From assembly GCF_010723305.1 (NCBI RefSeq), contig NZ_BLKW01000004.1, forward strand, positions 1,364,001-1,428,000: 64,000 bases of DNA, read 5' to 3'. Under the pieces are notes generated by a model. That model was not told the origin of the DNA. It saw nothing but the letters and a program-made list of their open reading frames with translations, and searched no databases. Shown here one piece after another: positions 1-64,000 of this stretch. Positions within the stretch are counted from its first letter, which is position 1. The number at the start of each line of letters is the position of its first letter. The stretch is from Mycobacterium botniense. Lineage in GTDB: Bacteria > Actinomycetota > Actinomycetes > Mycobacteriales > Mycobacteriaceae. The position numbers and the translations under genes are program-made.

Positions 1-1
1 G

Positions 2-1165
2 GGCAGATATCTGCGGGATGTCATCCGTCGTAACCCGGACCGGTTCCGTCTGATGGGTCCCGATGAAACCGCGTCAAACCGGCTCGGTGCGGTGTTCGAG
101 GCGACGGACCGAACGTGGTTGGCTGACACAGTCGACGGTGATGATCATCTCTCGGCCGAGGGGCGAGTGATGGAAGTGTTGTCCGAGCACTTGTGTCAGG
201 GGTGGTTGGAGGGCTATCTGTTAACCGGTCGCCACGGTGTATTCAACTGCTACGAAGCATTTGTGCACATCGTCGACTCGATGTTCAATCAACACGCGAA
301 ATGGCTTTCTACCAGTAGGGAATTGCCGTGGCGGCGACCGATCGCGTCGCTGAACTACCTGCTCACGTCTCATGTGTGGCGCCAGGATCACAACGGGGCG
401 TCGCATCAGGACCCGGGATTCATTGATCTCGTCGCCAACAAGCGCCCCGAGGTGGTGCGTGTCTATCTTGCGCCGGACGGCAACACGCTGCTGTCGGTGA
501 TGGATCACTGCCTGCGCAGCCGCGACTATGTCAACGTCATCGTGGCCGGCAAACAGCCTGCACTGGCCTACCTCGACATCGACTCCGCGATCGCGCACTG
601 CAGCCGCGGGCTGGGCATCTGGCAGTGGGCGAGCACGGCGACCGGTGAACCCGACGTGGTGCTGGCCTGTGCCGGAGACATCCCGACGCTGGAAACACTG
701 GCCGCCGCCGACATCCTGCGACGCGAACTGCCCGATCTGGCAGTGCGGGTGGTCAACGTCGTCGACATTATGCGCCTGCAACCGCCATCAGAGCACCCGC
801 ATGGCTTGCCGGACAAGGAGTTTGACGCGTTGTTCACGTCTGACAAACCGGTTATCTTCGCGTATCACGGCTACCCCTGGCTGATCCACCGGCTGACGTA
901 TCGGCGCACCAATCACCATCAGATTCATGTGCGCGGCTTCAAGGAACGCGGGACCACAACGACACCGTTCGACATGGTGATGCTCAACGACCTGGACCGC
1001 TTTCATCTGGTGATCGATGTCATCGACCGGGTGCCGGGGCTGGCCTCGCGCGCTGCGGTTCTTCGTCAGCGGATGGTCGACGCTCGTCTTGCCGCGCGCA
1101 GTTACACCCGCGAACACGGTGAAGATGACCCCCAAATTTCAGGGTGGGCCTGGGGAGTCGAGTGA
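2..1165 (+). CDS. Phosphoketolase, C-terminal part (5' end outside window)
   Basis: The open frame runs in from the window edge, so only about the last 387 residues of a roughly 800-residue enzyme are seen. Phosphoketolases split xylulose-5-phosphate (and often fructose-6-phosphate) with thiamine diphosphate to acetyl phosphate and an aldose phosphate in the cytoplasm. Family features visible are the SNRL stretch near the start, the [10 protein letters not shown] and SYEAF-like (here CYEAF) segment, the HQDPGF motif and the C-terminal YHGYPWLIH and [14 protein letters not shown] blocks. The frame ends cleanly with TGA. The next gene is a decayed membrane protease, so no operon partner is evident downstream. 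Identification is secure; substrate preference is not determinable here. Confidence 0.93.
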
Positions 1166-1242
1166 GCGGAACAACGTGACGGGAACGAGACAACTCGTCG
1201 GTGTGGGTAACATACCTTGAAATACCTTGTGACCAGGGTGCA

Positions 1243-1789
1243 ATGGTAAGTGAACCGCACCCGCTGATGTGGCAGCTCTCGGCGCTGCACCGGTTCAGAA
1301 CCGACGTCGACGTCGCAGTTGTCGTCGTGGTCCTGGAGCTGGCAAACCTGATTGCGCATTTCACCACCGCATGGGCGGGTATCGCGACGTAGCCGCGGCA
1401 GCAATCGGGTTGGTAATCCTGTTGCAGTGCAATGGTTTAGAGTGCACTGAGCTGGGCCTGGTCCGTGAGCACCGGAAATCCGGGATGGGCTGTACTCACC
1501 CTTAATACTCACTACGCAACGCTGTCAGGGGCGCTGATCGCCTCACTGCTGATTATTGCGCTACACACCGTCATACCCGGGGAGCTGGTGTTTCGCAGCA
1601 CCGCAAGGGGCGCTGCAACGAGCCTGGGGATTTCGCGGTGTCGCTGGGGCGGGTTCGTTGCTTTTCGGGCTCTGGCACATCGCCGCATCGTTGGGACTGA
1701 CCCGCCGCAACGTCGGCTTCACGCGGGTATTCGGCGGCGGGACCGTCGGGGCGCTGGCCGCCGCCGTGGTGTGGCACCTGACCACCTGA
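1243..1789 (+). pseudogene. Decayed CPBP-family intramembrane protease
   Basis: Pieces of one membrane protein occur in three successive frames. Frame 1 has the opening from ATG 1243 (LMWQLSALHRFRTDVDV, then a hydrophobic segment) up to a stop near 1390. Frame 3 continues (AAAAIGLVILLQ to about 1490). Frame 1 resumes with LLIIALHTVIPGELVFR, and frame 2 then has GSLLFGLWHIAASLGL. The paired motifs E-E-x3-R (here degraded to GELVFR) and FxxxH (FGLWH) are those of CPBP/Abi proteases. Several membrane segments expected in intact relatives are missing before NTHYAT and after FGGGTVG, so besides frameshifts there appear to be two internal deletions. The product cannot be functional. Confidence 0.75.
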
Positions 1790-1899
1790 GCGGCGGGATT
1801 GGGTGGCCCAGATTCACCGCCAACTCACAGCTACCGATACGAACGGCAGGGGGTTCGTGGGTTAATTTGATCGGCGGCCGTTGTGAATGAGGAGGTTAT

Positions 1900-3360
1900 G
1901 TGGGCCGCACGCACCGGATCGTGGATTGGAATCCCGAGGACGTTGTGGCATGGGAGGCCGGCAATAAGAAAATTGCGCGGCGCAACCTGCTGTGCATGAT
2001 GGCTTCCGACCACGTCGCTTTCTCGATCTGGGCTCTCTGGTCGGTAATGGTGCTGTTCATGCCGCAATCGGTATACGGATTTTCGCCGGCCGATAAACTG
2101 CTGCTGGGGGCGACCGCGACGCTGTCGGGCGCCTGCCTGCGTATCCCCTACACGTTGGGCATCGCGACCTTCGGTGGCCGCACCTGGACGACGTTTTCGG
2201 CGTTGGTGCTGCTCATTCCCACCGTCGGAACCATCGTGCTGCTGGCAAACCCCGGTCTGCCGTTGTGGGCTTATCTGATTTGTGCGGCACTGACCGGATG
2301 TGGCGGCGCCAACTACGCGGCGTCGATGGCTAATGTCAACGCGTTTTACCCGCAACGGCTCAAAGGCTGGGCCCTGGGGGTCAGCGCCGGCATCGGTAAC
2401 CTCGGGGTGGCGATCGTTCAGGTGGTCGGCCTGGTGGTACTCGCAATCGCCGGTAATCGCCAGCCCTACTGGGTCTGTGCGGTCTACCTGGTGCTGCTGG
2501 CGGTCGTCGCGATCGCGGCTGCGCTGCTGATGGACAACTTGGAGCACGGCATCGAGGTGACCACCATGCGCTCGGTCATGGGCGTGCCTGATACCTGGGT
2601 GCTCGCGCTGCTTTACGTCGGTGCCTTCGGCACGTTTATCGGGTTCTCCTTCGCGTTCGGCCAGGTGTTACAGGTCAATTTTGTTGAGGGTGGGCAAAGC
2701 GCCGCGCAAGCATCACTGCACGCCGCCGAATTCGCGTTCATCGGGCCGCTGCTGGGCTCGCTGGCCCGCATCTACGGCGGGCGGCTGGCTGATCGCTTCG
2801 GCGGGAGCCGTGTCACTCTGGCGGTCTTCATCGGCATGATCGGCGCAACGGGTGCGCTGGCCGGCGTCAGCACTCACGATGACCACACCCCGGGGCCCAC
2901 CACGACGGCCACGATCGTCAGCTATATTGTCTGCCTCATCGTTTTGTTCGTCTTGGCAGGACTCGGCAAAGGGTCGGTGTTCAAGATGATCCCGGCGGTC
3001 ATCGAAGCGCGCAGTCACACGCAGGGCTTCAGCGAACCCGAACGCCGCCACTGGTCCCGCAATATGTCAGGTGCGCTGCTCGGGTTTGCCGCCGCAACCG
3101 GCGCCTTCGGCGGGGTCGGAATCGACCTCGTGCTACGGCAGTCCTACCAGAGCACCGGGTCAGAAACAGCGGCGTTCTGGGTTTTCCTGGCGTTGTATTG
3201 TGTCGCGGCGCTGGTCACGTGGTGGATGTACGTGCGTCGTCCCTTCGCGGTCTGGCCGGTTACCGCCGCGGGGATCGGTCAGCGGTCCGCGTCGCTATCC
3301 GCGCCCGGCGATGCCGGCGGGTTAGCGCAGCCGGCGGTAGCGGGGCGGATCGACCCCTGA
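1900..3360 (+). CDS. narK3: NarK-family nitrate/nitrite transporter
   Basis: 486-residue major facilitator protein with about twelve hydrophobic segments. It carries both nitrate signatures of the NNP/NarK family: a GCGGANYAASMANVNAFYP segment at residues 133-151 and GKGSVFKMIP near 356-365. The start is the GTG at 1900, five bases after a perfect AGGAGG; an overlapping ATG at 1898 is out of frame. Sequence and length resemble mycobacterial NarK3 (Rv0261c) more than NarK1, NarK2 or NarU, as judged from memory of those proteins. The expected role is nitrate uptake or nitrite export across the cytoplasmic membrane. No nitrate reductase or nitrite reductase gene is adjacent. The region upstream has no copy of the sulfur-island element, so co-regulation is not suggested. 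Confidence 0.88.
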   Translation: MGRTHRIVDWNPEDVVAWEAGNKKIARRNLLCMMASDHVAFSIWALWSVMVLFMPQSVYGFSPADKLLLGATATLSGACLRIPYTLGIATFGGRTWTTFSALVLLIPTVGTIVLLANPGLPLWAYLICAALTGCGGANYAASMANVNAFYPQRLKGWALGVSAGIGNLGVAIVQVVGLVVLAIAGNRQPYWVCAVYLVLLAVVAIAAALLMDNLEHGIEVTTMRSVMGVPDTWVLALLYVGAFGTFIGFSFAFGQVLQVNFVEGGQSAAQASLHAAEFAFIGPLLGSLARIYGGRLADRFGGSRVTLAVFIGMIGATGALAGVSTHDDHTPGPTTTATIVSYIVCLIVLFVLAGLGKGSVFKMIPAVIEARSHTQGFSEPERRHWSRNMSGALLGFAAATGAFGGVGIDLVLRQSYQSTGSETAAFWVFLALYCVAALVTWWMYVRRPFAVWPVTAAGIGQRSASLSAPGDAGGLAQPAVAGRIDP

Positions 3361-3422
3361 CCCGGCTACGCGCCCTGACCCCCGGCTACCCCGGCTACGC
3401 GCACCGAAGGTGCTGCCGGTCG

Positions 3423-3764
3423 TCACACACCGGGGGCGGCTGGATCTTCCGCTCTGCTCGGCAGGTTTTTGACCGCCGGCGGGTCATTCTCGGTGAGTCC
3501 GACTTTCGACGCGCCGCCGGGTGAGCCGAGCTCGGCGAAAAAGTCGGCGTTGATCTGGGTGTACTCACCCCACTGCTCGGGCAGATCGTCTTCGTAGTAA
3601 ATGGCCTCGACCGGGCAGACCGGCTCGCAGGCACCGCAGTCGACGCATTCATCAGGATGGATGTAGAGCATCCGGGCGCCCTCGTAGATGCAATCGACTG
3701 GGCATTCATCGATGCAGGTCTTGTCTTTGACGTCGACACAGGGTTCGGTAATCACGTAGGTCAT
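3423..3764 (-). CDS. fdxA: 7Fe ferredoxin
   Basis: 113-residue ferredoxin with cysteines at 9, 17, 21, 25 and CxxCxxCxxxCP at 40-51, the pattern of mycobacterial seven-iron ferredoxins (one 3Fe-4S, one 4Fe-4S cluster). The rest, including ADFFAELGSPGGASKVG, matches FdxA/FdxC; length 113 is closest to FdxA. ATG at 3764 is preceded by AAGGAGATG-type spacing. It lies 58 bases downstream of fprA on the same strand, so reductase and ferredoxin are probably co-transcribed. In M. tuberculosis these genes are not neighbours. No DosR-type palindrome is visible in the short gap, unlike dormancy-controlled fdxA. Inferred role: carry electrons from FprA to ferredoxin-dependent enzymes such as the nearby NirA. 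Confidence 0.9.
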   Translation of the reverse strand: MTYVITEPCVDVKDKTCIDECPVDCIYEGARMLYIHPDECVDCGACEPVCPVEAIYYEDDLPEQWGEYTQINADFFAELGSPGGASKVGLTENDPPAVKNLPSRAEDPAAPGV

Positions 3765-3822
3765 CAGCATCTCCTTTCGTGCAGCGATCCGGGAGCCGGC
3801 ACAGCCTGTTCGCGGGCGGCGA

Positions 3823-5190
3823 TCAGCCGTGAGCGACTCGGAGTAGTTCCTCCAGGGTGGCCAGTTTGATTCGTGGCCGGCCGTGCGGTTGGCCGGCTTG
3901 GCGTTCGTGGCGGTCAATGACCTGCCAGTGGTCGGTGGTGACCAGTTGGGGTTGTCGGGTGGCCAGCCAGTGGGCGAGCTCCTCGGGGTGATCGAGCGGG
4001 AAGTTAGCGAGGTGCGCGGAGTCTTTGGCAGCGGCCAGGTCGTCCAGCAGGGTGTCGACGGTGTCTTGGGAGTCTTTTTTGTTGGTGCCGATCACACCGG
4101 TCGGACCGCGTTTGATCCAGCCGACGACATACTCATTGCGGCTGCCGGCGATGCGACCGTTGAGGTTGGGGATGGTGGCGGTTTTCTCATCGAACGGCAG
4201 CCCCGGGGTGGGCACGCCGCGGTAGCCCACGGAACGCACCACCAGCTGGGCCGGGAGCTCTTCACGTGCGCCGGTGTCTTTGGCCACCACACGCCCGCTA
4301 TGGTCGGTGACCAGCTCGTTGCGGCCCAGCACGATGCGCTCGACTTTGCCGTTACCTTTGATCTCGATTGGGGAGGTGAAAAACCGGAAGACGATACGTC
4401 GATGGCCGGGGCTGGGTGTCCGGGCCGCGTAGTCGCGCAGCACCTTGATGTTCTGTTTGGCGGTTTTGCCCGCCGCCGCGGCGTCGTCGTCACTGATGCC
4501 CTCCAGCTGCGCGGGATCGACGACCACATCGACCCCGTCCAACTCGCCCAGTTCCCGCAGCTCCAAGGTGGTAAACGCGGTCTGCAAGGGGCCGCGCCGC
4601 CCGATGATCAGTACCTCCTCGATGCCGCGGGTCCGCAGCGCGGCCAATGCGTGATCGGCGATATCGGTGCCGGCGAGCACCTGAGGATCGGTCACCAGGA
4701 TGCGTGCCACATCGAGGGCCACATTGCCATTGCCGACCACCACTGCCCTGCCCCCGGACAAATCCGGCGCCATGTGCACAAAATGCGGGTGCGCGTTGTA
4801 CCACCCGACAAAATCCACTGCCGCGATACTGCCCGGCAGATCCTCGCCGGGAATATTGAGTGCGCGATCAGACTGCGCGCCGACGGCATAAATAACCGCG
4901 TCATAGCGCTCAGCCAGCTCGGCGGGCTGGACATGCTTGCCCACTACCACATTGCCGAAAAAACGAAAACGCCGATCCGCGGCGGTCTTTTCAAACTGTG
5001 CGCTGATCGACTTGATCTTCGGGTGATCCGGCGCTACCCCGGAACGCACCAGCCCCCATGGCGTAGGCAGCATCTCCAGCATGTCCACCGCAACGTCGAA
5101 CCCACCGGAATCGGCGGCCTTCAACAACGACGCCGCCGCGAAAAACCCCGACGGCCCGGAACCGACAATCGCAACGTAGTACGGACGCAT
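3823..5190 (-). CDS. fprA: NADPH:ferredoxin reductase FprA
   Basis: 455-residue flavoprotein of the adrenodoxin-reductase type (M. tuberculosis FprA has 456). FAD-binding GSGPSG is at residues 10-15 and the second dinucleotide motif GNGNVALDVAR at about 153-163. PTPWGLVRSGVAPDHPKIK and the C-terminal GWIKRGPTGVIGTNKKD are family hallmarks. The start is ATG 5188-5190 behind AGGAGG; a longer reading to 5634 has no homology and crosses the control region. It transfers electrons from NADPH to ferredoxin, and the ferredoxin gene follows directly. A TTGTG-N4-CACAA-N7-TTGTG element lies about 155 bases upstream and is shared with the nirA/trxB intergenic region, tying it to sulfite reduction. Confidence 0.95.
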   Translation of the reverse strand: MRPYYVAIVGSGPSGFFAAASLLKAADSGGFDVAVDMLEMLPTPWGLVRSGVAPDHPKIKSISAQFEKTAADRRFRFFGNVVVGKHVQPAELAERYDAVIYAVGAQSDRALNIPGEDLPGSIAAVDFVGWYNAHPHFVHMAPDLSGGRAVVVGNGNVALDVARILVTDPQVLAGTDIADHALAALRTRGIEEVLIIGRRGPLQTAFTTLELRELGELDGVDVVVDPAQLEGISDDDAAAAGKTAKQNIKVLRDYAARTPSPGHRRIVFRFFTSPIEIKGNGKVERIVLGRNELVTDHSGRVVAKDTGAREELPAQLVVRSVGYRGVPTPGLPFDEKTATIPNLNGRIAGSRNEYVVGWIKRGPTGVIGTNKKDSQDTVDTLLDDLAAAKDSAHLANFPLDHPEELAHWLATRQPQLVTTDHWQVIDRHERQAGQPHGRPRIKLATLEELLRVAHG

Positions 5191-5344
5191 ACTCACCGCC
5201 TCCTGTGGCGCTGACCAGTCTGGTGTTCGGTTTGATACACGCCGCGAACGCGCCGGCGCGACCTGTGCGCCGGTGTTTCGCTGGGTGGACCGGGCATACG
5301 TCCGATAGTTGTCGGTGTGCTGGGTTTGCAGTAGAGGCGTAGAG

Positions 5345-5384
5345 CTTGTGGAGTCACAAGAATCCCTTGTGTGGTCGTCTTGTG
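5345..5384. promoter_or_regulatory. Three-half-site element, copy 1 (probable LysR operator)
   Basis: CTTGTG-GAGT-CACAAG is a perfect inverted repeat (5345-5360). After a gap of seven bases from CACAA comes TTGTG (5367-5371), and a further CTTGTG occurs at 5379-5384. Positions 5346-5376 match 9971-10001 at 26 of 31 bases with identical spacing. Dyads with a short spacer plus an offset half-site are typical of LysR-type operators with recognition and activation sites. The bound protein is inferred to be the LysR encoded at 5628. Confidence 0.65.
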
Positions 5385-5598
5385 GTAGGACGCACGGATC
5401 GTATGGACGGCGCCTGCTCTCAACGGCTAGCAGAAACTTCGGGGCGCATGGGAGTGTGCTGCACATCAGCTGTGAAGCTGACCTGTTGTCACCCGCAACG
5501 GCATATTTGTCGCTGTAATGGGGTCGCGGCACGACTGGGCAGTCATCGGGCTGACGGCAGCACCCTTTATGATGAGAGTGTGAAACTGGTGCACTGCA

Positions 5599-5615
5599 CA
5601 CAAGGTTGATTTGTG
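5599..5615. promoter_or_regulatory. Partial element at the lysR start (autoregulation candidate)
   Basis: CACAA-N7-TTGTG with exactly the spacing of the right part of the two full elements. It lies 26 bases after the TATGAT hexamer and 12 bases before the LysR ATG, a position expected to repress. The left half-site position holds a weaker GGTGCAC. Confidence 0.45.
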
Positions 5616-5627
5616 ACTTGAGCAAGT

Positions 5628-6578
5628 ATGGCACTCAGCGCTCGCATGCCCGAACTTGCCTTGTTCGAAATGTTTCTGGCAATCGCCAAGACAGGTAGTT
5701 TGGGCGGCGCCGCCCGCGAGTTGGGATTGACCCAACAAGCTGTATCGGCACGGCTGGCCTCGATGGAGGCCCAGCTCGGGGTCCGCCTGGCTGTCCGGAC
5801 GACGCGGGGCTCTACGCTGACCCCTGCGGGTGTCCTTGTCGCCGAGTGGGCCGCCCGCCTGGTTGAAGTTGCCCGCGAGGTCGATGCCGGCTTGGGGTCG
5901 CTGCGGGCCGAAAGTCGCCAGCGCATCAGGGTCGCGGCCAGCCAGACGATCGCTGAACAACTGATGCCTCACTGGCTTGTGTCGTTGCACGCCGCGGCTG
6001 CACAGCGGGGCAGCGCTGTCCCCGAGGTCATTCTCACCGCGACCAACAGTGACCACGCTATCGCCGCGGTACGCGATGGCACAGCGGACTTAGGTTTTGT
6101 CGAAAATCCCGGCTCGCCAAAGGGATTAGGCAGCTGCGTCGTGGCACACGACGAACTGGTGATCGTCGTGCCGCCGGACCACAAATGGGCTCGGCGGGCA
6201 CGGGTGGTCAGCGCCGCTGAACTCGCGCAAACACCGCTGGTCACCCGTGAACCCCGCTCAGGTATACGCGATTCACTCACAGTGGCCTTACGCCAGGTGC
6301 TGGGCAGCGATATGCGTCAAGCACCCCCTGTACTCGAATTGACGTCAGCTGCTGCTATGCGCGCCGCTGTCCTCGCCGGCGCGGGACCGGCCGTGATGAG
6401 CCGGCTGGCAGTCGCCGATGATCTGGCGATCGGTCGGCTGCGGGCCGTTAGCGTCCCGGAGTTAAACCTGCGGCGGCAGTTGCGGGCCATCTGGGTTGGT
6501 GGGCGCACGCCGCCGGCGGGTGCAATACGAGATCTACTCAGCCACATCAGGACCCGCACCCCGGCAGCCCGCAAATAG
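5628..6578 (+). CDS. LysR-type transcriptional regulator of the sulfur island
   Basis: 316-residue regulator. The N-terminal winged helix-turn-helix is at about residues 10-68 (FLAIAKTGSLGGAARELGL, QQAVSARLASMEAQLG, STLTPAG), and an effector-binding LysR substrate domain follows from about residue 95. ATG 5628 is the first good start. The gene is divergent from fprA-fdxA and convergent with the nirA-cysH-chelatase operon, ending 48 bases before it. LysR proteins typically control a divergent neighbour and themselves; here matching DNA elements lie in front of fprA, of nirA/trxB and of this gene. Regulation of sulfite/sulfate reduction in response to a sulfur metabolite (as for CysB) is inference; the effector is unknown. 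Confidence 0.88.
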   Translation: MALSARMPELALFEMFLAIAKTGSLGGAARELGLTQQAVSARLASMEAQLGVRLAVRTTRGSTLTPAGVLVAEWAARLVEVAREVDAGLGSLRAESRQRIRVAASQTIAEQLMPHWLVSLHAAAAQRGSAVPEVILTATNSDHAIAAVRDGTADLGFVENPGSPKGLGSCVVAHDELVIVVPPDHKWARRARVVSAAELAQTPLVTREPRSGIRDSLTVALRQVLGSDMRQAPPVLELTSAAAMRAAVLAGAGPAVMSRLAVADDLAIGRLRAVSVPELNLRRQLRAIWVGGRTPPAGAIRDLLSHIRTRTPAARK

Positions 6579-6626
6579 CGTCATCCGGGCCGATGAGAGA
6601 TCGTGCATGCAGCGTGATGGCGTGGG

Positions 6627-7361
6627 TCACGCCGCGGCTTGGTCAACCGAGGCCTGTGCGAAGCGGTCCAGCACGGTCTCGGCGACCAGTCGGTGCGCGC
6701 CGAGCGGTTGAGCCATGGCGATCCCGGTGTCGTGTGCGTAGCTCAACACCCGGTCGGTAATGCGTCCTGGTGCCAGGAACCACGGTGCGATAACGAGACG
6801 GCGGGCGCCGCGCCGCCGCAACTGGTTCACTCCCTCTGCGACCGAGGGCTGAGGCCCGGTGGCGAACGCCATCGTCGCACCGGCCCACCGCGTTCCTGCC
6901 GCAAGGCGGGCTGCCACCGTCGCGGTGCGCGCATTCACTGCGCCGTCCGACGAGCCGGTGGCGACCACGAGCACACCCAATCCTCGGTCGTGCGCCGTCA
7001 CGCCCAACCCGGCCAGCCGTTCACGCAGCACCACCACCAGCCGATCGTCTTCGCCCAGCACGCTGGCCTGCCGCAGACCGGCCACCCCGGCACGTGCCAT
7101 GTGTTGTGGAATGTCGACCCGGGCATGGTAGGCGCTGGCCAGGAGCAAGGGGGTGACAACAGCCCGGTGCGGATCCGGAAGCCCGGCCAGCACGTCCGCT
7201 AAGCGTGGTGAATTTTGTTCGAGGAACGCGATCCGCACGTCGAGCCCGGGCCGCATTGATTTGAGCCGACTGGCCACGGCGCGGACGTTGGCCGCAGACC
7301 TCGGATCCTTGCTGCCGTGCGCAGTGAGCACAAGGGTGTTCACGGGGCGTGCAACCCGCAT
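6627..7361 (-). CDS. che1: Sirohydrochlorin chelatase-like protein
   Basis: 244 residues of the CbiX/SirB family. It opens with LVLTAHGSKDPRS, the HGS metal/tetrapyrrole-binding motif of the first half, and has a second half-domain containing LVIAPWFLAPGRITDR. It is expected to insert iron into sirohydrochlorin, giving the siroheme needed by NirA. It is the last gene of the nirA-cysH operon, as in M. tuberculosis (Rv2391-Rv2393). The ATG at 7361 overlaps cysH by 22 bases. A GTG at 7343 overlapping the cysH TGA (GTGA) is an equally good start by operon logic and would remove six residues. The M. tuberculosis protein is annotated somewhat longer. Confidence 0.85.
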   Translation of the reverse strand: MRVARPVNTLVLTAHGSKDPRSAANVRAVASRLKSMRPGLDVRIAFLEQNSPRLADVLAGLPDPHRAVVTPLLLASAYHARVDIPQHMARAGVAGLRQASVLGEDDRLVVVLRERLAGLGVTAHDRGLGVLVVATGSSDGAVNARTATVAARLAAGTRWAGATMAFATGPQPSVAEGVNQLRRRGARRLVIAPWFLAPGRITDRVLSYAHDTGIAMAQPLGAHRLVAETVLDRFAQASVDQAAA

Positions 7362-8083
7362 TCGGTCTTCGCCTGACCTTGCCAGCGCCCGCTTCGCGGA
7401 TCGGCGCCCGTCGCCGGTTTAGCCGTGCACGGAGCGCAGCCGATCGACGGATAACCTTCGTCGACAAGCGGATTGACCAGCACATTATTTTCGGCGATGT
7501 AATCGGCCATATCCTGGTCGGTCCACGTCGCAAGGGGGTTGACCTTCACCAGGTGGAATTTGTCGTCGAAGCTGACCAGCGGCGCGTTAGCGCGGGTGGG
7601 CGCCTCGCACCGACGCAGCCCGGTCACCCATGCGGAGTAGCCGCGAAGGGCTTTAGCCAGCGGGACGACTTTGCGCAGCCGGCAGCACTCGTTGGGATCA
7701 CGGGCGAACAGGTCCTTGCCGAGCAGTTCGTCTTGCTCGGCCACCGTATGCTCAGGCGTGATATTGAGCAGATGGATGTCGTAGACAGCCTCGGCTGCGT
7801 CACGGGTGCCGATCGTTTCCGGGAAGTGGTAGCCGGTGTCGAGGAAGACCACCGGCACACCGGGGCGCACTTTGGACGCCAGCGACAGCAGTACGGCGTC
7901 TTGCATGTTAGAGGCCACTACCCAGTTACATGTCGCCCACCCGCGGGGTCCCTCGACACCACCGAAATGCTCGTCGGTCCAGCGCAGTATGTCAGTGGCG
8001 CTCGCCCCTTCAAGCTCCGCTGCACCGCGTTCTGCCAGTTCGCGTAGTTCCGCTTCGGTCAATTTGTTCGACTCCCGGGTCAT
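7340..8083 (-). CDS. cysH: Adenylylsulfate (APS) reductase CysH
   Basis: 247 residues. The N-terminal PP-loop-like fold is followed by the cluster-ligand pairs Cys133-Cys134 (ECCRLRK) and Cys216/Cys219 (GCAPC), which mark a 4Fe-4S APS reductase rather than a PAPS reductase. The C-terminal ECGLH motif holds the catalytic cysteine (242). It reduces APS to sulfite using thioredoxin in the cytoplasm. The start ATG at 8083 overlaps the nirA stop in ATGA, indicating translational coupling; the 11 extra residues of a longer reading lie within nirA. A thioredoxin reductase gene is encoded just across the divergent promoter. Confidence 0.95.
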   Translation of the reverse strand: MTRESNKLTEAELRELAERGAAELEGASATDILRWTDEHFGGVEGPRGWATCNWVVASNMQDAVLLSLASKVRPGVPVVFLDTGYHFPETIGTRDAAEAVYDIHLLNITPEHTVAEQDELLGKDLFARDPNECCRLRKVVPLAKALRGYSAWVTGLRRCEAPTRANAPLVSFDDKFHLVKVNPLATWTDQDMADYIAENNVLVNPLVDEGYPSIGCAPCTAKPATGADPRSGRWQGQAKTECGLHAP

Positions 8084-9747
8084 CGTAGTTCTGCTTCGTC
8101 TGCTCGCATCGCCCACTGCGCGAACCGTTCTCCCTCATTGCGGTGTTTGAGAAAGTTGCGCACTACCCGGTCGATGTAATCACCAAGCTCGTGGCTGAGC
8201 ACTTTGTGATGGCGCAGTTTCCGGCCGAAACCACTGTCCACTCCAAGGCCACCGCCCAGGTGCACCTGGAAACCCTCGACTGAACCACCTTCACCGTCGT
8301 CAACCATCTGACCCTTGAAGCCAATGTCGGCCACCTGGATTCGGGCACAGGAGTTTGGGCATCCGTTGACGTGCACGGTGATCGGCACATCGAGTTGGGC
8401 GTTGATGTCGTCGAGGCGGCGCTCCAGTTCGGGCACCAGTGTCTGGGCGCGCACGCGAGTTTCGGCGAACGACAGCTTGCAGAACTCGATCCCGGTGCAG
8501 GCCATGAGATTCCGACGCCAATGCGACGGCCGCGACGGCAACCCCAGCGCATCAAGGCCGGCCACCATCTCGTCGAGTTTGTCGTCGGGAACGTCCAAAA
8601 TGACCAGCTTTTGATACGGAGTGAACCGCGCCCGATCCGATCCGGCCCGCTCCATGAGGTCGGCCACCGCGGACAGAATGGTTCCCGACACTCGTCCGGC
8701 AATGGGGGCCACACCGACCGCGTTGAGCCCGTTTTTCAGTCGCTGAACCCCGACATGGTCGATCGGGTGCGTGATCGGTTCGGGAGCCGGGCCGTCGATG
8801 AGCCGGCGGCCGAGATACTCCGTTTCCAGGACTTCCCGGAATTTCTCGATACCCCAGTCTTTGACCAAAAACTTCAGCCGGGCTTTGGAGCGCAGTCGCC
8901 GGTAACCGTAATCACGGAATATTTTCGTCACAGCTTCCCAGACGTCGGGCACCTCCTCGAGCGGCACCCACGCGCCAACCCGCTGGGCGAGCATCGGATT
9001 TGTCGACAGGCCACCACCGACCCACAGGTCCATCCCGGGGCCGTGCTCGGGATGATTGACGCCGATAAACGCGACGTCATGGGTCTCATGAGAGACGTCC
9101 TGCAGACCCGATATCGCCGTTTTGTACTTGCGGGGCAAGTTCGCATACTCAGGATTGCCCAAAAAGCGCCGCAGGATCTCCTCGATCGCTGGCGAAGGGT
9201 CGAGCACCTCCTGGAGTGATTCGCCGGCAAGCGGTGAACCGTGGATAGCGCGCGGGCAGTCACCGCAGGCCTCAGTCGTTTGCAAACCAACCGCGGCCAG
9301 ACGCCGCCAGATCTCGGGAACGTTTTCGATCTCAATCCAGTGGAACTGCACGTTCTCCCGGTCACCGATATCGGCGGTGTCACGGGCGAACTCGGTTGAG
9401 ATCTCCCCCAGTGTCCGCAGTGTCGCCACCGACATCGGCTTACCATCGGAGCGGACCCGCATCATAAAGTAACGGGCCTCGATGGTGTCGATGTGTTCGT
9501 CACCGGTCCAGGTGCCGTCATAACCCTGCTCGCGCTGGGTGTAGAGACCCATCCAGCGGAAGCGCCCACGTAAATCCGTTTTGTCGATGCTATCGAAACC
9601 CTGCTTGGCGTAGACGTTGATGATGCGGTCCCGGACATTCAGCGGCGCATCATCCTGCTTGAACTTCTCGTTGTCATTAAGCGGCTCGCGCTCACCGAGG
9701 GCCCACTGGCCTTCACTGCGAGTTTTGGTGGGTCGCGGTGCGCTCAT
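8080..9747 (-). CDS. nirA: Ferredoxin-dependent sulfite reductase NirA
   Basis: 555 residues, very close to mycobacterial NirA (SirA). It reduces sulfite to sulfide with six electrons from reduced ferredoxin using siroheme coupled to a 4Fe-4S cluster. Cluster cysteines are visible in ACTGIEFCK (about residue 415) and NGCPNSCAR (about residue 462). The ACGDC motif and the ARYFMMR tyrosine correspond to the Tyr-Cys pair near the active site. ATG 9745-9747 follows GGAGG. A frame open further to 9852 has no family support. First gene of nirA-cysH-che1. The leader contains a strong hairpin and the shared element lies about 220 bases upstream. Confidence 0.95.
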   Translation of the reverse strand: MSAPRPTKTRSEGQWALGEREPLNDNEKFKQDDAPLNVRDRIINVYAKQGFDSIDKTDLRGRFRWMGLYTQREQGYDGTWTGDEHIDTIEARYFMMRVRSDGKPMSVATLRTLGEISTEFARDTADIGDRENVQFHWIEIENVPEIWRRLAAVGLQTTEACGDCPRAIHGSPLAGESLQEVLDPSPAIEEILRRFLGNPEYANLPRKYKTAISGLQDVSHETHDVAFIGVNHPEHGPGMDLWVGGGLSTNPMLAQRVGAWVPLEEVPDVWEAVTKIFRDYGYRRLRSKARLKFLVKDWGIEKFREVLETEYLGRRLIDGPAPEPITHPIDHVGVQRLKNGLNAVGVAPIAGRVSGTILSAVADLMERAGSDRARFTPYQKLVILDVPDDKLDEMVAGLDALGLPSRPSHWRRNLMACTGIEFCKLSFAETRVRAQTLVPELERRLDDINAQLDVPITVHVNGCPNSCARIQVADIGFKGQMVDDGEGGSVEGFQVHLGGGLGVDSGFGRKLRHHKVLSHELGDYIDRVVRNFLKHRNEGERFAQWAMRADEAELR

Positions 9748-9767
9748 GTCGCAATCCTCCTTAGCGA

Positions 9768-9820
9768 CGGTCGCCGAGTAGCACCCATCAGCGGAAGGTG
9801 CCTCCCAGTAACGGCGACCG
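9768..9820 (-). promoter_or_regulatory. Strong leader hairpin in front of nirA
   Basis: CGGTCGCCG (9768-9776) pairs perfectly with CGGCGACCG (9812-9820). An inner GCACC/GGTGC stem (9781-9785 with 9797-9801) can extend it. It ends eight bases from the nirA SD, so it would sit in the mRNA leader. It could be an attenuator, a translation-control structure or simply stable secondary structure; no known riboswitch class was recognised. Confidence 0.4.
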
Positions 9821-9968
9821 CTTGCCGGCACATGTGGGCAAGCCCACAACATCGAAGTCAGAAGTGCCCAGCCAGCGGCACGCCGATCGTTGGCATTGCT
9901 TCGCGTGGTTCGGCGAGTTCACATTCTCGATGGTTCACTGCCCGCGACTGCGGTAGTAGGTGTCGGGA

Positions 9969-9996
9969 TGTTGTGGGGTCACAACATTTCCTTGTG
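9969..9996. promoter_or_regulatory. Three-half-site element, copy 2 (probable LysR operator)
   Basis: TGTTGTG-GGGT-CACAACA is a perfect 7-4-7 inverted repeat (9969-9986), followed by CTTGTG at 9991-9996. Geometry is identical to the copy at 5345: TTGTG-N4-CACAA-N7-TTGTG. It lies between nirA and trxB, about 220 and 130 bases from the two starts. Confidence 0.65.
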
Positions 9997-10127
9997 TGAT
10001 CTTTCTGCCGAGATATCGCCGGCTTGGATTAGTTTTGTCATTGTGTCTTAGCCTGTCATCACAGTGACCGAATAATCATCGGCTGGCGGATGCCATCGCT
10101 GGTGAATGTTGTGGCGGAGAGGCTTGT

Positions 10128-11099
10128 ATGGTTGGCGCCCCTGCTGTTCGTGATGTGATTGTTGTGGGTTCTGGTCCGGCTGGGTATACGGCGGCGTTGT
10201 ATGCGGCGCGTGCGCAGTTGGCGCCGCTGGTGTTTGAGGGGACGTCGTTTGGTGGTGCGCTGATGACCACGACGGAGGTGGAGAACTATCCGGGGTTTCG
10301 GGAGGGGATCACCGGGCCGCAGTTGATGGAGGAGATGCGCGAGCAGGCGCTGCGGTTTGGTGCGGATTTACGGATGGAAGATGTGGAGGAGGTCTCGCTG
10401 CAGGGGCCGGTGAAATCGGTGGTGACTGCCGAGGGCCGTTATCAGGCGCGGGCGGTGATTTTAGCGATGGGCGCGGCGGCGCGGTATTTGGATGTGCCTG
10501 GTGAGCAGGAGTTTTTGGGCCGCGGGGTTAGTTCGTGTGCCACCTGTGACGGGTTTTTCTTTCGTGATCAAGATGTCGCGGTGATCGGCGGTGGGGATTC
10601 GGCGATGGAAGAGGCGCTGTTTTTGACCCGGTTTGCCCGCAGCGTCACCATCGTGCATCGCCGTGAGCAGTTCCGGGCGTCGAAAATCATGCTGGATCGC
10701 GCCCGCCACAACGACACGATTCGGTTTATGACCAACCATGTGGTGCTCGCCGTGCACGGTGATACCCGTGTGACCGGATTGCAGTTGCGTGATACCCGCA
10801 CCGGTGCCCACACCACGCTGGCAGTCAGCGGAGTGTTCATCGCCATCGGTCACGAGCCGCGCTCACAGCTGGTGCGCGGCATCATCGACTTAGACCCCGA
10901 CGGCTACGTGCTGGTCCAGGGACGCACCACCCACACTTCCCTCGACGGTGTGTTCGCCGCCGGCGACCTGGTGGACCGCACCTACCGGCAGGCCGTCACC
11001 GCCGCCGGCAGCGGTTGCGCCGCCGCCATCGACGCCGAACGCTGGCTGGCCGAACACGCACACATACCTGCCGACACCGTGAGTGGGGCACAGCGATGA
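10128..11099 (+). CDS. trxB: Thioredoxin reductase
   Basis: 323 residues. FAD motif GSGPAG (14-19), redox-active CATC (Cys137, Cys140), NADPH motif GGGDSA (154-159) and the C-terminal [10 protein letters not shown] block define a low-molecular-weight thioredoxin reductase. ATG 10128 follows GGAGAGG. It resembles mycobacterial TrxB2, which in M. tuberculosis sits with trxC near the origin, so this is probably an additional copy placed with sulfur genes. No thioredoxin gene follows it here. The inferred task is to keep thioredoxin reduced for CysH. It is divergent from nirA with a shared control element. The first third uses many T-ending codons compared with its end, which may reflect its history. 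Confidence 0.93.
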
Positions 11100-11146
11100 C
11101 CACACCGTGCTCGACGCATTCCGGGCAGTGAGTGCTGCCGGATTGG

Positions 11147-12175
11147 TCACATCCGCAGCACCGCCGCTCCGGCGATACGGCCGGCTGACAAATCAGCCAA
11201 CGCTTGATCGGCTTGTCCCATCGGATATTCCGGTGTGGTCACCGTGATGTGATGCTGGCTGACAAAGTCAAGGAAGGCGCGTGCATCGGCGCGCGTGTTT
11301 GACGTGACCGATCGGATCTGGCGTTCCTGAAACAGATGTCGCTGGTAGTTCAGCTGCGGAATATCGGTGAGGTGGATACCGGCGATCGCCAACGTGCCGC
11401 CGCGGTCGAGAGCTTCCAGTGCGGGCAGCACCAGATCGCCGACCGGGGCGAACAGAATTGCGGCGTCCAGGGGCACGGGTGGCGGATCGGTGGCACCTTG
11501 GGCTGACGCGGCGCCGAGTTGCAACGCCAGTTCCCGTGCCGCGGCCCCACGCGTCATCACGTGGAGTTCTGCTCCCTGCGCCAAAGCAACCTGCGCGGTG
11601 ATATGAGCGCTGCCGCCGAACCCGTAGACACCCAGTCGGCCACCGGGCGGCAGTTGTGCGCGCAGCAGGGAACGGAAACCGATAATTCCGGCGCACAGCA
11701 ACGGCGCCAGTTCGCTTTCGGTGTAGCCGCTTGGCAATCGGTGCGCGAAAGCTGCAGGTACAGTGGTAAATTCAGCATACCCACCGTCGGCGTCCCAACC
11801 GGTGTACCGGGACTCGGGGCAGAGATTCTCGTCACCGCGTTGACAGTACTTGCACACACCACAGGTGTGCCGCAGCCAGGCGATGCCAACCCGGTCGCCC
11901 ACGGCAAACTCGTCGCCTACACCGGCGCCGACCTCAACGACCTCCCCCACCACCTCATGTCCGGGTATCACTCGCTCGCGGTGCACGGGCAGGTCACCCT
12001 CGGTAACATGCAGGTCGGTGCGGCAGACCCCGCACGCATGCACTGCGACAAGCAGTTCAGAAGGCCCCGGACGCGGCACTTTGGTGATCACCTGCTCGAG
12101 TGGATGACTGCTCATCGGCCCGGGCTGACGGACCTGCCAGGCACTCATCGTCGTTTTCGCCGACCTCACCGTCAT
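11147..12175 (-). CDS. adhA: Zinc-dependent alcohol dehydrogenase AdhA-like
   Basis: 342 residues from ATG 12175 (a later ATG at 12148 is also possible). Catalytic-zinc ligands appear in [11 protein letters not shown] and PGHEVVGEV, and the structural-zinc lobe in [17 protein letters not shown]. The Rossmann motif [10 protein letters not shown] binds NAD(P). Sequence matches M. tuberculosis AdhA (Rv1862) closely, including [12 protein letters not shown]. It oxidises alcohols or reduces aldehydes; the physiological substrate is not known. It ends 47 bases after the thioredoxin reductase gene, convergent to it. A TTGTG-N4-CACAA palindrome lies 136 bases upstream, related to the sulfur-island elements. 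Confidence 0.88.
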
Positions 12176-12310
12176 GTCCTTAATAGTGCACCGCGATATG
12201 CCCATGCACACCCGGTCAGTGCGGAGAGGCATATGTGCGCACGTCACAACCGACTGCTCGTCATCGGTGAGCGGGCTTGGTCAAAAGCACTCGGCGATAG
12301 CCGTATTGGC

Positions 12311-12324
12311 TTGTGATCGCACAA
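12311..12324. promoter_or_regulatory. TTGTG-ATCG-CACAA palindrome upstream of adhA
   Basis: Perfect 5-4-5 dyad with the core geometry of the elements at 5346 and 9971, in an AT-rich stretch between adhA and the preceding gene. A further CACAA at 12331-12335 lies nearby, but the N7-spaced third half-site is absent. Same regulator is possible, not shown. Confidence 0.4.
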
Positions 12325-12395
12325 TTAATACACAATTGATGTGTTTGCCGTGAATCCGGTGCCGTGATCGGGTGCACGCACCGGCGTTCTCGCGG

Positions 12396-12674
12396 TTAGG
12401 TTCTGGACGCGCGTCCCCTGACAAGCCGGTAGATCAATAACAAGATCACAGCGCCGATCAGCGCTCCTAAGAACGAGTGCTTGATCGGGGGAGTAATCGT
12501 GAACTGGTGTGGCGCGAAAACCACACTCCCAAGCGTGCCTCCGACATAACTGCCAGCAATGCCCAGCAGCGCTGTCGCGAGCCAACCCATGCGTGGCGTA
12601 CCAGGCACGATAAAGCGCGCAACCCAACCGATGATAAGACCAAGAATAATTATCCAGATGATGTGCCAGACCAC
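12396..12674 (-). CDS. GlsB/YeaQ/YmgE family small membrane protein (Rv1861-like)
   Basis: 92 residues with three hydrophobic segments (WHIIWIIILGLIIGW, a glycine-rich GWLATALLGIAGSYVGG and FLGALIGAVILLLIY), the pattern of the transglycosylase-associated protein family. The GTG at 12674 is chosen because AAGGAGC sits six bases upstream and upstream residues have no family match. The equivalent M. tuberculosis gene lies between apa and adhA, as here. Function in mycobacteria is unknown; a stress-related membrane role is suggested by other family members. Confidence 0.82.
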   Translation of the reverse strand: MVWHIIWIIILGLIIGWVARFIVPGTPRMGWLATALLGIAGSYVGGTLGSVVFAPHQFTITPPIKHSFLGALIGAVILLLIYRLVRGRASRT

Positions 12675-12880
12675 GGCCAGCTCCTTTGACGATCTTGTCG
12701 GCTGGTGGCCAGGATAACGCGGCGGCTTAACAGTAAATGGACAATAAGCAATCCGAGAGGGAAAACAAAATCGGTAGCGCATCGGCGCAAAATCCGCGCC
12801 GCCGGATCAGGACCGTGAGGGACGGTCCGATTGCGGGCCTGCCCCAGCGGGCAAAGCGCTGACCAGCACAGAACGCCCGG

Positions 12881-13888
12881 TCAGGCCGCTCGCGTCGTCT
12901 GCGGGACCGGTGCGGTGCCTGGAGCTTGTTCCCCGGCAGGTGCGGGCACCGGCGGCGGAGCGCCGGGGGCCGGCGGAGCGGCAGGGGCCGGCGGAGCGGC
13001 AGGTGCGGGCACCGGCGGCGGAGCGCCGGGGGCCGGCGGAGCGGCAGGGGCCGGCGGAGCGGGTGGTGGTGTCCAGGGGCGGATGGATTCGGCCAACGTG
13101 GTGGCCACGGATTTATCCACCGGGTCGTTAGCTGTGCCCAGGTAGACCACAAACCAGCGCTGGGGTGGCGAGCTGGTGGCAGCGTTGGGTGCTGTCGTGC
13201 CGATCACACCGGTCCAGATTTGGCCATTCGGTTTGCTGGTGTCGCTGAACTTGACCTCGTAGTAGGACGCACTGCCCGTCATGCCGTTGGCCTTCAGCGG
13301 TGTCGTTTCCTGATTGATCCGTGTGCCCGGGTATGGCATGAAAAACTCCCCCATGTCCGAGGCCAACCGGGTCGCGGCTTTCGCGTTGTCGGGTTCGGCG
13401 CTGGCATACAGCTTCTGGTCCAGCCGGCCCAGCACGATACGGGTGTCGTTGGCAACGGGCGGCGGTTGCCCTGGCGCGGCCGGACCGATCTCCTTGCTCA
13501 ACAGTGCAGATCCGTAGTCGAGGTGGGTAGCGTCGGATTCCACCCAGCCGGTGGGGATGACATAGCTGAATCCGCCGGCGGCGTTGGTAACGCGACCGGC
13601 TTCGGGTGCGTTCGGGTCAACCGGCGGTGGTACCGCGTTCGGGCCAGCCGGCGCTGCAGGCGCATTGGGATCAGCCGGACCCGGCGCGGCGTCTGGTGCC
13701 GTGTTGGTGTTGGTGCCGGCCGGCGGCGGGGCCGGCGCCGTGCTACCCGGCGGTGGAGGTGGCGGATCCGCGTTCGCGGCAGTTGCCGGCAACGCAATCG
13801 TGATACCGCCAGCACCGCTCACCACGGCGAGCGCCAAGGTCATCCAGCGGCCGTTCCGGTGCGTCGGATTGGGGTCCACCCGGTCCAT
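12881..13888 (-). CDS. apa: Alanine/proline-rich secreted antigen Apa (fibronectin attachment protein)
   Basis: 335 residues. An N-terminal signal sequence (about residues 14-40, ending near ATAANADP) is followed by a Pro/Ala-rich segment (about 42-98), the globular fibronectin-attachment domain ([20 protein letters not shown] onward, about 104-275) and a second Pro/Ala-rich tail. It corresponds to M. tuberculosis Apa (MPT32, ModD), an O-mannosylated cell-surface adhesin. The tail contains a 63-base unit duplicated in tandem (21 residues each). In M. tuberculosis modABC precede apa; here the divergent neighbour is the Rv1856c-like SDR, with no transporter genes between. Confidence 0.94.
12937..13062. 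repeat. Two tandem 63-bp units in apa
   Basis: Copies start at 12937 and 13000 and are essentially identical; each encodes 21 Pro/Ala-rich residues on the minus strand. In-frame expansion or contraction would lengthen or shorten the antigen tail. Confidence 0.85.
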
Positions 13889-14254
13889 GGCGAAGAACCT
13901 ACCGTGTTACAGCCGTGACGCAAGTGTGGCTTGCTGAAGATGTGATTGGCCGTGCGAGGGTGCTGCGCGCGTGTGGTTCACCGGCGCATAGTTCTCAACT
14001 GTGCCGGTGATGGTCGGCCTCCTGGCACCGGTCGTGGCCGGTCGTGGGTGGTGACGCGGTGTTTCCGCGCTGACACCCGCACCTGCGACGCACGACAGGC
14101 ACACCGTTCCAAATAGTTATGGAAATGCTGCGCGAGTCGTCTCAGGCCGTGGTTACACCGCTGGCTACTGTCGAGTAACATCGGCAGAAGTCTTGAGCCG
14201 ACGAAAGGGTGGTCCGGCCTCTGGCCCGGGTTGAGCGCCGACGACGAGGAGGTC
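13889..14254. other. Intergenic region apa / SDR, site where modABC would be expected
   Basis: About 366 bases without a plausible gene. A stable imperfect hairpin (arms CACCGGC 13979-13985 and GCCGGTG 14003-14009 with an inner AGTT/AACT stem) is present. [10 protein letters not shown] for the SDR lies at 14246-14252. In M. tuberculosis modA, modB and modC fill this position. Confidence 0.6.
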
Positions 14255-14932
14255 ATGGCAGTGGACGTGCTGGTCACTGGCGGTGATACCGAGCTGGGGC
14301 GCACAGTTGCCGAAGCCTGTCGCGATGCGGGCCATACTGTGACACTGCTGGGCGCGTGCCGCGGCGATCTCGAGATCGCTGCCAAAGAACTCGACGCCGA
14401 CGCGATCGTCTGCGACAACACCGACCCCACAAGCCTCACCGAGGCCCGTAGCCTTTTCCCGCATCACCTCGACACCATCGTGACCGTGCCGGCGCGGCGC
14501 TGCGACGCCGCCGACCCGCGCACCTACTCGCTGGCGGATCTGGCCACCGCCTGGCGTCAGGCACTCGATACCACGGTGCTGTCGGCGGTGCTGACCGTGC
14601 AGGCGGTGGGTGATCACCTGCGTTCGGGCGGCTCCATCGTCGCCGTGGTGCCCGAAAACCCGCGGGCGGGCAGCGCCGAGGCGGCGGTCAAGGCGGCGTT
14701 GGCAAACTGGATCGCCGGTCAGGCAGACATTTTCGGAACCCGCGGAATCACTGTCAACGCGGTCGCGTGCGGACGCAGCGCGCAGCCCGGTTACGAGGGA
14801 CTCACCGGTACCCCACCGCCGCTCGCCGCTGAGATCTCCCGGCTGGCATTGTTTCTGATGTCCCCTGCGGCCCGGCATATCTCAGGACAGATGTTGCATG
14901 TCAGTCAAGGCGCGCTGGCTCATCTGCGATAG
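14255..14932 (+). CDS. SDR-family oxidoreductase (Rv1856c-like)
   Basis: 225 residues, start ATG 14255 three bases after a GAGGAGG SD. The N-terminal VLVTGGDTELGR gives the glycine-rich cofactor loop of short-chain dehydrogenases, although spacing is atypical. GTRGITVNAVACG and HISGQMLHVSQGALAH match the C-terminal SDR conserved parts. The usual YxxxK catalytic pair is not clear: the segment AEAAVKAALANW has lysine but no tyrosine four residues before it, so activity is uncertain. Same length as the M. tuberculosis orthologue, which is also next to the Rv1855c-like gene. Substrate unknown. Confidence 0.8.
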   Translation: MAVDVLVTGGDTELGRTVAEACRDAGHTVTLLGACRGDLEIAAKELDADAIVCDNTDPTSLTEARSLFPHHLDTIVTVPARRCDAADPRTYSLADLATAWRQALDTTVLSAVLTVQAVGDHLRSGGSIVAVVPENPRAGSAEAAVKAALANWIAGQADIFGTRGITVNAVACGRSAQPGYEGLTGTPPPLAAEISRLALFLMSPAARHISGQMLHVSQGALAHLR

Positions 14933-14970
14933 CGCCGCACCGGCGGTGCTCGCCAGCTACCGTACGCTGC

Positions 14971-15887
14971 ATGACTATCAGGCTCGGGCTACAGATCCCC
15001 AACTTCTCGTACGGTACCGGCGTCGAACAGCTCTTCCCCACGGTTATCGCCCAGGCCCGCGAAGCCGAAGCCGCCGGTTTCGATGCGGTTTTCGTGATGG
15101 ATCACTTCTACCAACTACCGTTGCTGGGTTCGCCAGATCAGCCGATGCTGGAGGCCTACACTACTTTGGGCGCATTAGCCACGGCCACGGAACGAATCAA
15201 CCTGGGCGCACTGGTAACCGGTAATACTTACCGCAACCCGGCTCTGCTGGCCAAGATCATCACCACCCTCGACGTGGTGAGCGCCGGGCGGGCCATTTTA
15301 GGCATCGGCACGGGCTGGTTCGAGCTGGAGCACGAGCAGCTGGGTTTTGAGTTCGGTACCTTCACCGACCGATTCCACCGGCTGGAGGAAGCCCTGCAGA
15401 TCATCGTGCCGATGATCAAAGGTGAGCGCCCCACCTTCTCGGGCACCTGGTATCACGTGCGGGAGGCGATGGCGGAGCCGCGCTTTCGGGCTCACATTCC
15501 GCTGTTGATCGGCGGGCGGGGGAAAAGAAGACGTTCCCGCTGGCCGCCCGGCACTTCGATCACCTCAATATCATCGCGGGGTTCCACGAGTTGCCCCACA
15601 AAGTCGCCGTCGTGCAGCGGTGTTGCGAAGAAGTCGGCCGCGACCCGGCCACACTGGAAACCAGTACGTTGACCACGGTGATAATCGATGAGCGCATGAC
15701 TGCCGACCAGATTCCCGCTGAGCTGACCCACTCCGTGGTAGTGGGCAGTGCCGAATCGGTCGCCGAGCAGATCAAAACCACGGTGTTTGACGCGGGAATC
15801 GACGGCGTAATCATCAACATGCCCACCTATACGCCTGGTGTGGTGGCCGCTGCCGGCGCGGCGCTGCGTCCCTTGCTGGGTTGCTAG
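14971..15887 (+). pseudogene. LLM-class F420-dependent oxidoreductase, frameshifted (Rv1855c-like)
   Basis: The first 184 codons (MTIRLGLQIPNFSYG ... FRAHIPLLIGG) match the luciferase-like F420 oxidoreductase family well. At 15518-15526 (GGGGGAAAA) one base is missing relative to the expected GGG-GAA-AAG-AAG, and the protein continues in another frame to VAAAGAALRPLLGC, ending at 15887. If one G is restored, an intact protein of about 305 residues results. This is either a recent inactivating deletion in a homopolymer or a sequencing error. Intact members transfer hydride between F420 and unknown substrates. Confidence 0.8.
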
Positions 15888-16026
15888 ACATGCGGGGGCG
15901 TGCCGGGCGGGGCGGGTGACGGCCGGTTGTGGCTGAACACACAGGCACCGAACTGGGCTGTTGCCGGTCCGGGTGACTACGGTGTACAGGGACCGCAGGA
16001 GCCGTCGAGGAGGCAACCCACAACCT

Positions 16027-17409
16027 ATGAGTGCCCATCCGGAAGCCACTGCCCAGCGTCGACACCAGGTTGTCATCATCGGATCCGGATTCGGCGGGCT
16101 GAATGCGGCCAAGAAGCTCAAAAGGGCCGACGTTGACATCAAATTGATCGCCCGTACTACCCACCACCTATTCCAGCCCTTGTTGTACCAGGTGGCGACC
16201 GGCATCATCTCCGAAGGCGAAATCGCGCCCCCAACGAGGGTCGTCTTGCGCAGACAGCGCAATGTTCAAGTTCTACTCGGTGATGTCACCCATATCGACC
16301 TGACCCGCAGGATTGTCATCTCGGATTTGCTGGGTCACACCTACGAGACGCCTTACGACAGTCTGATCGTCGCCGCCGGCGCCGGCCAGTCCTACTTCGG
16401 CAATGACCACTTCGCCGAGTTCGCCCCCGGGATGAAATCGATCGACGACGCGCTGGAGCTGCGCGGGCGGATCTTGAGCGCGTTCGAGCAGGCCGAGCGG
16501 TCCCGCGACCCGGAACGACGCAAGAAGCTGCTGACGTTTACTGTGGTCGGCGCCGGGCCAACCGGGGTGGAGATGGCCGGGCAGATTGCCGAATTGGCTG
16601 AGTACACCCTCAAAGGCGCGTTCCGCCAGATCGATCCGACCAAAGCGCGAGTGATCCTGCTCGACGCCGCCCCGGCCGTGCTGCCGCCGATGGGCGAAAA
16701 GCTCGGTAAAAAGGCAGCGGCACGGCTGCAGAAACTGGGTGTGGAAATCCAACTCGGCGCGATGGTCACCGACGTCGACCGCGACGGCATCACCGTGAAG
16801 GACGCCGACGGCACCATCCGGCGCATCGAGTCAGCCTGTAAGGTCTGGTCGGCCGGTGTCGAGGCCAGCCCGCTGGGTGCCGACCTCGCCAAGCAGTCGG
16901 GCGTCGAACTTGACCGGGCCGGCCGGGTCAAGGTGCTGCCTGACCTTTCCATCCCGGGACACCCGAACGTGTTCGTCATCGGTGACATGGCGGCCGTGGA
17001 GGGTGTGCCCGGCGTGGCGCAGGGTGCTATCCAGGGCGGCAAATATGTCGCGAACACGATCAAAGCCGAGCTTGCCGGCGCTGACCCTGCTCAGCGTGAG
17101 CCATTCCAATACTTCGACAAGGGATCGATGGCGACGGTGTCGCGGTTTTCCGCGGTCGCCAAGATCGGCCCACTGGAGTTCAGCGGTTTCATCGCCTGGC
17201 TGATGTGGCTGGTGCTGCACCTGGCCTACCTGATTGGTTTCAAGACGAAGATCACCACCCTGCTGTCGTGGACCGTGACCTTTTTGAGCACTCGGCGCGG
17301 TCAGCTGACGATCACCGAGCAGCAGGCGTTCGCCCGGACCCGCCTCGAACAGCTCGCGGTGCTCGCCGCCGAGGCACGCCATGGCGCAGCCGCCAGGGCG
17401 GCCAGCTAA
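16027..17409 (+). CDS. ndh: Type II NADH dehydrogenase Ndh
   Basis: 460 residues, single-subunit NADH:menaquinone oxidoreductase of the inner face of the cytoplasmic membrane, not proton-pumping. FAD motif VVIIGSGFGG is near residues 15-24, the NADH motif VVGAGPTGVEMAGQ near 176-189, and GDMAAVEG near 319. A hydrophobic C-terminal part (FIAWLMWLVLHLAYLIGF) anchors it. ATG 16027 follows GAGGAGG. It closely matches M. tuberculosis Ndh (Rv1854c). Its stop overlaps the stop of the convergent thioesterase; in M. tuberculosis the urease operon lies between them. Confidence 0.95.
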   Translation: MSAHPEATAQRRHQVVIIGSGFGGLNAAKKLKRADVDIKLIARTTHHLFQPLLYQVATGIISEGEIAPPTRVVLRRQRNVQVLLGDVTHIDLTRRIVISDLLGHTYETPYDSLIVAAGAGQSYFGNDHFAEFAPGMKSIDDALELRGRILSAFEQAERSRDPERRKKLLTFTVVGAGPTGVEMAGQIAELAEYTLKGAFRQIDPTKARVILLDAAPAVLPPMGEKLGKKAAARLQKLGVEIQLGAMVTDVDRDGITVKDADGTIRRIESACKVWSAGVEASPLGADLAKQSGVELDRAGRVKVLPDLSIPGHPNVFVIGDMAAVEGVPGVAQGAIQGGKYVANTIKAELAGADPAQREPFQYFDKGSMATVSRFSAVAKIGPLEFSGFIAWLMWLVLHLAYLIGFKTKITTLLSWTVTFLSTRRGQLTITEQQAFARTRLEQLAVLAAEARHGAAARAAS

Positions 17410-17819
17410 TCGGTCAGGTTTTGCAGACGCACCTGACCGCGGGCCACGATGCGATCCTCGGCATCGGTGATAGTGACCAGCCACAGCTGCTGGCGTCGGC
17501 CGCGGTGCACCGGCGTGGCGGTTCCGTAAACCGTGCCCGAGCTGATGGCACGCAGAAAGTCAGTGTTGTTGTTGACGCCGACGACGGCGCCGCCACCGTG
17601 CGCGCTGAGCCATGTGTAGGCAGCGACGCTGGCCATGCTCTCGATCATCGAGCAATACACGCCGCCATGCACGATGCCCATCGGCTGAAGCAGCTTGGGC
17701 TGGATCTCAAGCTGTGCCTGCGCCCGATCCGGGCTTAGCTCCGTGAAGACCAGTCCAAGCTCTTTGTCAAACGGTCCGGTGAAGTCGGGTGGGAGAGGGG
17801 GGTTCGGCAGCGGTGACAC
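17406..17819 (-). CDS. PaaI-like hotdog-fold thioesterase (Rv1847-like)
   Basis: 137 residues from GTG 17819; the longer reading depends on a TTG. The motif GIVHGGVYCSMIESMAS is the active-site region of PaaI/YbgC-type acyl-CoA thioesterases, followed by VVGVNNNTDFLRAI. It is predicted to hydrolyse a CoA thioester in the cytoplasm; substrate unknown. Stop codon TAG shares bases 17407-17408 with the ndh TAA, so the two genes are convergent and touching. An IdeR-like iron box lies about 173 bases upstream. Confidence 0.85.
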   Translation of the reverse strand: MSPLPNPPLPPDFTGPFDKELGLVFTELSPDRAQAQLEIQPKLLQPMGIVHGGVYCSMIESMASVAAYTWLSAHGGGAVVGVNNNTDFLRAISSGTVYGTATPVHRGRRQQLWLVTITDAEDRIVARGQVRLQNLTD

Positions 17820-18216
17820 GCCCTCGTGTCTACACCACGGGCGCAATCACCACTCAACCCTCCCGCACGGGAGCGGGCCGCACGGGGGCGGGCCCCATGC
17901 CTGTCGCACGGAGCCCGCCCGTGGGATCGACCGGGGGTCACTGCAGCCCTCAGGACGCGCCGCGGTCATTTTCCGCTCGTGCCCCGCCAATATAGGCAAG
18001 CCTGCCCTAATTTCACAAGTGTGGCGTGGCCACAATCCGGATTGCTGGTGTGAGAACCGTCACACCGATGGCTCGGGCCAACCCGCCGGCGGTGTGATTG
18101 CCCTTACCCGGCGATCCGCCGGCTGCGTCAGCCCAAGCCGGGTATTAGCAGAACGTTGATACGACAGTCGGTAGTAAACCGGCGTATGCTGGTGGCATTA
18201 CTCAGGAGACGAAACG
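17820..18216. other. Divergent intergenic region, thioesterase / blaI
   Basis: 397 bases without a credible gene. It holds a 15-base tandem repeat (17864-17893) overlapping a GC-rich hairpin (arms 17881-17893 and 17913-17923), an IdeR-like box (17992-18010), an imperfect dyad TACGAC-AGTC-GGTAGTA near 18160-18177 that could be a BlaI site, and an AGGAG SD for blaI. Confidence 0.55.
17992..18010. promoter_or_regulatory. IdeR-like iron box candidate
   Basis: The 19-mer ATAGGCAAGCCTGCCCTAA agrees with the mycobacterial IdeR consensus TTAGGTTAGGCTAACCTAA at 13 of 19 positions, keeping the outer TAGG and CCTAA blocks and the central AG-CT. Candidate only. Confidence 0.4.
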
Positions 18217-18633
18217 ATGGCCAAGCTGACGCGTCTGGGGGATCTGGAACGCGCGGTGATGGACCACTTGTGGTCCGCGCCGGAGCCCCAAACCGTCCGC
18301 CAGGTTCACGAAGCCTTGTCGGAGCGACGTGAACTGGCGTACACGACGGTGATGACTGTGCTGCAGCGATTGGCGAAGAAAAATCTCGTTTCGCAGATTC
18401 GCGATGACCGGGCGCACCGATATGCGCCCGTGCATAGTCGCGACGAGTTGGTCGCCGGGCTGATGGTCGATGCCCTGGATCAGGCTGAGGACTCCGGCAG
18501 CAGACAAGCCGCACTGGTGCACTTTGTCGAGCGTGTCGGCGCCGACGAGGCGGCGGCACTGCGGCGGGCGCTGGCCGAATTGGAAGCCGGCCACCGCAAG
18601 AGCCCACCGGCTGGCGCTCGGTCCGGAGACTGA
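18217..18633 (+). CDS. blaI: BlaI/MecI-family transcriptional repressor
   Basis: 138 residues. The winged-helix core (LGDLERAVMDHLWS, TVRQVHEALSER, AYTTVMTVLQRLAKKNLV) is followed by a dimerisation tail, nearly identical to M. tuberculosis BlaI (Rv1846c). That repressor is released on beta-lactam exposure and controls blaC, itself and other genes. The next gene, 14 bases downstream, encodes the M56 metallopeptidase that likely relays the signal. The candidate dyad just upstream could mediate autoregulation. No beta-lactamase gene is in the window. Confidence 0.93.
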   Translation: MAKLTRLGDLERAVMDHLWSAPEPQTVRQVHEALSERRELAYTTVMTVLQRLAKKNLVSQIRDDRAHRYAPVHSRDELVAGLMVDALDQAEDSGSRQAALVHFVERVGADEAAALRRALAELEAGHRKSPPAGARSGD

Positions 18634-18647
18634 GGGACACTGGCAGC

Positions 18648-19598
18648 GTGTCCGCGCTGGCCTTCACCATCCTTGCGGTGCTGCTGGTCGGGCCGGCCCC
18701 GGCATTGCTGGCGCGAGCCAGGTGGCCGTTGCGCGCGCCGCGCGCCACGGTGGTGCTGTGGCAGGCGATCACCGTTGCAGCCGTGTTATCGGCGTTCAGC
18801 GCCGGTATCGCGATCGCGAGCAGGCTATTGATGCCCGGTGCCGACGGGCGGCCCACAACCAGCATCGTCGGTGGCATCGGGCGGCTCGGCTTCCCATTGT
18901 GGGGGCTTTCCGTAGGGGTTTTGGTGCTCACCGTGCTGATCGGCGCCCGGCTGGCGGTCGCCGTGCTGCGGGTCGCCATTGGCACCCGTCGGCGGCGGGC
19001 CCACCATCGCATGCTGGTCGACCTGGTGGGGATCGGTCACGCCGAGGTGCCTCTCTCGCGCTGTGCCCGCAGCCGGGACCTGCGGGTGCTCGGGGTGGCC
19101 CAGCCACTGGCCTACTGCCTGCCCGGGGTGCGCAGCCGAGTCGTGGTGAGCCAAGGAACGCTGAGCAGCCTCACCGAGGCCGAAATCGCCGCGATACTGA
19201 GCCACGAGCGCGCCCATCTGCGCGCCCGCCACGACCTTGTGCTGGAAGCGTTCACCGCGGTGCACGCTGCCTTTCCCCGGCTGGTCCGCAGCGCCAGCGC
19301 ACTGGATGCGGTGCAACTGCTCGTCGAACTGCTGGCCGACGATGCTGCGGTGCGGGCTGCGGGACGCGCTCCGCTGGCCCGGGCATTGGTCACCTGCGCA
19401 TCTGGGGCGGCGCCGTCAGGCGCGTTGGCCGCAGGTGGGCCCACTACCCTGCTGCGGGTACGTCGGCTGGCAGGCCGCGGAAACAGCGTGTTACTGTCGG
19501 CGGCCGCCTACCTGGCGGCGGCTGCTGTGCTGGTGGTACCCACCGTTGCACTGGCTGTGCCGTGGCTGGTCGAGCTACACCGGCTGTTCACCGCCTGA
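18648..19598 (+). CDS. M56-family membrane metallopeptidase, BlaR1-like (Rv1845c-like)
   Basis: 316 residues with four hydrophobic segments (about residues 4-22, 37-60, 80-105 and near the C-terminus). The zinc motif HERAH is near residues 186-190 in SHERAHLRARHD. It lacks the large penicillin-binding sensor domain of staphylococcal BlaR1, as in M. tuberculosis. Together with BlaI it probably forms a proteolytic signalling pair. GTG 18648 lies 14 bases after the blaI stop, so both are in one operon. Confidence 0.88.
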   Translation: MSALAFTILAVLLVGPAPALLARARWPLRAPRATVVLWQAITVAAVLSAFSAGIAIASRLLMPGADGRPTTSIVGGIGRLGFPLWGLSVGVLVLTVLIGARLAVAVLRVAIGTRRRRAHHRMLVDLVGIGHAEVPLSRCARSRDLRVLGVAQPLAYCLPGVRSRVVVSQGTLSSLTEAEIAAILSHERAHLRARHDLVLEAFTAVHAAFPRLVRSASALDAVQLLVELLADDAAVRAAGRAPLARALVTCASGAAPSGALAAGGPTTLLRVRRLAGRGNSVLLSAAAYLAAAAVLVVPTVALAVPWLVELHRLFTA

Positions 19599-19726
19599 CG
19601 GACTTAGAGAGCATTGGGGAATGTCCGAAACCTGCTGTGCCACAGTGCTTTGCGGGCATCTCCAGGCAAGAAAGAACAGGCGGGACGAAAGCCTCCGGGC
19701 AGCGACGAACAACCGAAAGGCAAAAG

Positions 19727-21184
19727 ATGAGCTTGTTAGCGCACAACATGACAACGGGGACCGCCCAGATCGGGGTTACCGGCCTGGCTGTGATGGGGTC
19801 GAACATCGCCCGCAACTTCGCCCGGCACGGCTACACCGTGGCACTGCACAACCGGTCGGTCACCAAAACCGATGCGCTGCTCGATGAGCACGGCTCGGAG
19901 GGCAACTTTGTGCGCAGCGAAACGATCCCGGAATTCCTTGCCGCACTGGAAAAGCCACGTCGCGTGCTGATCATGGTCCAAGCCGGCGCGGCCACTGATG
20001 CCGTTATCAACCAACTCGCCGACGCCATGGACCCCGGCGACATCATCATCGACGGGGGCAATGCGCTGTACACCGACACCATCCGCCGAGAAAAGGCAAT
20101 GGCCCAGCGCGGCTTGCACTTTGTGGGTGCCGGCATTTCGGGGGGCGAAGAGGGCGCGCTGAATGGGCCGTCGATCATGCCGGGTGGTCCAGCGCAGTCC
20201 TACGAGGCCCTGGGTCCCATGCTGGAGACGATCTCTGCGCACGTCGACGGGGTGCCGTGCTGCACCCACATCGGTCCAGATGGCTCGGGACATTTTGTCA
20301 AGATGGTGCACAACGGGATCGAGTACTCCGACATGCAGCTGATCGGCGAGGCCTACCAGCTGCTGCGCGATGGGCTGAACTTGACCGCCCCGCAGATCGC
20401 CGACGTATTCGCCGACTGGAATAACGGTGAGCTGGACAGCTACCTGGTGCAGATCACCTCCGAGGTCCTGCGCCAGCCCGACGCCAAGACCGGCAAACCG
20501 TTGGTCGACGTCATCCGCGACGAAGCCGAACAGAAGGGCACCGGACGCTGGACCGTCAAATCCGCGCTCGACCTGGGTGTCCCGGTGACCGGCATCGCCG
20601 AAGCGGTGTTTGCGCGCGCCCTGTCTGGCTCGGTGGCACAACGCCGAGCGGCCATCGGTCTAGCCGCCGGGCAGCTCGCCGACGCGCCCAGTGACCCCGC
20701 CCGGTTCACCGAGGATATCCGCCAGGCTTTGTACGCCTCAAAAATCGTTGCCTATGCACAGGGGTTCAACCAGATTCAGGCTGGCAGCGCCGAATACGGC
20801 TGGAACATCAAACCCGGCGACCTGGCGACCATCTGGCGCGGCGGCTGCATTATCCGGGCCAAGTTTCTCAACCGGATCAAAGAGGCTTTTGACACCGACC
20901 CGAACCTGCCGACCCTGATCGTCGCACCCTATTTCCGTGGTGCGCTGGAATCAGCGGTCGACAGCTGGCGGCGGGTGGTGTCCACAGCGACGCAACTGGG
21001 CATTCCGATTCCCGGTTTCTCGTCGGCGTTGTCGTATTACGACGCGTTGCGCACCGAGCGGTTGCCCGCGGCGCTCATCCAGGCCCAGCGTGACTTCTTT
21101 GGCGCCCACACCTATGGGCGCATCGACGAACCGGGCAAGTTCCACACCTTGTGGAGCGGCGATCGCAGCGAAGTACCGGCCTAG
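19727..21184 (+). CDS. gnd1: 6-phosphogluconate dehydrogenase, decarboxylating
   Basis: 485 residues, the same length as M. tuberculosis Gnd1. NADP-binding GLAVMGSNIARNFARHG is near residues 16-32, substrate motif GAGISGGEEGA near 132-142, the catalytic KMVHNGIEYSDMQ near 188-200 and the C-terminal QRDFFGAHTYGR. It converts 6-phosphogluconate to ribulose-5-phosphate, CO2 and NADPH in the oxidative pentose phosphate pathway. ATG 19727 follows GAAAGG; the frame is open upstream through the whole M56 gene but without homology. It precedes guaB1, as in M. tuberculosis. Confidence 0.95.
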   Translation: MSLLAHNMTTGTAQIGVTGLAVMGSNIARNFARHGYTVALHNRSVTKTDALLDEHGSEGNFVRSETIPEFLAALEKPRRVLIMVQAGAATDAVINQLADAMDPGDIIIDGGNALYTDTIRREKAMAQRGLHFVGAGISGGEEGALNGPSIMPGGPAQSYEALGPMLETISAHVDGVPCCTHIGPDGSGHFVKMVHNGIEYSDMQLIGEAYQLLRDGLNLTAPQIADVFADWNNGELDSYLVQITSEVLRQPDAKTGKPLVDVIRDEAEQKGTGRWTVKSALDLGVPVTGIAEAVFARALSGSVAQRRAAIGLAAGQLADAPSDPARFTEDIRQALYASKIVAYAQGFNQIQAGSAEYGWNIKPGDLATIWRGGCIIRAKFLNRIKEAFDTDPNLPTLIVAPYFRGALESAVDSWRRVVSTATQLGIPIPGFSSALSYYDALRTERLPAALIQAQRDFFGAHTYGRIDEPGKFHTLWSGDRSEVPA

Positions 21185-21213
21185 CGCATCCGTCGGCAGC
21201 GCACACCGCGTGA

Positions 21214-22713
<1,500 letters not shown>

Positions 22714-22892
22714 TCCGGACCGGGGATCTTTGCCGGTGCGGAGCCCCGGTCGCGCGATCTTCGCTACCATGTGAGCTTCGATTCCGCAGCATCCTGCTGC
22801 GCGGCATCAAGCGAAAGGGATGACGTGCCGCAGTCACCCGTTGAGGCCGTTGGCTTCCGGGCTCAGCGGCCGCCAGGGAGCGGGTTACACCG

Positions 22893-24248
22893 GTGAATCT
22901 CACCGTCACCGTGCTCAGCCTGCTGGCCATCGTGGTGTTGACGGCCGGGACCGCGATGTTCGTCGCCGCCGAGTTCTCGCTGACCACATTGGAGCGCAGC
23001 ACGGTGGACGCCAATGCACGCAATGGGAGCCGCCGCGACCGCTTCGTCCAGCGTGCACACCGCACGCTGTCGTTCCAGCTTTCCGGTGCCCAGTTGGGCA
23101 TCTCCATCACCACGCTGGTGACCGGCTATCTCACCGAACCGATGGTGCGGCACCTGCCGCACCCGGCGCTGGAGGTACTGCGAGTACCGGATCGCGTCGG
23201 CGACGCGGTCACCGCCTTCGCCGCACTGGGGATCGCCACCTCCTTGTCGATGGTCTTCGGCGAGCTGGTGCCGAAGAACGTCGCAGTGGCGCGCCCGCTT
23301 CGAGTCGCGCGCGCGGTCGCAGGTCCTCAGCTGCTGTTCTCCGCAATGCTGACGCCGGCCGTGCGGCTGACGAACGGCACCGCGAACTGGATGGTGCGCC
23401 AGCTCGGCATCGAGCCGGCGCAGCAACTGAGATCGGCTCGTTCGGCGCAAGAACTGCTGTCGCTGGTGCAAGCGTCGGCGTGCAGCGGCGCGCTGGACCG
23501 CGCCACAGCCGCACTGGTGCGCCGGTCTTTGCAGTTCGGCGCCCGCACCGCCGAGGAGCTGATGACACCCCGCTCGAAGATCGTGGCACTGCAGACCGAC
23601 AACACCGTCGCCGACCTGGTTGCCACCGCCGCCCAGACCGGGTTCTCCCGGTTTCCGATCATCGACGGCGACCTCGACCAGACGGTCGGGATCGTGCACG
23701 TCAAGCAGATTTTCGAAGTGCCTCCCGCCGAGCGGGCTCACACGCTGCTCACCGCAGTCGCCCAGCCGGTCGCGGTGGTGCCCTCCACCCTGCACGGCGA
23801 TGCGGTGATGGCCCAGATCCGCGGCAACAGCCTGCAGACTGCGCTCGTCGTCGACGAGTATGGCGGTACCGCGGGTATGGTCACCGTCGAGGATTTGATC
23901 GAAGAGATCGTCGGCGACGTCCGCGACGAACATGACCGCGCCGCACCGGATGTGGTGCCCGCCGGCAGCGGCTGGCGAGTATCGGGGCTGCTTCGGATCG
24001 ACGAAGTGGCTGCGGCCACCGGGTATCACGCCCCCGAAGGCGACTACGAGACGATCGGCGGACTGGTTCTGCATCAGCTCGGCCACATTCCGGTGGTCGG
24101 CGAGACGGTAGAGCTGACAGCGTTCAGCCCAGAGGGGCGTTCGCGGGGCGCCGAGCGGTGGCTGGCGACTGTGCTGCGCATGGACGGCCGTCGTATCGAC
24201 ATGCTCGAGTTGATCCCGCTGAGCGGTGGACGGGAGCAGAGCCACTGA
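22893..24248 (+). CDS. CorC/HlyC-family CNNM-type membrane protein (Rv1842c-like)
   Basis: 451 residues. DUF21/CNNM transmembrane domain over about residues 1-180 ([33 protein letters not shown]), two CBS domains ([10 protein letters not shown]..., FPIIDGDL..., [29 protein letters not shown], about 220-350) and a C-terminal CorC_HlyC domain ([16 protein letters not shown]). Family members are implicated in magnesium or other divalent cation efflux. GTG 22893 follows AGGGAG. Stop overlaps the start of the next, shorter family member (TGATG). Confidence 0.9.
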
Positions 24249-25300
24249 TGGGGGACCTGCTGCGCGCGCTGCTGACCGTCGTGTTGATCGGCACCAACGC
24301 GTTTTTCGTGGCTGCGGAATTCTCGCTGATCTCGGCGCGGCGTGACCGGCTCGACACGTTAGCCGGCCAGGGCAAACACCGGGCGGCCACGGTTGTCAAT
24401 GCCGGTGAACAGCTCCCGCTCATGTTCGCCGGCGCCCAGTTAGGGATCACGGTGTCCTCGATCCTGCTCGGCCGCATCGGCGAGCCCGCGGTGGCCGACC
24501 TGCTGGCCAAGCCGTTGGGTTGGCTCGGGGCGTCCAACGCGCTGCTGCATTCGACGTCGTTGGTCGCCGCGCTGGCGATCGTGGTGACCGTGCATGTGCT
24601 GCTCGGTGAAATGGTCCCGAAGAATATCACCCTGGCCGGCCCGGAGAAGGCGGCGATGTTCTTGGTCCCGCCCTACTTGCTTTACATTCGGGTGGCCCGC
24701 CCCGTCATCGCGCTGTACAACTGGTGCGCCGGTGCGACGTTGCGGGTGCTGCGCGTGCAGCCCAAAGACGAGCTCGATGTCACGGTGTCCACAGTTGAAC
24801 TCAGCGAGATGATCGCCGAATCCTTGTCGGAAGGGCTGCTGGATCACCAGGAGCACACCCGGCTCACCCGCGCCCTGCAGATTCGTAATCGGGTCGTCGC
24901 CGATGTCGCGGTGCCGCTGGCGCAGGTGCGTGCGGTGCCGGTGGCCGCGCCCGGATCAGGTCCGACGGTAGCGGCGCTGGAAAAAGCGCTGGCCGAAACC
25001 GGCTACTCGCGGTTTCCGGTGGTCGGGGCCGACGGCCGCTTCGTCGGGTACGTGCACATCAAAGACGTGCTGGCGCTCGGCGAGGATCCGCGGGCCGTGG
25101 TGGATCGGGAGATGGTGCGCCCGCTGCCGCTGCTGCCCGAGTCGCTGCCGTTGGCGGAGGCCTTGTCCCAGCTACGCCGCACCAACAGCCATTTGGCGCT
25201 GGTGACTGCCACCACCGGTGACGTGGTCGCGATGGTGGCGCTGGCGGATCTGGTAGAAGACCTGATCGGCACGGTACGGGACGGGGCACATCATGCCTGA
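24248..25300 (+). CDS. CorC/HlyC-family membrane protein without C-terminal domain (Rv1841c-like)
   Basis: 350 residues. The CNNM membrane domain ([33 protein letters not shown]) is followed by a CBS pair (about 205-345) and ends at VALADLVEDLIGTVRD without the CorC_HlyC tail present in its neighbour. Translation is coupled to the upstream gene through TGATG. The two may form a hetero-oligomeric cation transporter (inference from pairing). Its last eight bases overlap the start of the next gene. Confidence 0.9.
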   Translation: MGDLLRALLTVVLIGTNAFFVAAEFSLISARRDRLDTLAGQGKHRAATVVNAGEQLPLMFAGAQLGITVSSILLGRIGEPAVADLLAKPLGWLGASNALLHSTSLVAALAIVVTVHVLLGEMVPKNITLAGPEKAAMFLVPPYLLYIRVARPVIALYNWCAGATLRVLRVQPKDELDVTVSTVELSEMIAESLSEGLLDHQEHTRLTRALQIRNRVVADVAVPLAQVRAVPVAAPGSGPTVAALEKALAETGYSRFPVVGADGRFVGYVHIKDVLALGEDPRAVVDREMVRPLPLLPESLPLAEALSQLRRTNSHLALVTATTGDVVAMVALADLVEDLIGTVRDGAHHA

Positions 25301-26183
25301 GTGCGGCGCGCGGCTCGAACCCGAGCACTGGATGGCGCGCGCCGAGGAGTACAGCCGACGCGTCGAGACGTTCCTGAGCCGGCACCGCAGCCGGGGCGGC
25401 AACCCGGTGGGCGATTTCCTGTTCACCTACTACAGCCTGCGGCCACGTCAGTTGCGTTGCTGGCACCCGGGTTTTGGTGTGCTCCTCGCCGGTGACGACG
25501 CCGTGCGGCATTACCGGAGCCGGCGCGGCTACACCGTTCGGCGTGACGGTGTGACGGTCAGCGAAAACCACCTGCGCAGCCGGCTGGACACTGTTCGATT
25601 CGTGGCGCGGCTGCTGCGGGCGACCGCGCGGCGCTCAGCCCGGCTCGACTGTTTCGGTCTGCACGAATGGGCGATGGTCTATCGCAGCGAGGCCGTGCGC
25701 CACAGCCATATCCCGCTGCGGCTGTCGCGGTCGGCCACTGACGCGGTGGTGGAGTCAATGCCCTTGCGGTGCAGCCATTTCGACGCTTTTCGTTTTTTCA
25801 CCGCCCCGGCCGCTGCACGCAATGACGGCACACCCGGCCGCGCTACCCAACCGGACTGGGAGCAGCCCGGATGCCTGCACGCCAATATGGATCTGTACAA
25901 ATGGTGTTACAAACTGATCCCCCTGGTCGACTCCGACCTCTTGTTCGACTGCCTGGAACTCGCCGCGGCCGCACGCGAAATTGACATGCGTGCCAGCCCG
26001 TATGATCTCAGCGGCTACGGATACTCCCCTATTACCGTGGAACACCGCGCCGGTCGCGCCGAGTTTGTGCGTTGCCAGCGGCTGATCGCGCAGCGCGCCG
26101 CGCCGCTGCGCACGGCGTTGTTAGCCCGGTGTGACCAGCTGCTGCGGGTCGCGGAAAACGGCGACGACACTACCTACCGGTAA
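25293..26183 (+). CDS. Conserved actinobacterial protein of unknown function
   Basis: 296 residues, coupled by overlap to the CorC-like gene before it. Recognisable features: GNPVGDFLFTYYSLRP near residue 38, a WHPGFGVLLAG block, LHEWAMVYR, then a cysteine/histidine-containing stretch (LRCSHFDAFRFFTAPA) and PGCLHANMDLYKWCYKLIPLVDSDLLFDCLELAAAAREIDMRASPYDL. Similar proteins in databases are often labelled 3-methyladenine DNA glycosylase, but I see no HhH-GPD or AlkA-type motif supporting this. It is absent from this position in M. tuberculosis, where vapBC and a PE_PGRS gene lie between the CorC-like genes and glcB. Confidence 0.75.
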   Translation: MPECGARLEPEHWMARAEEYSRRVETFLSRHRSRGGNPVGDFLFTYYSLRPRQLRCWHPGFGVLLAGDDAVRHYRSRRGYTVRRDGVTVSENHLRSRLDTVRFVARLLRATARRSARLDCFGLHEWAMVYRSEAVRHSHIPLRLSRSATDAVVESMPLRCSHFDAFRFFTAPAAARNDGTPGRATQPDWEQPGCLHANMDLYKWCYKLIPLVDSDLLFDCLELAAAAREIDMRASPYDLSGYGYSPITVEHRAGRAEFVRCQRLIAQRAAPLRTALLARCDQLLRVAENGDDTTYR

Positions 26184-26219
26184 GCTGAGCTCGTTGCCAG
26201 CAGAGGGAGGGACAACTTG

Positions 26220-28409
26220 ATGACTGATCGTGTGCCGGTAGGGAACCTGCGCGTTGCCGAGGTGCTCTACGACTTCGTGAACGACGAGGCGTTGCCCGGC
26301 ACCGACCTCGACGCGGAGAGCTTCTGGGCAGGCGTGGACAAGGTCATCACCGATCTGACTCCGCAGAACCGCCAGCTACTGGCCCGCCGCGACGAACTGC
26401 AAGCCCAGATCGACAAGTGGCACCGGCACCATGTGCTCGAGCCGCACGACCCGGAGGCCTACCGTCAGTTCCTCACCGACATCGGCTATCTGCTGCCCGA
26501 ACCGGAGGACTTCACCATCACCACGTCTGGGGTCGATCCGGAAATCACCGCGACGGCAGGTCCGCAACTGGTCGTGCCCGTCACCAACGCACGATTTGCG
26601 CTGAACGCGGCCAACGCCCGCTGGGGCTCGCTCTACGACGCGCTCTACGGCACCGATGTCATCCCGGAGACCGACGGCGCCCAGAAGGGCACCGGCTACA
26701 ACCAGGTGCGCGGCGAGAAGGTGATCGCCTATGCACGCAACTTCCTCGACGAATCGGTACCGTTGTCCTCCGGGTCATATGCGGATGCCACCGCCTTCAG
26801 GGTCGACGACGGCCGGTTGCTGGTCGATCTGGCCGGTGACGAACTCTCGCGTGGACTGGCCAATCCCGGCCAGTTAGCCGGCTACACCGGCGATCCGGCG
26901 TCACCCACGTCGGTGTTGCTGGTCAACCACGGCCTGCACATCGACATTCTGATCGACCGGGAATCGCCGATCGGCAAGACTGACCGCGCCGGTATCAAGG
27001 ACGTGATCCTGGAAGCCGCTGTCACCACGATCATCGACTTCGAGGATGCCGTGGCCGCGGTCGACGCCGACGACAAGGTCCGCGCCTACCGCAACTGGCT
27101 GGGCCTGAACAAGGGTGATCTGGCCGCCGAGGTCGACAAGGACGGGCGCACCTTCACCCGGGTGCTCAACCACGATCGTCGCTACACCGCGCCCGACGGG
27201 AGCGAGCTCATCCTGCCCGGGCGAGCCCTGCTGTTCGTGCGCAACGTGGGGCACTTGATGACCAACGACGCCATCGTGGACGCCGACGGCAACGAGGTGT
27301 TCGAAGGCATCATGGACGCTTTGTTCACCGGGTTGGCCGCCATCCACGGCCTGAAAGCCAGCGAGGCCAACGGGCCGTTGGTGAACAGCCGGACCGGGTC
27401 CATCTACATCGTCAAACCGAAGATGCACGGTCCCGAGGAGGTGGCGTTCACCACCGAGCTGTTCAGCCGGGTCGAAGATGTTCTCAGGCTGCCGCAGAAG
27501 ACCCTGAAGGTCGGCGTGATGGACGAGGAGCGGCGCACCACCGTGAACCTGAAGGCCTGCATCAAAGCCGCCGCCGACCGGGTGGTGTTCATCAACACCG
27601 GATTCCTGGACCGCACCGGGGATGAGATCCACACTTCGATGGAGGCCGGTCCGATGGTGCGCAAGGGAGCGATGAAGACCCAGCCCTGGATCCTGGCCTA
27701 TGAGGACAACAACGTCGATGTCGGCCTGGCCGCCGGGTTCGCCGGCCGCGCTCAGATCGGCAAAGGGATGTGGACGATGACCGAGTTGATGGCCGACATG
27801 GTGGAGCAAAAAATCGCTCAGCCCCGTGCCGGCGCCAGCACCGCCTGGGTGCCTTCGCCCACCGCAGCGACCCTGCACGCGATGCACTACCACCGGGTCG
27901 ACGTGGCGGCGGTACAAAAGGAGTTGGCCGGCAAGAAGCGCACCACGATCGATCAGCTGCTGACCATTCCGCTGGCCAAGGAATTAGCCTGGGCACCCGA
28001 AGAAATCCGCGAAGAGCTCGACAACAACTGCCAGTCGATCCTCGGTTACGTGGTGCGCTGGATCGACCAGGGTGTCGGGTCGTCAAAAGTGCCCGACATC
28101 CACAACATCGCATTGATGGAAGATCGCGCAACGTTGCGCATCTCCAGCCAGTTGCTGGCCAACTGGCTGCGCCACGGCGTGATTACCGCCGACGATGTGC
28201 GGGCCAGCCTGGAGCGCATGGCCCCATTGGTCGACCAGCAGAACGCGGGTGATCCCGCATACCGGCCGATGGCGCCCAACTTCGATAACAGCATCGCGTT
28301 TTTGGCTGCTCAGGAGCTGATTCTGTCCGGGACGCAGCAGCCCAACGGCTACACCGAGCCGATCCTGCATCGCCGCCGCCGCGAGTTCAAGGCCCGCGCC
28401 GGTGCGTGA
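26220..28409 (+). CDS. glcB: Malate synthase G
   Basis: 729 residues from ATG 26220 (an in-frame TTG just before is ignored) with AGGGAGGG upstream. It condenses glyoxylate and acetyl-CoA to malate in the glyoxylate shunt. Conserved parts: [17 protein letters not shown] (catalytic/metal region), [28 protein letters not shown], and the C-terminal catalytic [13 protein letters not shown]. tuberculosis GlcB has 741 residues; the present protein lacks the last acidic/basic tail. Confidence 0.96.
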
Positions 28410-28511
28410 TTTCGGCTCGCCCTGCAGCGACCTCCCGGATGACTAGACTCGGCGCCGGGCCGGCAACGGAGCAGGCGATATTGGGCCGAAAGAGAGGATG
28501 CACACACCGGC

Positions 28512-30683
28512 ATGGGTAGGCATAGCATGCCCGAGCCCGGGGATTTTGCCGGCGAACCGTTTGACGACTACACATTCTGGGACGACGACACCCGCGGCGC
28601 CTGGCGTGGTGCGCACGACGAAGCCGAGTACGCACGTGACGGTTCGCACGCTGGGAGGTACTCGGTCGGCGGCGCTGACTCCGGCTTCCCCGCGCCAGTC
28701 GGTGATCCGCGGTACAGCGAGGAACGCCCCGAGGATGATCCGGGTTCTGCCGATTACTCCGGCGATGATCCCGAGGCTCTTCGAGAGCACCGGCACGGTC
28801 GTTTAGCGGAGGGCGGCTTTCGCGACGAGGACCGCTATCCTGCCGTGGAAACCAGCGCGGACGCCGACGACTACCCCGATTTTCCGCGCCGCGCGCAGCA
28901 GCCGCCCAGCCTGCCGCCGCGGCGACACGGCGAACATCGCGGCGGCAACGAGTGGCGAGGCTGGCACCGCAGTGACGGCGGTCGGCGCGGTGTCAGCATC
29001 GGGGTGATCGCGGCTCTTGTCACCGTGGTCATCGTCGTCGCAACCGTGATCCTGTGGCGCTTCTTCGGCGAGGTGTTGTCACACCGTTCCCACACCGCCG
29101 TGGGGCGTTGCCTGGGTAGTAAGGAGACAGTGGCGGTGATCGCCGATCCCGCCATCGCCGATCACGTGCAGGAATTCGCCGACCGGTACAACGCCTCGGC
29201 GACCCCGGTGGGTGATCGATGTGTGTCGATCAGCGTCAAACCCGCCGGTTCCGACGCTGTGGTCAACGGTTTTATCGGAAACTGGCCCGCCGATCTGGGC
29301 GAACGTCCGGGCTTGTGGATACCGGGCAGCTCGGTGTCAGCGGCGCGGTTGACCGCGGCGGCGGGCCCGCAAATCGTCAGCGACAGCCGGTCGCTGGTCA
29401 CGTCGCCGGTGCTGCTCGCGGTCCGCCCGGAACTGCAACGTGCGCTGGTCAGCCAGAACTGGGCGACGCTGCCGGGCCTGCAGAACGATCCCGACGCGTT
29501 GGCGAGGCTCAACCTGCCGGCCTGGGGATCGTTGCGGTTGGCGCTGCCGATCCGCGGCAACAGTGATGCGGCGTTTCTGGCCGCCGAGGCGGTGGCAGCA
29601 GCGTCAGCACCTCCGGGTGCGCCGCCCACCGCGGGCACGGGGGCGGTGCGGACGCTGGTCGCCGCCCAGCCGAAGCTTGCTGACGACTCGCTTACCGAAG
29701 CGATGAACGCGCTGCTGAGACCCGGCGACCCGGCGGCCGCGCCGGTACACGCGGTGGTCACCACCGAGCAGCAGCTCTTCCAACGCGGCGAGTCGCTCCC
29801 GGATGCGGCAAGCATGTTGAGTTCATGGCTGCCGCCCGGACCGGCAGCGGTCGCCGACTTCCCCACTGTGCTGCTTAGCGGTCCGTGGCTGTCGCAAGAG
29901 CAGGCGACCGCTGCGAGTGCGTTTGCCCGGTTCATGCACAAACCCGACCAGCTTGCCGATCTCGCCAAAGCCGGTTTCCGCGTGCAGGGCGTCAAGCCGC
30001 CGAGCAGCGAAGTCACTAAATTCACCGCATTGCCGGCGACGCTGTCGGTTGGTGACGATGCGATGCGCGCGACACTGGCCGATGTGCTGACCGCACCGGC
30101 CGCGGGCGGAGCGGTCACCATCATGCTCGACCAATCGATGACCACCGAGGAGGGCGGCAAAACCCGGCTGGCCAATGTCATCGCGGCGCTGCAGGATCGG
30201 ATTAAGGCGCTGCCGCCGACCGCGGTGGTGGGGCTGTGGACGTTTGACGGCGTCGAGGGGCGAACTGAGGTCTCGCCCGGGCCGCTGTCCGACCCGGTCA
30301 ACGGTCAGCCACGTTCGGCAGTCATCGCTGCGGTGCTCGACAAGCAGCGCTCCTCGGCCGGCGGTGCGGTTTCGTTCACCACACTGCGCTTGGTCTACAA
30401 GCAAGCGCTCGCGAATTTCATTCCCGGCGAACCAAATTCAGTACTCGTACTCACTGCTGGACCACACACCGACCGCACGCTCGACGGGCCTGGTTTGCAG
30501 GATTTCATCCGCGCCAGCATGGATCCGAACAAACCGGTGGCGATCAACATCATCGATTTCGGCAACGACCCCGACCAGTCCACCTGGCAGGCCGTTGCCC
30601 GGCTATCCGGTGGCAGCTACCAGCACCTGGCGAGTTCAGCGTCGCCTGAGCTGACTACCGCACTGACCAGCTTGTTAAGCTGA
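28512..30683 (+). CDS. Membrane-anchored protein with substrate-binding and VWA-like domains (Rv1836c-like)
   Basis: 723 residues. An acidic, low-complexity cytoplasmic N-terminus (about 1-155), one transmembrane helix (GVSIGVIAALVTVVIVVATVI, about 160-180), then a large extracytoplasmic part. That part resembles a periplasmic-binding fold first, and a von Willebrand factor A domain near the end (TIMLDQSMTTEEGG with a degenerate metal-ion site, SVLVLTAGPHTDR). Starts MGRHSMPEP, a motif common to this mycobacterial family. Function is unknown; a role at the cell envelope is inferred. Located after glcB as in M. tuberculosis, but on the same strand with its own leader. Confidence 0.82.
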   Translation: MGRHSMPEPGDFAGEPFDDYTFWDDDTRGAWRGAHDEAEYARDGSHAGRYSVGGADSGFPAPVGDPRYSEERPEDDPGSADYSGDDPEALREHRHGRLAEGGFRDEDRYPAVETSADADDYPDFPRRAQQPPSLPPRRHGEHRGGNEWRGWHRSDGGRRGVSIGVIAALVTVVIVVATVILWRFFGEVLSHRSHTAVGRCLGSKETVAVIADPAIADHVQEFADRYNASATPVGDRCVSISVKPAGSDAVVNGFIGNWPADLGERPGLWIPGSSVSAARLTAAAGPQIVSDSRSLVTSPVLLAVRPELQRALVSQNWATLPGLQNDPDALARLNLPAWGSLRLALPIRGNSDAAFLAAEAVAAASAPPGAPPTAGTGAVRTLVAAQPKLADDSLTEAMNALLRPGDPAAAPVHAVVTTEQQLFQRGESLPDAASMLSSWLPPGPAAVADFPTVLLSGPWLSQEQATAASAFARFMHKPDQLADLAKAGFRVQGVKPPSSEVTKFTALPATLSVGDDAMRATLADVLTAPAAGGAVTIMLDQSMTTEEGGKTRLANVIAALQDRIKALPPTAVVGLWTFDGVEGRTEVSPGPLSDPVNGQPRSAVIAAVLDKQRSSAGGAVSFTTLRLVYKQALANFIPGEPNSVLVLTAGPHTDRTLDGPGLQDFIRASMDPNKPVAINIIDFGNDPDQSTWQAVARLSGGSYQHLASSASPELTTALTSLLS

Positions 30684-30916
30684 CCCGGCCGCTGCTGGGA
30701 CGGCTCGCGCGGGAGGTGCCTGACCGGCTAGGTGCCAAACCGGCACTGCTGCTGTGGGGAATGAAGGATCCCGCGTTGCCTCCCGGCCGATCGGTGCCGC
30801 GGATGCGCAGCATCTTCCCGGATCACGTCGTTGTCGAATTGCCGAACGCCAAGCATTTCATCCACGAGGATGCGCCTGAACCGATCGCAGCGGCGATCAG
30901 CGAGCGCTTCGGCTAA
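30680..30916 (+). pseudogene. C-terminal remnant of a haloalkane dehalogenase-like hydrolase
   Basis: About 78 codons resemble the end of an alpha/beta-hydrolase: LLLWGMKDPALPPG holds the late acid position and NAKHFIHEDAPE the catalytic-histidine region. The catalytic nucleophile and cap domain are gone; upstream sequence is the VWA-protein gene. In M. tuberculosis a complete haloalkane dehalogenase-like gene (Rv1833c) lies next to gcvB, so this is probably its truncated counterpart. Confidence 0.7.
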
Positions 30917-30978
30917 GCAGGCGACTGCGGAAGTGCGCCGCCGACGCGCTCGCGCCGCCGCGGAACGCACTGCCGAGG

Positions 30979-33819
30979 CTAAGCGAACGCCTCCACCGGT
31001 GGGCATGAGCAGACGAGGTTGCGGTCACCGTAGGCGCCGTCGATGCGACGCACCGGCGGCCACACCTTGGGCCGGAAGGATTCACCGAGCGGGTAGGCGG
31101 CTTCTTCGCGGGTGTAGGGGTGGTCCCAGTCGGCTCTCAGCAGACACGCGGCCGTATGCGGCGCACCCCGCAGCGGATTGTCGTCAGCCGGCCACTCCCC
31201 CGCGGCGACCCGGTCGATCTCAGCGCGGATGGCGATCATCGCCGCACAGAACGCGTCCACTTCGGCCAGGCTCTCGCTCTCGGTGGGTTCCACCATCAGC
31301 GTGCCGGACACCGGAAAGCTCATGGTGGGAGCGTGAAAACCATAGTCGGTCAAGCGTTTTGCGACATCGTCGACGGTCACTCCGGTCGACCTGGTGATGG
31401 GCCGCAGGTCCAGGATGCACTCATGGGCGACCATGCCGTTCTCGCCGGTGTAAAGCACCGGGTAATACTCGTCGAGCCGGCGGGCGATGTAGTTCGCCGA
31501 GGCGATCGCAGTCAGCGACGCTCTGCGCAGGCCGTCGGCGCCCATCATCCGGATGTAGGCCCAGGTGATCGGCAAAATCGACGCCGAACCATAGGGCGCC
31601 GACGCCACCGGGCGCCCACCCGGCAATTCGGGGGCGTAGGGATGACCCGGCAGGAACGGCGCCAGGTGCGAGCGAGCCACGATCGGACCAACACCCGGTC
31701 CGCCGCCGCCATGGGGGATGCAGAACGTCTTGTGCAGGTTCAGGTGGCTGACATCGCCGCCGAACTTACCCGGCCGGGCCAGGCCGACCAGCGCGTTGAG
31801 GTTGGCGCCGTCGACGTACACCTGACCGCCGGCGTCATGGACCGCGGCGCAGATCTCCGCGATATCGGGCTCGTAGACCCCGTGGGTGGACGGATAGGTG
31901 ATCATCAGGGTCGAGAGCCGGTCGGCGTGCTCGCGCACCTTGGCGCGCAGATCGTCGAGGTCGACGTCACCGTTGTCGCGGCAGCCCACCACAACCACCC
32001 GCATGCCGGCCAGCGCCGCCGACGCCGCGTTGGTGCCGTGCGCGCTTGACGGGATCAGGCAGACATTGCGCCGGGATTCCCCGCGGCTGGCGTGGTAGGC
32101 GCGAATCGCCAGCAGACCCGCGTATTCGCCTTGGGAACCCGCATTAGGTTGCAGCGATACCGCGTCATAACCGCTGAGCTGCATCAGCCAAGAGCCCAGC
32201 TGGTCGATGAGCTGACGCAGCCCAGCGGAATCCGAGGCCGGGGCGAATGGGTGCAGACGAGCGAACTCCGGCCAGGTGATCGGCTCCATCTCGGCTGCGG
32301 CATTGAGTTTCATCGTGCACGAGCCGAGCGGAATCATGCTGCGGTCCAAGGCGAGGTCTTTGTCGGCCAGCGTGCGCAGATACCGCATCATCGATGTCTC
32401 GGTGCGGTAGCGGGTGAACGCCGGGTGCGTCAGGAACGTCGAGGTGCGGGTGGTGATATCGGCAAACTCGCCGCTGTTTTGTGCCGGCGTTGCACCGAAC
32501 GCGGCCAGCACGGCGGCCACATGCTCGGCGGTGGTGGCTTCGTCGCACGCGACCGAGATGTGGTCATCGTCAACTCGCCACACGTTGATACCGCGCTCCT
32601 TGGCCGCGGCCTGGACCTGGGCCGCGCGCCCGGGCACCCGGGCCAGCACCGTGTCGAAGAACCGCCGGTGCACCACCTGCACACCCGACGCGGCCAGGCC
32701 GGCGGCCAGATCGCGGGCGTGGGCATGTACGCGGCGGGCGATCGCGGTGAGCCCCTCGGCGCCGTGATAGCTGGCATACATGGCGGCCATCACCGCCAGC
32801 AGCACCTGAGCGGTGCAGATGTTGCTCGTTGCCCGGTCGCGACGGATGTGTTGCTCACGGGTCTGCAGCGCTAACCGGAACGCCGGCGACCCATCTGCAT
32901 CGACGGACACCCCCACCAGCCGGCCCGGCAGCTGGCGCACATGGTTGGCGTGCACCGCCAGGTACCCGGCGTGCGGGCCACCGAATCCCATTGGCACACC
33001 GAATCGTTGAGTGGTGCCGAACGCGACGTCAGCACCGATCTCGCCTGGCGGGGTGATCAGCGTCAGCGCCAGCAGATCGGCGCCGACAGCCACCAGCGCG
33101 CCGCGCTCATGTGCCTCGGCGATCAGCGTGGCCCAATCGGTGATCAGCCCGCTGGCTCCGGGCAGCTGCGTGATGACACCGAAAAATTCCCCGTCGGGCA
33201 GACCGTCACGCAGGTCGGCGGTGACGATGTCGATGCCCAACGGCTCGGCGCGGGTGGCCAGCACCGCGCGGGTCTGGGCGAACACATCGCTGTCGACGGC
33301 CAGCCGCTTCGCCGACCCTCGCCCGGCGCGATGCATCAGCGTCATCGCCTCGGCGGCGGCGGTGCCCTCATCCAGCAGCGACGCGTTGGCCACCTCCAGA
33401 CCGGTGAGATCGGAGACCATGGTCTGAAAATTCAGCAGCGCCTCCAGCCGGCCCTGGCTGATCTCCGGCTGGTATGGCGTGTAGGCGGTGTACCAGCCGG
33501 GATTCTCCAGGATGTTGCGGCGCAGCACCGGCGGCGTGAGGGTGTCATAGTATCCCTGCCCGATCATCGACACCGCGACGGTGTTGGCCTGGGCCAGCGC
33601 TCGCAGCTCGGTGAGCGCTTCGGCCTCGGTGGCGGCAGGTGGCAGCTGGTCCAGCCCGGGGGCGGCGCCGCTGCCGGTCAGCGGGTCGCGGATACCCGCC
33701 GGGACCGCCTTGGTGGCAAGGTCCTCAAGCGAGTCGACGCCGATGACGGCAAGCATGGTTGCGATATCGCGGCTATCCGGGCCGATGTGGCGGCTGGCGA
33801 AAACTGAACGGTCGGACAC
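30979..33819 (-). CDS. gcvB: Glycine dehydrogenase (decarboxylating), P protein
   Basis: 946 residues, fused P1-P2 form. Pyridoxal-phosphate protein that decarboxylates glycine and passes the aminomethyl group to lipoylated Gcv[18 protein letters not shown] contains the PLP lysine; the N-terminal half has [30 protein letters not shown]. The start GTG 33819 is chosen because AGGAGC lies eight bases upstream; an earlier GTG at 33837 precedes that SD. Preceded by a tandem glycine riboswitch. gcvH lies about 3 kb upstream on the same strand with regulators between. Confidence 0.96.
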
Positions 33820-33860
33820 TGGCAAAGCTCCTGACACGGGCAGAGGACTACCGGCCCTCT

Positions 33861-34070
33861 CCCTCTGTCGTCACCCGGGCACCGGGCACCTGAGAGATTC
33901 GGCGCCGATTTGTCGCGGGCGCCTTTCCCCATCGGCGGGTGCGGGCCGCTACCGGCCGCTACCACTTTCCAGAGGCATCGGTTATTCGTGCGGTCCGGGT
34001 GCCTGAGAGGTTGGCGGAGAGGTGTTGCTCCTTCGGCGTCTGCAGCTGGCGCCACAGAACTCTCCCGCAC
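33861..34070 (-). promoter_or_regulatory. Tandem glycine riboswitch controlling gcvB
   Basis: Two aptamers on the minus strand. Distal aptamer 33988-34070: P1 GUGCGG/CCGCAC, core GGAGAG, CCGAAGGAGCAA and CCUCUCAGGCACCCGGAC. Proximal aptamer 33861-33975: P1 CCUCUG/CAGAGG, core GAUGGGGAAAGG and AAUCUCUCAGGUGCCCGG. These are the conserved signatures of the gcvT-type glycine riboswitch. They are joined by a short linker of about 12 bases, as in cooperative tandem forms. The leader ends 42 bases before the gcvB start. Confidence 0.92.
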
Positions 34071-34188
34071 GAGGGCGATGCGTTGCCGAGCATACCGTTC
34101 TGCAAAACCCGAAGGCGAGCGGACACTGGCGCCCCTCCGGAAGCCTGGACTTCCAGGAGCCTTTGCGGCTGCGTGCCGTGACGCGGCG

Positions 34189-34821
34189 CTAGCCGATCTT
34201 GCGGTCGCGGTTTTTGCGCCGGGAGGCTAACTCGTCCTCGGGCGCGCTGATCGATTCGCCACCGTCAGCGCGTTCGCACGGGAAGTCCGCGATGACGCCG
34301 GTGAGCTCCCGCATCGCACCGGACACCGCGATACCGAACACCCCCTGACCGCCCTGCAGCAGGTCGACGACTTCCTCGGCCGAGGTGCACTCGTAAACCG
34401 TGGTGCCGTCGGAAAACAGCGTGATATTGGCCAGATCCTGGACACCGCGCTGCCGCAGATGGTCAACCGCGACCCGGATGTTGTGCAGCGAGATACCAGT
34501 GTCAAGTAACCGCTTGACGATTTTGAGGACCAAGATGTCCTTAAAGGAATACAGTCGCTGGCTGCCCGAACCAGCCGCGCTGCGGATCGACGGCACCACC
34601 AGCGAGGTCCGCGCCCAGTAGTCCAGCTGGCGGTAGGTGATCCCGGCTATCTGACAGGCACTGGGCCCCCGGTAGCCGACAAGCTCGTCGGGCACCGAGT
34701 CATCGGGGAACAAACCAGGTTGTACGGGCTCGTCGGGCGTCGCGGCGGGGCTGGTGTGACCCGGGGTGGGTCCTGATTGCTCAGCAAGGTCGAGCTGGTC
34801 TTGACGTGGTTGATCACCCAC
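34189..34821 (-). CDS. resR: MerR-family regulator ResR (Rv1830-like)
   Basis: 210 residues. A proline-rich disordered N-terminus (about 1-45) is followed by a MerR-type DNA-binding domain beginning [24 protein letters not shown], with [26 protein letters not shown] as the second part. A C-terminal acidic-basic segment follows. GTG 34821 is preceded by AGAGGAA. The M. tuberculosis orthologue has been named ResR in studies of treatment resilience and is linked to growth control. Ends shortly before the riboswitch region of gcvB on the same strand, so the riboswitch separates its transcription from gcvB. Confidence 0.88.
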
Positions 34822-35084
34822 GGTGCTTCCTCTCGCCGATCGCGCTCGTTGTCACTGGCTGTCGCGGCAGTCTGCTCCGGCCCGAGTGCTTGAGAGCATA
34901 CGCTTTTCGACAAGCTGTCTGCTCGCCGTTGCCATCAAAGTATGGCGATCACACCGGTCACGGGCCGCTATCCGGTGGGCGTGTCGACCTCGGACTCTCA
35001 GATGAGACGCATCCGTGATATTGGCGCCGCGGGCGGCGGACAACTCCCACCCGCCTGCGCGGCGCATCTCGCCCCGCTGGCCGC

Positions 35085-35579
35085 TCAGGTGGCCTTGAAA
35101 TCGTCCGGTGAGACACTGTCGAGGAACTCTTTGAACTTTTCCACCTCGTCCTCGCGGACAGCGCTGGTGGACTCGTCGTCTGTCTCGTCGGGGATCAACA
35201 GACCAGCCTCGGCGAGCACCGCCTCCTCGACATAGATCGGAACGCCGACACGCAGCGCGATCGCCACCGAGTCCGACGGCCGCGCTGACACCCTGATGTT
35301 GCGGTCGAAGATCAGGTCAGCGTAGAAGGTGCCTTCCTTCAGATCGACGATCCGCACCTCCTTAAGTGAATGCCCAAGCGCAGCAATAACATCGCGGATC
35401 AAATCATGCGTCAGCGGGCGCGGCGGCTCAACGCCCTGCTGCTCGAGCGCGATGGCGGCGGCCTCCGACTGGCCGATCCAGATCGGCAGATACCGGTCCC
35501 CGTTGGCCTCGCGCAGCAACAGCACCGGTTGGTTCTGCGGCTGCTCGACGCGAATGCCCACGACGCGAACTTCAGCCAT
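35085..35579 (-). CDS. DUF151 bifunctional-nuclease-family protein (Rv1829-like)
   Basis: 164 residues. The BFN domain is clear: VLLLREANGDRYLPIWIGQSEAAAIA near residues 20-45, RPLTHDL and RPSDSVAIALRVGVPIYVEEAVL. Family members from plants were described as nucleases; the role in mycobacteria is unknown. ATG 35579 starts MAEVRVVGIRVEQPQNQPVL. Part of the MerR-BFN-MerR-garA-gcvH series conserved in mycobacteria. Confidence 0.9.
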   Translation of the reverse strand: MAEVRVVGIRVEQPQNQPVLLLREANGDRYLPIWIGQSEAAAIALEQQGVEPPRPLTHDLIRDVIAALGHSLKEVRIVDLKEGTFYADLIFDRNIRVSARPSDSVAIALRVGVPIYVEEAVLAEAGLLIPDETDDESTSAVREDEVEKFKEFLDSVSPDDFKAT

Positions 35580-35685
35580 CTGTGTCTGCCCTCCGCATGG
35601 TGCCGTGTCCACTCAGATCTGGCGCGGCGGGGTGGGTCCGAACTCCGAACCGCCGAACACCAGCCTGTCGAACGAAGTCTAGTCC

Positions 35686-36429
35686 TCAGCGGTGAAGAAC
35701 GTCGCGTACGGCGGATTTGATCAACGCCGTGTGCAACGTGATGGCCAGCGCCGCGACCTCGCGCGCTAAATCGTCAGCACGGTCACGGGCACCCGCTTTG
35801 CCGGCTTTGACCACCGGCCCGGCGATTTGCGCGATCAAGTCAGATTGCCGGTCGGCCGCAGAGCGGAACGCCCGCAAGTGCCGTGGTTCGATACCGTATT
35901 CGGCCAGCGCGCCCGCGCATTGCAGGATCACCACCGCGTGTTCGTCGAAAAAACCAGCCGGGCCGGCGGTAATCACTCCCGCCTTCAGCAGCGCTGTCAG
36001 CAGGTGGTCATCCGCTCCTGAGCGTTCAAGGAGGTCTTCCCGGGTCAGCCGCACAGGGGTGGGCGACACCGCGGTGGTGTCGGGCCCAGCGTCGGCAGCA
36101 GCGCCAGGAGTCACCGCAACCAGCCGCGGCACACCATAGGGTGACGGCGTCGGCGGCAGCTCACCATCGGGCTGCGCGTCCAGTTGCGCTTTGATCACTT
36201 TCAGCGGCAAGTAGTGGTCGCGCTGCGCGGTGAGGATGAAACGCAGCCGTGCACAGTCATAGGCGGTGAATCGGCGGTAGCCCGAAGCCGCCCGCTGTGG
36301 TGTCACCAGGCCCTCGGCCTCCAAGAAACGAATCTTGGAGATGGTGATATCCGGAAACTCCGGCCGCAGCAGCTCCAGCACCGCCCCGATCGACATCCCG
36401 GTCGGCGCGGAGCTCTCGGGCGCGGTCAC
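35686..36429 (-). CDS. MerR-family regulator (Rv1828-like)
   Basis: 247 residues with an N-terminal MerR helix-turn-helix ([49 protein letters not shown]) and a helical C-terminal dimerisation/effector region. The start GTG 36429 overlaps the garA stop (GTGA), so translation is coupled to garA. Ligand and targets cannot be read from the sequence. Confidence 0.9.
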
Positions 36430-36911
36430 TGGCTCGGCGATCCTTGTCCGTCACCTGGCTTGGGGCCGGTCAGGAAAACCAGGCGGAACTTGCCGATCTG
36501 GACCTCGTCACCGTTTGCCAGCACCGCGGAATCCACCGGTTCCCGGTTGACGTAGGTCCCGTTGAGGCTGCCCACGTCGACGACGTGGAACTCGTTGCCC
36601 TCCAACCGGAATTCGGCGTGGCGACGGCTCACGGTCACGTCATCGAGGAAAATGTCGCTATCAGGATGCCGGCCGGCTGAGGTGGTCGGCTGGTCCAGCA
36701 AAAATCGTGACCCGGCATTCGGTCCTCGTTTGACGACCAGCAGCGCCGAGCCCGGCGGCAGCCCTTCAACTCCGGACACTGCGCCCTCGACGCCCGCTTG
36801 TGCGGGAGCTTCCAACTCGCTGAGGAAGTCGGCGCGGAAAACGGATGTCGTCTCCACGGTGACGTCGTCAGAAGTCTGGTCTTTCTCCCTGTCGGTATCC
36901 TTGTCCGTCAC
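36426..36911 (-). CDS. garA: FHA-domain metabolic regulator GarA
   Basis: 161 residues. The N-terminal phospho-motif ETTS is at residues 20-23, with threonines targeted by PknG and PknB, and the FHA domain covers about 70-145 ([32 protein letters not shown]). Unphosphorylated GarA binds and controls 2-oxoglutarate dehydrogenase, glutamate dehydrogenase and glutamate synthase; phosphorylation closes it on itself. Start GTG 36911. It lies between gcvH and a MerR regulator, linking glycine and glutamate metabolism. Confidence 0.95.
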
Positions 36912-37063
36912 CCGCTGCTCCTCCTGGCCGATGTGGCGTTACTGTCGAGGCCGCTCGGCCGGTTTCCTACCGGTTTTACTGTCGATGTGTCGACCGTACC
37001 GCGCACCGGTCCGCAATGTGCGCCCCACCGCAGGATCGGCGGGCCGGCTGGACTTTACCAATC

Positions 37064-37465
37064 TCATTCGGTCAGCGTGCCGCGGTAGGCCTGAGCGTCC
37101 AGCAGTGCCGCCATGCCCTGCTCAAGAGCGCCACTGTCGAGCTGCAGATCAATCAGCCAACCCGCGCCGTACGGGTCGGAATTCACCAGCTGCGGGGCGG
37201 TCTCCAGATCGCGGTTGACGGCAATCACTTTCGCCGACATTGGTGCGTAAAGGTCCGACACCGATTTGGTCGACTCCACCTCGCCGAAGGATTCGCCGGC
37301 GGTCACCTCAGTGCCCACGTCGGGCAGCTGCACAAAAACGACGTCGCCAAGTGCCGACTGAGCGAAGTCGGTGATGCCGACCCGCACGGTGTCTTGGCCG
37401 GTGCGACGAACCCACTCGTGTTCGGCGGTGTAGTGCAGATCGGGTGGGATTTCGCTCACGGTCAT
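37064..37465 (-). CDS. gcvH: Glycine cleavage system H protein
   Basis: 133 residues. The lipoylated lysine is Lys67 in GEVESTKSVSDLYAP. It shuttles the aminomethyl intermediate between the P, T and L proteins. ATG 37465. First gene of the gcvH-garA-MerR-BFN-MerR series; about 150 bases separate it from garA. gcvT is not in the window. Confidence 0.95.
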   Translation of the reverse strand: MTVSEIPPDLHYTAEHEWVRRTGQDTVRVGITDFAQSALGDVVFVQLPDVGTEVTAGESFGEVESTKSVSDLYAPMSAKVIAVNRDLETAPQLVNSDPYGAGWLIDLQLDSGALEQGMAALLDAQAYRGTLTE

Positions 37466-37491
37466 CCTTGTTGTGGTCGGTATTGTCGGTA

Positions 37492-38328
37492 TTACTTGAC
37501 GGGCTGAGCGTATTGGCGCGGTTTTGGCTGCCGCAAGGCGGTCACATCCACTCGGTCGGTTTGTTGCACCGCCATGCGCCCGCCGACGCGTTTGACGCTG
37601 TCGACCGCGCCCCCGGGGATATTCATGGCCGCGGCCAGTGTGGGTGGATCTCCAATCGCCAAAACCGAATACGGTGGGGCGAGGGTGCGGGCGTCGACGA
37701 TCAGTGCACCGGGCGCCCCCATGACCCAGGTATCGACGCCCACCCGCACCGCCTGGTGCGCGTCGCTGAGCTGAATCGCCTCGGCACCGGCGGCGCGCAG
37801 CTCGTTGACCACGTCGAGCAGTGTTTCGGGGGAAACGCCCCGCTCGGGATCCTCGATCGTCACCTTGACGCCCGGGCCGGTGGCCGCGACGGTACCGGCC
37901 AGGATGGCGAGCGCAGCCAACCGGGCCTGGGCGTTTTGGATGGCGGCTTGGTCGCTGCTGCCCGACGCCTGCAAGGAGCTCAGTGTGCGCTGTAATTCCG
38001 CCACCTCGGTGTTCAGCGTGGCTTCGCGTTGCCGCAACGAATCCAGCAGCACCAGCAAATCAGCTGGCCGCGCTGTCTCCAGCGCGTCCCCGGATTCGTT
38101 CTGCCGGACCTGGGTGACGATCGCGACCCCCAGCAGTACGCACAGCAGGATCGCCAGAAGCCCGAACACCAGCTGCGAGCGGCTCCGCTGCAGCAGACCG
38201 GCCAGGCCGGTCTGCTGCAGCCGCCCGAACGCGGGCCGCGGCTGATCCGGGGGTAGCTCGTGCCGGCCGTGACGCGCCGCGGTTGCACTCTCGGGTGCGT
38301 TTCCAGATGGCGGGGCCTGGTCGCTCAT
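37492..38328 (-). CDS. DUF881 membrane protein (Rv1825-like)
   Basis: 278 residues. Cytoplasmic proline-rich N-terminus, a transmembrane helix (LVFGLLAILLCVLLGVAIVTQV, about 53-74), a coiled-coil stretch (LLDSLRQREATLNTEVAELQRTLSSLQA) and the DUF881 domain (VTIEDPERGV, AEAIQLSDAHQAVRVGV). DUF881 proteins resemble divisome-associated YlxX/YlxW; the role is unproven. Ends 27 bases before gcvH; begins close after sbp. Confidence 0.88.
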   Translation of the reverse strand: MSDQAPPSGNAPESATAARHGRHELPPDQPRPAFGRLQQTGLAGLLQRSRSQLVFGLLAILLCVLLGVAIVTQVRQNESGDALETARPADLLVLLDSLRQREATLNTEVAELQRTLSSLQASGSSDQAAIQNAQARLAALAILAGTVAATGPGVKVTIEDPERGVSPETLLDVVNELRAAGAEAIQLSDAHQAVRVGVDTWVMGAPGALIVDARTLAPPYSVLAIGDPPTLAAAMNIPGGAVDSVKRVGGRMAVQQTDRVDVTALRQPKPRQYAQPVK

Positions 38329-38334
38329 GGGGTA

Positions 38335-38667
38335 TCACGCCCCGAACAGTCGCCGTCGCAACGCGGCGGTGTTACCGAAGATGCGGATGCCCAGCACCAC
38401 GATGATCGCTGTGGACAACTGTGTGCCCACACCCAGTTGATCACCCAGGTAGACGATCAGCGCGGCCACGAACACATTGAACACGAACGACACCACGAAA
38501 ACCTTCGGGTCGAAAATCCGTTCCAGGTAAGCCCGCAGCCCGCCGAATACAGCATCCAGTGCCGCCACCACCGCGATCGGCAAATAGGGTTGGATCACCT
38601 CCGGCACACTGGGGTGGAAGACCAGTCCCAGGACAACGCCGGCCACCAACGCTGCTATACCGATCAT
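38335..38667 (-). CDS. sbp: Small basic membrane protein Sbp (DUF1290, Rv1824-like)
   Basis: 110 residues from ATG 38667, with three hydrophobic segments and the family block FGGLRAYLERIFDPKVFVVSFVFNV. Upstream in-frame TTG codons could lengthen it to 145 residues, overlapping the preceding gene; the annotated M. tuberculosis protein is about 121 residues, so the start is uncertain. Lies between two DUF881 genes; the trio is conserved in actinobacteria and firmicutes near division or cell-wall genes. Confidence 0.85.
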   Translation of the reverse strand: MIGIAALVAGVVLGLVFHPSVPEVIQPYLPIAVVAALDAVFGGLRAYLERIFDPKVFVVSFVFNVFVAALIVYLGDQLGVGTQLSTAIIVVLGIRIFGNTAALRRRLFGA

Positions 38668-38758
38668 TGCCGCCAGACCCCAACCGGTTCGATTGCTCTC
38701 GCCGCAACTGCTTGCACCCAATGTCGTTCCACGAAACTCTCTTCCGCGCTGTAGTCGT

Positions 38759-39682
38759 TCACTGGGGTCCAATCTGCTTGGCGAACTTGATATCCCGGAT
38801 CGCTGCGGGGGGAAGTACCAGACCGTCGTCAGTGCTCACGCTGACACCAACACCATACGAGGCCTCCAGCAACCGCAGGCGCTGGTATCCGGGGCTGCGC
38901 TCGAATGCGTCACGCATGGCGTGCGGCGGCCCGACCGCCAGGATCGTGTAGGGACTGCTGACCGGGTTATTGTCGACCAACATCGCGCCCCCCGCCTGCC
39001 GGATCGTCGCATTGGGCCCCATGCGCACTCCGCCGACCGAGATCGCCTCCGCCCCGCTGGCCCACAAAGAGTTCACGACCAGCTGCACGTCGCGGTCCAA
39101 GATGACTTGCCGGCTGCCCGGTAGGCGTTGTTTGGACACATCGGAGAGATTGGGTCCGGCAGTTGGATCGGTGACGGTCACGGCCAAACCGGGGCCGGTG
39201 ACGCGCGTGCTGGCCGCGGCCAGGTTGAGTCTGTCGAGGCTGGCCAGCAAACGCTGACCTTCGGCGTCGTCTGCCAGCGCACGGCGCTGGATGTCATCAA
39301 CTTGCGCCGACAGCGCTGCGCGGTGACCGGCCAGCTCATCGATGGCCGTCTCGACCGAACGCACGCTCTGGCGCAGCACCTGTTGTTCGGCCCGCACCCC
39401 GGGTGCCGTCGACCGGGCCTGGGCGACGGCCACGGCAAAGACGGTGGCGACCAGCAGTGCGGCCGCCGCCTGCCAAAGCCAGCCGAGGATGCGTGTGCGC
39501 ACGGACGGCGGTGCCCCGGAGCCGCGCCGAGCGGCTGCGGCAGCATACCCGGGATCGACGTGCTGCGATAGCAGCGCACGCAGCAGCGACGGGACCGGGA
39601 TGAGCCGTGGTTGCCCCACCGCATGCACGTTGCGCCCGGCGCCGGGATCGTAACCGCCGAGAGCACGATCCGGATCAGCCAC
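38759..39682 (-). CDS. DUF881 membrane protein (Rv1823-like)
   Basis: 307 residues from GTG 39682, equal to the M. tuberculosis protein; the start overlaps the pgsA2 stop by eight bases. One transmembrane helix (about 68-88), a coiled coil, then DUF881 ([49 protein letters not shown]). Paralogue of the gene at 37492. Confidence 0.88.
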
Positions 39683-40340
39683 GGTCGTCCACCGTGCCCG
39701 CGAGTGGTTGCCCGGCGTCACCCGGTGTTGTGGCGCGCAGTTCCCGGCCCGTCCGGGAGACCGCAGGCATCCGGCGCACCACCATCGTCACCTGCGCCAG
39801 ATACAACACCAAAGCCCAAAAATACGCGTACATACCCCAGATCAGGCAGGCCCATCCGCAGGCAAGGAGTGCGCGGCTCCACATCGCATCCCACTGACCC
39901 AACAGGATCAGCGGAAAAGCCGACATCAAGCCGAACGTCGCGGCCTTACCGATATAGGTCACCGGCAACGCCGACAGTCCCCGGCTGCGCAGCAGCGGCC
40001 ACGTCGCCGCCAGCAGCCCGTCGCGGGCCAACAGCGCCACGACGATCGCCCATGGCACGATGCCACGCACACCGAATGCGATCGGGACGACGACCATATA
40101 CAGCCGATCGACCGCAGGATCCAGCAAGACCCCCAGTTTCGACGCCTGGTTCAGGACCCGGGCGATTTTGCCGTCCGCCCAGTCCGACGCGCCGCTGAAC
40201 ATCAGAATCGCCGCTGCCCACATGTCAGCGTGCGGCACCAGCAGCACGTAGACGAACACCGGGATCAGCGCCAGGCGCGCCACACTCAGCGCATTGGGCA
40301 CCGTCAGTATCTGGTCGCGCACCGGGCCGGGCTGCTCCAC
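39675..40340 (-). CDS. pgsA2: CDP-alcohol phosphatidyltransferase PgsA2
   Basis: 221 residues, integral membrane. The full catalytic motif D-x2-DG-x2-AR-x8-G-x3-D-x3-D is present: Asp53, Asp56-Gly57, Ala60-Arg61, Gly70, Asp74, Asp78. It makes a phospholipid from CDP-diacylglycerol and an alcohol; whether the acceptor is glycerol-3-phosphate or phosphatidylglycerol is not settled by sequence. Start GTG 40340, ten bases after the secA2 stop. Confidence 0.9.
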
Positions 40341-40350
40341 GACCTTAAAC

Positions 40351-42675
40351 CTATCGGAACACTCCCGGCAGGCTCAGCGCGGAAAGCGCGTCGTCGGCCA
40401 GTGGGTTGTCGCGCACCATGTAGGTCCACGTCGACGTCGGCCGCGCCAGCTTGGACAGATCCAGCCACGGTTCATCCTCGAGAAGATCAGCGGTTTCGAA
40501 CGTTTGCTGGGCCGCCTCGATCGCGTCAGCGGCCAGCGACGCGAACGCGGCGACTGCCATCCGGTGAAACTCGTCGAGCGGGTTCTGCCGGCCCAGCGCG
40601 CGCAGGTGGATGCTCTCGCGGATATCCGCCAGATACGCCAGGTGATCGGCCCAGCCACGGTCGAGGTGATAGAGCATGATCAACCTGCAGATCTTCTCCA
40701 GGCGCTCCTCAGGCAGGCGCTCGGCGAGCTCCGCGTAGCGCTCAGGTACCAGCTCGGCGAGCTCCTCACGCGCCGTCGCAGTGCGCAGCAACGCATCTCG
40801 GCGCTCGACGATGATCGCCCGCTGCTGGGCGATCAACTGGTTGTAGCGCCAGGTGTTGGCGTGGATGTCGAGCAGTTTGCCCTCAGCGACGCGTTGCGCA
40901 TGATCCAATAACCTGGCCGCTTTGGGGCTGACAATCCGGCCCGTGTCATCGGTGTGCATCGGCAGCTTGTTGCGCTCGAGGTTAGCGGCGACGACATCGT
41001 CTTCCCAGCTGGAAAAGAACACCGACGAACCCGGATCGCCTTGGCGCCCGGCCCGGCCCCGCAACTGGTTGTCCAGCCGCTGGGTGTGGTGGCGACCGGT
41101 GCCGACAACATGCAGCCCACCCAGCGCAGCAACGCGGTCGTGGTCGGCCTCGTCGGAGCCGCCCAGGCGAATATCGGTGCCCCGCCCGGCCATCTGAGTG
41201 GATACTGTGACCGCACCGAATTTGCCGGCCTCGGCGATCACCCGCGCCTCCTCGGCATCGTTTTTGGCGTTGAGCACCACAGCGGGCACGCCACGGCGCA
41301 GCAGCCGCCGGTGCAGCTCCTCGGATTCGGCCACGTCGCGGGTGCCGACCAGCACCGGCTGCCCGGTCTCGTGCACTGCGATGATGTGCTCCACGATCGC
41401 GTCGTTCTTGGCGGCCACCGTGAGATAGACCCGGTCCGGCTCGTCCTCGCGGATGTTGGGGGTGTTCGGCGGTATCGGGGAGACTCCGAGCTGGTAGAAC
41501 TGGCGCAGCTGCTCACCCGCCGCCAGCGCGGTACCGGTCATACCGCACACGGTGGTATAGCGGTTGATCAGTGCCTGCACCGTGATGGTGTCGAGCACCT
41601 CCCCGGTCTCGGTGGTTTCGATGCCCTCCTTGGCCTCGACGGCGGCCTGCAGCCCGTCCGGCCAGCGCTGGAGCTGCGCGATGCGCCCGCGGGAGGCGTT
41701 GATCAGATGCACGGCGTCGTCGCGCACGATGTAGTGCACATCGCGCTGCAGGAGCACATGCGCGTGCAGTGCGACGTTCACCTCGGTCAGCGTGGTGCCC
41801 ACGTGCTCTTCGGAGTACAGGTCGATACCGCCGAGCGCGCTTTCGATTTTGCGCGCCCCGGCCTCGGTGAGGTGCACGTTGCGGTTATCAGAGTCGGTGT
41901 CGTAGTCGACGCCGGGCTCCAGTTCCCCGACCAGCCGGATGATCTCCAGCCGCGGTGTCTCCCGGTGCGTGGTTCCGGCCAGCACCAGCGGCACCAGGGC
42001 CTCGTCGACGAGCACCGAGTCGGCTTCGTCGATCAGCGCCACATCCGGGTTCGGCGACACCAGGTCGGCGACGTCGGTGACCAGCTGGTCACGCAGTACG
42101 TCGAAACCGATCTCGTTGACCGAGGCGTAGGTGACGTCGCAGGTGTAGGCCGCCCGGCGCTGCTCGGGCGTGGACTCGGCGGTGATCCAGCCGACCGTCA
42201 GGCCCAGCGCCTCCAGCAGCGGACCCATCCATTCGGCGTCGCGGCGGGCCAGATAGTCGTTGATGGTCACGACGTGCACGTGCCGGCCGGCCAGCGCATA
42301 GCCTGCCGCCGCGATCGCACCGGCCAGGGTTTTGCCCTCCCCGGTGGCCATCTCGATCACATCACCGGCCAGCATCCGCAACGCTCCCAGTAGTTGCACG
42401 TCAAACGGCCGCAGCCCGGTGGAGCGCTCGGCAGCTTCCCGGGCGATGGCGAGAAACTGCGGGATGTCGGCGGATCCGGCGAGATCATCGAGTTTGAGCA
42501 GCGCGGCAGCTTTGCGCAGCTGCTCGTCGTCGAGACCGGCGGCCTTTTCGCTGTAGTCCGCTGACGCGTTGACCAGAGCCAGCGAACGGCTTTGGTTCTT
42601 TTCCGTGGTGGCGCCCAGCAGCCGCCAGAACCGGCTGCTCAGACGCCCCGGCAGGACGCTGGTGGTATTAGGCAC
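40351..42675 (-). CDS. secA2: Accessory Sec translocase ATPase SecA2
   Basis: 774 residues. Walker A TGEGKT at 111-116, Walker B region [16 protein letters not shown], helicase motifs [25 protein letters not shown] and [14 protein letters not shown]. It is shorter than SecA1 and lacks the C-terminal zinc-binding tail, as usual for SecA2, which exports a small set of proteins including virulence factors. GTG 42675 start; the M. tuberculosis annotation is longer at the N-terminus. Followed immediately by pgsA2. Confidence 0.95.
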
Positions 42676-42699
42676 AGCACAACGGTACGCGGTGACCGG

Positions 42700-42735
42700 C
42701 CGCGCGTGAGCGTGCCTGTCTGTGCCCGCCCGCGG
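42700..42735. repeat. Partial copy of the dispersed palindromic repeat
   Basis: The minus strand of this stretch between ilvG and secA2 reads CACAGACAGGCACGCTCACGCG, close to the right arm of the two full copies (ACAGACACGCACGCTCGCGG). The left arm is not recognisable. Confidence 0.4.
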
Positions 42736-42742
42736 TCGCGCC

Positions 42743-44386
42743 TCAGGCCAGGTTCGACCGGCGGGGATAGGCGACGGTGGGATCGGTGAGCACGTTCACG
42801 ACGGCCGGCAGCGAGCTGGCGAAAGCGCGCTCGAGCGCCGGGCGCAGCTCGAGAGGAGTGGACACCAGCTCGCCATGGCCGCCCAGCGCGCGGACCACCT
42901 CGTCGTAGCGGGTGCCCGGACGCAACTCGGCAGCCACCGAATAGCCGTAGAGCGCTTCCATCGGGTGCTTCTCCAGGCCCCAGATGCCGTTGTTGCCGAT
43001 CACGGATACCACCGGCACCCCGTGGCGGACCAGGGTGTCCCATTCCATGCCGGAAAACCCGAACGCGCCATCGCCCTGCAGCAGCACGACCTGCCGGTCC
43101 GGGGCCGCCAACTTCGCAGCCAGCGCGTAGCCCGGCCCCGAGCCGAGGCAGCCGAAGGGGCCGGGATCCAGCCAGGCCCCCGGAACGTAGCTGTCGACGA
43201 CCCGGCCCGCGTAGGAGCCGAAATCGCCGGCGTCGATGACGACGATCGCGTCGCGGTCCAGCAGCGGCGCCAGCTCCGCGTAGATCCGCATCGGGTGCAG
43301 CGGAATCCGGTCATCGGTCAATTCAGTGTGTTCAAGGTCGCGGGCCGTGCTCTCGGCTGCGCGCAATGCGCGAATCCAGTCGGTGTGACCGCTGCCGCCG
43401 GCATCGGTCAGCGCTGACAGTGTGAGCGCCAGATCCCCGTAAAGTTCGGCCGCGATCGGCCGGGGATGCTCGCGTTCCGGCGCCACACGGTCGGCCACGA
43501 CGAGCTGGGTGTGTGGTCCGAACACCGTGCCGAAGCCGAGCCGAAAATCCATCGGCACACCGACCACCACGGCAACGTCAGCCTCCCCCAACGCTTGTGC
43601 CCGTACCCGGGAGAAAGCCAGCTCGTGGTCGGCGGGAACGGTGCCGCGGGCCATCCCATTCATCAGTACCGGGATCCGGTTCGTCTCGGCGAGCCGCAGC
43701 AGCGCCGTCTCCGCGTGGCCCCACCAAACATTGGTTCCCGCCATGATCACCGGTCGTCGCGCCGTGGCCAGGAGGCTCGCAGCGCGGTCCAGGGCGTCTC
43801 CGTCGGGGGCCGGACCAGCCGGCAGGTCACCCAGTGCGCCCGGGCGCGCGTCGTCACCAGCCATGGAGAACACGTGGTCCATGGGGAAATCGACGAACGC
43901 CACGCCCGACGGGGGGGTGACCGTTGCCCGCAACGCGTCGTCGACGAGCGTGCCCGCGTCGTCGGCCGAGGATGCGGTGGCGGCGAATCGTGCCAGCGGC
44001 GCCACGACCGGCACATGGTCGATTTCCTGCAGCGATCCCATGCCCCACCGCTGCGCCGGTGCCCGCCCGCCCAGCACCAGCAGCGGGGAGGAGTTTTGCT
44101 GCGCAGCCGCCATCGCGCTCATCCCGTTGGTGACACCAGGTCCCGCGGTCAACACGGCCACACCCGGTGTGCGGGTCACCTTCGACCAGCCCTCGGCGGC
44201 GAAGGCGGCGGTCTGCTCGTGGCGAGTGTCGATCAGCCGGATGCCCTCGCTGCGGCAACCGTCGTAGATGGAGAACAGATGACCACCGGAGAGGGTGAAG
44301 ACGGTGTCGATGCCGCTGGCCCGCAACCGCCGGGCGATGAGCTGGCCGGCGTGCACAGTGTGGGTCGGGGCTGTGTCGGTAACCAT
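42743..44386 (-). CDS. ilvG: Acetolactate synthase-like thiamine-diphosphate enzyme IlvG
   Basis: 547 residues with the three-domain layout of ThDP enzymes. The N-terminal domain has the catalytic glutamate in [15 protein letters not shown]; the C-terminal ThDP motif [13 protein letters not shown] ... GNN is near residues 437-466. Close to M. tuberculosis IlvG (Rv1820). It may act in branched-chain amino acid synthesis, but it could equally be a decarboxylase/lyase relative such as oxalyl-CoA decarboxylase-like enzymes; no small regulatory subunit lies nearby. ATG 44386. Confidence 0.88.
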
Positions 44387-44477
44387 AACCGGAGCCTATC
44401 CGCAGACCTCGGGTACCTTCGCCGAGAGGATGTTCCCGCAGGCGCCGTTGTGGCGCCCGGCCGCAAGGAGATGTCGA

Positions 44478-46397
44478 ATGGGTTCGAAACCGTTCACACC
44501 ATCCATCGACTGGGGCCATGCGCTGCCCGACTCGTTGTGGTGGATAGCACAAGCATGGGCGATCAGCGCTGTCTGCGTTGTTGTCATGCTGGTCGTGCTC
44601 CGATATGCCGCGCCGTGGGGCCGTCAGTACTGGCGGGTCACGCATGGCTATTTCACCGGGGTCCGTGCCGTGCCGGTGTGGCTCATGCTCGCCGTATTGC
44701 TGCTTTCCGTCATCGTGGCGGTGCGGCTGAACGTGCTGCTCAGCTATCAGGGCAACGACCTCAATACGGCCGTGCAGAAAGCTGTTGAGGGCCTTGCGTC
44801 GGGCAATGACGAAGTTAAACGTTCTGGCATTCATGGCTTTTGGATGTCGCTCGGTATTTTCTGCGTGCTAGCGGCGATCTTCGTGGCCAGGGTGATGGCC
44901 GATATCTACCTGACCCAGCGTTTTATCATCGCGTGGCGGGTGTGGCTGACCGACCATCTCACCAACGACTGGCTCGATGGCCGCGCCTACTATCGGGACC
45001 TGTTCATCGACAACACAATTGACAACCCTGATCAGCGCATCCAGCAAGACATCGACATTTTCACCGCAGGAGCGGGCGGCACTCCGAACATTCCGTCCAA
45101 CGGAACCGGCAGCACACTGCTGTTCGGGGCCGTCGAATCGGTGGTGTCGGTGTTCTCGTTCACCGCAATTTTGTGGAACCTCTCGGGACGGCTGAACGTC
45201 CTCGGCGTCGAAATTCCGCGCGCAATGTTTTGGACGGTCATCATTTACGTGCTGGTCGCCACAATCGTTGCCTTCTGGATCGGGCGCCCGCTGATTTGGC
45301 TGAGCTTCCGTAACGAAAAACTCAACGCCGCTTTCCGTTACGCGCTGGTGCGGTTACGGGACGCCGCTGAGGCGGTGGGCTTCTGGCGTGGCGAGCGGGC
45401 CGAACGCTCCCAGTTGTGGCAGCGCTTCACCCCAATCATCGACAACTACCGCCGCTACGTTCGTCGCACCATCGGGTTCAACGGGTGGAACTGGTCGATG
45501 ACCCAGCTCATCGTGCCGTTGCCGTGGGTGATTCAGGCGCCGCGGTTGTTCGCAGGCAAGATCCAGTTTGGTGACGTCACTCAGACTGCGACCGCGTTCG
45601 GCAATATCGAGGAGTCGCTGTCATTCTTCCGTAACCAATACGACGCGTTCGCTGCCTTCCGCGCGGCCATTATCCGGCTGCACGGGCTCGTGGACGCCAA
45701 TACCCGAGGCCGGGAGCTGCCGGTCCTGGCCACCGCACCCAGCGGCGACGGCTCCGTTGAGCTCGACGGTGTCGAGGTGCGCACACCACAGGGCGCGCAG
45801 TTGATCGACCCGCTGGACATCCGCCTCGACCGCGGCGACTCGCTGGTGATCACCGGCCCGTCCGGAAGCGGCAAGACGACACTGCTGCGCAGCCTCGCCG
45901 AGCTGTGGCCCTACACCTCGGGGACGCTGCGGCGTCCGGATGGGGATTACGAGACCATGTTCTTGTCCCAGTTGCCGTATGTTCCGCTTGGCGATCTGCG
46001 CGCTGTGGTGTCCTATCCGAGTGCCCCCGGGGAGATCCCCGACGACGTGCTGCGGGAGGCGCTGGCGAAGGTGGCACTGGCTCACCTTGGTGAGCGGCTC
46101 GATGAGCAAGCGGACTGGGCCAAAGTGCTGTCCCCCGGCGAGCAGCAGCGCGTGGCCTTCGCGCGGGTCTTGCTCACCAAACCGAAGGCGGTGTTTTTGG
46201 ACGAGTCCACGTCGGCGCTCGATGAGGGTCTGGAGTTCGCGCTCTACCAGCTGCTGCGCAGCGAATTGCCGGACACCATCCTGGTCAGCGTCAGCCACCG
46301 GCACACCGTCGAACAGCATCATGAGCATCTGCTTGAGCTGCTCGGTGAGGGCGAGTGGCGGCTCAGCCGCATCGAACGGGAACCCGCGCGGGTCTAG
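44478..46397 (+). CDS. bacA: ABC transporter BacA (multi-solute/vitamin B12)
   Basis: 639 residues, same length as M. tuberculosis Rv1819c. SbmA/BacA-type transmembrane domain (about 1-400) with about six helices, fused to an ABC ATPase: Walker [10 protein letters not shown] near 461-469, signature LSPGEQQR near 550, Walker B AVFLDEST. Imports hydrophilic compounds including cobalamin and bleomycin through a large cavity. ATG 44478 with AAGGAG seven bases upstream; an out-of-frame ATG lies at 44471. Divergent from ilvG. Confidence 0.94.
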
Positions 46398-46407
46398 CGC
46401 CCCCTGC

Positions 46408-46478
46408 CGCGGCGAGCGTGCACACATGTGCGGTGCACGCGGCGTGTCGGCGTACAGACACGCACGCTCGCGGTGGAA
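46408..46478. repeat. Dispersed cruciform-like palindromic repeat, copy 1
   Basis: Outer arms GCGAGCGTGC (46414-46423) and GCACGCTCGC (46462-46471) are exact reverse complements. Between them are two inner hairpins, one around CACATGTG and one GCGTGTC/GACACGC. It sits between convergent bacA and the flavoprotein gene, and a second copy occurs at 61842-61914. It could also act as a bidirectional terminator. Confidence 0.75.
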
Positions 46479-46480
46479 AA

Positions 46481-46587
46481 GTCAGCGCGCCTGCGCGCCC
46501 CCGGCCCTTCTGGCCGCGTGCGCTCCGGCGCAGGGTGTCAGCGCGCCTGCGCGCCCCCGGCCCTTCTGGCCGCGTGCGCTCCGGCGC
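46481..46587. repeat. 56-bp tandem duplication over the end of the flavoprotein gene
   Basis: A 51-base block starting GTCAGCGCGCCTGCGC is present at 46481-46531 and again at 46537-46587, separated by five bases (period 56). The second copy encodes the last residues and stop of the flavoprotein; the first is a downstream duplicate. Confidence 0.9.
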
Positions 46588-48007
46588 GGCGGCCGAAGAA
46601 CGATCCCTCCCCCAGCTGGGTGCCGCTGGCATATCCCTTGCCATCCTGGGCGATATTGGACGCGCACGCCCCGACGGCATACAAACCCGGGATGACGGCC
46701 CCGTCCTCGCGTAGCACCTCGCCGTCCACCGTGGTGGCCAGCCCACCGATGGTGAACCCGGCGTACATCGCCTTGCCCAGCGACAGGTCGAACGCACCCC
46801 AGGGCCCTTTGTCTTGGGGCGCAAGGAATTCCGGCTGTTTGTGAAAATCGGGGTCTTCGCCGCGGGCGGCATAGGTGTTGTAGCGCTGCAGCGTCGCGGC
46901 GAGATTGCCGGGTGGTATGCCCAGCGCGGCTTCCATCTCTTCGACGGTTTCCCAGCCGTCGATCAGCGGGATCAGCGGGACCTCGGGGTTGGCCAGGTGA
47001 GCCTCGTCGACGATCAAAAAGGCGGCACTGTCAGGCTGGTCCATCACGAACCCCGACGTGCGCGAGTGATAGGAGTCCTCGGCGACGAAGCGCTGCCCGA
47101 GCTTGTTGACGATGATCCCGGTCAGCAGAATCGCCGGCGGGTAAGCCGGCGCGGTGATGAAGATCTGGTCCATGTGCTGGGTGGCACCGCCGGCCGAGAT
47201 ACCCATCCGGATACCCAGCCCGTCGTCATAGGTGTTGCCCAGCACGAACGGCTTCTCCGCCAGTTTCGGGGTAAAGGCGGCCACCATCTCCTTGTTCATC
47301 ACAAACCCCCCGGCGGCGATGATCACCGACTTCGCCCGCACGGCACCGGTTTCCCCGAAATGTTTCCACATCACCCCGGTCACCGCCGGCCCGTCCATCA
47401 CCAGCTGCGTGGCCCCGGTCTCGTAGCGGATCTGCACTCCGAGGCTGGCCGCTCGCTTGAGCAGCAGGTCGATTACCAGAGCCGCACCGCCGGTGTCGCC
47501 GGGCACCGGCACCTTATGCCCCCGCGGCGCAGGCGCGGCTATCTCACAAAACGGCCATACCTTCTCGTTGCCGGTATACATCAGCCCTTCGGTGTTGGGC
47601 TGGATCACCGCCTTCTCCGGGTAGTAGCTGCGCTCGAACTGGAAACCCAGATCCTCCAGCCAGGTGAAATGCTCGACACTGCCGTCGCAGTAGGCGCGGA
47701 TCTTCTCGTGGTTCGGTTGCCGCGACACCGCGACGAGATACTTGTACATTTCCTCGGGCGAATCAGCATGACCGGTCGCCTGCTGCACCGCGGTGCCGCC
47801 CCCGAGGTAGAAGTGCCCGCCGGCCATGGCGCTGGTGCCGCCGGCGGCCGCGGCGCGTTCCAGCACCAGCACCCGCGCGCCGGCCGCCGCCGCGCTGACC
47901 GCCGCACAACCGCCGGCTATCCCGAAGCCGATCACCACCACGTCGACGTCATCCGACCATGAGGTCACCTCGTCCGCGTTGACTGTCGCCGGTATCTCGG
48001 TGCTCAC
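46538..48007 (-). CDS. FAD-dependent oxidoreductase, fumarate reductase/KstD-like (Rv1817-like)
   Basis: 489 residues. FAD motif VVVIGFGIAGGCAAVSAA near residues 23-40 and the second conserved block GLYAVGACASNIAQDGKGYASG with C-terminal GxxFGRRAG. Proteins of this class dehydrogenate steroids or reduce fumarate-like substrates; the true substrate is unknown. Start GTG 48007 overlaps the stop of the VOC gene (GTGA), so the two are co-translated. The C-terminal tail after GRRAGAHAA is encoded by one arm of a 56-bp tandem duplication. Confidence 0.87.
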   Translation of the reverse strand: MSTEIPATVNADEVTSWSDDVDVVVIGFGIAGGCAAVSAAAAGARVLVLERAAAAGGTSAMAGGHFYLGGGTAVQQATGHADSPEEMYKYLVAVSRQPNHEKIRAYCDGSVEHFTWLEDLGFQFERSYYPEKAVIQPNTEGLMYTGNEKVWPFCEIAAPAPRGHKVPVPGDTGGAALVIDLLLKRAASLGVQIRYETGATQLVMDGPAVTGVMWKHFGETGAVRAKSVIIAAGGFVMNKEMVAAFTPKLAEKPFVLGNTYDDGLGIRMGISAGGATQHMDQIFITAPAYPPAILLTGIIVNKLGQRFVAEDSYHSRTSGFVMDQPDSAAFLIVDEAHLANPEVPLIPLIDGWETVEEMEAALGIPPGNLAATLQRYNTYAARGEDPDFHKQPEFLAPQDKGPWGAFDLSLGKAMYAGFTIGGLATTVDGEVLREDGAVIPGLYAVGACASNIAQDGKGYASGTQLGEGSFFGRRAGAHAARRAGGAQAR

Positions 48008-48501
48008 TGCTGCTCCCGTTTGATGTCGTCGAAAAAAGCCCTGACTTCGGGCGGGATGTAGGCGATTTCCAGGAACGGCACTCCCGCCCGCGGCGCCGAC
48101 ACATACGCGAACCGCATCCCGCCGGGCATCACGCCCTGCTGAACCACCGTTGCGCCGTGCCCGACAGCCGCCGCCAGTGCCGCAGCGAGATCCGGATTCT
48201 CCGCCTCGACGCAGATGTGGTGCAGTCCGGGCCCGTGATCGGCGAGAAAATCACTATAGATGCTCTGGCCACGGACCGGCTGGATCAGCTCCAGCTGCAT
48301 GTCCGCGAGGTAGCTCAACGCAATGCTGGCGACGAAATCGGCCGGCTCGCCGCGGTAGCGGCACGTCTCCGGGCCGAAATGCACCTCCGGTATCCGCACC
48401 CACTTCTTCACGCCTAACAGGCTGGTGAGGGCCGTTTCGGTGACGTCTAACTCGGGGGTCACCCACGCGATCTGCACCGGCGACCCGGTGGAAAGGCTCA
48501 T
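48004..48501 (-). CDS. VOC-superfamily (glyoxalase-like) protein
   Basis: 165 residues with two beta-alpha-beta-beta-beta modules: QIAWVTPELDVTETALTSLLG at the start and GLHHICVEAENPDLAAALAAA later, the latter resembling methylmalonyl-CoA epimerase and lyase families. Metal-ligand candidates are His in GLHHICVE and Glu in FLEIAYI. Function unknown. It overlaps the flavoprotein gene by four bases, suggesting a shared catabolic step. It is not found at this place in M. tuberculosis, where Rv1817 adjoins the TetR gene. Confidence 0.8.
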   Translation of the reverse strand: MSLSTGSPVQIAWVTPELDVTETALTSLLGVKKWVRIPEVHFGPETCRYRGEPADFVASIALSYLADMQLELIQPVRGQSIYSDFLADHGPGLHHICVEAENPDLAAALAAAVGHGATVVQQGVMPGGMRFAYVSAPRAGVPFLEIAYIPPEVRAFFDDIKREQQ

Positions 48502-48544
48502 CGCCTGGCAGGATAGCCCAGCGCTTCACCCGACAAAAAGCCGT

Positions 48545-48563
48545 TGCCGCCGTCACGGCGGCA
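48545..48563. terminator. Hairpin between TetR gene and VOC gene
   Basis: TGCCGCCG-TCA-CGGCGGCA is a perfect stem with three-base loop just downstream of the TetR stop. It lacks a T-tract in the TetR direction, as is common for mycobacterial terminators. Confidence 0.5.
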
Positions 48564-48596
48564 GCGCCGCCCGAGCGTGGCTGAACGTGTTCTCAT

Positions 48597-49280
48597 TCAG
48601 TGTGCGGTCAGCATCCCCACCAGCAACCGCACCGTGGTGTCGAACAGCGCCTCCGGGTCGGTCAGCGTGTCGGCACCGTAGCCGCCGAACACCTCTAGGC
48701 TGATTGCGCCCACCAGCCCGGCCCAGATGACGAAGCACCTGGCCACGACCGGATCGTCACCGGGAAACCCGAACTCATGCCGAATCCGGTCAAAATCCGA
48801 CGAGACTGGTTGCGGCGCAGGAATATTGGTCAACATGATATCCCCGGTCGCAATCCCGGCGGCGACAGCGTCCAACAATGCCCCGACGACCCGGGTACCG
48901 GGTCCGACGGTGCGCTCCGGCGGTGCCCGATAACCGGGGACAGGGCTGCCGTAGAGCAGCGCCCAACTCGCCGGGTGCGCCAGGGCCCAGCGCCGGACCG
49001 CGTGCGCGATCGCGATGACGTCGTCGCTCCACACGTCCGAGACCACGTCGCGAGCCCGGTCCACGGTGTCGGCAAGGTCCGTGTAGGCGTCGACCAGCAG
49101 CAATGTCAGCAGTTCGTCGCGGTTGGAGACGTACCGGTACACCGCGGAGGACACCATGCCCAGTTCGCGGGCGATCGCGCGCAGCGACAGCCCCGCCGCA
49201 CCGCGATCCACCAGGTGGCGTCGCCCGAGTTCGATGATTTGCGCTTCGATCCGCTCCCGCGACTCCTGGCGTTTGCCCAC
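48597..49280 (-). CDS. TetR-family regulator (Rv1816-like)
   Basis: 227 residues from GTG 49280 (longer reading starts with TTG). DNA-binding domain at the N-terminus: RIEAQIIELGRRHLVDRGAAGLSLRAIARELGMVSSAVYRYVSNRDELLTLLLVD. The C-terminal ligand-binding domain resembles TetR_C_13-type WALLYGSPVPGYRAPPERT. Closely similar to M. tuberculosis Rv1816. Divergent from the F420-type reductase gene at 49401, which may be a target. Confidence 0.9.
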   Translation of the reverse strand: MGKRQESRERIEAQIIELGRRHLVDRGAAGLSLRAIARELGMVSSAVYRYVSNRDELLTLLLVDAYTDLADTVDRARDVVSDVWSDDVIAIAHAVRRWALAHPASWALLYGSPVPGYRAPPERTVGPGTRVVGALLDAVAAGIATGDIMLTNIPAPQPVSSDFDRIRHEFGFPGDDPVVARCFVIWAGLVGAISLEVFGGYGADTLTDPEALFDTTVRLLVGMLTAH

Positions 49281-49400
49281 GTGGCCAGTGTGACACAACC
49301 GAGATCACCGCTCTTGAATTTCGGCGGGGGGTGTGGCACTGTTACTAGCACAGAGAGAGCGGTGCTCTCGACACGCCGACCCGAGGCGAGAGGAAACGCG

Positions 49401-49847
49401 GTGTCCGCGCGATATACCGAACCCACCAGAGCGGCGCGCGCGGCTAACACAGTCGTCCGCCGCCTCGCCGACCTGGGAATCAGCGTCGCAGGCACGCAGG
49501 TGCTTCGTGTCCGTGGCCGCAGGACCGGGAAACGTCACGCCGTGGTGGTGAACGTGTTGACCGTCGACGGCGTGGACTACCTCGTTGCGCCGCGCGGCGA
49601 CACCGACTGGGTACGCAATGCCCGGGCCGCGGGTGTCGTTGAGATCGGACCGTGCTGGCGCAGGCGGATCACGCCCATCACCGAGGTGGCCGACGCCGCC
49701 AAACCTGTTCTGCTGCGCCGCTACCTCAGCCGGTGGTATTGGCAGGTCAAGAAGTATGTTGCAGGGCTGACACCGGATTCCGACGATGCGGCGCTGCGCG
49801 CAGCGGCGCCCTCGATCCCGGTGTTCGCGCTGAGGACTCCCGGCTGA
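49401..49847 (+). CDS. Deazaflavin (F420)-dependent nitroreductase-family protein
   Basis: 148 residues of the DUF385/Ddn family. LRVRGRRTGKRHAVVVNVLTVDGVDYLVAPRGDTDWVRNARAAG is the F420-binding split-barrel core. GTG 49401 follows GAGAGGAAA. Such proteins reduce quinones or nitro-compounds with F420H2. Divergent from the TetR gene. Confidence 0.85.
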   Translation: MSARYTEPTRAARAANTVVRRLADLGISVAGTQVLRVRGRRTGKRHAVVVNVLTVDGVDYLVAPRGDTDWVRNARAAGVVEIGPCWRRRITPITEVADAAKPVLLRRYLSRWYWQVKKYVAGLTPDSDDAALRAAAPSIPVFALRTPG

Positions 49848-49848
49848 C

Positions 49849-50535
49849 TTAGCCGAGGGGCGCAGCGAGGCTGGTGGTCACCCCGACATCCTCGCGGACT
49901 TGCTCCGAAACGGTCCGCCAGGACACCGCCGCGGGAAATTGGCCCCACATGCTGTTGAATATCCCGACGATCCTGGCCGGAGCCGCGGGGCTGGTCACGT
50001 AGACCGGCCCGCCTGAATCGCCCTTCTGGCTGATGACACCGTTGGCCATGGTGAACCAGCCGTTGTTGACGCGTTCGACGGTGCCGCAGCTTTCACCGGT
50101 GATGATGCCGAAATGGCACACCGCCTCGCCGGGCTCGACCACCAGGCCCGGCTCGGAGACCAGCGGACGCCCCCCGGGCAGGATGTTGTTGGCCACCACG
50201 TCATCGGCCAGCACGATTGCTTCGTAATCGGCGATCATCTGGTTGGTGCTCACCGTGGAACCGCTCGGCGTGTTGTCCCGATAAGCGGCTTGATGGCCAA
50301 TAACATTGCCGTCCTTGTCGGTGACCGCCTCGCCGCCGCGGCAGTGGCCGGCGGTGAACGCGACCTTCAGCCCCGGGTCGACGTACGCCAAAGTGCACAC
50401 CTGGTTGCCCTGGCGGATTTCCATTCCCGGGAAGACGAGTACGGGAGCAGCGTTGGCCGCTACGGGCGACGGGCCGGCCGCGAGCATCGCGGTGGCGACC
50501 ATTGCGAACAAAGGCCTCGTTAGTCCGTGCACCAT
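49849..50535 (-). CDS. Secreted trypsin-like serine protease (Rv1815-like)
   Basis: 228 residues. Signal peptide about 1-30 (ending PVAANA-AP). Catalytic triad visible: His64 in TAGHC, Asp103 in ADYEAIVL and Ser174 in GDSGGP. Cysteine pairs C47-C65 and C140-C150 could form disulfides. Chymotrypsin-like fold, probably exported to the cell envelope. Ends two bases from the convergent F420-type gene. Confidence 0.87.
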
Positions 50536-50704
50536 TGCCTCCGATCCGCCGGGGCCGGTGCGCAGTGCCCGGCCGCATGATTACCACGGTAACGATTCCA
50601 GCTCGCACCGGGCCGCCGTCTGAACTTCGCCCCGGCCCGGTGGCGCAGCGGCGGGCGCTGCCGCTCGGCGGTGCAGGCGGCGGGGCGCGGGCCTCATTCG
50701 GGCT

Positions 50705-51433
50705 CTAGTTGTTGTGCGGCGCCGGCGGCGCGGGTTCGGATTGGTCACCGGCATACCAGTGCACCGCCTGGATGCCCGGCTGCAGGGACAGTTCGGCCAC
50801 TAGTCGCTCAAGCCGTGCCGGCGCATGTCCGTCCATGAGCAGGTATGCGGTCAACACCACGTTCTCGTCGCCGGCACGCCCGGTGTGGATTCCGCGCAGG
50901 ATGACGTCATTGGTGCTGGTGTGTTGAACGATTTGGGCGCGTGCGTATTTCTCGCTTTTGGGGCGGCAAATCAGCTGGACCTGGTATGGCCGCTGGTCCT
51001 CGGCCTCCTCGACGACATTGTCGTGGTCGATCAGCCGTCCGAGTGGACGCCCCACCAAGTGGATTCCCACCACGGTGGCGGTGGCGATGAACGCAAACAC
51101 CAGATGCCCGGCGGCGGCCAGCACCCCGACCGCAGCCGAACACCACAGCGTCGCAGCGGTGTTGAGCCCACGGACGTTGAACCCTTCACGCAGGATCACA
51201 CCCCCCCCAAGAAATCCGATCCCCGACACTACATATGACGCCACCCGGGTGGGGCTGTTGTCGTTGGTCGCCACGGCGTAAAGCACGAACAACGTGGCAC
51301 CGGTCGCGACCAACGCGTTGGTGCGCAACCCGGCCATGCGTGCGCGCCACTGCCGCTCCAGGCCGATCAGGGCGCCGCAGCCCAATCCGACGGCCAGTCG
51401 CAGCGCGAAATCGGCGACGCTGAGCGTCTGCAT
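50705..51433 (-). CDS. mgtC: MgtC-family magnesium/acid adaptation protein
   Basis: 242 residues. The membrane domain (ALRLAVGLGCGALIGLERQWRARMAGLRTNALVATGATLF, GIGFLGGGVILREG, GLNTAATLWCSAAVG) is typical MgtC, followed by a soluble ACT-like C-terminal domain. Needed for growth at low magnesium and in macrophages in relatives. ATG 51433 follows AAGGAGT. It lies next to PPE genes as in M. tuberculosis Rv1811. No Mg-sensing M-box was recognised in the 165-base leader. Confidence 0.92.
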   Translation of the reverse strand: MQTLSVADFALRLAVGLGCGALIGLERQWRARMAGLRTNALVATGATLFVLYAVATNDNSPTRVASYVVSGIGFLGGGVILREGFNVRGLNTAATLWCSAAVGVLAAAGHLVFAFIATATVVGIHLVGRPLGRLIDHDNVVEEAEDQRPYQVQLICRPKSEKYARAQIVQHTSTNDVILRGIHTGRAGDENVVLTAYLLMDGHAPARLERLVAELSLQPGIQAVHWYAGDQSEPAPPAPHNN

Positions 51434-51598
51434 GATGCGGTACTCCTTCCCGACCGCGAGGCCAAGAAGCCGCTGGCAGCGCGGCCCGGTGTGTGGACCG
51501 CGCAAGTGACAGCAGCCAATCACACGCAGGTAAACAGCAGGTGAGCCGGCCCGCCCTGGATGGCGGGGACCGGGCCTAGGCGCGGTGCATACGGGTCG

Positions 51599-53020
51599 TT
51601 AATTCGACTGCGCCCGCGGCGGCAAAGATTGGGAATGCTCGCCGGAAGACACGTGCACCGCATGAAAGCCCGGTTTCTTCGACAGCTGATCCAGCAGGTT
51701 TTCCAGGTTCGCCTTGTCGGTATGCCAGTGCTGTACCGACTCCGGGTTCTGTGCCACTTCGGCCAGGGCGCGCTGCAGGTCGTCCGGTGTCTGGCGGGTT
51801 GTGCCCGGGGTGTTGCGGGTGCTAGAGGCAGCTGCGCGGTTCACGGCGCGTGGCACGGCAGCGCCCAGGGCGCCTCCTGCCAAACCGGCCATGACGAGTT
51901 GAGCGGTCAGGCTGCCACCACTCTCTGGCGCGGCCGCGGGGGCGGCTGCGGCGCCGGCGCCCTGTAACGCGGCGGCAGCCAGCCTGACCGTCGGGGTGGC
52001 TGCCGCCCAGCTCGGCGGCACCGATAGGGTGCCCACCAGACCGGCGTGGCCCACCTCCGCGGACACCACCGGCCCGGCACCGCCGAGGCTGGCAAGGCTT
52101 GCCGGTCCGGCCGCTTGCGTGGTGCCCAGCCCGGCGGCCAGCGCAGATCCGCCGCTTGCCGCTGCCCCGGCAGCTGCACCTGCCGTGCTTTTCAGACCCG
52201 CAGTCGATGCCACCAAGGCCAAAATGGCGGTGATCATCACGTCGTTAGCGGGCAGGATGAATTTCGGGATCAGCTCGACATCCGCGCTGATCGACGACAG
52301 GCTCTGCATCCCGGCGAAGCTTTGCGCGGCCGACAGCAGCCCCTGGACCGGGTCGGGGGACGTGACAATCGACGCGAAGCTTTGCAGGGCGGTGGGTACC
52401 GCGGAGAACAGTTGCGTGAACTGCGTCTTCGCGCTGCTGACGACCGACCCGACGCCAGCTTGGAGGATCGCCAAGAGCTGACCCAGCAACCCACCCGGCT
52501 CGGTGGTCTGCGGGGGCAAGGTGAACGGCGTCACCTGCGTGGCGGCCGCCGACTGGCTGGCATAGTTGGTCATCGCGGCGGCGTCCTGGGCCCACATTTC
52601 CCCGTATCGGGCCTCGGTGGCTGCGATGGCAGCAGTGTTCTGGCCGAAGATGTTGGTTGCCACCAGCGACGCCAGTTGGCTGCGGTTGGCTGCGATCACC
52701 GGCGGGGGCACCATCGCCGCGAAGGCGGTTTCGTAGGCGGCGGCCGCCGCCTTGACGTGCGCCGCGGTCTGCGCAGCCTGCGCCGCAGTGGTGTTCAGCC
52801 AGGCCACGTAAGGTGCGGCTGCGGCCGCCATGGCCGCAGATGATGGTCCCTGCCAGGTGGCCGTCAGCCCGGAAATGACCGAACCGTAGGACGCTGCTGC
52901 CGACTGTAGCTCGGCGGCTAAACCATCCCAGGCCGCTGCGGCGGCCATCATCGAACCCGATCCTGGACCCGCATACATGCGGCCGGAGTTAACCTCTGGC
53001 GGTAATAAGGCGAAATACAT
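51599..53020 (-). CDS. PPE-SVP family protein
   Basis: 473 residues. PPE domain 1-180: [22 protein letters not shown], WxG-type TWQG near 57, helix-turn-helix ends with [11 protein letters not shown]. The SVP motif ([15 protein letters not shown]) lies near residue 340, placing it in the SVP subfamily exported by ESX-5. The C-terminal extension ([39 protein letters not shown]) is unusual for the Rv1808/Rv1809 group. No PE partner gene is adjacent. Confidence 0.93.
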
Positions 53021-53196
53021 GGCAAACCTCTTAATTCGTCGTCATTACTCTGGGGGTCGCGCCGGGCGCATCGGGCCCGGCGCGATCGTCCACCACCGCC
53101 ATGTCCGGCACACAGTCCACTGCGCTGTGGCGCTGATGCCGGATTTCTGGGTGGTTGTCATCGATGTGTCTTCAAGTTGGGAAAGACGTGGTGGGC

Positions 53197-54441
53197 CTAT
53201 TTGCCGGCCTCGGGTATCACGAAGATGTTGGCGGTAACGGCCGGAGCAGCGGGAGTCACCCCGCCGGAAATGCCGACGGATCGAGCGGCGCTGCCAGCGG
53301 TACCGGTCAGCGCTCGCCCGGCCAGGCCGGACAAGGCCATGTTGCTGAACAGGTTTCCCTGGGTGTCTGCGAAAGCCGCGGGCGCGACCCCCAGCTGGGT
53401 TTGCGGCATCACTGCGGCAGCTGTCCTCACCGCTGGGGCGGCTGTCGCCCAACCCTGGGGAACCGACAAGCCGCCGATCACGCCGGCGCGACCGATACCC
53501 GCCGATACGGCCCCGCCGCCTAAACCTGTGGACGCCAGCATATGCGTGCCCGCGCCGAGGCTGCTTTCCAGCAAGCTTGCGCTGCCCACAGCTGACGCTT
53601 TGCCCGCGACACCGGCGAGATTCACTCCGGCTTGCGGTAAAAGGTAACTCTGGAAGCCCAGCAGGTAGGGCACCCCGGCGATGGTGAAATACGAAAACGG
53701 GGATACCGAGCCAGTCCAGAAACTGGCGATCGTGTTGAGCGAGGACGCCAGGGACGACGGGGGTGACGCATCAGCCGCTGCCGACGACGCGGGGACTGCA
53801 AGACTCTGCAGTGCCTGCGGCACCGCGGAGATCAGGTGTGGCAACGTCTGCACCTGAGTGCCCACCGCCGTACCGGTGGCGTGAGCGACTGCGGCAGACT
53901 GGCCGGCCAGTGCCGCCGAGTTGGTTGTCTGCGGCGGCTCGGCGAATGGCGTCACGCGCGACGCCGCGGCCGATGAGCTGGCGTAGCCGAACATGGCGGC
54001 CGCATCTTGAGCCCACATTTCGGCGTAATGTGCTTCGGTCGCCGCGATCGCGGGGGTGTTCTGACCGAAAAAATTGGTCGCGATGAGCGACATCAGCAGA
54101 ACGCGGTTGGCCGCGACGACCGGTGGGGGCACCGTTGCGGCAAAAGCGTTTTCAAAGGCCGCTGCCGCGGCCCTTGCCTGGGCGGCCGTCTGCTCAGCCT
54201 GGACGGCGGTCGCACTCATCCATACCGAATACGGTGCGGCCGCAGCCACCATCGCCGCGGACGAGGGCCCCTGCCATACCCCAGATAGTGCCGAGATCAC
54301 CGAGTTGTAGGAGGCCGCCGCGGCGTGCAACTGGGTGGCCAGCTCGTCCCAGGCCGCGGCAGCCGCGAGCATTGGCCCCGAACGGGGACCCGCATACATC
54401 CGACCTGAGTTGATCTCCGGCGGTAACATTCCGAAATCCAT
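53197..54441 (-). CDS. PPE-SVP family protein
   Basis: 414 residues. PPE domain ([43 protein letters not shown]) and SVP motif ([17 protein letters not shown], near 332). It resembles PPE31-33 of M. tuberculosis, where three related PPE genes stand in a row before mgtC. ATG 54441. Transcribed toward the second PPE gene, 176 bases away. Confidence 0.93.
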
Positions 54442-55664
54442 TTTTCACCTCTCGATGTTTCGGTCAGCTGCGATCGAATTCGCAGCACTTATGACAAACT
54501 GACAAAACGGGCTGCGCGGTTGTCGGCGGGTACTCCCGGCGATACCACGCCGGTGACGATAAAAGTCTTCTACCCTCCTACTCAGCGGTGTCTGTGATGA
54601 TTGTCAACTAGTTGCTGTGGCTTGAGGATAATTCGCCATCGTCAACGTTGAAATGTGCTCATCGGTGCCTCAAAACGTATGACAAACTCGAAAGTATCAT
54701 TGGGCGCCGGGCGTTCTTGGTCGATCCCGGAGGTCGCCGCGTGTCGCCAGATTGCCCGATAGTGGTGGTGCTCAATCGAAGAACCATGGGAGGATCCGCG
54801 GCTGAATGCCCCACCGCCGTTACCGTGATAACCAGCGATTATCGGTGAGCGTGTCGTGAGCGATTCCCGGTCCGTTCGGGAACGAACACCGGTCATCGGG
54901 CCGAAACGAGTGAATGAAGCAGCGGTTATGCCCATCGGTCAAAAAGGTTAGGCCCAGCGGGGATACGATGACGATCACGGTGGAACGTGCTGACGACGCC
55001 TTAGTACTGTAGGGCCTGGGCAGGCCGATACCCTGAGAGTTGCCGCACAATTCGGTGACGATTTGCTGACTGCCGGATCAACTGGTCAGAGTGCTCGCTC
55101 TGTTCGGGTGCGGTAGTCAAACGCAAGTCGGTGCTCTGTTTGTGGCAAAACGCAGCCCAGGCATATGTCGGCGGGAATTGTCCGTCGAACTGCCAGATTC
55201 GCCAGGATGGCATTCAGCGACTTTTAGCTGAGCGCTGATCAGTGGTATTGCGTTGCCGGGCCGGGCAATGGTGTTAACCGTGTTCGCGCAGATACGAATT
55301 GAAATCCCCGCAAATGGTCGAGGCATGTCATGGCCTGCTCCTCCTCATGCACCGCGCTGAGCATCGATAGACTCATCACAATATTCGCAGGCGCTCACGA
55401 TTTCGCTAAAGGTTTGTGTGCGCGGCGCACGCCATTATCACGCCAGTGGTTCGACAATCGTTAAAGGGAACGGTCGTGTGAACCCGCGTCGCGCCGCACG
55501 GCTGCGGTGCGGTTGCCCATCATCGCCGGAGCAGCCCCGGTCGGGTGCGAAACGTTGAGCGCGGTCAAAGATTTCGCGTCGTCATGTGCACGGCACCGGC
55601 CGGCGATGCATGGCCTTCCCCTCCGCCACGTCACCAAGGACGTGGCAGCGGTATGCGGGCGGCG
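54442..55664. other. Gene-poor region at a synteny breakpoint
   Basis: About 1.2 kb of lower-GC sequence without a credible protein gene, RNA gene or mobile element. It contains a PPE promoter region near 54450-54600 and a short minus-strand frame of 30 codons (55239-55331) preceded by a strong GAGGAGGAG. On one side lies an Rv1809-like block, on the other an Rv2089c-like block. Confidence 0.6.
55239..55331 (-). CDS. Possible 30-residue peptide with strong SD
   Basis: ATG at 55331 is placed six bases after GAGGAGGAGC. The frame MTCLDHLRGFQFVSART... ends at TGA 55239. No homology recognised; may be the start of a decayed gene. Confidence 0.2.
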   Translation of the reverse strand: MTCLDHLRGFQFVSARTRLTPLPGPATQYH

Positions 55665-55823
55665 TCAGTGCCCTCCGCTGCCGGCAACAGCCGCCTGCAA
55701 CGAGCCAGAGCCACCGCTGCCGCCGTCATCGCCGTCGCCCCCGCTGAGATGTTGGGGGCAATACTGATCCGCGGCGATCACGGCGAACTTAGCGGCGCCG
55801 ACAAGGGTGAATCCCGGGGTCCA
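55665..55823 (-). pseudogene. DUF732-like C-terminal fragment
   Basis: In the frame shifted from the preceding small gene, TPGFTLVGAAKFAVIAADQYCPQHLSG looks like the end of a DUF732 secreted protein (conserved YCPQ near the C-terminus), followed by a Gly/Asp/Ser-rich tail (GGDGDDGGSGGSGS). No start or signal sequence belongs to it. Probably a remnant joined to the gene before it by deletion. Confidence 0.4.
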
Positions 55824-56010
55824 ATGTCATCGCCATCACCGCCTCGCTGCCTCGGCGCGAGATACCCAGCAAGGCCGCGATCGCCTCGACAGCGGACCGC
55901 CGATCGTCGGCCTCCACGATCGTGTCGAGCACCTCATGACGACGTTCGAGCGCGGCGAACAGAGCGTCGGCGATCTCGCGGCGGCCGGCGACACGGTCGT
56001 GATCGGTCAT
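55789..56010 (-). CDS. Small helical protein, probably truncated
   Basis: 73 residues from ATG 56010: DRVAGRREIADALFAALERRHEVLDTIVEADDRRSAVEAIAALLGISRRGSEAVMAMTLD. The helical pattern resembles the tower/coiled-coil helix region of gyrase A subunits and small actinobacterial proteins annotated after it. After MTLD the reading runs into unrelated residues and stops, so the natural C-terminus seems to be lost. Function unknown. Lies just downstream of pepE on the same strand. Confidence 0.5.
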   Translation of the reverse strand: MTDHDRVAGRREIADALFAALERRHEVLDTIVEADDRRSAVEAIAALLGISRRGSEAVMAMTLDPGIHPCRRR

Positions 56011-56111
56011 CGCCTCAGGGTAGACCCGGATCCACAACGGGCGCTCGCCCCTCGCACGCTGCGGGGACCGCGACCACGCTCCGGCGGCGCCCGTCCGCAC
56101 CATGCGCGGGC

Positions 56112-57230
56112 TCAGGCCGGCACCACGACCAGCTCATGCGGCCGGTGATTGAGGGATATTGCGCCTTCGTCGGTCACCACAACGATGTCCTCGATGCGGG
56201 CACCCCACTGGCCGGGCAGGTAAATGCCCGGCTCGACGGAGAACACCATCCCGGCGGCCAGCGGCAAATCGTTGCCCGCGACGATGTAGGGGTCTTCATG
56301 CACCGATAGCCCGATACCGTGCCCGGTGCGGTGGATGAAATACTCGCCCAGCCCGGCTTGGGCCAGCACGTCGCGGGCGGCGGCGTCGACCTGGTGCGCG
56401 GTCACACCCGGACGAACCATGTCCACGGCTGCGCGCTGGGCGCGTTGCAGCACCGAATAGTGTTGGACGACTTGGGGGTCCGGCGTCCCGATGCTATACG
56501 TTCGTGTTGAGTCGGAGTGATACCCCGGTTCGCACACCCCGCCGATGTCCACCACAACAAGGTCACCCCGCTGCAGCCGGCGATCCGAGCATTGATGGTG
56601 CGGGTCGGCACTGTGCGGCCCGGACCCCACGATGATGAACGCCACCTCCGAATGACCTTCGGCGATAATAGTTTCCGCGATATCAGCGGCCACTTCAGCT
56701 TCGGTGCGACCCGGCGCCAGAAACTGCGGCACCCGGGCATGCACCCGGTCGATGGCCGCGCCCGCCCTGCGCAGCGTGTCGATCTCGCTGGCGTCCTTGA
56801 CCATCCGCAATCTGCCCAGTACCCCGGTGGCCAGCAGCGGCAGCACACCGAGCACCCCGGCCAGCGGTAACAGGTGCAGTGCCGGCATGGAGTCGGTGAC
56901 CGCGATCTCGGGGCCGTCCAGGACCGCAGCGACCAGACGGTAGGGGTCATCAGCGTCGACCCAGTCCCGCACCGGCAGTTCCAACTCAGTGACCACGGAG
57001 TCGGTGAACGCGGCCAGCTCCAGCCGCGGCACCACGAGGGTTGGTCTCCCGCGGGCGGGCAGCACCAGCGCGGTGAACCGTTCGAATGTCTGTGCGCGTG
57101 AACCGATGAGATAGCGCAGGTCATATCCCGGAGTGATGACCAGACCTGCCAGGCCGGCGGCTGTGGCGGCGGCCGCGGCCGCAGCGAGCCGACGCGAATA
57201 GACGCCCGCGTCGAATCGGCCAGCATCCAC
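56112..57230 (-). CDS. pepE: M24-family Xaa-Pro dipeptidase PepE
   Basis: 372 residues from GTG 57230 (375 in M. tuberculosis). N-terminal creatinase-like domain ([28 protein letters not shown]) and pita-bread catalytic domain. Metal ligands: Asp in VVVDIGG, Asp in YHSDSTRTY, His in [17 protein letters not shown], Glu in [11 protein letters not shown] and Glu in [11 protein letters not shown]. Cleaves Xaa-Pro dipeptides in the cytoplasm. A frame open to 57725 upstream is antisense to the exonuclease gene and is rejected. Divergent from the exonuclease. Confidence 0.92.
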
Positions 57231-57263
57231 GGCAGCCAGGCTATCCGCCGCACTGCTGGCAGG

Positions 57264-58214
57264 ATGACGGGCATGTCCGCACCGCTGCTGCTGCTCGACG
57301 GTCCCAGCATGTGGTTTCGCTCCTACTACGGGGTGCCGTCCTCGATCACCGCCCCGGATGGCCGGCCGGTTAATGCGGTGCGCGGGTTCTTCGACTCGGT
57401 GGCCGCGCTGATCACCCGGCAGCGGCCAGACCGGCTGGTGGTGTGTCTGGACCTGGACTGGCGTCCGCAGTTTCGGGTGAACCTCGTCCCGTCGTACAAG
57501 GCGCACCGGGCGGCTGAGGACGGCCAGCCCGAGGATATGCCCGACGAGCTGACGCCACAGGTCGAGCTGATCCTTGAGCTGCTGGAGGCGTTCGGCATCC
57601 CGACAGCGGGCGCTGCGGGCTTCGAAGCCGACGACGTGCTGGGCACGCTGGCCGCCGCCGAGCGTCTCGACCCGGTGGTGGTGGTCAGCGGCGACCGTGA
57701 CCTTCTGCAACTGGTCGCCGACCATCCCGTCCCGGTGCGGGTGCTCTACCTGGGCCGCGGACTGTCCAACGCGACGATGCTGGGGCCGGCCGAGCTGGCC
57801 GACCGGTACGGCGTGCCCATCGCACGGGCCGGTCCGGCCTACGCTGAGCTGGCACTGTTGCGTGGGGATCCATCCGACGGGCTGCCCGGTGTGGCGGGTA
57901 TCGGGGAAAAGACCGCAGCCGCCCTGCTGGCCCGGTACGGCTCGCTGGACGGGATCCTGGCTGCCGCCCGCGCACCGGCGTCGCCGATGGCCGCGGGTGT
58001 TCGGGCCAAACTGCTGGCTGCCCTCGACTACATCGCGGCCGCAGCCCCGGTCGTGCGAGTGGTCACCACTGCGCCGGTCAGGCTTTCGACATCCACCGAC
58101 ACGCTGCCGCGGACGCCGGCTGACGAAATCCGCGTCGACGAGCTGGCAACTCGGCTGGGTGTGGGATCGTCGATCGGGCGGCTGCAGAAAGCCTTGGCTG
58201 CGCGCTCGGCGTGA
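57264..58214 (+). CDS. 5'-3' exonuclease, DNA polymerase I-type (Rv2090-like)
   Basis: 316 residues. FEN-like domain with metal-binding acids in [28 protein letters not shown] and [11 protein letters not shown], and a helix-hairpin-helix region ([29 protein letters not shown]). Free-standing homologue of the PolA N-terminal exonuclease; may remove RNA primers or flaps. ATG 57264, alternative ATG 57273. Confidence 0.92.
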
Positions 58215-58217
58215 ACC

Positions 58218-59003
58218 CTATTTGGGTCGGCCGACTTCGTAGGTGCCCTTGTTGTCCTGGAACGTCACCGTCACCTGCCGCTTGGTGCCGTCGATGCTGA
58301 CCTCGCAGTTGAACGTGGCGCCCTTCTTCACCGTGGGATTCTGGCCGTTGTTGCATTTGACGTCTTTGACGTTTTTCGCCCCATACCCGTTGGTCTCATC
58401 GCTGAGGATCTGCTGTACACCGGCCTGGGCCTTGGTGATGTCGAGTTTTGTGGTGACAAAAAACCCGGGCTCCCAGAAACCCAGTACCAGCACCACGATG
58501 ACGACAACGGCAGCGAACACACCCACCACCGTGCCGATGACCGCAGCCGAACGCTTTGAGCGCTCCGAGGGCGGACCGTACTGGCCGGGTTGCTGCGGAA
58601 ACTGGCCGGGCGGACCGTACTGGCCGGGTTGCTGCGGAAACTGGCCGGGCGGACCGTACTGGCCGGGCTGCTGCGGAAACTGGCCGGGCGGACCGTACTG
58701 GCCCGGCGGGCCATACTGGCCGGGCGGACCGTACTGGCCCGGTTGCGGGTAGCCGGGCGGCGCCTGCGGGTACTGTTGCGCCGGCGGATAGAACTGAGCC
58801 GGCGGCTGCTGGTATTGCGGATACTCGGTGGGCGTATAGGCGGGTGCCTGCCAGGCCTGCTGATCGCCGGGTTGCTGGCTGCCCGGCTGCTGCCACGGCG
58901 AGGCCTGACCGGCCGGCTCACCGCTGGTGGATTGCACAGTCTCACCCTCCGACCGTTGCGGCTGCCACGGCGTTGTCGGGTCAAATCCCTGCGGTTCGCT
59001 CAT
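58218..59003 (-). CDS. DUF4333 membrane protein with PGQY repeats (Rv2091c-like)
   Basis: 261 residues. Gln/Pro/Tyr-rich cytoplasmic N-terminus (about 1-145) with three 13-residue units ([13 protein letters not shown]) and shorter PGQYG units, a transmembrane helix ([23 protein letters not shown], about 155-178) and a C-terminal DUF4333 domain outside ([43 protein letters not shown], with a cysteine pair). Function unknown, envelope role inferred. Matches M. tuberculosis Rv2091c in place and layout. Confidence 0.88.
58573..58745. repeat. 39-bp and 15-bp coding repeats
   Basis: Three near-identical 39-base units start at 58573, 58612 and 58651, followed by 15-base units to about 58745. All are multiples of three, so copy-number change preserves the frame of the DUF4333 protein. 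Confidence 0.9.
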
Positions 59004-59092
59004 CGTGTGTCTTGGTCCTCTCAGTGCGGGCTGCGCTTCGTGTGAACTGCTTGACCGCTTGTCGCCGAATGTAACCGTAGCTGGCGCTTAGC

Positions 59093-61828
59093 CTACCCGG
59101 CGTCAACTGCGACGACGCCGCGCCGAACAGCGTCGATGGCGCGCTTGGCCGTGTCCCGCAGATCCGGGTCAGGCGCGACGTTGCGGACCTGGTCTAACAG
59201 GTCGACCACCTGCCGGCACCAGCGCACGAAATCCCCAGCGGACAGCAGCGATCCCGCGCTGTCGTCGGCAGCGGCCAGCGCAGCGGTCAGATCACCGGTG
59301 CTCGCCCAGCGAAAGATGGGCGCCACGAAACCATCGTCGGGCTCGCGGCTCAGCGGGATGCGATGCCGCTGCTCGTCGGCGCGTAACTGTGTTGACAGCC
59401 GTCGGGTCCGATCCAGTGCTTGGCGTAATCGCCGGGTGGCTATCTCGCTGCCCTGCGGCGAGACGGGACCGTCACCGCTTCGGGACTCGTACAGCACCGC
59501 CGACACCACGCCCGCCAGCTCGGCAGGCCGCAGATCGGTCCACGCGCCGGTTCGCAGACATTCGACCACCAAAAGGTCGCTTTCGCTGTAGATGCGGGCC
59601 AATAGCCGGCCGTCGGAGGTGACCTGGGGATGCTCATGCGGCCCCTGGATGAAACCGCGCTCGGTGAGCAGCCCGACAATCCGGTCGAAGGTCCGGGCCA
59701 ACGAGTTGGTGGCGGCGGCCACCTTGTTCTCGAGCTGAGCATTGTCACGCTCAATGCGCACATAACGCTCAGCGGCACGAATGTGGTCCTCGGGAGCATG
59801 GCGTGCGGGGTGACGACGTAACTGTGCGCGCAGTGCCGCCAGCTCAGGGTCGTGAAAAGCACTGTCGCCGTCCCTGATCCGGGCCTGGCCTGCCCCGCGT
59901 CCGGCCGGGATGACCAGCCCGGCGGCCGCTGACCGCAACGCCGAGGCCAGGTCGCGCCGGACCCGCGGCTGACGGTATTCCACCCGCTTGGGTAATGTCA
60001 TCGAACCCACCGGCGCCAACGCCCCGGACCAGTCGGCCGACGAAATCCGCCCCGCCCAGCGGTGTTCGGTCAGCACCAATGGCCGCGGGTCGGAGCTGTC
60101 ACGGTCGGACTCCAGGACTACGGCCAGCCCGCCGCGGCGGCCGCGGGCGATGGTGATGATATCGCCGCGCCGCAGCGACGCCAGCGCGTCGCTGGCGGCT
60201 CGCCGCCGGTGCGCCCGGGCCGCCCGGGCCTGCGCACGTTCCCGTTCGGTCACCCGCGCCCGCAATCGCGCGTAGTCGAGGACTGCTGCGTCGGGTCCAC
60301 CCAGTTCCGCGGCGATCTCGTCAAGCATCCGCTGGCCGCGCTGTATACCGCGGACCAGGCCGACAACCGAGCGGTCGGCCTGGTACTGGGCGAACGACTG
60401 TTCCAGCAACCGATGTGCGCGCTCGGGCCCCAGCCGGTTTAGCAGGTTGATTGTCATGTTGTACGACGGCGCGAACGAGCTGCGCAGCGGAAAGGTGCGG
60501 GTCGAGGCCAGGCCCGCGACGTCAACCGGGTCGACATCCGGGTGCCAGATCACCACTGCGTGGCCCTCGACGTCAATACCACGCCGGCCGGCCCGGCCGG
60601 TCAGCTGCGTGTACTCCCCCGGGGTCACCGGGACATGCTGCTCGCCATTGAACTTCACCAGCCGTTCGAGCACCACGGTCCGCGCAGGCATATTGATACC
60701 CAACGCCAGCGTTTCGGTAGCGAACACCGCTTTGACCAGGCCTGCGGTGAACAGTTCTTCGACGGTGTGCCGAAACACCGGTAACAGCCCGGCGTGGTGG
60801 GCCGCCAAACCGCGCAGCAGTCCTTCCCGCCATTCGTAATAACCGAGTACCTCCAGGTCGGTGTCGGGCAGATCACCGCAGCGGTGATCGATCACCTCCG
60901 CGATCTGCGCGCGCTCCTCGTCGCTGGTGAGCCGCAACGGCGAATGCAAACACTGGGCGACGGCGGCGTCACACCCGTTGCGGGAGAACACGAATGTGAT
61001 CGCCGGCAGCAGACCTTCGGAGTCGAGAATCGCGATTACGTCGGGGCGCGCGGGGGGACGGTAGACCCTCGGCCGGTGTGGACGCCCGGGTCCGCGCCGG
61101 CGAGGCTGCGCGTCAGCCAGCCGGTCGGCCTCGCGCCGATGGGCGATGTGACGCACCAGCGCCGGGGACACCCGTGGCTGACCGGCGTCAGCGTCGGAGT
61201 CGAACAAGTCGAAAAGGCGTTTCCCGACCAACACGTGTTGCCACAGCGGAACCGGCCGGTGCTCGTCGACCACCACGGTGGTGTCACCGCGCACAGTCTG
61301 GATCCAGCCGCCGAACTCTTCGGCGTTGCTCACCGTCGCCGACAGGCTGACCAGCCGCACTGCGGCGGGCAGATGCAAGATGACCTCTTCCCACACGGGC
61401 CCGCGCATCCGGTCGGCGAGAAAATGCACCTCGTCCATCACGACATAGGAAAGTCCTTGCAGCGCCGGTGAATCCGCGTACAGCATGTTGCGCAGCACCT
61501 CGGTGGTCATCACCACCACGGGTGCGCTGGCGTTGACCGACAAGTCTCCGGTGAGCAGCCCTATCCGGTCACGGCCGTAACGTGCCGTGAAATCGGTGTG
61601 CTTCTGATTGCTCAGCGCCTTAAGCGGTGTGGTGTAGAAGCATTTGCCGCCGGCGGCCAGCGCCAAGTGCACCGCGAATTCGCCGACCACGGTCTTGCCG
61701 GCCCCCGTCGGCGCGCATACCAGCACATCGTGACCGCGTTCCAGCGCCGCACAGGCACGCTGCTGGAAGTCGTCCAGCGGAAAGGGCAGTTCGGCAGTGA
61801 AGCGAGACAGCTCGGTCGGATCGCTCAC
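59093..61828 (-). CDS. helY: Ski2-like DEVH-box RNA helicase HelY
   Basis: 911 residues from GTG 61828 (VSDPTELSRFTAELPF); the frame stays open to 61894 but without homology. Motif I APTGAGKT at 39-46, motif II DEVH near 132-135, TGRAGRRGID motif VI, then an Mtr4/DSHCT-type C-terminal domain (AELAGVVSAVLYE, AADDSAGSLLSAGDFVRWCRQVVDLLDQV). Relative of eukaryotic Ski2/Mtr4 exosome helicases; probably remodels RNA. Downstream of tatA-tatC, separated by a dispersed palindromic repeat. Confidence 0.94.
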   Translation of the reverse strand: MSDPTELSRFTAELPFPLDDFQQRACAALERGHDVLVCAPTGAGKTVVGEFAVHLALAAGGKCFYTTPLKALSNQKHTDFTARYGRDRIGLLTGDLSVNASAPVVVMTTEVLRNMLYADSPALQGLSYVVMDEVHFLADRMRGPVWEEVILHLPAAVRLVSLSATVSNAEEFGGWIQTVRGDTTVVVDEHRPVPLWQHVLVGKRLFDLFDSDADAGQPRVSPALVRHIAHRREADRLADAQPRRRGPGRPHRPRVYRPPARPDVIAILDSEGLLPAITFVFSRNGCDAAVAQCLHSPLRLTSDEERAQIAEVIDHRCGDLPDTDLEVLGYYEWREGLLRGLAAHHAGLLPVFRHTVEELFTAGLVKAVFATETLALGINMPARTVVLERLVKFNGEQHVPVTPGEYTQLTGRAGRRGIDVEGHAVVIWHPDVDPVDVAGLASTRTFPLRSSFAPSYNMTINLLNRLGPERAHRLLEQSFAQYQADRSVVGLVRGIQRGQRMLDEIAAELGGPDAAVLDYARLRARVTERERAQARAARAHRRRAASDALASLRRGDIITIARGRRGGLAVVLESDRDSSDPRPLVLTEHRWAGRISSADWSGALAPVGSMTLPKRVEYRQPRVRRDLASALRSAAAGLVIPAGRGAGQARIRDGDSAFHDPELAALRAQLRRHPARHAPEDHIRAAERYVRIERDNAQLENKVAAATNSLARTFDRIVGLLTERGFIQGPHEHPQVTSDGRLLARIYSESDLLVVECLRTGAWTDLRPAELAGVVSAVLYESRSGDGPVSPQGSEIATRRLRQALDRTRRLSTQLRADEQRHRIPLSREPDDGFVAPIFRWASTGDLTAALAAADDSAGSLLSAGDFVRWCRQVVDLLDQVRNVAPDPDLRDTAKRAIDAVRRGVVAVDAG

Positions 61829-61841
61829 GCCGCCCCCAGCG

Positions 61842-61914
61842 GGGGCGAGTGTGCACAGGTGCACACCGCTGACGGCGTGTCGCTGGGCAGACACGCACGC
61901 TCGCGGTGGTGGCT
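61842..61914. repeat. Dispersed cruciform-like palindromic repeat, copy 2
   Basis: Same design as 46408-46478: GGCGAGTGTGCACAGGTGCAC on one side and GGCGTGTCGCTGGGCAGACACGCACGCTCGCGGTGG on the other (second arm nearly identical to copy 1). Lies between helY and tatC. Confidence 0.75.
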
Positions 61915-61933
61915 GGGGCAGGGGCGGACCTGC

Positions 61934-62884
61934 TCAGGTGATGTCGTCATGAGGTCCGGCTACGGGCGACGGCTGCGGAATCGGCGCGGGCGCCTCGATC
62001 ACCGACGGCTGGTCGTCTGGAACCATGTTTTCGCGCTTGGCTTTTCGCTTGTCATGCAGCCGCGCGATCTGGATAGCCAGCTCGAGCAGCAAGGTCAGGG
62101 CCAGCCCGAGCGCGAGCATCGAGAACGGGTCGGATCCGGGCGTGAACACGGCGGCGAATACGAACATGGCAAAGATCAGGCCGCGCCGCCACGACTTGAG
62201 CCGCTGATAGCTGAGCACACCGGCCAGGTTCAGCATGACGATGAGCAGCGGGAACTCGAAGCTGATCCCGAAAACCAGCAGCAGGTTGATCAGGAAACCG
62301 AAGTAGCGCTCGCCGGACAGCGCGGTCACCTGCACGTCGCTGCCGACGGTCAACAAGAACCGCAATGCTTTGGACAGCACCACATACGCCAGTGCCGCCC
62401 CGGCGACGAACAGCCCCGCCCCCGGGATGACGAACGCCACCGCGAACCGGCGCTCCTTGCTGTAGAGCCCGGGAGTGATGAACGCCCAGATCTGGTACAA
62501 CCACATCGGACAGGCCAGCACAACGCCGGCGGTGAGCGCCACCTTGAACCGCAGCAAGAATTGGTCAAAGGGCGCGGTGGCCAGCAACCGGCACTGTCCG
62601 TCAGCGCTGATCTGGGCGCGTGCCGATTGTGGGAGTGCGCAGTAGGGGTGCCGCAGCCACTCGCCGAGACTCTCCAGCCCGAAAAACGAGTGCGAGTACC
62701 AGATGAACCCGATGGCCGTGGTGAGCGCGATCGTGGCCAGTGCGATCAACAACCGGTTGCGCAGCTCAGTCAGATGATCGACCAGCGACATCGTCCCGTC
62801 AGGATTGGTGCGTCGGCGACGAAGGCGCGGGTCGAGCCGGCGAAGTATGCGGTTGGCACGCGGCGAGACTTTCACCACTTTCAC
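61934..62884 (-). CDS. tatC: Twin-arginine translocase subunit TatC
   Basis: 316 residues, six membrane helices. [14 protein letters not shown] near residue 33 and the conserved P-loop region [34 protein letters not shown] are TatC hallmarks, as are [14 protein letters not shown] and TPGSDPFSM. Receives twin-arginine signal peptides and builds the pore with TatA. Start GTG 62884 with two further GTG codons nearby. 45 bases after tatA. Confidence 0.95.
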
Positions 62885-62929
62885 CGTCGTCCGTCGAAGG
62901 CGCTTGCGCGCCGCGGCAATAAGACCGGG

Positions 62930-63193
62930 CTAGGCCGACCGTGCGTCGCTGTCACCCGGGCCCGGGGTCATCGGAGGGTCGACCCGCTCGGACTGCACCT
63001 GGTGAGGTTGCGCCGGATGAGCCGCGGCAGGCGTGTCCGCCTTGGTTTCGTTCTGCAGCTCACGGACCTCGGCTTTGAAGATTCGCAACGACTTTCCTAA
63101 AGCGCGTGCGGCGTCGGGAAGCCTCTTGGCGCCGAACAGCACGATCACCACGGCGGCCAGGATCGCCCAGTGCCACGGACTAAGACTGCCCAC
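62930..63193 (-). CDS. tatA: Twin-arginine translocase subunit TatA
   Basis: 87 residues: transmembrane helix (SPWHWAILAAVVIVLFGAKRLPDAARALG, about 4-32) with the FGxxxLP hinge, amphipathic helix, then a Pro/Ala tail. GTG 63193 with GGAGGT nine bases upstream. First of tatA-tatC; pafC lies 29 bases before it on the same strand, the pafBC-tatAC order of M. tuberculosis. Confidence 0.94.
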   Translation of the reverse strand: MGSLSPWHWAILAAVVIVLFGAKRLPDAARALGKSLRIFKAEVRELQNETKADTPAAAHPAQPHQVQSERVDPPMTPGPGDSDARSA

Positions 63194-63222
63194 TTCGGTT
63201 ACCTCCAGACGTCGCCACGATG

Positions 63223-63999
63223 CTACCGCAGCTGCGGCAATTTCCGGTCGGCCCGCGCCGTGGCCTGGTACAACTCCAGCGCCGCCGCCGCGGCCTGGCG
63301 CACCCGCCGCGCCAGTGACTGCGGCTCGAGCACCCGCACCTCCGCGCCCAGCCCGAGCACTTGGCGTGTCATCCAGTCTTCGGAGGCGTAGGTCATCGCC
63401 GCGTCGCAGTAACCCCCGGGCAGCTCGCGCAGCAGCCGCATCGGGTAGTACTCGAACATCCACGACGCCGACGGCGCCAGCCGAAGGGTCGCCGACGGCA
63501 GCGCTGGATCGGCTTCAAACAGCGACGTGTCCGGTGTCGCCTGGACCGCGGGTTGCGGCGGTGCGGACGGCTCGTCGAGCACCTGGGCGTCGACGATGCG
63601 GTCGAAGCGAAACAGCCGTACCCCTTCGGACTCCCGGGACCAGGCCTCTAGGTAGCTGTGCTCACCGACAAGCACCACCCGGATGGGGTCGACGACTCGC
63701 CGTGACAACAGGTCGCGCGAGGCCGAGTAGTAGTCGATCGCCACCGCACGATTGCCACGCACCGCGGCACGGACCGCGGCCGCAGCTTGGCCCTCCGCGG
63801 GCGCCGGCTCGTCGACAGCGGCTGCGCCGTGCGCGACGGTCCCGGCCGCCGCTTCGATCTTGGCGATCGCACTGCGCGCGGCGTCCGGATCGACCACACC
63901 GGGGATGTCTGCCAGGGCGCGCAGCGCTAGCAGAAGACCGGTGGCCTCCAGCGAGGTGAGTTTGAGGGGTTTATCGATACCCGCGGAGAATGTCACCTC
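63223..63999 (-). CDS. pafC: WYL-domain regulator PafC (start outside window)
   Basis: The last 258 residues or so of the protein are seen; the frame is open to the window end (GAG before GTG 63996), so its N-terminal helix-turn-helix is missing here. The WYL domain is visible (AVRGNRAVAIDYYSASRDLLSRRVVDPIRVVLVGEHSYLEAWSRESEGVRLFRFDRIVDAQVLDEP) and the WCX C-terminal extension follows. With PafB it activates the LexA-independent DNA damage response. Confidence 0.93.
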   Translation of the reverse strand, partial: EVTFSAGIDKPLKLTSLEATGLLLALRALADIPGVVDPDAARSAIAKIEAAAGTVAHGAAAVDEPAPAEGQAAAAVRAAVRGNRAVAIDYYSASRDLLSRRVVDPIRVVLVGEHSYLEAWSRESEGVRLFRFDRIVDAQVLDEPSAPPQPAVQATPDTSLFEADPALPSATLRLAPSASWMFEYYPMRLLRELPGGYCDAAMTYASEDWMTRQVLGLGAEVRVLEPQSLARRVRQAAAAALELYQATARADRKLPQLR

Positions 64000-64000
64000 G

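Follow-up and report, generated by a model that had tools for sequence, protein, structure and literature searches.

A directional three-half-site element and its proposed LysR-type regulator at sulfite-related genes of Mycobacterium botniense and other mycobacteria

A sulfur island of Mycobacterium botniense contains two divergent intergenic regions, fprA/lysR and nirA/trxB, which share one repeated DNA element. The locus thus raises the question of which regulator would use this element, on which of the flanking genes, and in answer to which signal. The window analysed here is the whole stretch of 64,000 nucleotides that holds the island, and its features are collected in Table 1. An earlier, sequence-only reading had reported the pattern TTGTG-N4-CACAA-N7-TTGTG in these two regions; both copies lie exactly where it had placed them, and our recomputation likewise gave 26 of 31 identical bases between 5346-5376 and 9971-10001. 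The arrangement is a hallmark of LysR-type regulators, the element lying inside the region shared by fprA and the divergent lysR gene. We conclude that a regulator which switches on genes for the reduction, oxidation or export of toxic sulfite in many mycobacteria very probably docks at this element; in M. botniense, the element also marks the genes of the electron supply.

Table 1. Genes, proposed operators and predicted promoter boxes of the island, in window coordinates
Feature	Position	Strand	Sequence	Basis or remark
fdxA, ferredoxin (target by operon)	3423..3764	-		downstream of fprA
fprA, NADPH-ferredoxin reductase (target)	3823..5190	-		FprA 1lqt match, 816.6 bits
ACTAT, -10-like, fprA promoter	5305..5309	-	ACTAT	from alignment column pattern
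CTAC box, fprA promoter	5331..5334	-	CTAC	-35 region; conserved in aligned sites
Three-half-site operator of fprA	5346..5371	-	TTGTGGAGTCACAAGAATCCCTTGTG	exact pattern match; operator role proposed
Core N7 dyad	5355..5371	.	CACAA-N7-TTGTG	proposed LysR recognition site, centre about -65 of predicted start
Solitary N7 dyad	5599..5615	+	CACAAGGTTGATTTGTG	12 bp 5' of lysR start codon; proposed autoregulatory operator
lysR, LysR-type regulator, 316 aa	5628..6578	+		proposed binder of all the element and dyad sites
che1, CbiX-type chelatase (target by operon)	6627..7361	-		profile matches
cysH, APS/PAPS reductase (target by operon)	7340..8083	-		profile matches
nirA, ferredoxin-dependent sulfite/nitrite reductase (target)	8080..9747	-		1zj8 match, 1083.5 bits; NIR_SIR domain
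ACCAT, -10-like, nirA promoter	9930..9934	-	ACCAT	from alignment column pattern
CTAC box, nirA promoter	9956..9959	-	CTAC	conserved in aligned sites
Three-half-site operator of nirA	9971..9996	-	TTGTGGGGTCACAACATTTCCTTGTG	exact pattern match; operator role proposed
trxB, thioredoxin reductase	10128..11099	+		mirror side of nirA operator; control unsupported

The signal resides in the exact matches, and loose ones are uninformative, because at up to two mismatches the reversed-pattern control outnumbers the pattern in the whole genome (22 against 12 matches). The exact element occurs three times in the 4.3-Mb genome and its exact reversed control not at all. In the window, four matches with up to three mismatches were found against 1.10 expected, a number reached in 5 of 100 shuffles. 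The third exact copy, the sole further one in the genome and overlooked by the earlier reading, is located at C2:1269633 between a divergent acyl-CoA dehydrogenase gene (fadE) and pntAa, which encodes the alpha subunit of NAD(P) transhydrogenase (NCBIfam model score above cut-off). The extended pattern with three mismatches adds three places in the genome, compared to two for the reversed control, and only C4:1930389, adjoining a second lysR, was retained as a candidate. The same genome also harbors a second nirA-cysH-lysR set (L120, 1867-5550, on G000:C4), with identities of 84%, 69% and 80%, respectively, and a degenerate element about 3 kb from this set, 5' of a DUF1643 gene (L120:7723-8325).

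Since matches with two to three mismatches do not exceed the chance frequency, it could be argued that the element has no function and represents chance or inherited sequence. We consider this hardly credible, given the 92 exact sites in 198 genomes, as opposed to 4 matches of the reversed-pattern control, and the fixed geometry of the element across unrelated target genes.

Examination of the half-sites shows which of them form the core. The exact dyad CACAA-N7-TTGTG occurs three times in the window, where 0.03 occurrences are expected, and none of 100 shuffles reached this number; a solitary copy just upstream of lysR had previously been overlooked. Among the fetched loci (1.38 Mb, with redundancy), 51 solitary N7 dyads compare with 2 solitary N4 dyads, about 1.3 of each being expected at equal base frequencies. 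The N4 dyad was therefore rejected as the core, in favour of an N7 dyad with a third half-site. After removal of duplicates, 44 N7 dyads remain, several of which are one-mismatch full elements: 28 are 5' of lysR starts, 15 are 5' of SLAC1/TDT or FAD/NAD(P) genes, and a single one is near neither. The dyad at 5599-5615 would be read as an autoregulatory site that is devoid of the activating half-site. An isolated N4 dyad, TTGTGATCGCACAA, is also present at 12311-12324 of the window; it has no third half-site and is probably a chance occurrence.

The association between element and regulator was assessed in 198 congeneric genomes, drawn from a larger group, which were searched both for exact copies of the element and for the LysR protein (E<=1e-60). 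The element is found in 52 genomes, every one of which also belongs to the 69 with the protein, so that the motif, when followed through the relatives as had been suggested, proved to be confined to carriers of the LysR protein (52 of 52, versus 0 of the 129 genomes without it; Fisher 2.9e-33, uncorrected for ancestry). Of the 17 genomes that have the LysR protein but no exact copy, 16 (all except G315) were broken down further: 8 have one-mismatch elements adjoining lysR, and in the other 8 the LysR protein shows 59-64% identity and no one-mismatch element occurs, 4 of the latter having a solitary dyad 5' of a SLAC1/TDT gene. The island is also carried by M. gastri (locus L014). All 11 genomes checked from other genera contain a LysR relative (E<=1e-30), and in three the reversed control was the sole pattern to match, so that this comparison is non-discriminating. 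At class level, the extended element with one mismatch matched 8 of 296 genomes, 5 from the genus of the window (its own genome included), 2 from its family and 1 from another family; within the class but in another family, a copy of the extended element with one mismatch lies at G475:C2:25557.

Because this co-occurrence is one-sided and 38 of the 92 exact copies have lysR on their non-target side, the element is assigned to the LysR protein encoded at 5628 and its relatives. The alternative, in which another factor (e.g., of the CRP/FNR type) binds the element and lysR is linked to it through location only, appears very improbable to us. CRP sites also contain palindromes with TGTG halves, and the exact element is missing from 17 LysR genomes, but such a factor would leave unexplained the absence of the element from all 129 LysR-less genomes, the clustering of solitary dyads at lysR starts, and the pntAa copies, which are distant from lysR yet confined to genomes that carry it.

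The direction of the element was determined by labelling the 92 exact sites one by one and reading them target-ward as CACAA-N7-TTGTG-N4-CACAA; in this orientation the three half-sites are at 5371-5367, 5359-5355 and 5350-5346 for fprA, and at 9996-9992, 9984-9980 and 9975-9971 for nirA. A labelled downstream gene is available at 82 sites: nirA (23), fprA (17), pntAa (12), fdxA (11), SLAC1/TDT (9), sulfite oxidase (5) and an unnamed FAD/NAD(P) protein (5). The remaining 10 include 5 with lysR on the other side, and 9 of the 10 exhibit the CTAC box. The mirror side presents lysR (38), fadE (11), trxB (6) or no labelled gene (37), and in M. botniense itself trxB, lysR and fadE are all on this side. 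In none of the 92 sites is lysR, trxB or fadE located downstream, and the same holds for a larger collection of 111 distinct exact sites (96 labelled), taken from all the loci then available, among them loci fetched for their LysR. Among 32 one-mismatch sites, three are reversed and face lysR or fadE.

The promoter boxes follow the same direction. A CTAC box at fixed spacing follows the element towards the target in 86 of the 92 exact sites and is found on the mirror side in one (97 and 1, respectively, of the 111), and CTAC is combined with an ACCAT-like box in 77 of the 111. When 105 exact sites that adjoin a labelled gene are aligned on the element, CTAC lies 9-12 bases past the last half-site (columns 37-40, conserved at 78-84%) and the ACCAT-like box about 21 bases beyond it (columns 62, 65 and 66, at 83, 76 and 82%). 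A start codon occurs at column 74 in 16 of 18 fprA leaders, many of them from closely related species, and opens the FprA frame in 13, as would be expected of a leaderless transcript. Judging from these start codons in the relatives, transcription would begin at about 5297-5298 for fprA and 9922-9923 for nirA. Taking column 74 as the start centres the N7 dyad at about -65 and puts the third half-site at about -50, positions which are relative to a predicted transcript start. In the textbook arrangement of LysR activators, a recognition site at about -65 is accompanied by an activation half-site closer to the promoter. Measured from the predicted start, the element, which points at nirA, fprA and pntAa, would fit this geometry.

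The predicted nirA and fprA leaders (9747-9923 and 5190-5298 of the window) open with a short leaderless frame, which in M. botniense is not in phase with the main gene. Leader-peptide attenuation 5' of nirA was considered and rejected: the peptides vary between species, and although several contain cysteines, there is no consistent cysteine run.

The proposal that the LysR protein controls fprA-fdxA, nirA-cysH-che1 and trxB together finds support for the first two transcription units, which the element covers, and not for trxB, which is on the mirror side, where the CTAC box is seen at 1 of 92 sites. As a target, trxB was rejected for the lack of promoter boxes on its side; it is present at 6 of the 23 nirA sites, always on the mirror side, and some of the stretches end before trxB would be reached. 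The absence of boxes leaves room for some effect on the gene. A regulator resembling CysB, devoted to the supply of sulfate and cysteine and governing both sides of each divergent region with trxB included, would account for cysH within the operon and for some shared sequence on the trxB side in close relatives. We regard it as unlikely.

The LysR protein is composed of an N-terminal HTH_1 domain (PF00126, 69.7 bits) and a C-terminal LysR_substrate domain (PF03466, 127.6 bits), both above cut-off. Its effector domain has the YeiE type of fold, close also to those of CcmR and CynR, and YeiE is its top match (27-30% identity over the domain). In each of three sequence and fold comparisons, CysB comes after both YeiE and CcmR. 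The curated YeiE model gives 146 bits, well under its cut-off of 480, and the best NCBIfam model, the selenium-associated LysR_Sec_metab (NF040786), 158.7 bits, under a cut-off of 250. Residue E159, which residue counting aligns with E145 of YeiE, is retained in 106 of the 107 proteins compared, and the title of structure 7fdf ties E145 to sulfite.

Sulfite is a more likely signal than sulfate or cysteine, because relatives of the regulator have the same element in front of genes for sulfite oxidase and for SLAC1/TDT transporters. The same LysR, operator and targets might nevertheless respond to another ligand (O-acetylserine, APS, thiosulfate or nitrite), and the regulon would then report sulfur or nitrogen status instead of sulfite stress. 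We give this reading a clearly lower probability. In its favour, cysH is also in the island, the match of NirA bears the name nitrite reductase, a NarK-like nitrate/nitrite transporter gene is nearby (1900-3360, under model cut-offs), and the effector-domain fold is close to CcmR and CynR as well. Against this, YeiE tops the effector-domain matches, and sulfite, which we take to be the substrate of NirA, is the one compound common to the sulfite oxidase, the sulfite reductase and the SLAC1/TDT protein, presumably a sulfite exporter by family, all under one element.

The explanation that we favour, and hold to be probable as a whole, is that a YeiE-like, most likely sulfite-sensing LysR protein activates fprA-fdxA, nirA-cysH-che1 and pntAa through the dyad and the third half-site. 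It builds on the observed element, its conservation and direction, the promoter geometry, the co-occurrence with the regulator and the classes of target genes. The regulator would bind CACAA-N7-TTGTG, probably including the solitary dyad just 5' of its own gene for autoregulation. At the targets, a third half-site (CACAA) follows the dyad after 4 bp and would bring the regulator to the -35 region of a CTAC...ACCAT promoter, which is weak, and so allow activation. The direct targets would be the two operons of the window and, outside it, pntAa; jointly, they would reduce sulfite to sulfide and feed the electrons, from the transhydrogenase via NADPH, FprA and ferredoxin to NirA. The che1 chelatase probably serves the siroheme of NirA. 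Apart from these genes, a phosphoketolase frame at 53-1165 of the window matches only the C-terminal half of its family models, and may be cut or extend beyond the window.

Reduction of sulfite requires six electrons per molecule. The pntAa copy is found in 12 genomes, all of which carry the lysR-fprA island; nirA is present in the fetched island of 11, and the stretch fetched from the remaining genome, G201, includes cysH, che1, lysR and fprA only. The transhydrogenase thus seems to be an addition to the version of the regulon that reduces sulfite.

A tree of 88 LysR proteins resolves into clades that for the most part track the adjoining target (nirA island, SLAC1/TDT, sulfite oxidase and two FAD/NAD(P) groups), with no change in the element. 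Exceptions are a FAD/NAD(P) locus (L177) within the sulfite oxidase group, SLAC1/TDT genes also in distant rows without the full element, and a few rows without a labelled target. The FAD/NAD(P)-binding flavoproteins (L031:6994-8142, L025:6959-8011 and relatives), which repeatedly accompany the element, have no NCBIfam match above cut-off, and the predicted structure of the unnamed protein has a pLDDT of 59.5; the family is a candidate for an unnamed sulfite-handling enzyme. The SLAC1/TDT protein gave no match in a PDB sequence search. In one relative (L135), the element and promoter boxes are found 5' of a DUF202 gene (L135:7487-7840), and another copy is upstream of a PPE gene (L135:5932-7245). 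We lean, with somewhat less assurance than for the regulon itself, towards a single sulfite-sensing LysR lineage in which the operator-promoter unit is fixed and the output is swapped by clade (reduction by NirA, oxidation by sulfite oxidase, export by SLAC1/TDT, or the unnamed flavoprotein), the reducing version also commanding its electron supply.

According to a passage of a 2011 review (PMC3141025), no CysB-like regulator of sulfur assimilation had by then been identified in mycobacteria, and Rhodococcus IGTS8 is described in a passage of PMC8557817 as having no homologs of known sulfur-assimilation regulators; YeiE is named once in the available text of PMC9068703. Among the matches listed in our literature search, which covered few subscription papers, no title pointed to a later mycobacterial CysB-like regulator or to a regulon of this LysR and element. 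The analysis supplies a regulator gene, a proposed operator of 26 bp, a promoter predicted to the base and a set of target genes, all of which can be tested directly. It suggests that one signal couples sulfite reduction to the NADPH-making transhydrogenase, and offers a natural experiment in which a regulator retains its operator while the client genes change.

Compared to known systems, the proposed regulator resembles CysB and Cbl of the enterobacterial cysteine regulon in belonging to the LysR family and in its link to assimilatory sulfur genes; it differs in the weaker fold and sequence match and in that its relatives adjoin sulfite oxidase and SLAC1/TDT genes. Like activators of the BenM/CbnR type, it would employ an N7 dyad at about -65 and a half-site at about -50, adjoining a weak promoter, together with a solitary dyad at its own gene. 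Unlike them, it is associated with the sequence CACAA-N7-TTGTG-N4-CACAA and a fixed CTAC...ACCAT promoter, often with the start codon at the predicted transcript start. The closest counterpart is YeiE of the Enterobacteriaceae, a sulfite-sensing LysR-type regulator (structures 7erp, 7erq, 7fdf and 8sbh), whose targets are cysJI and yeiH, whereas those proposed in the mycobacteria are the genes of NirA, FprA, FdxA, PntAa, SLAC1/TDT and sulfite oxidase.
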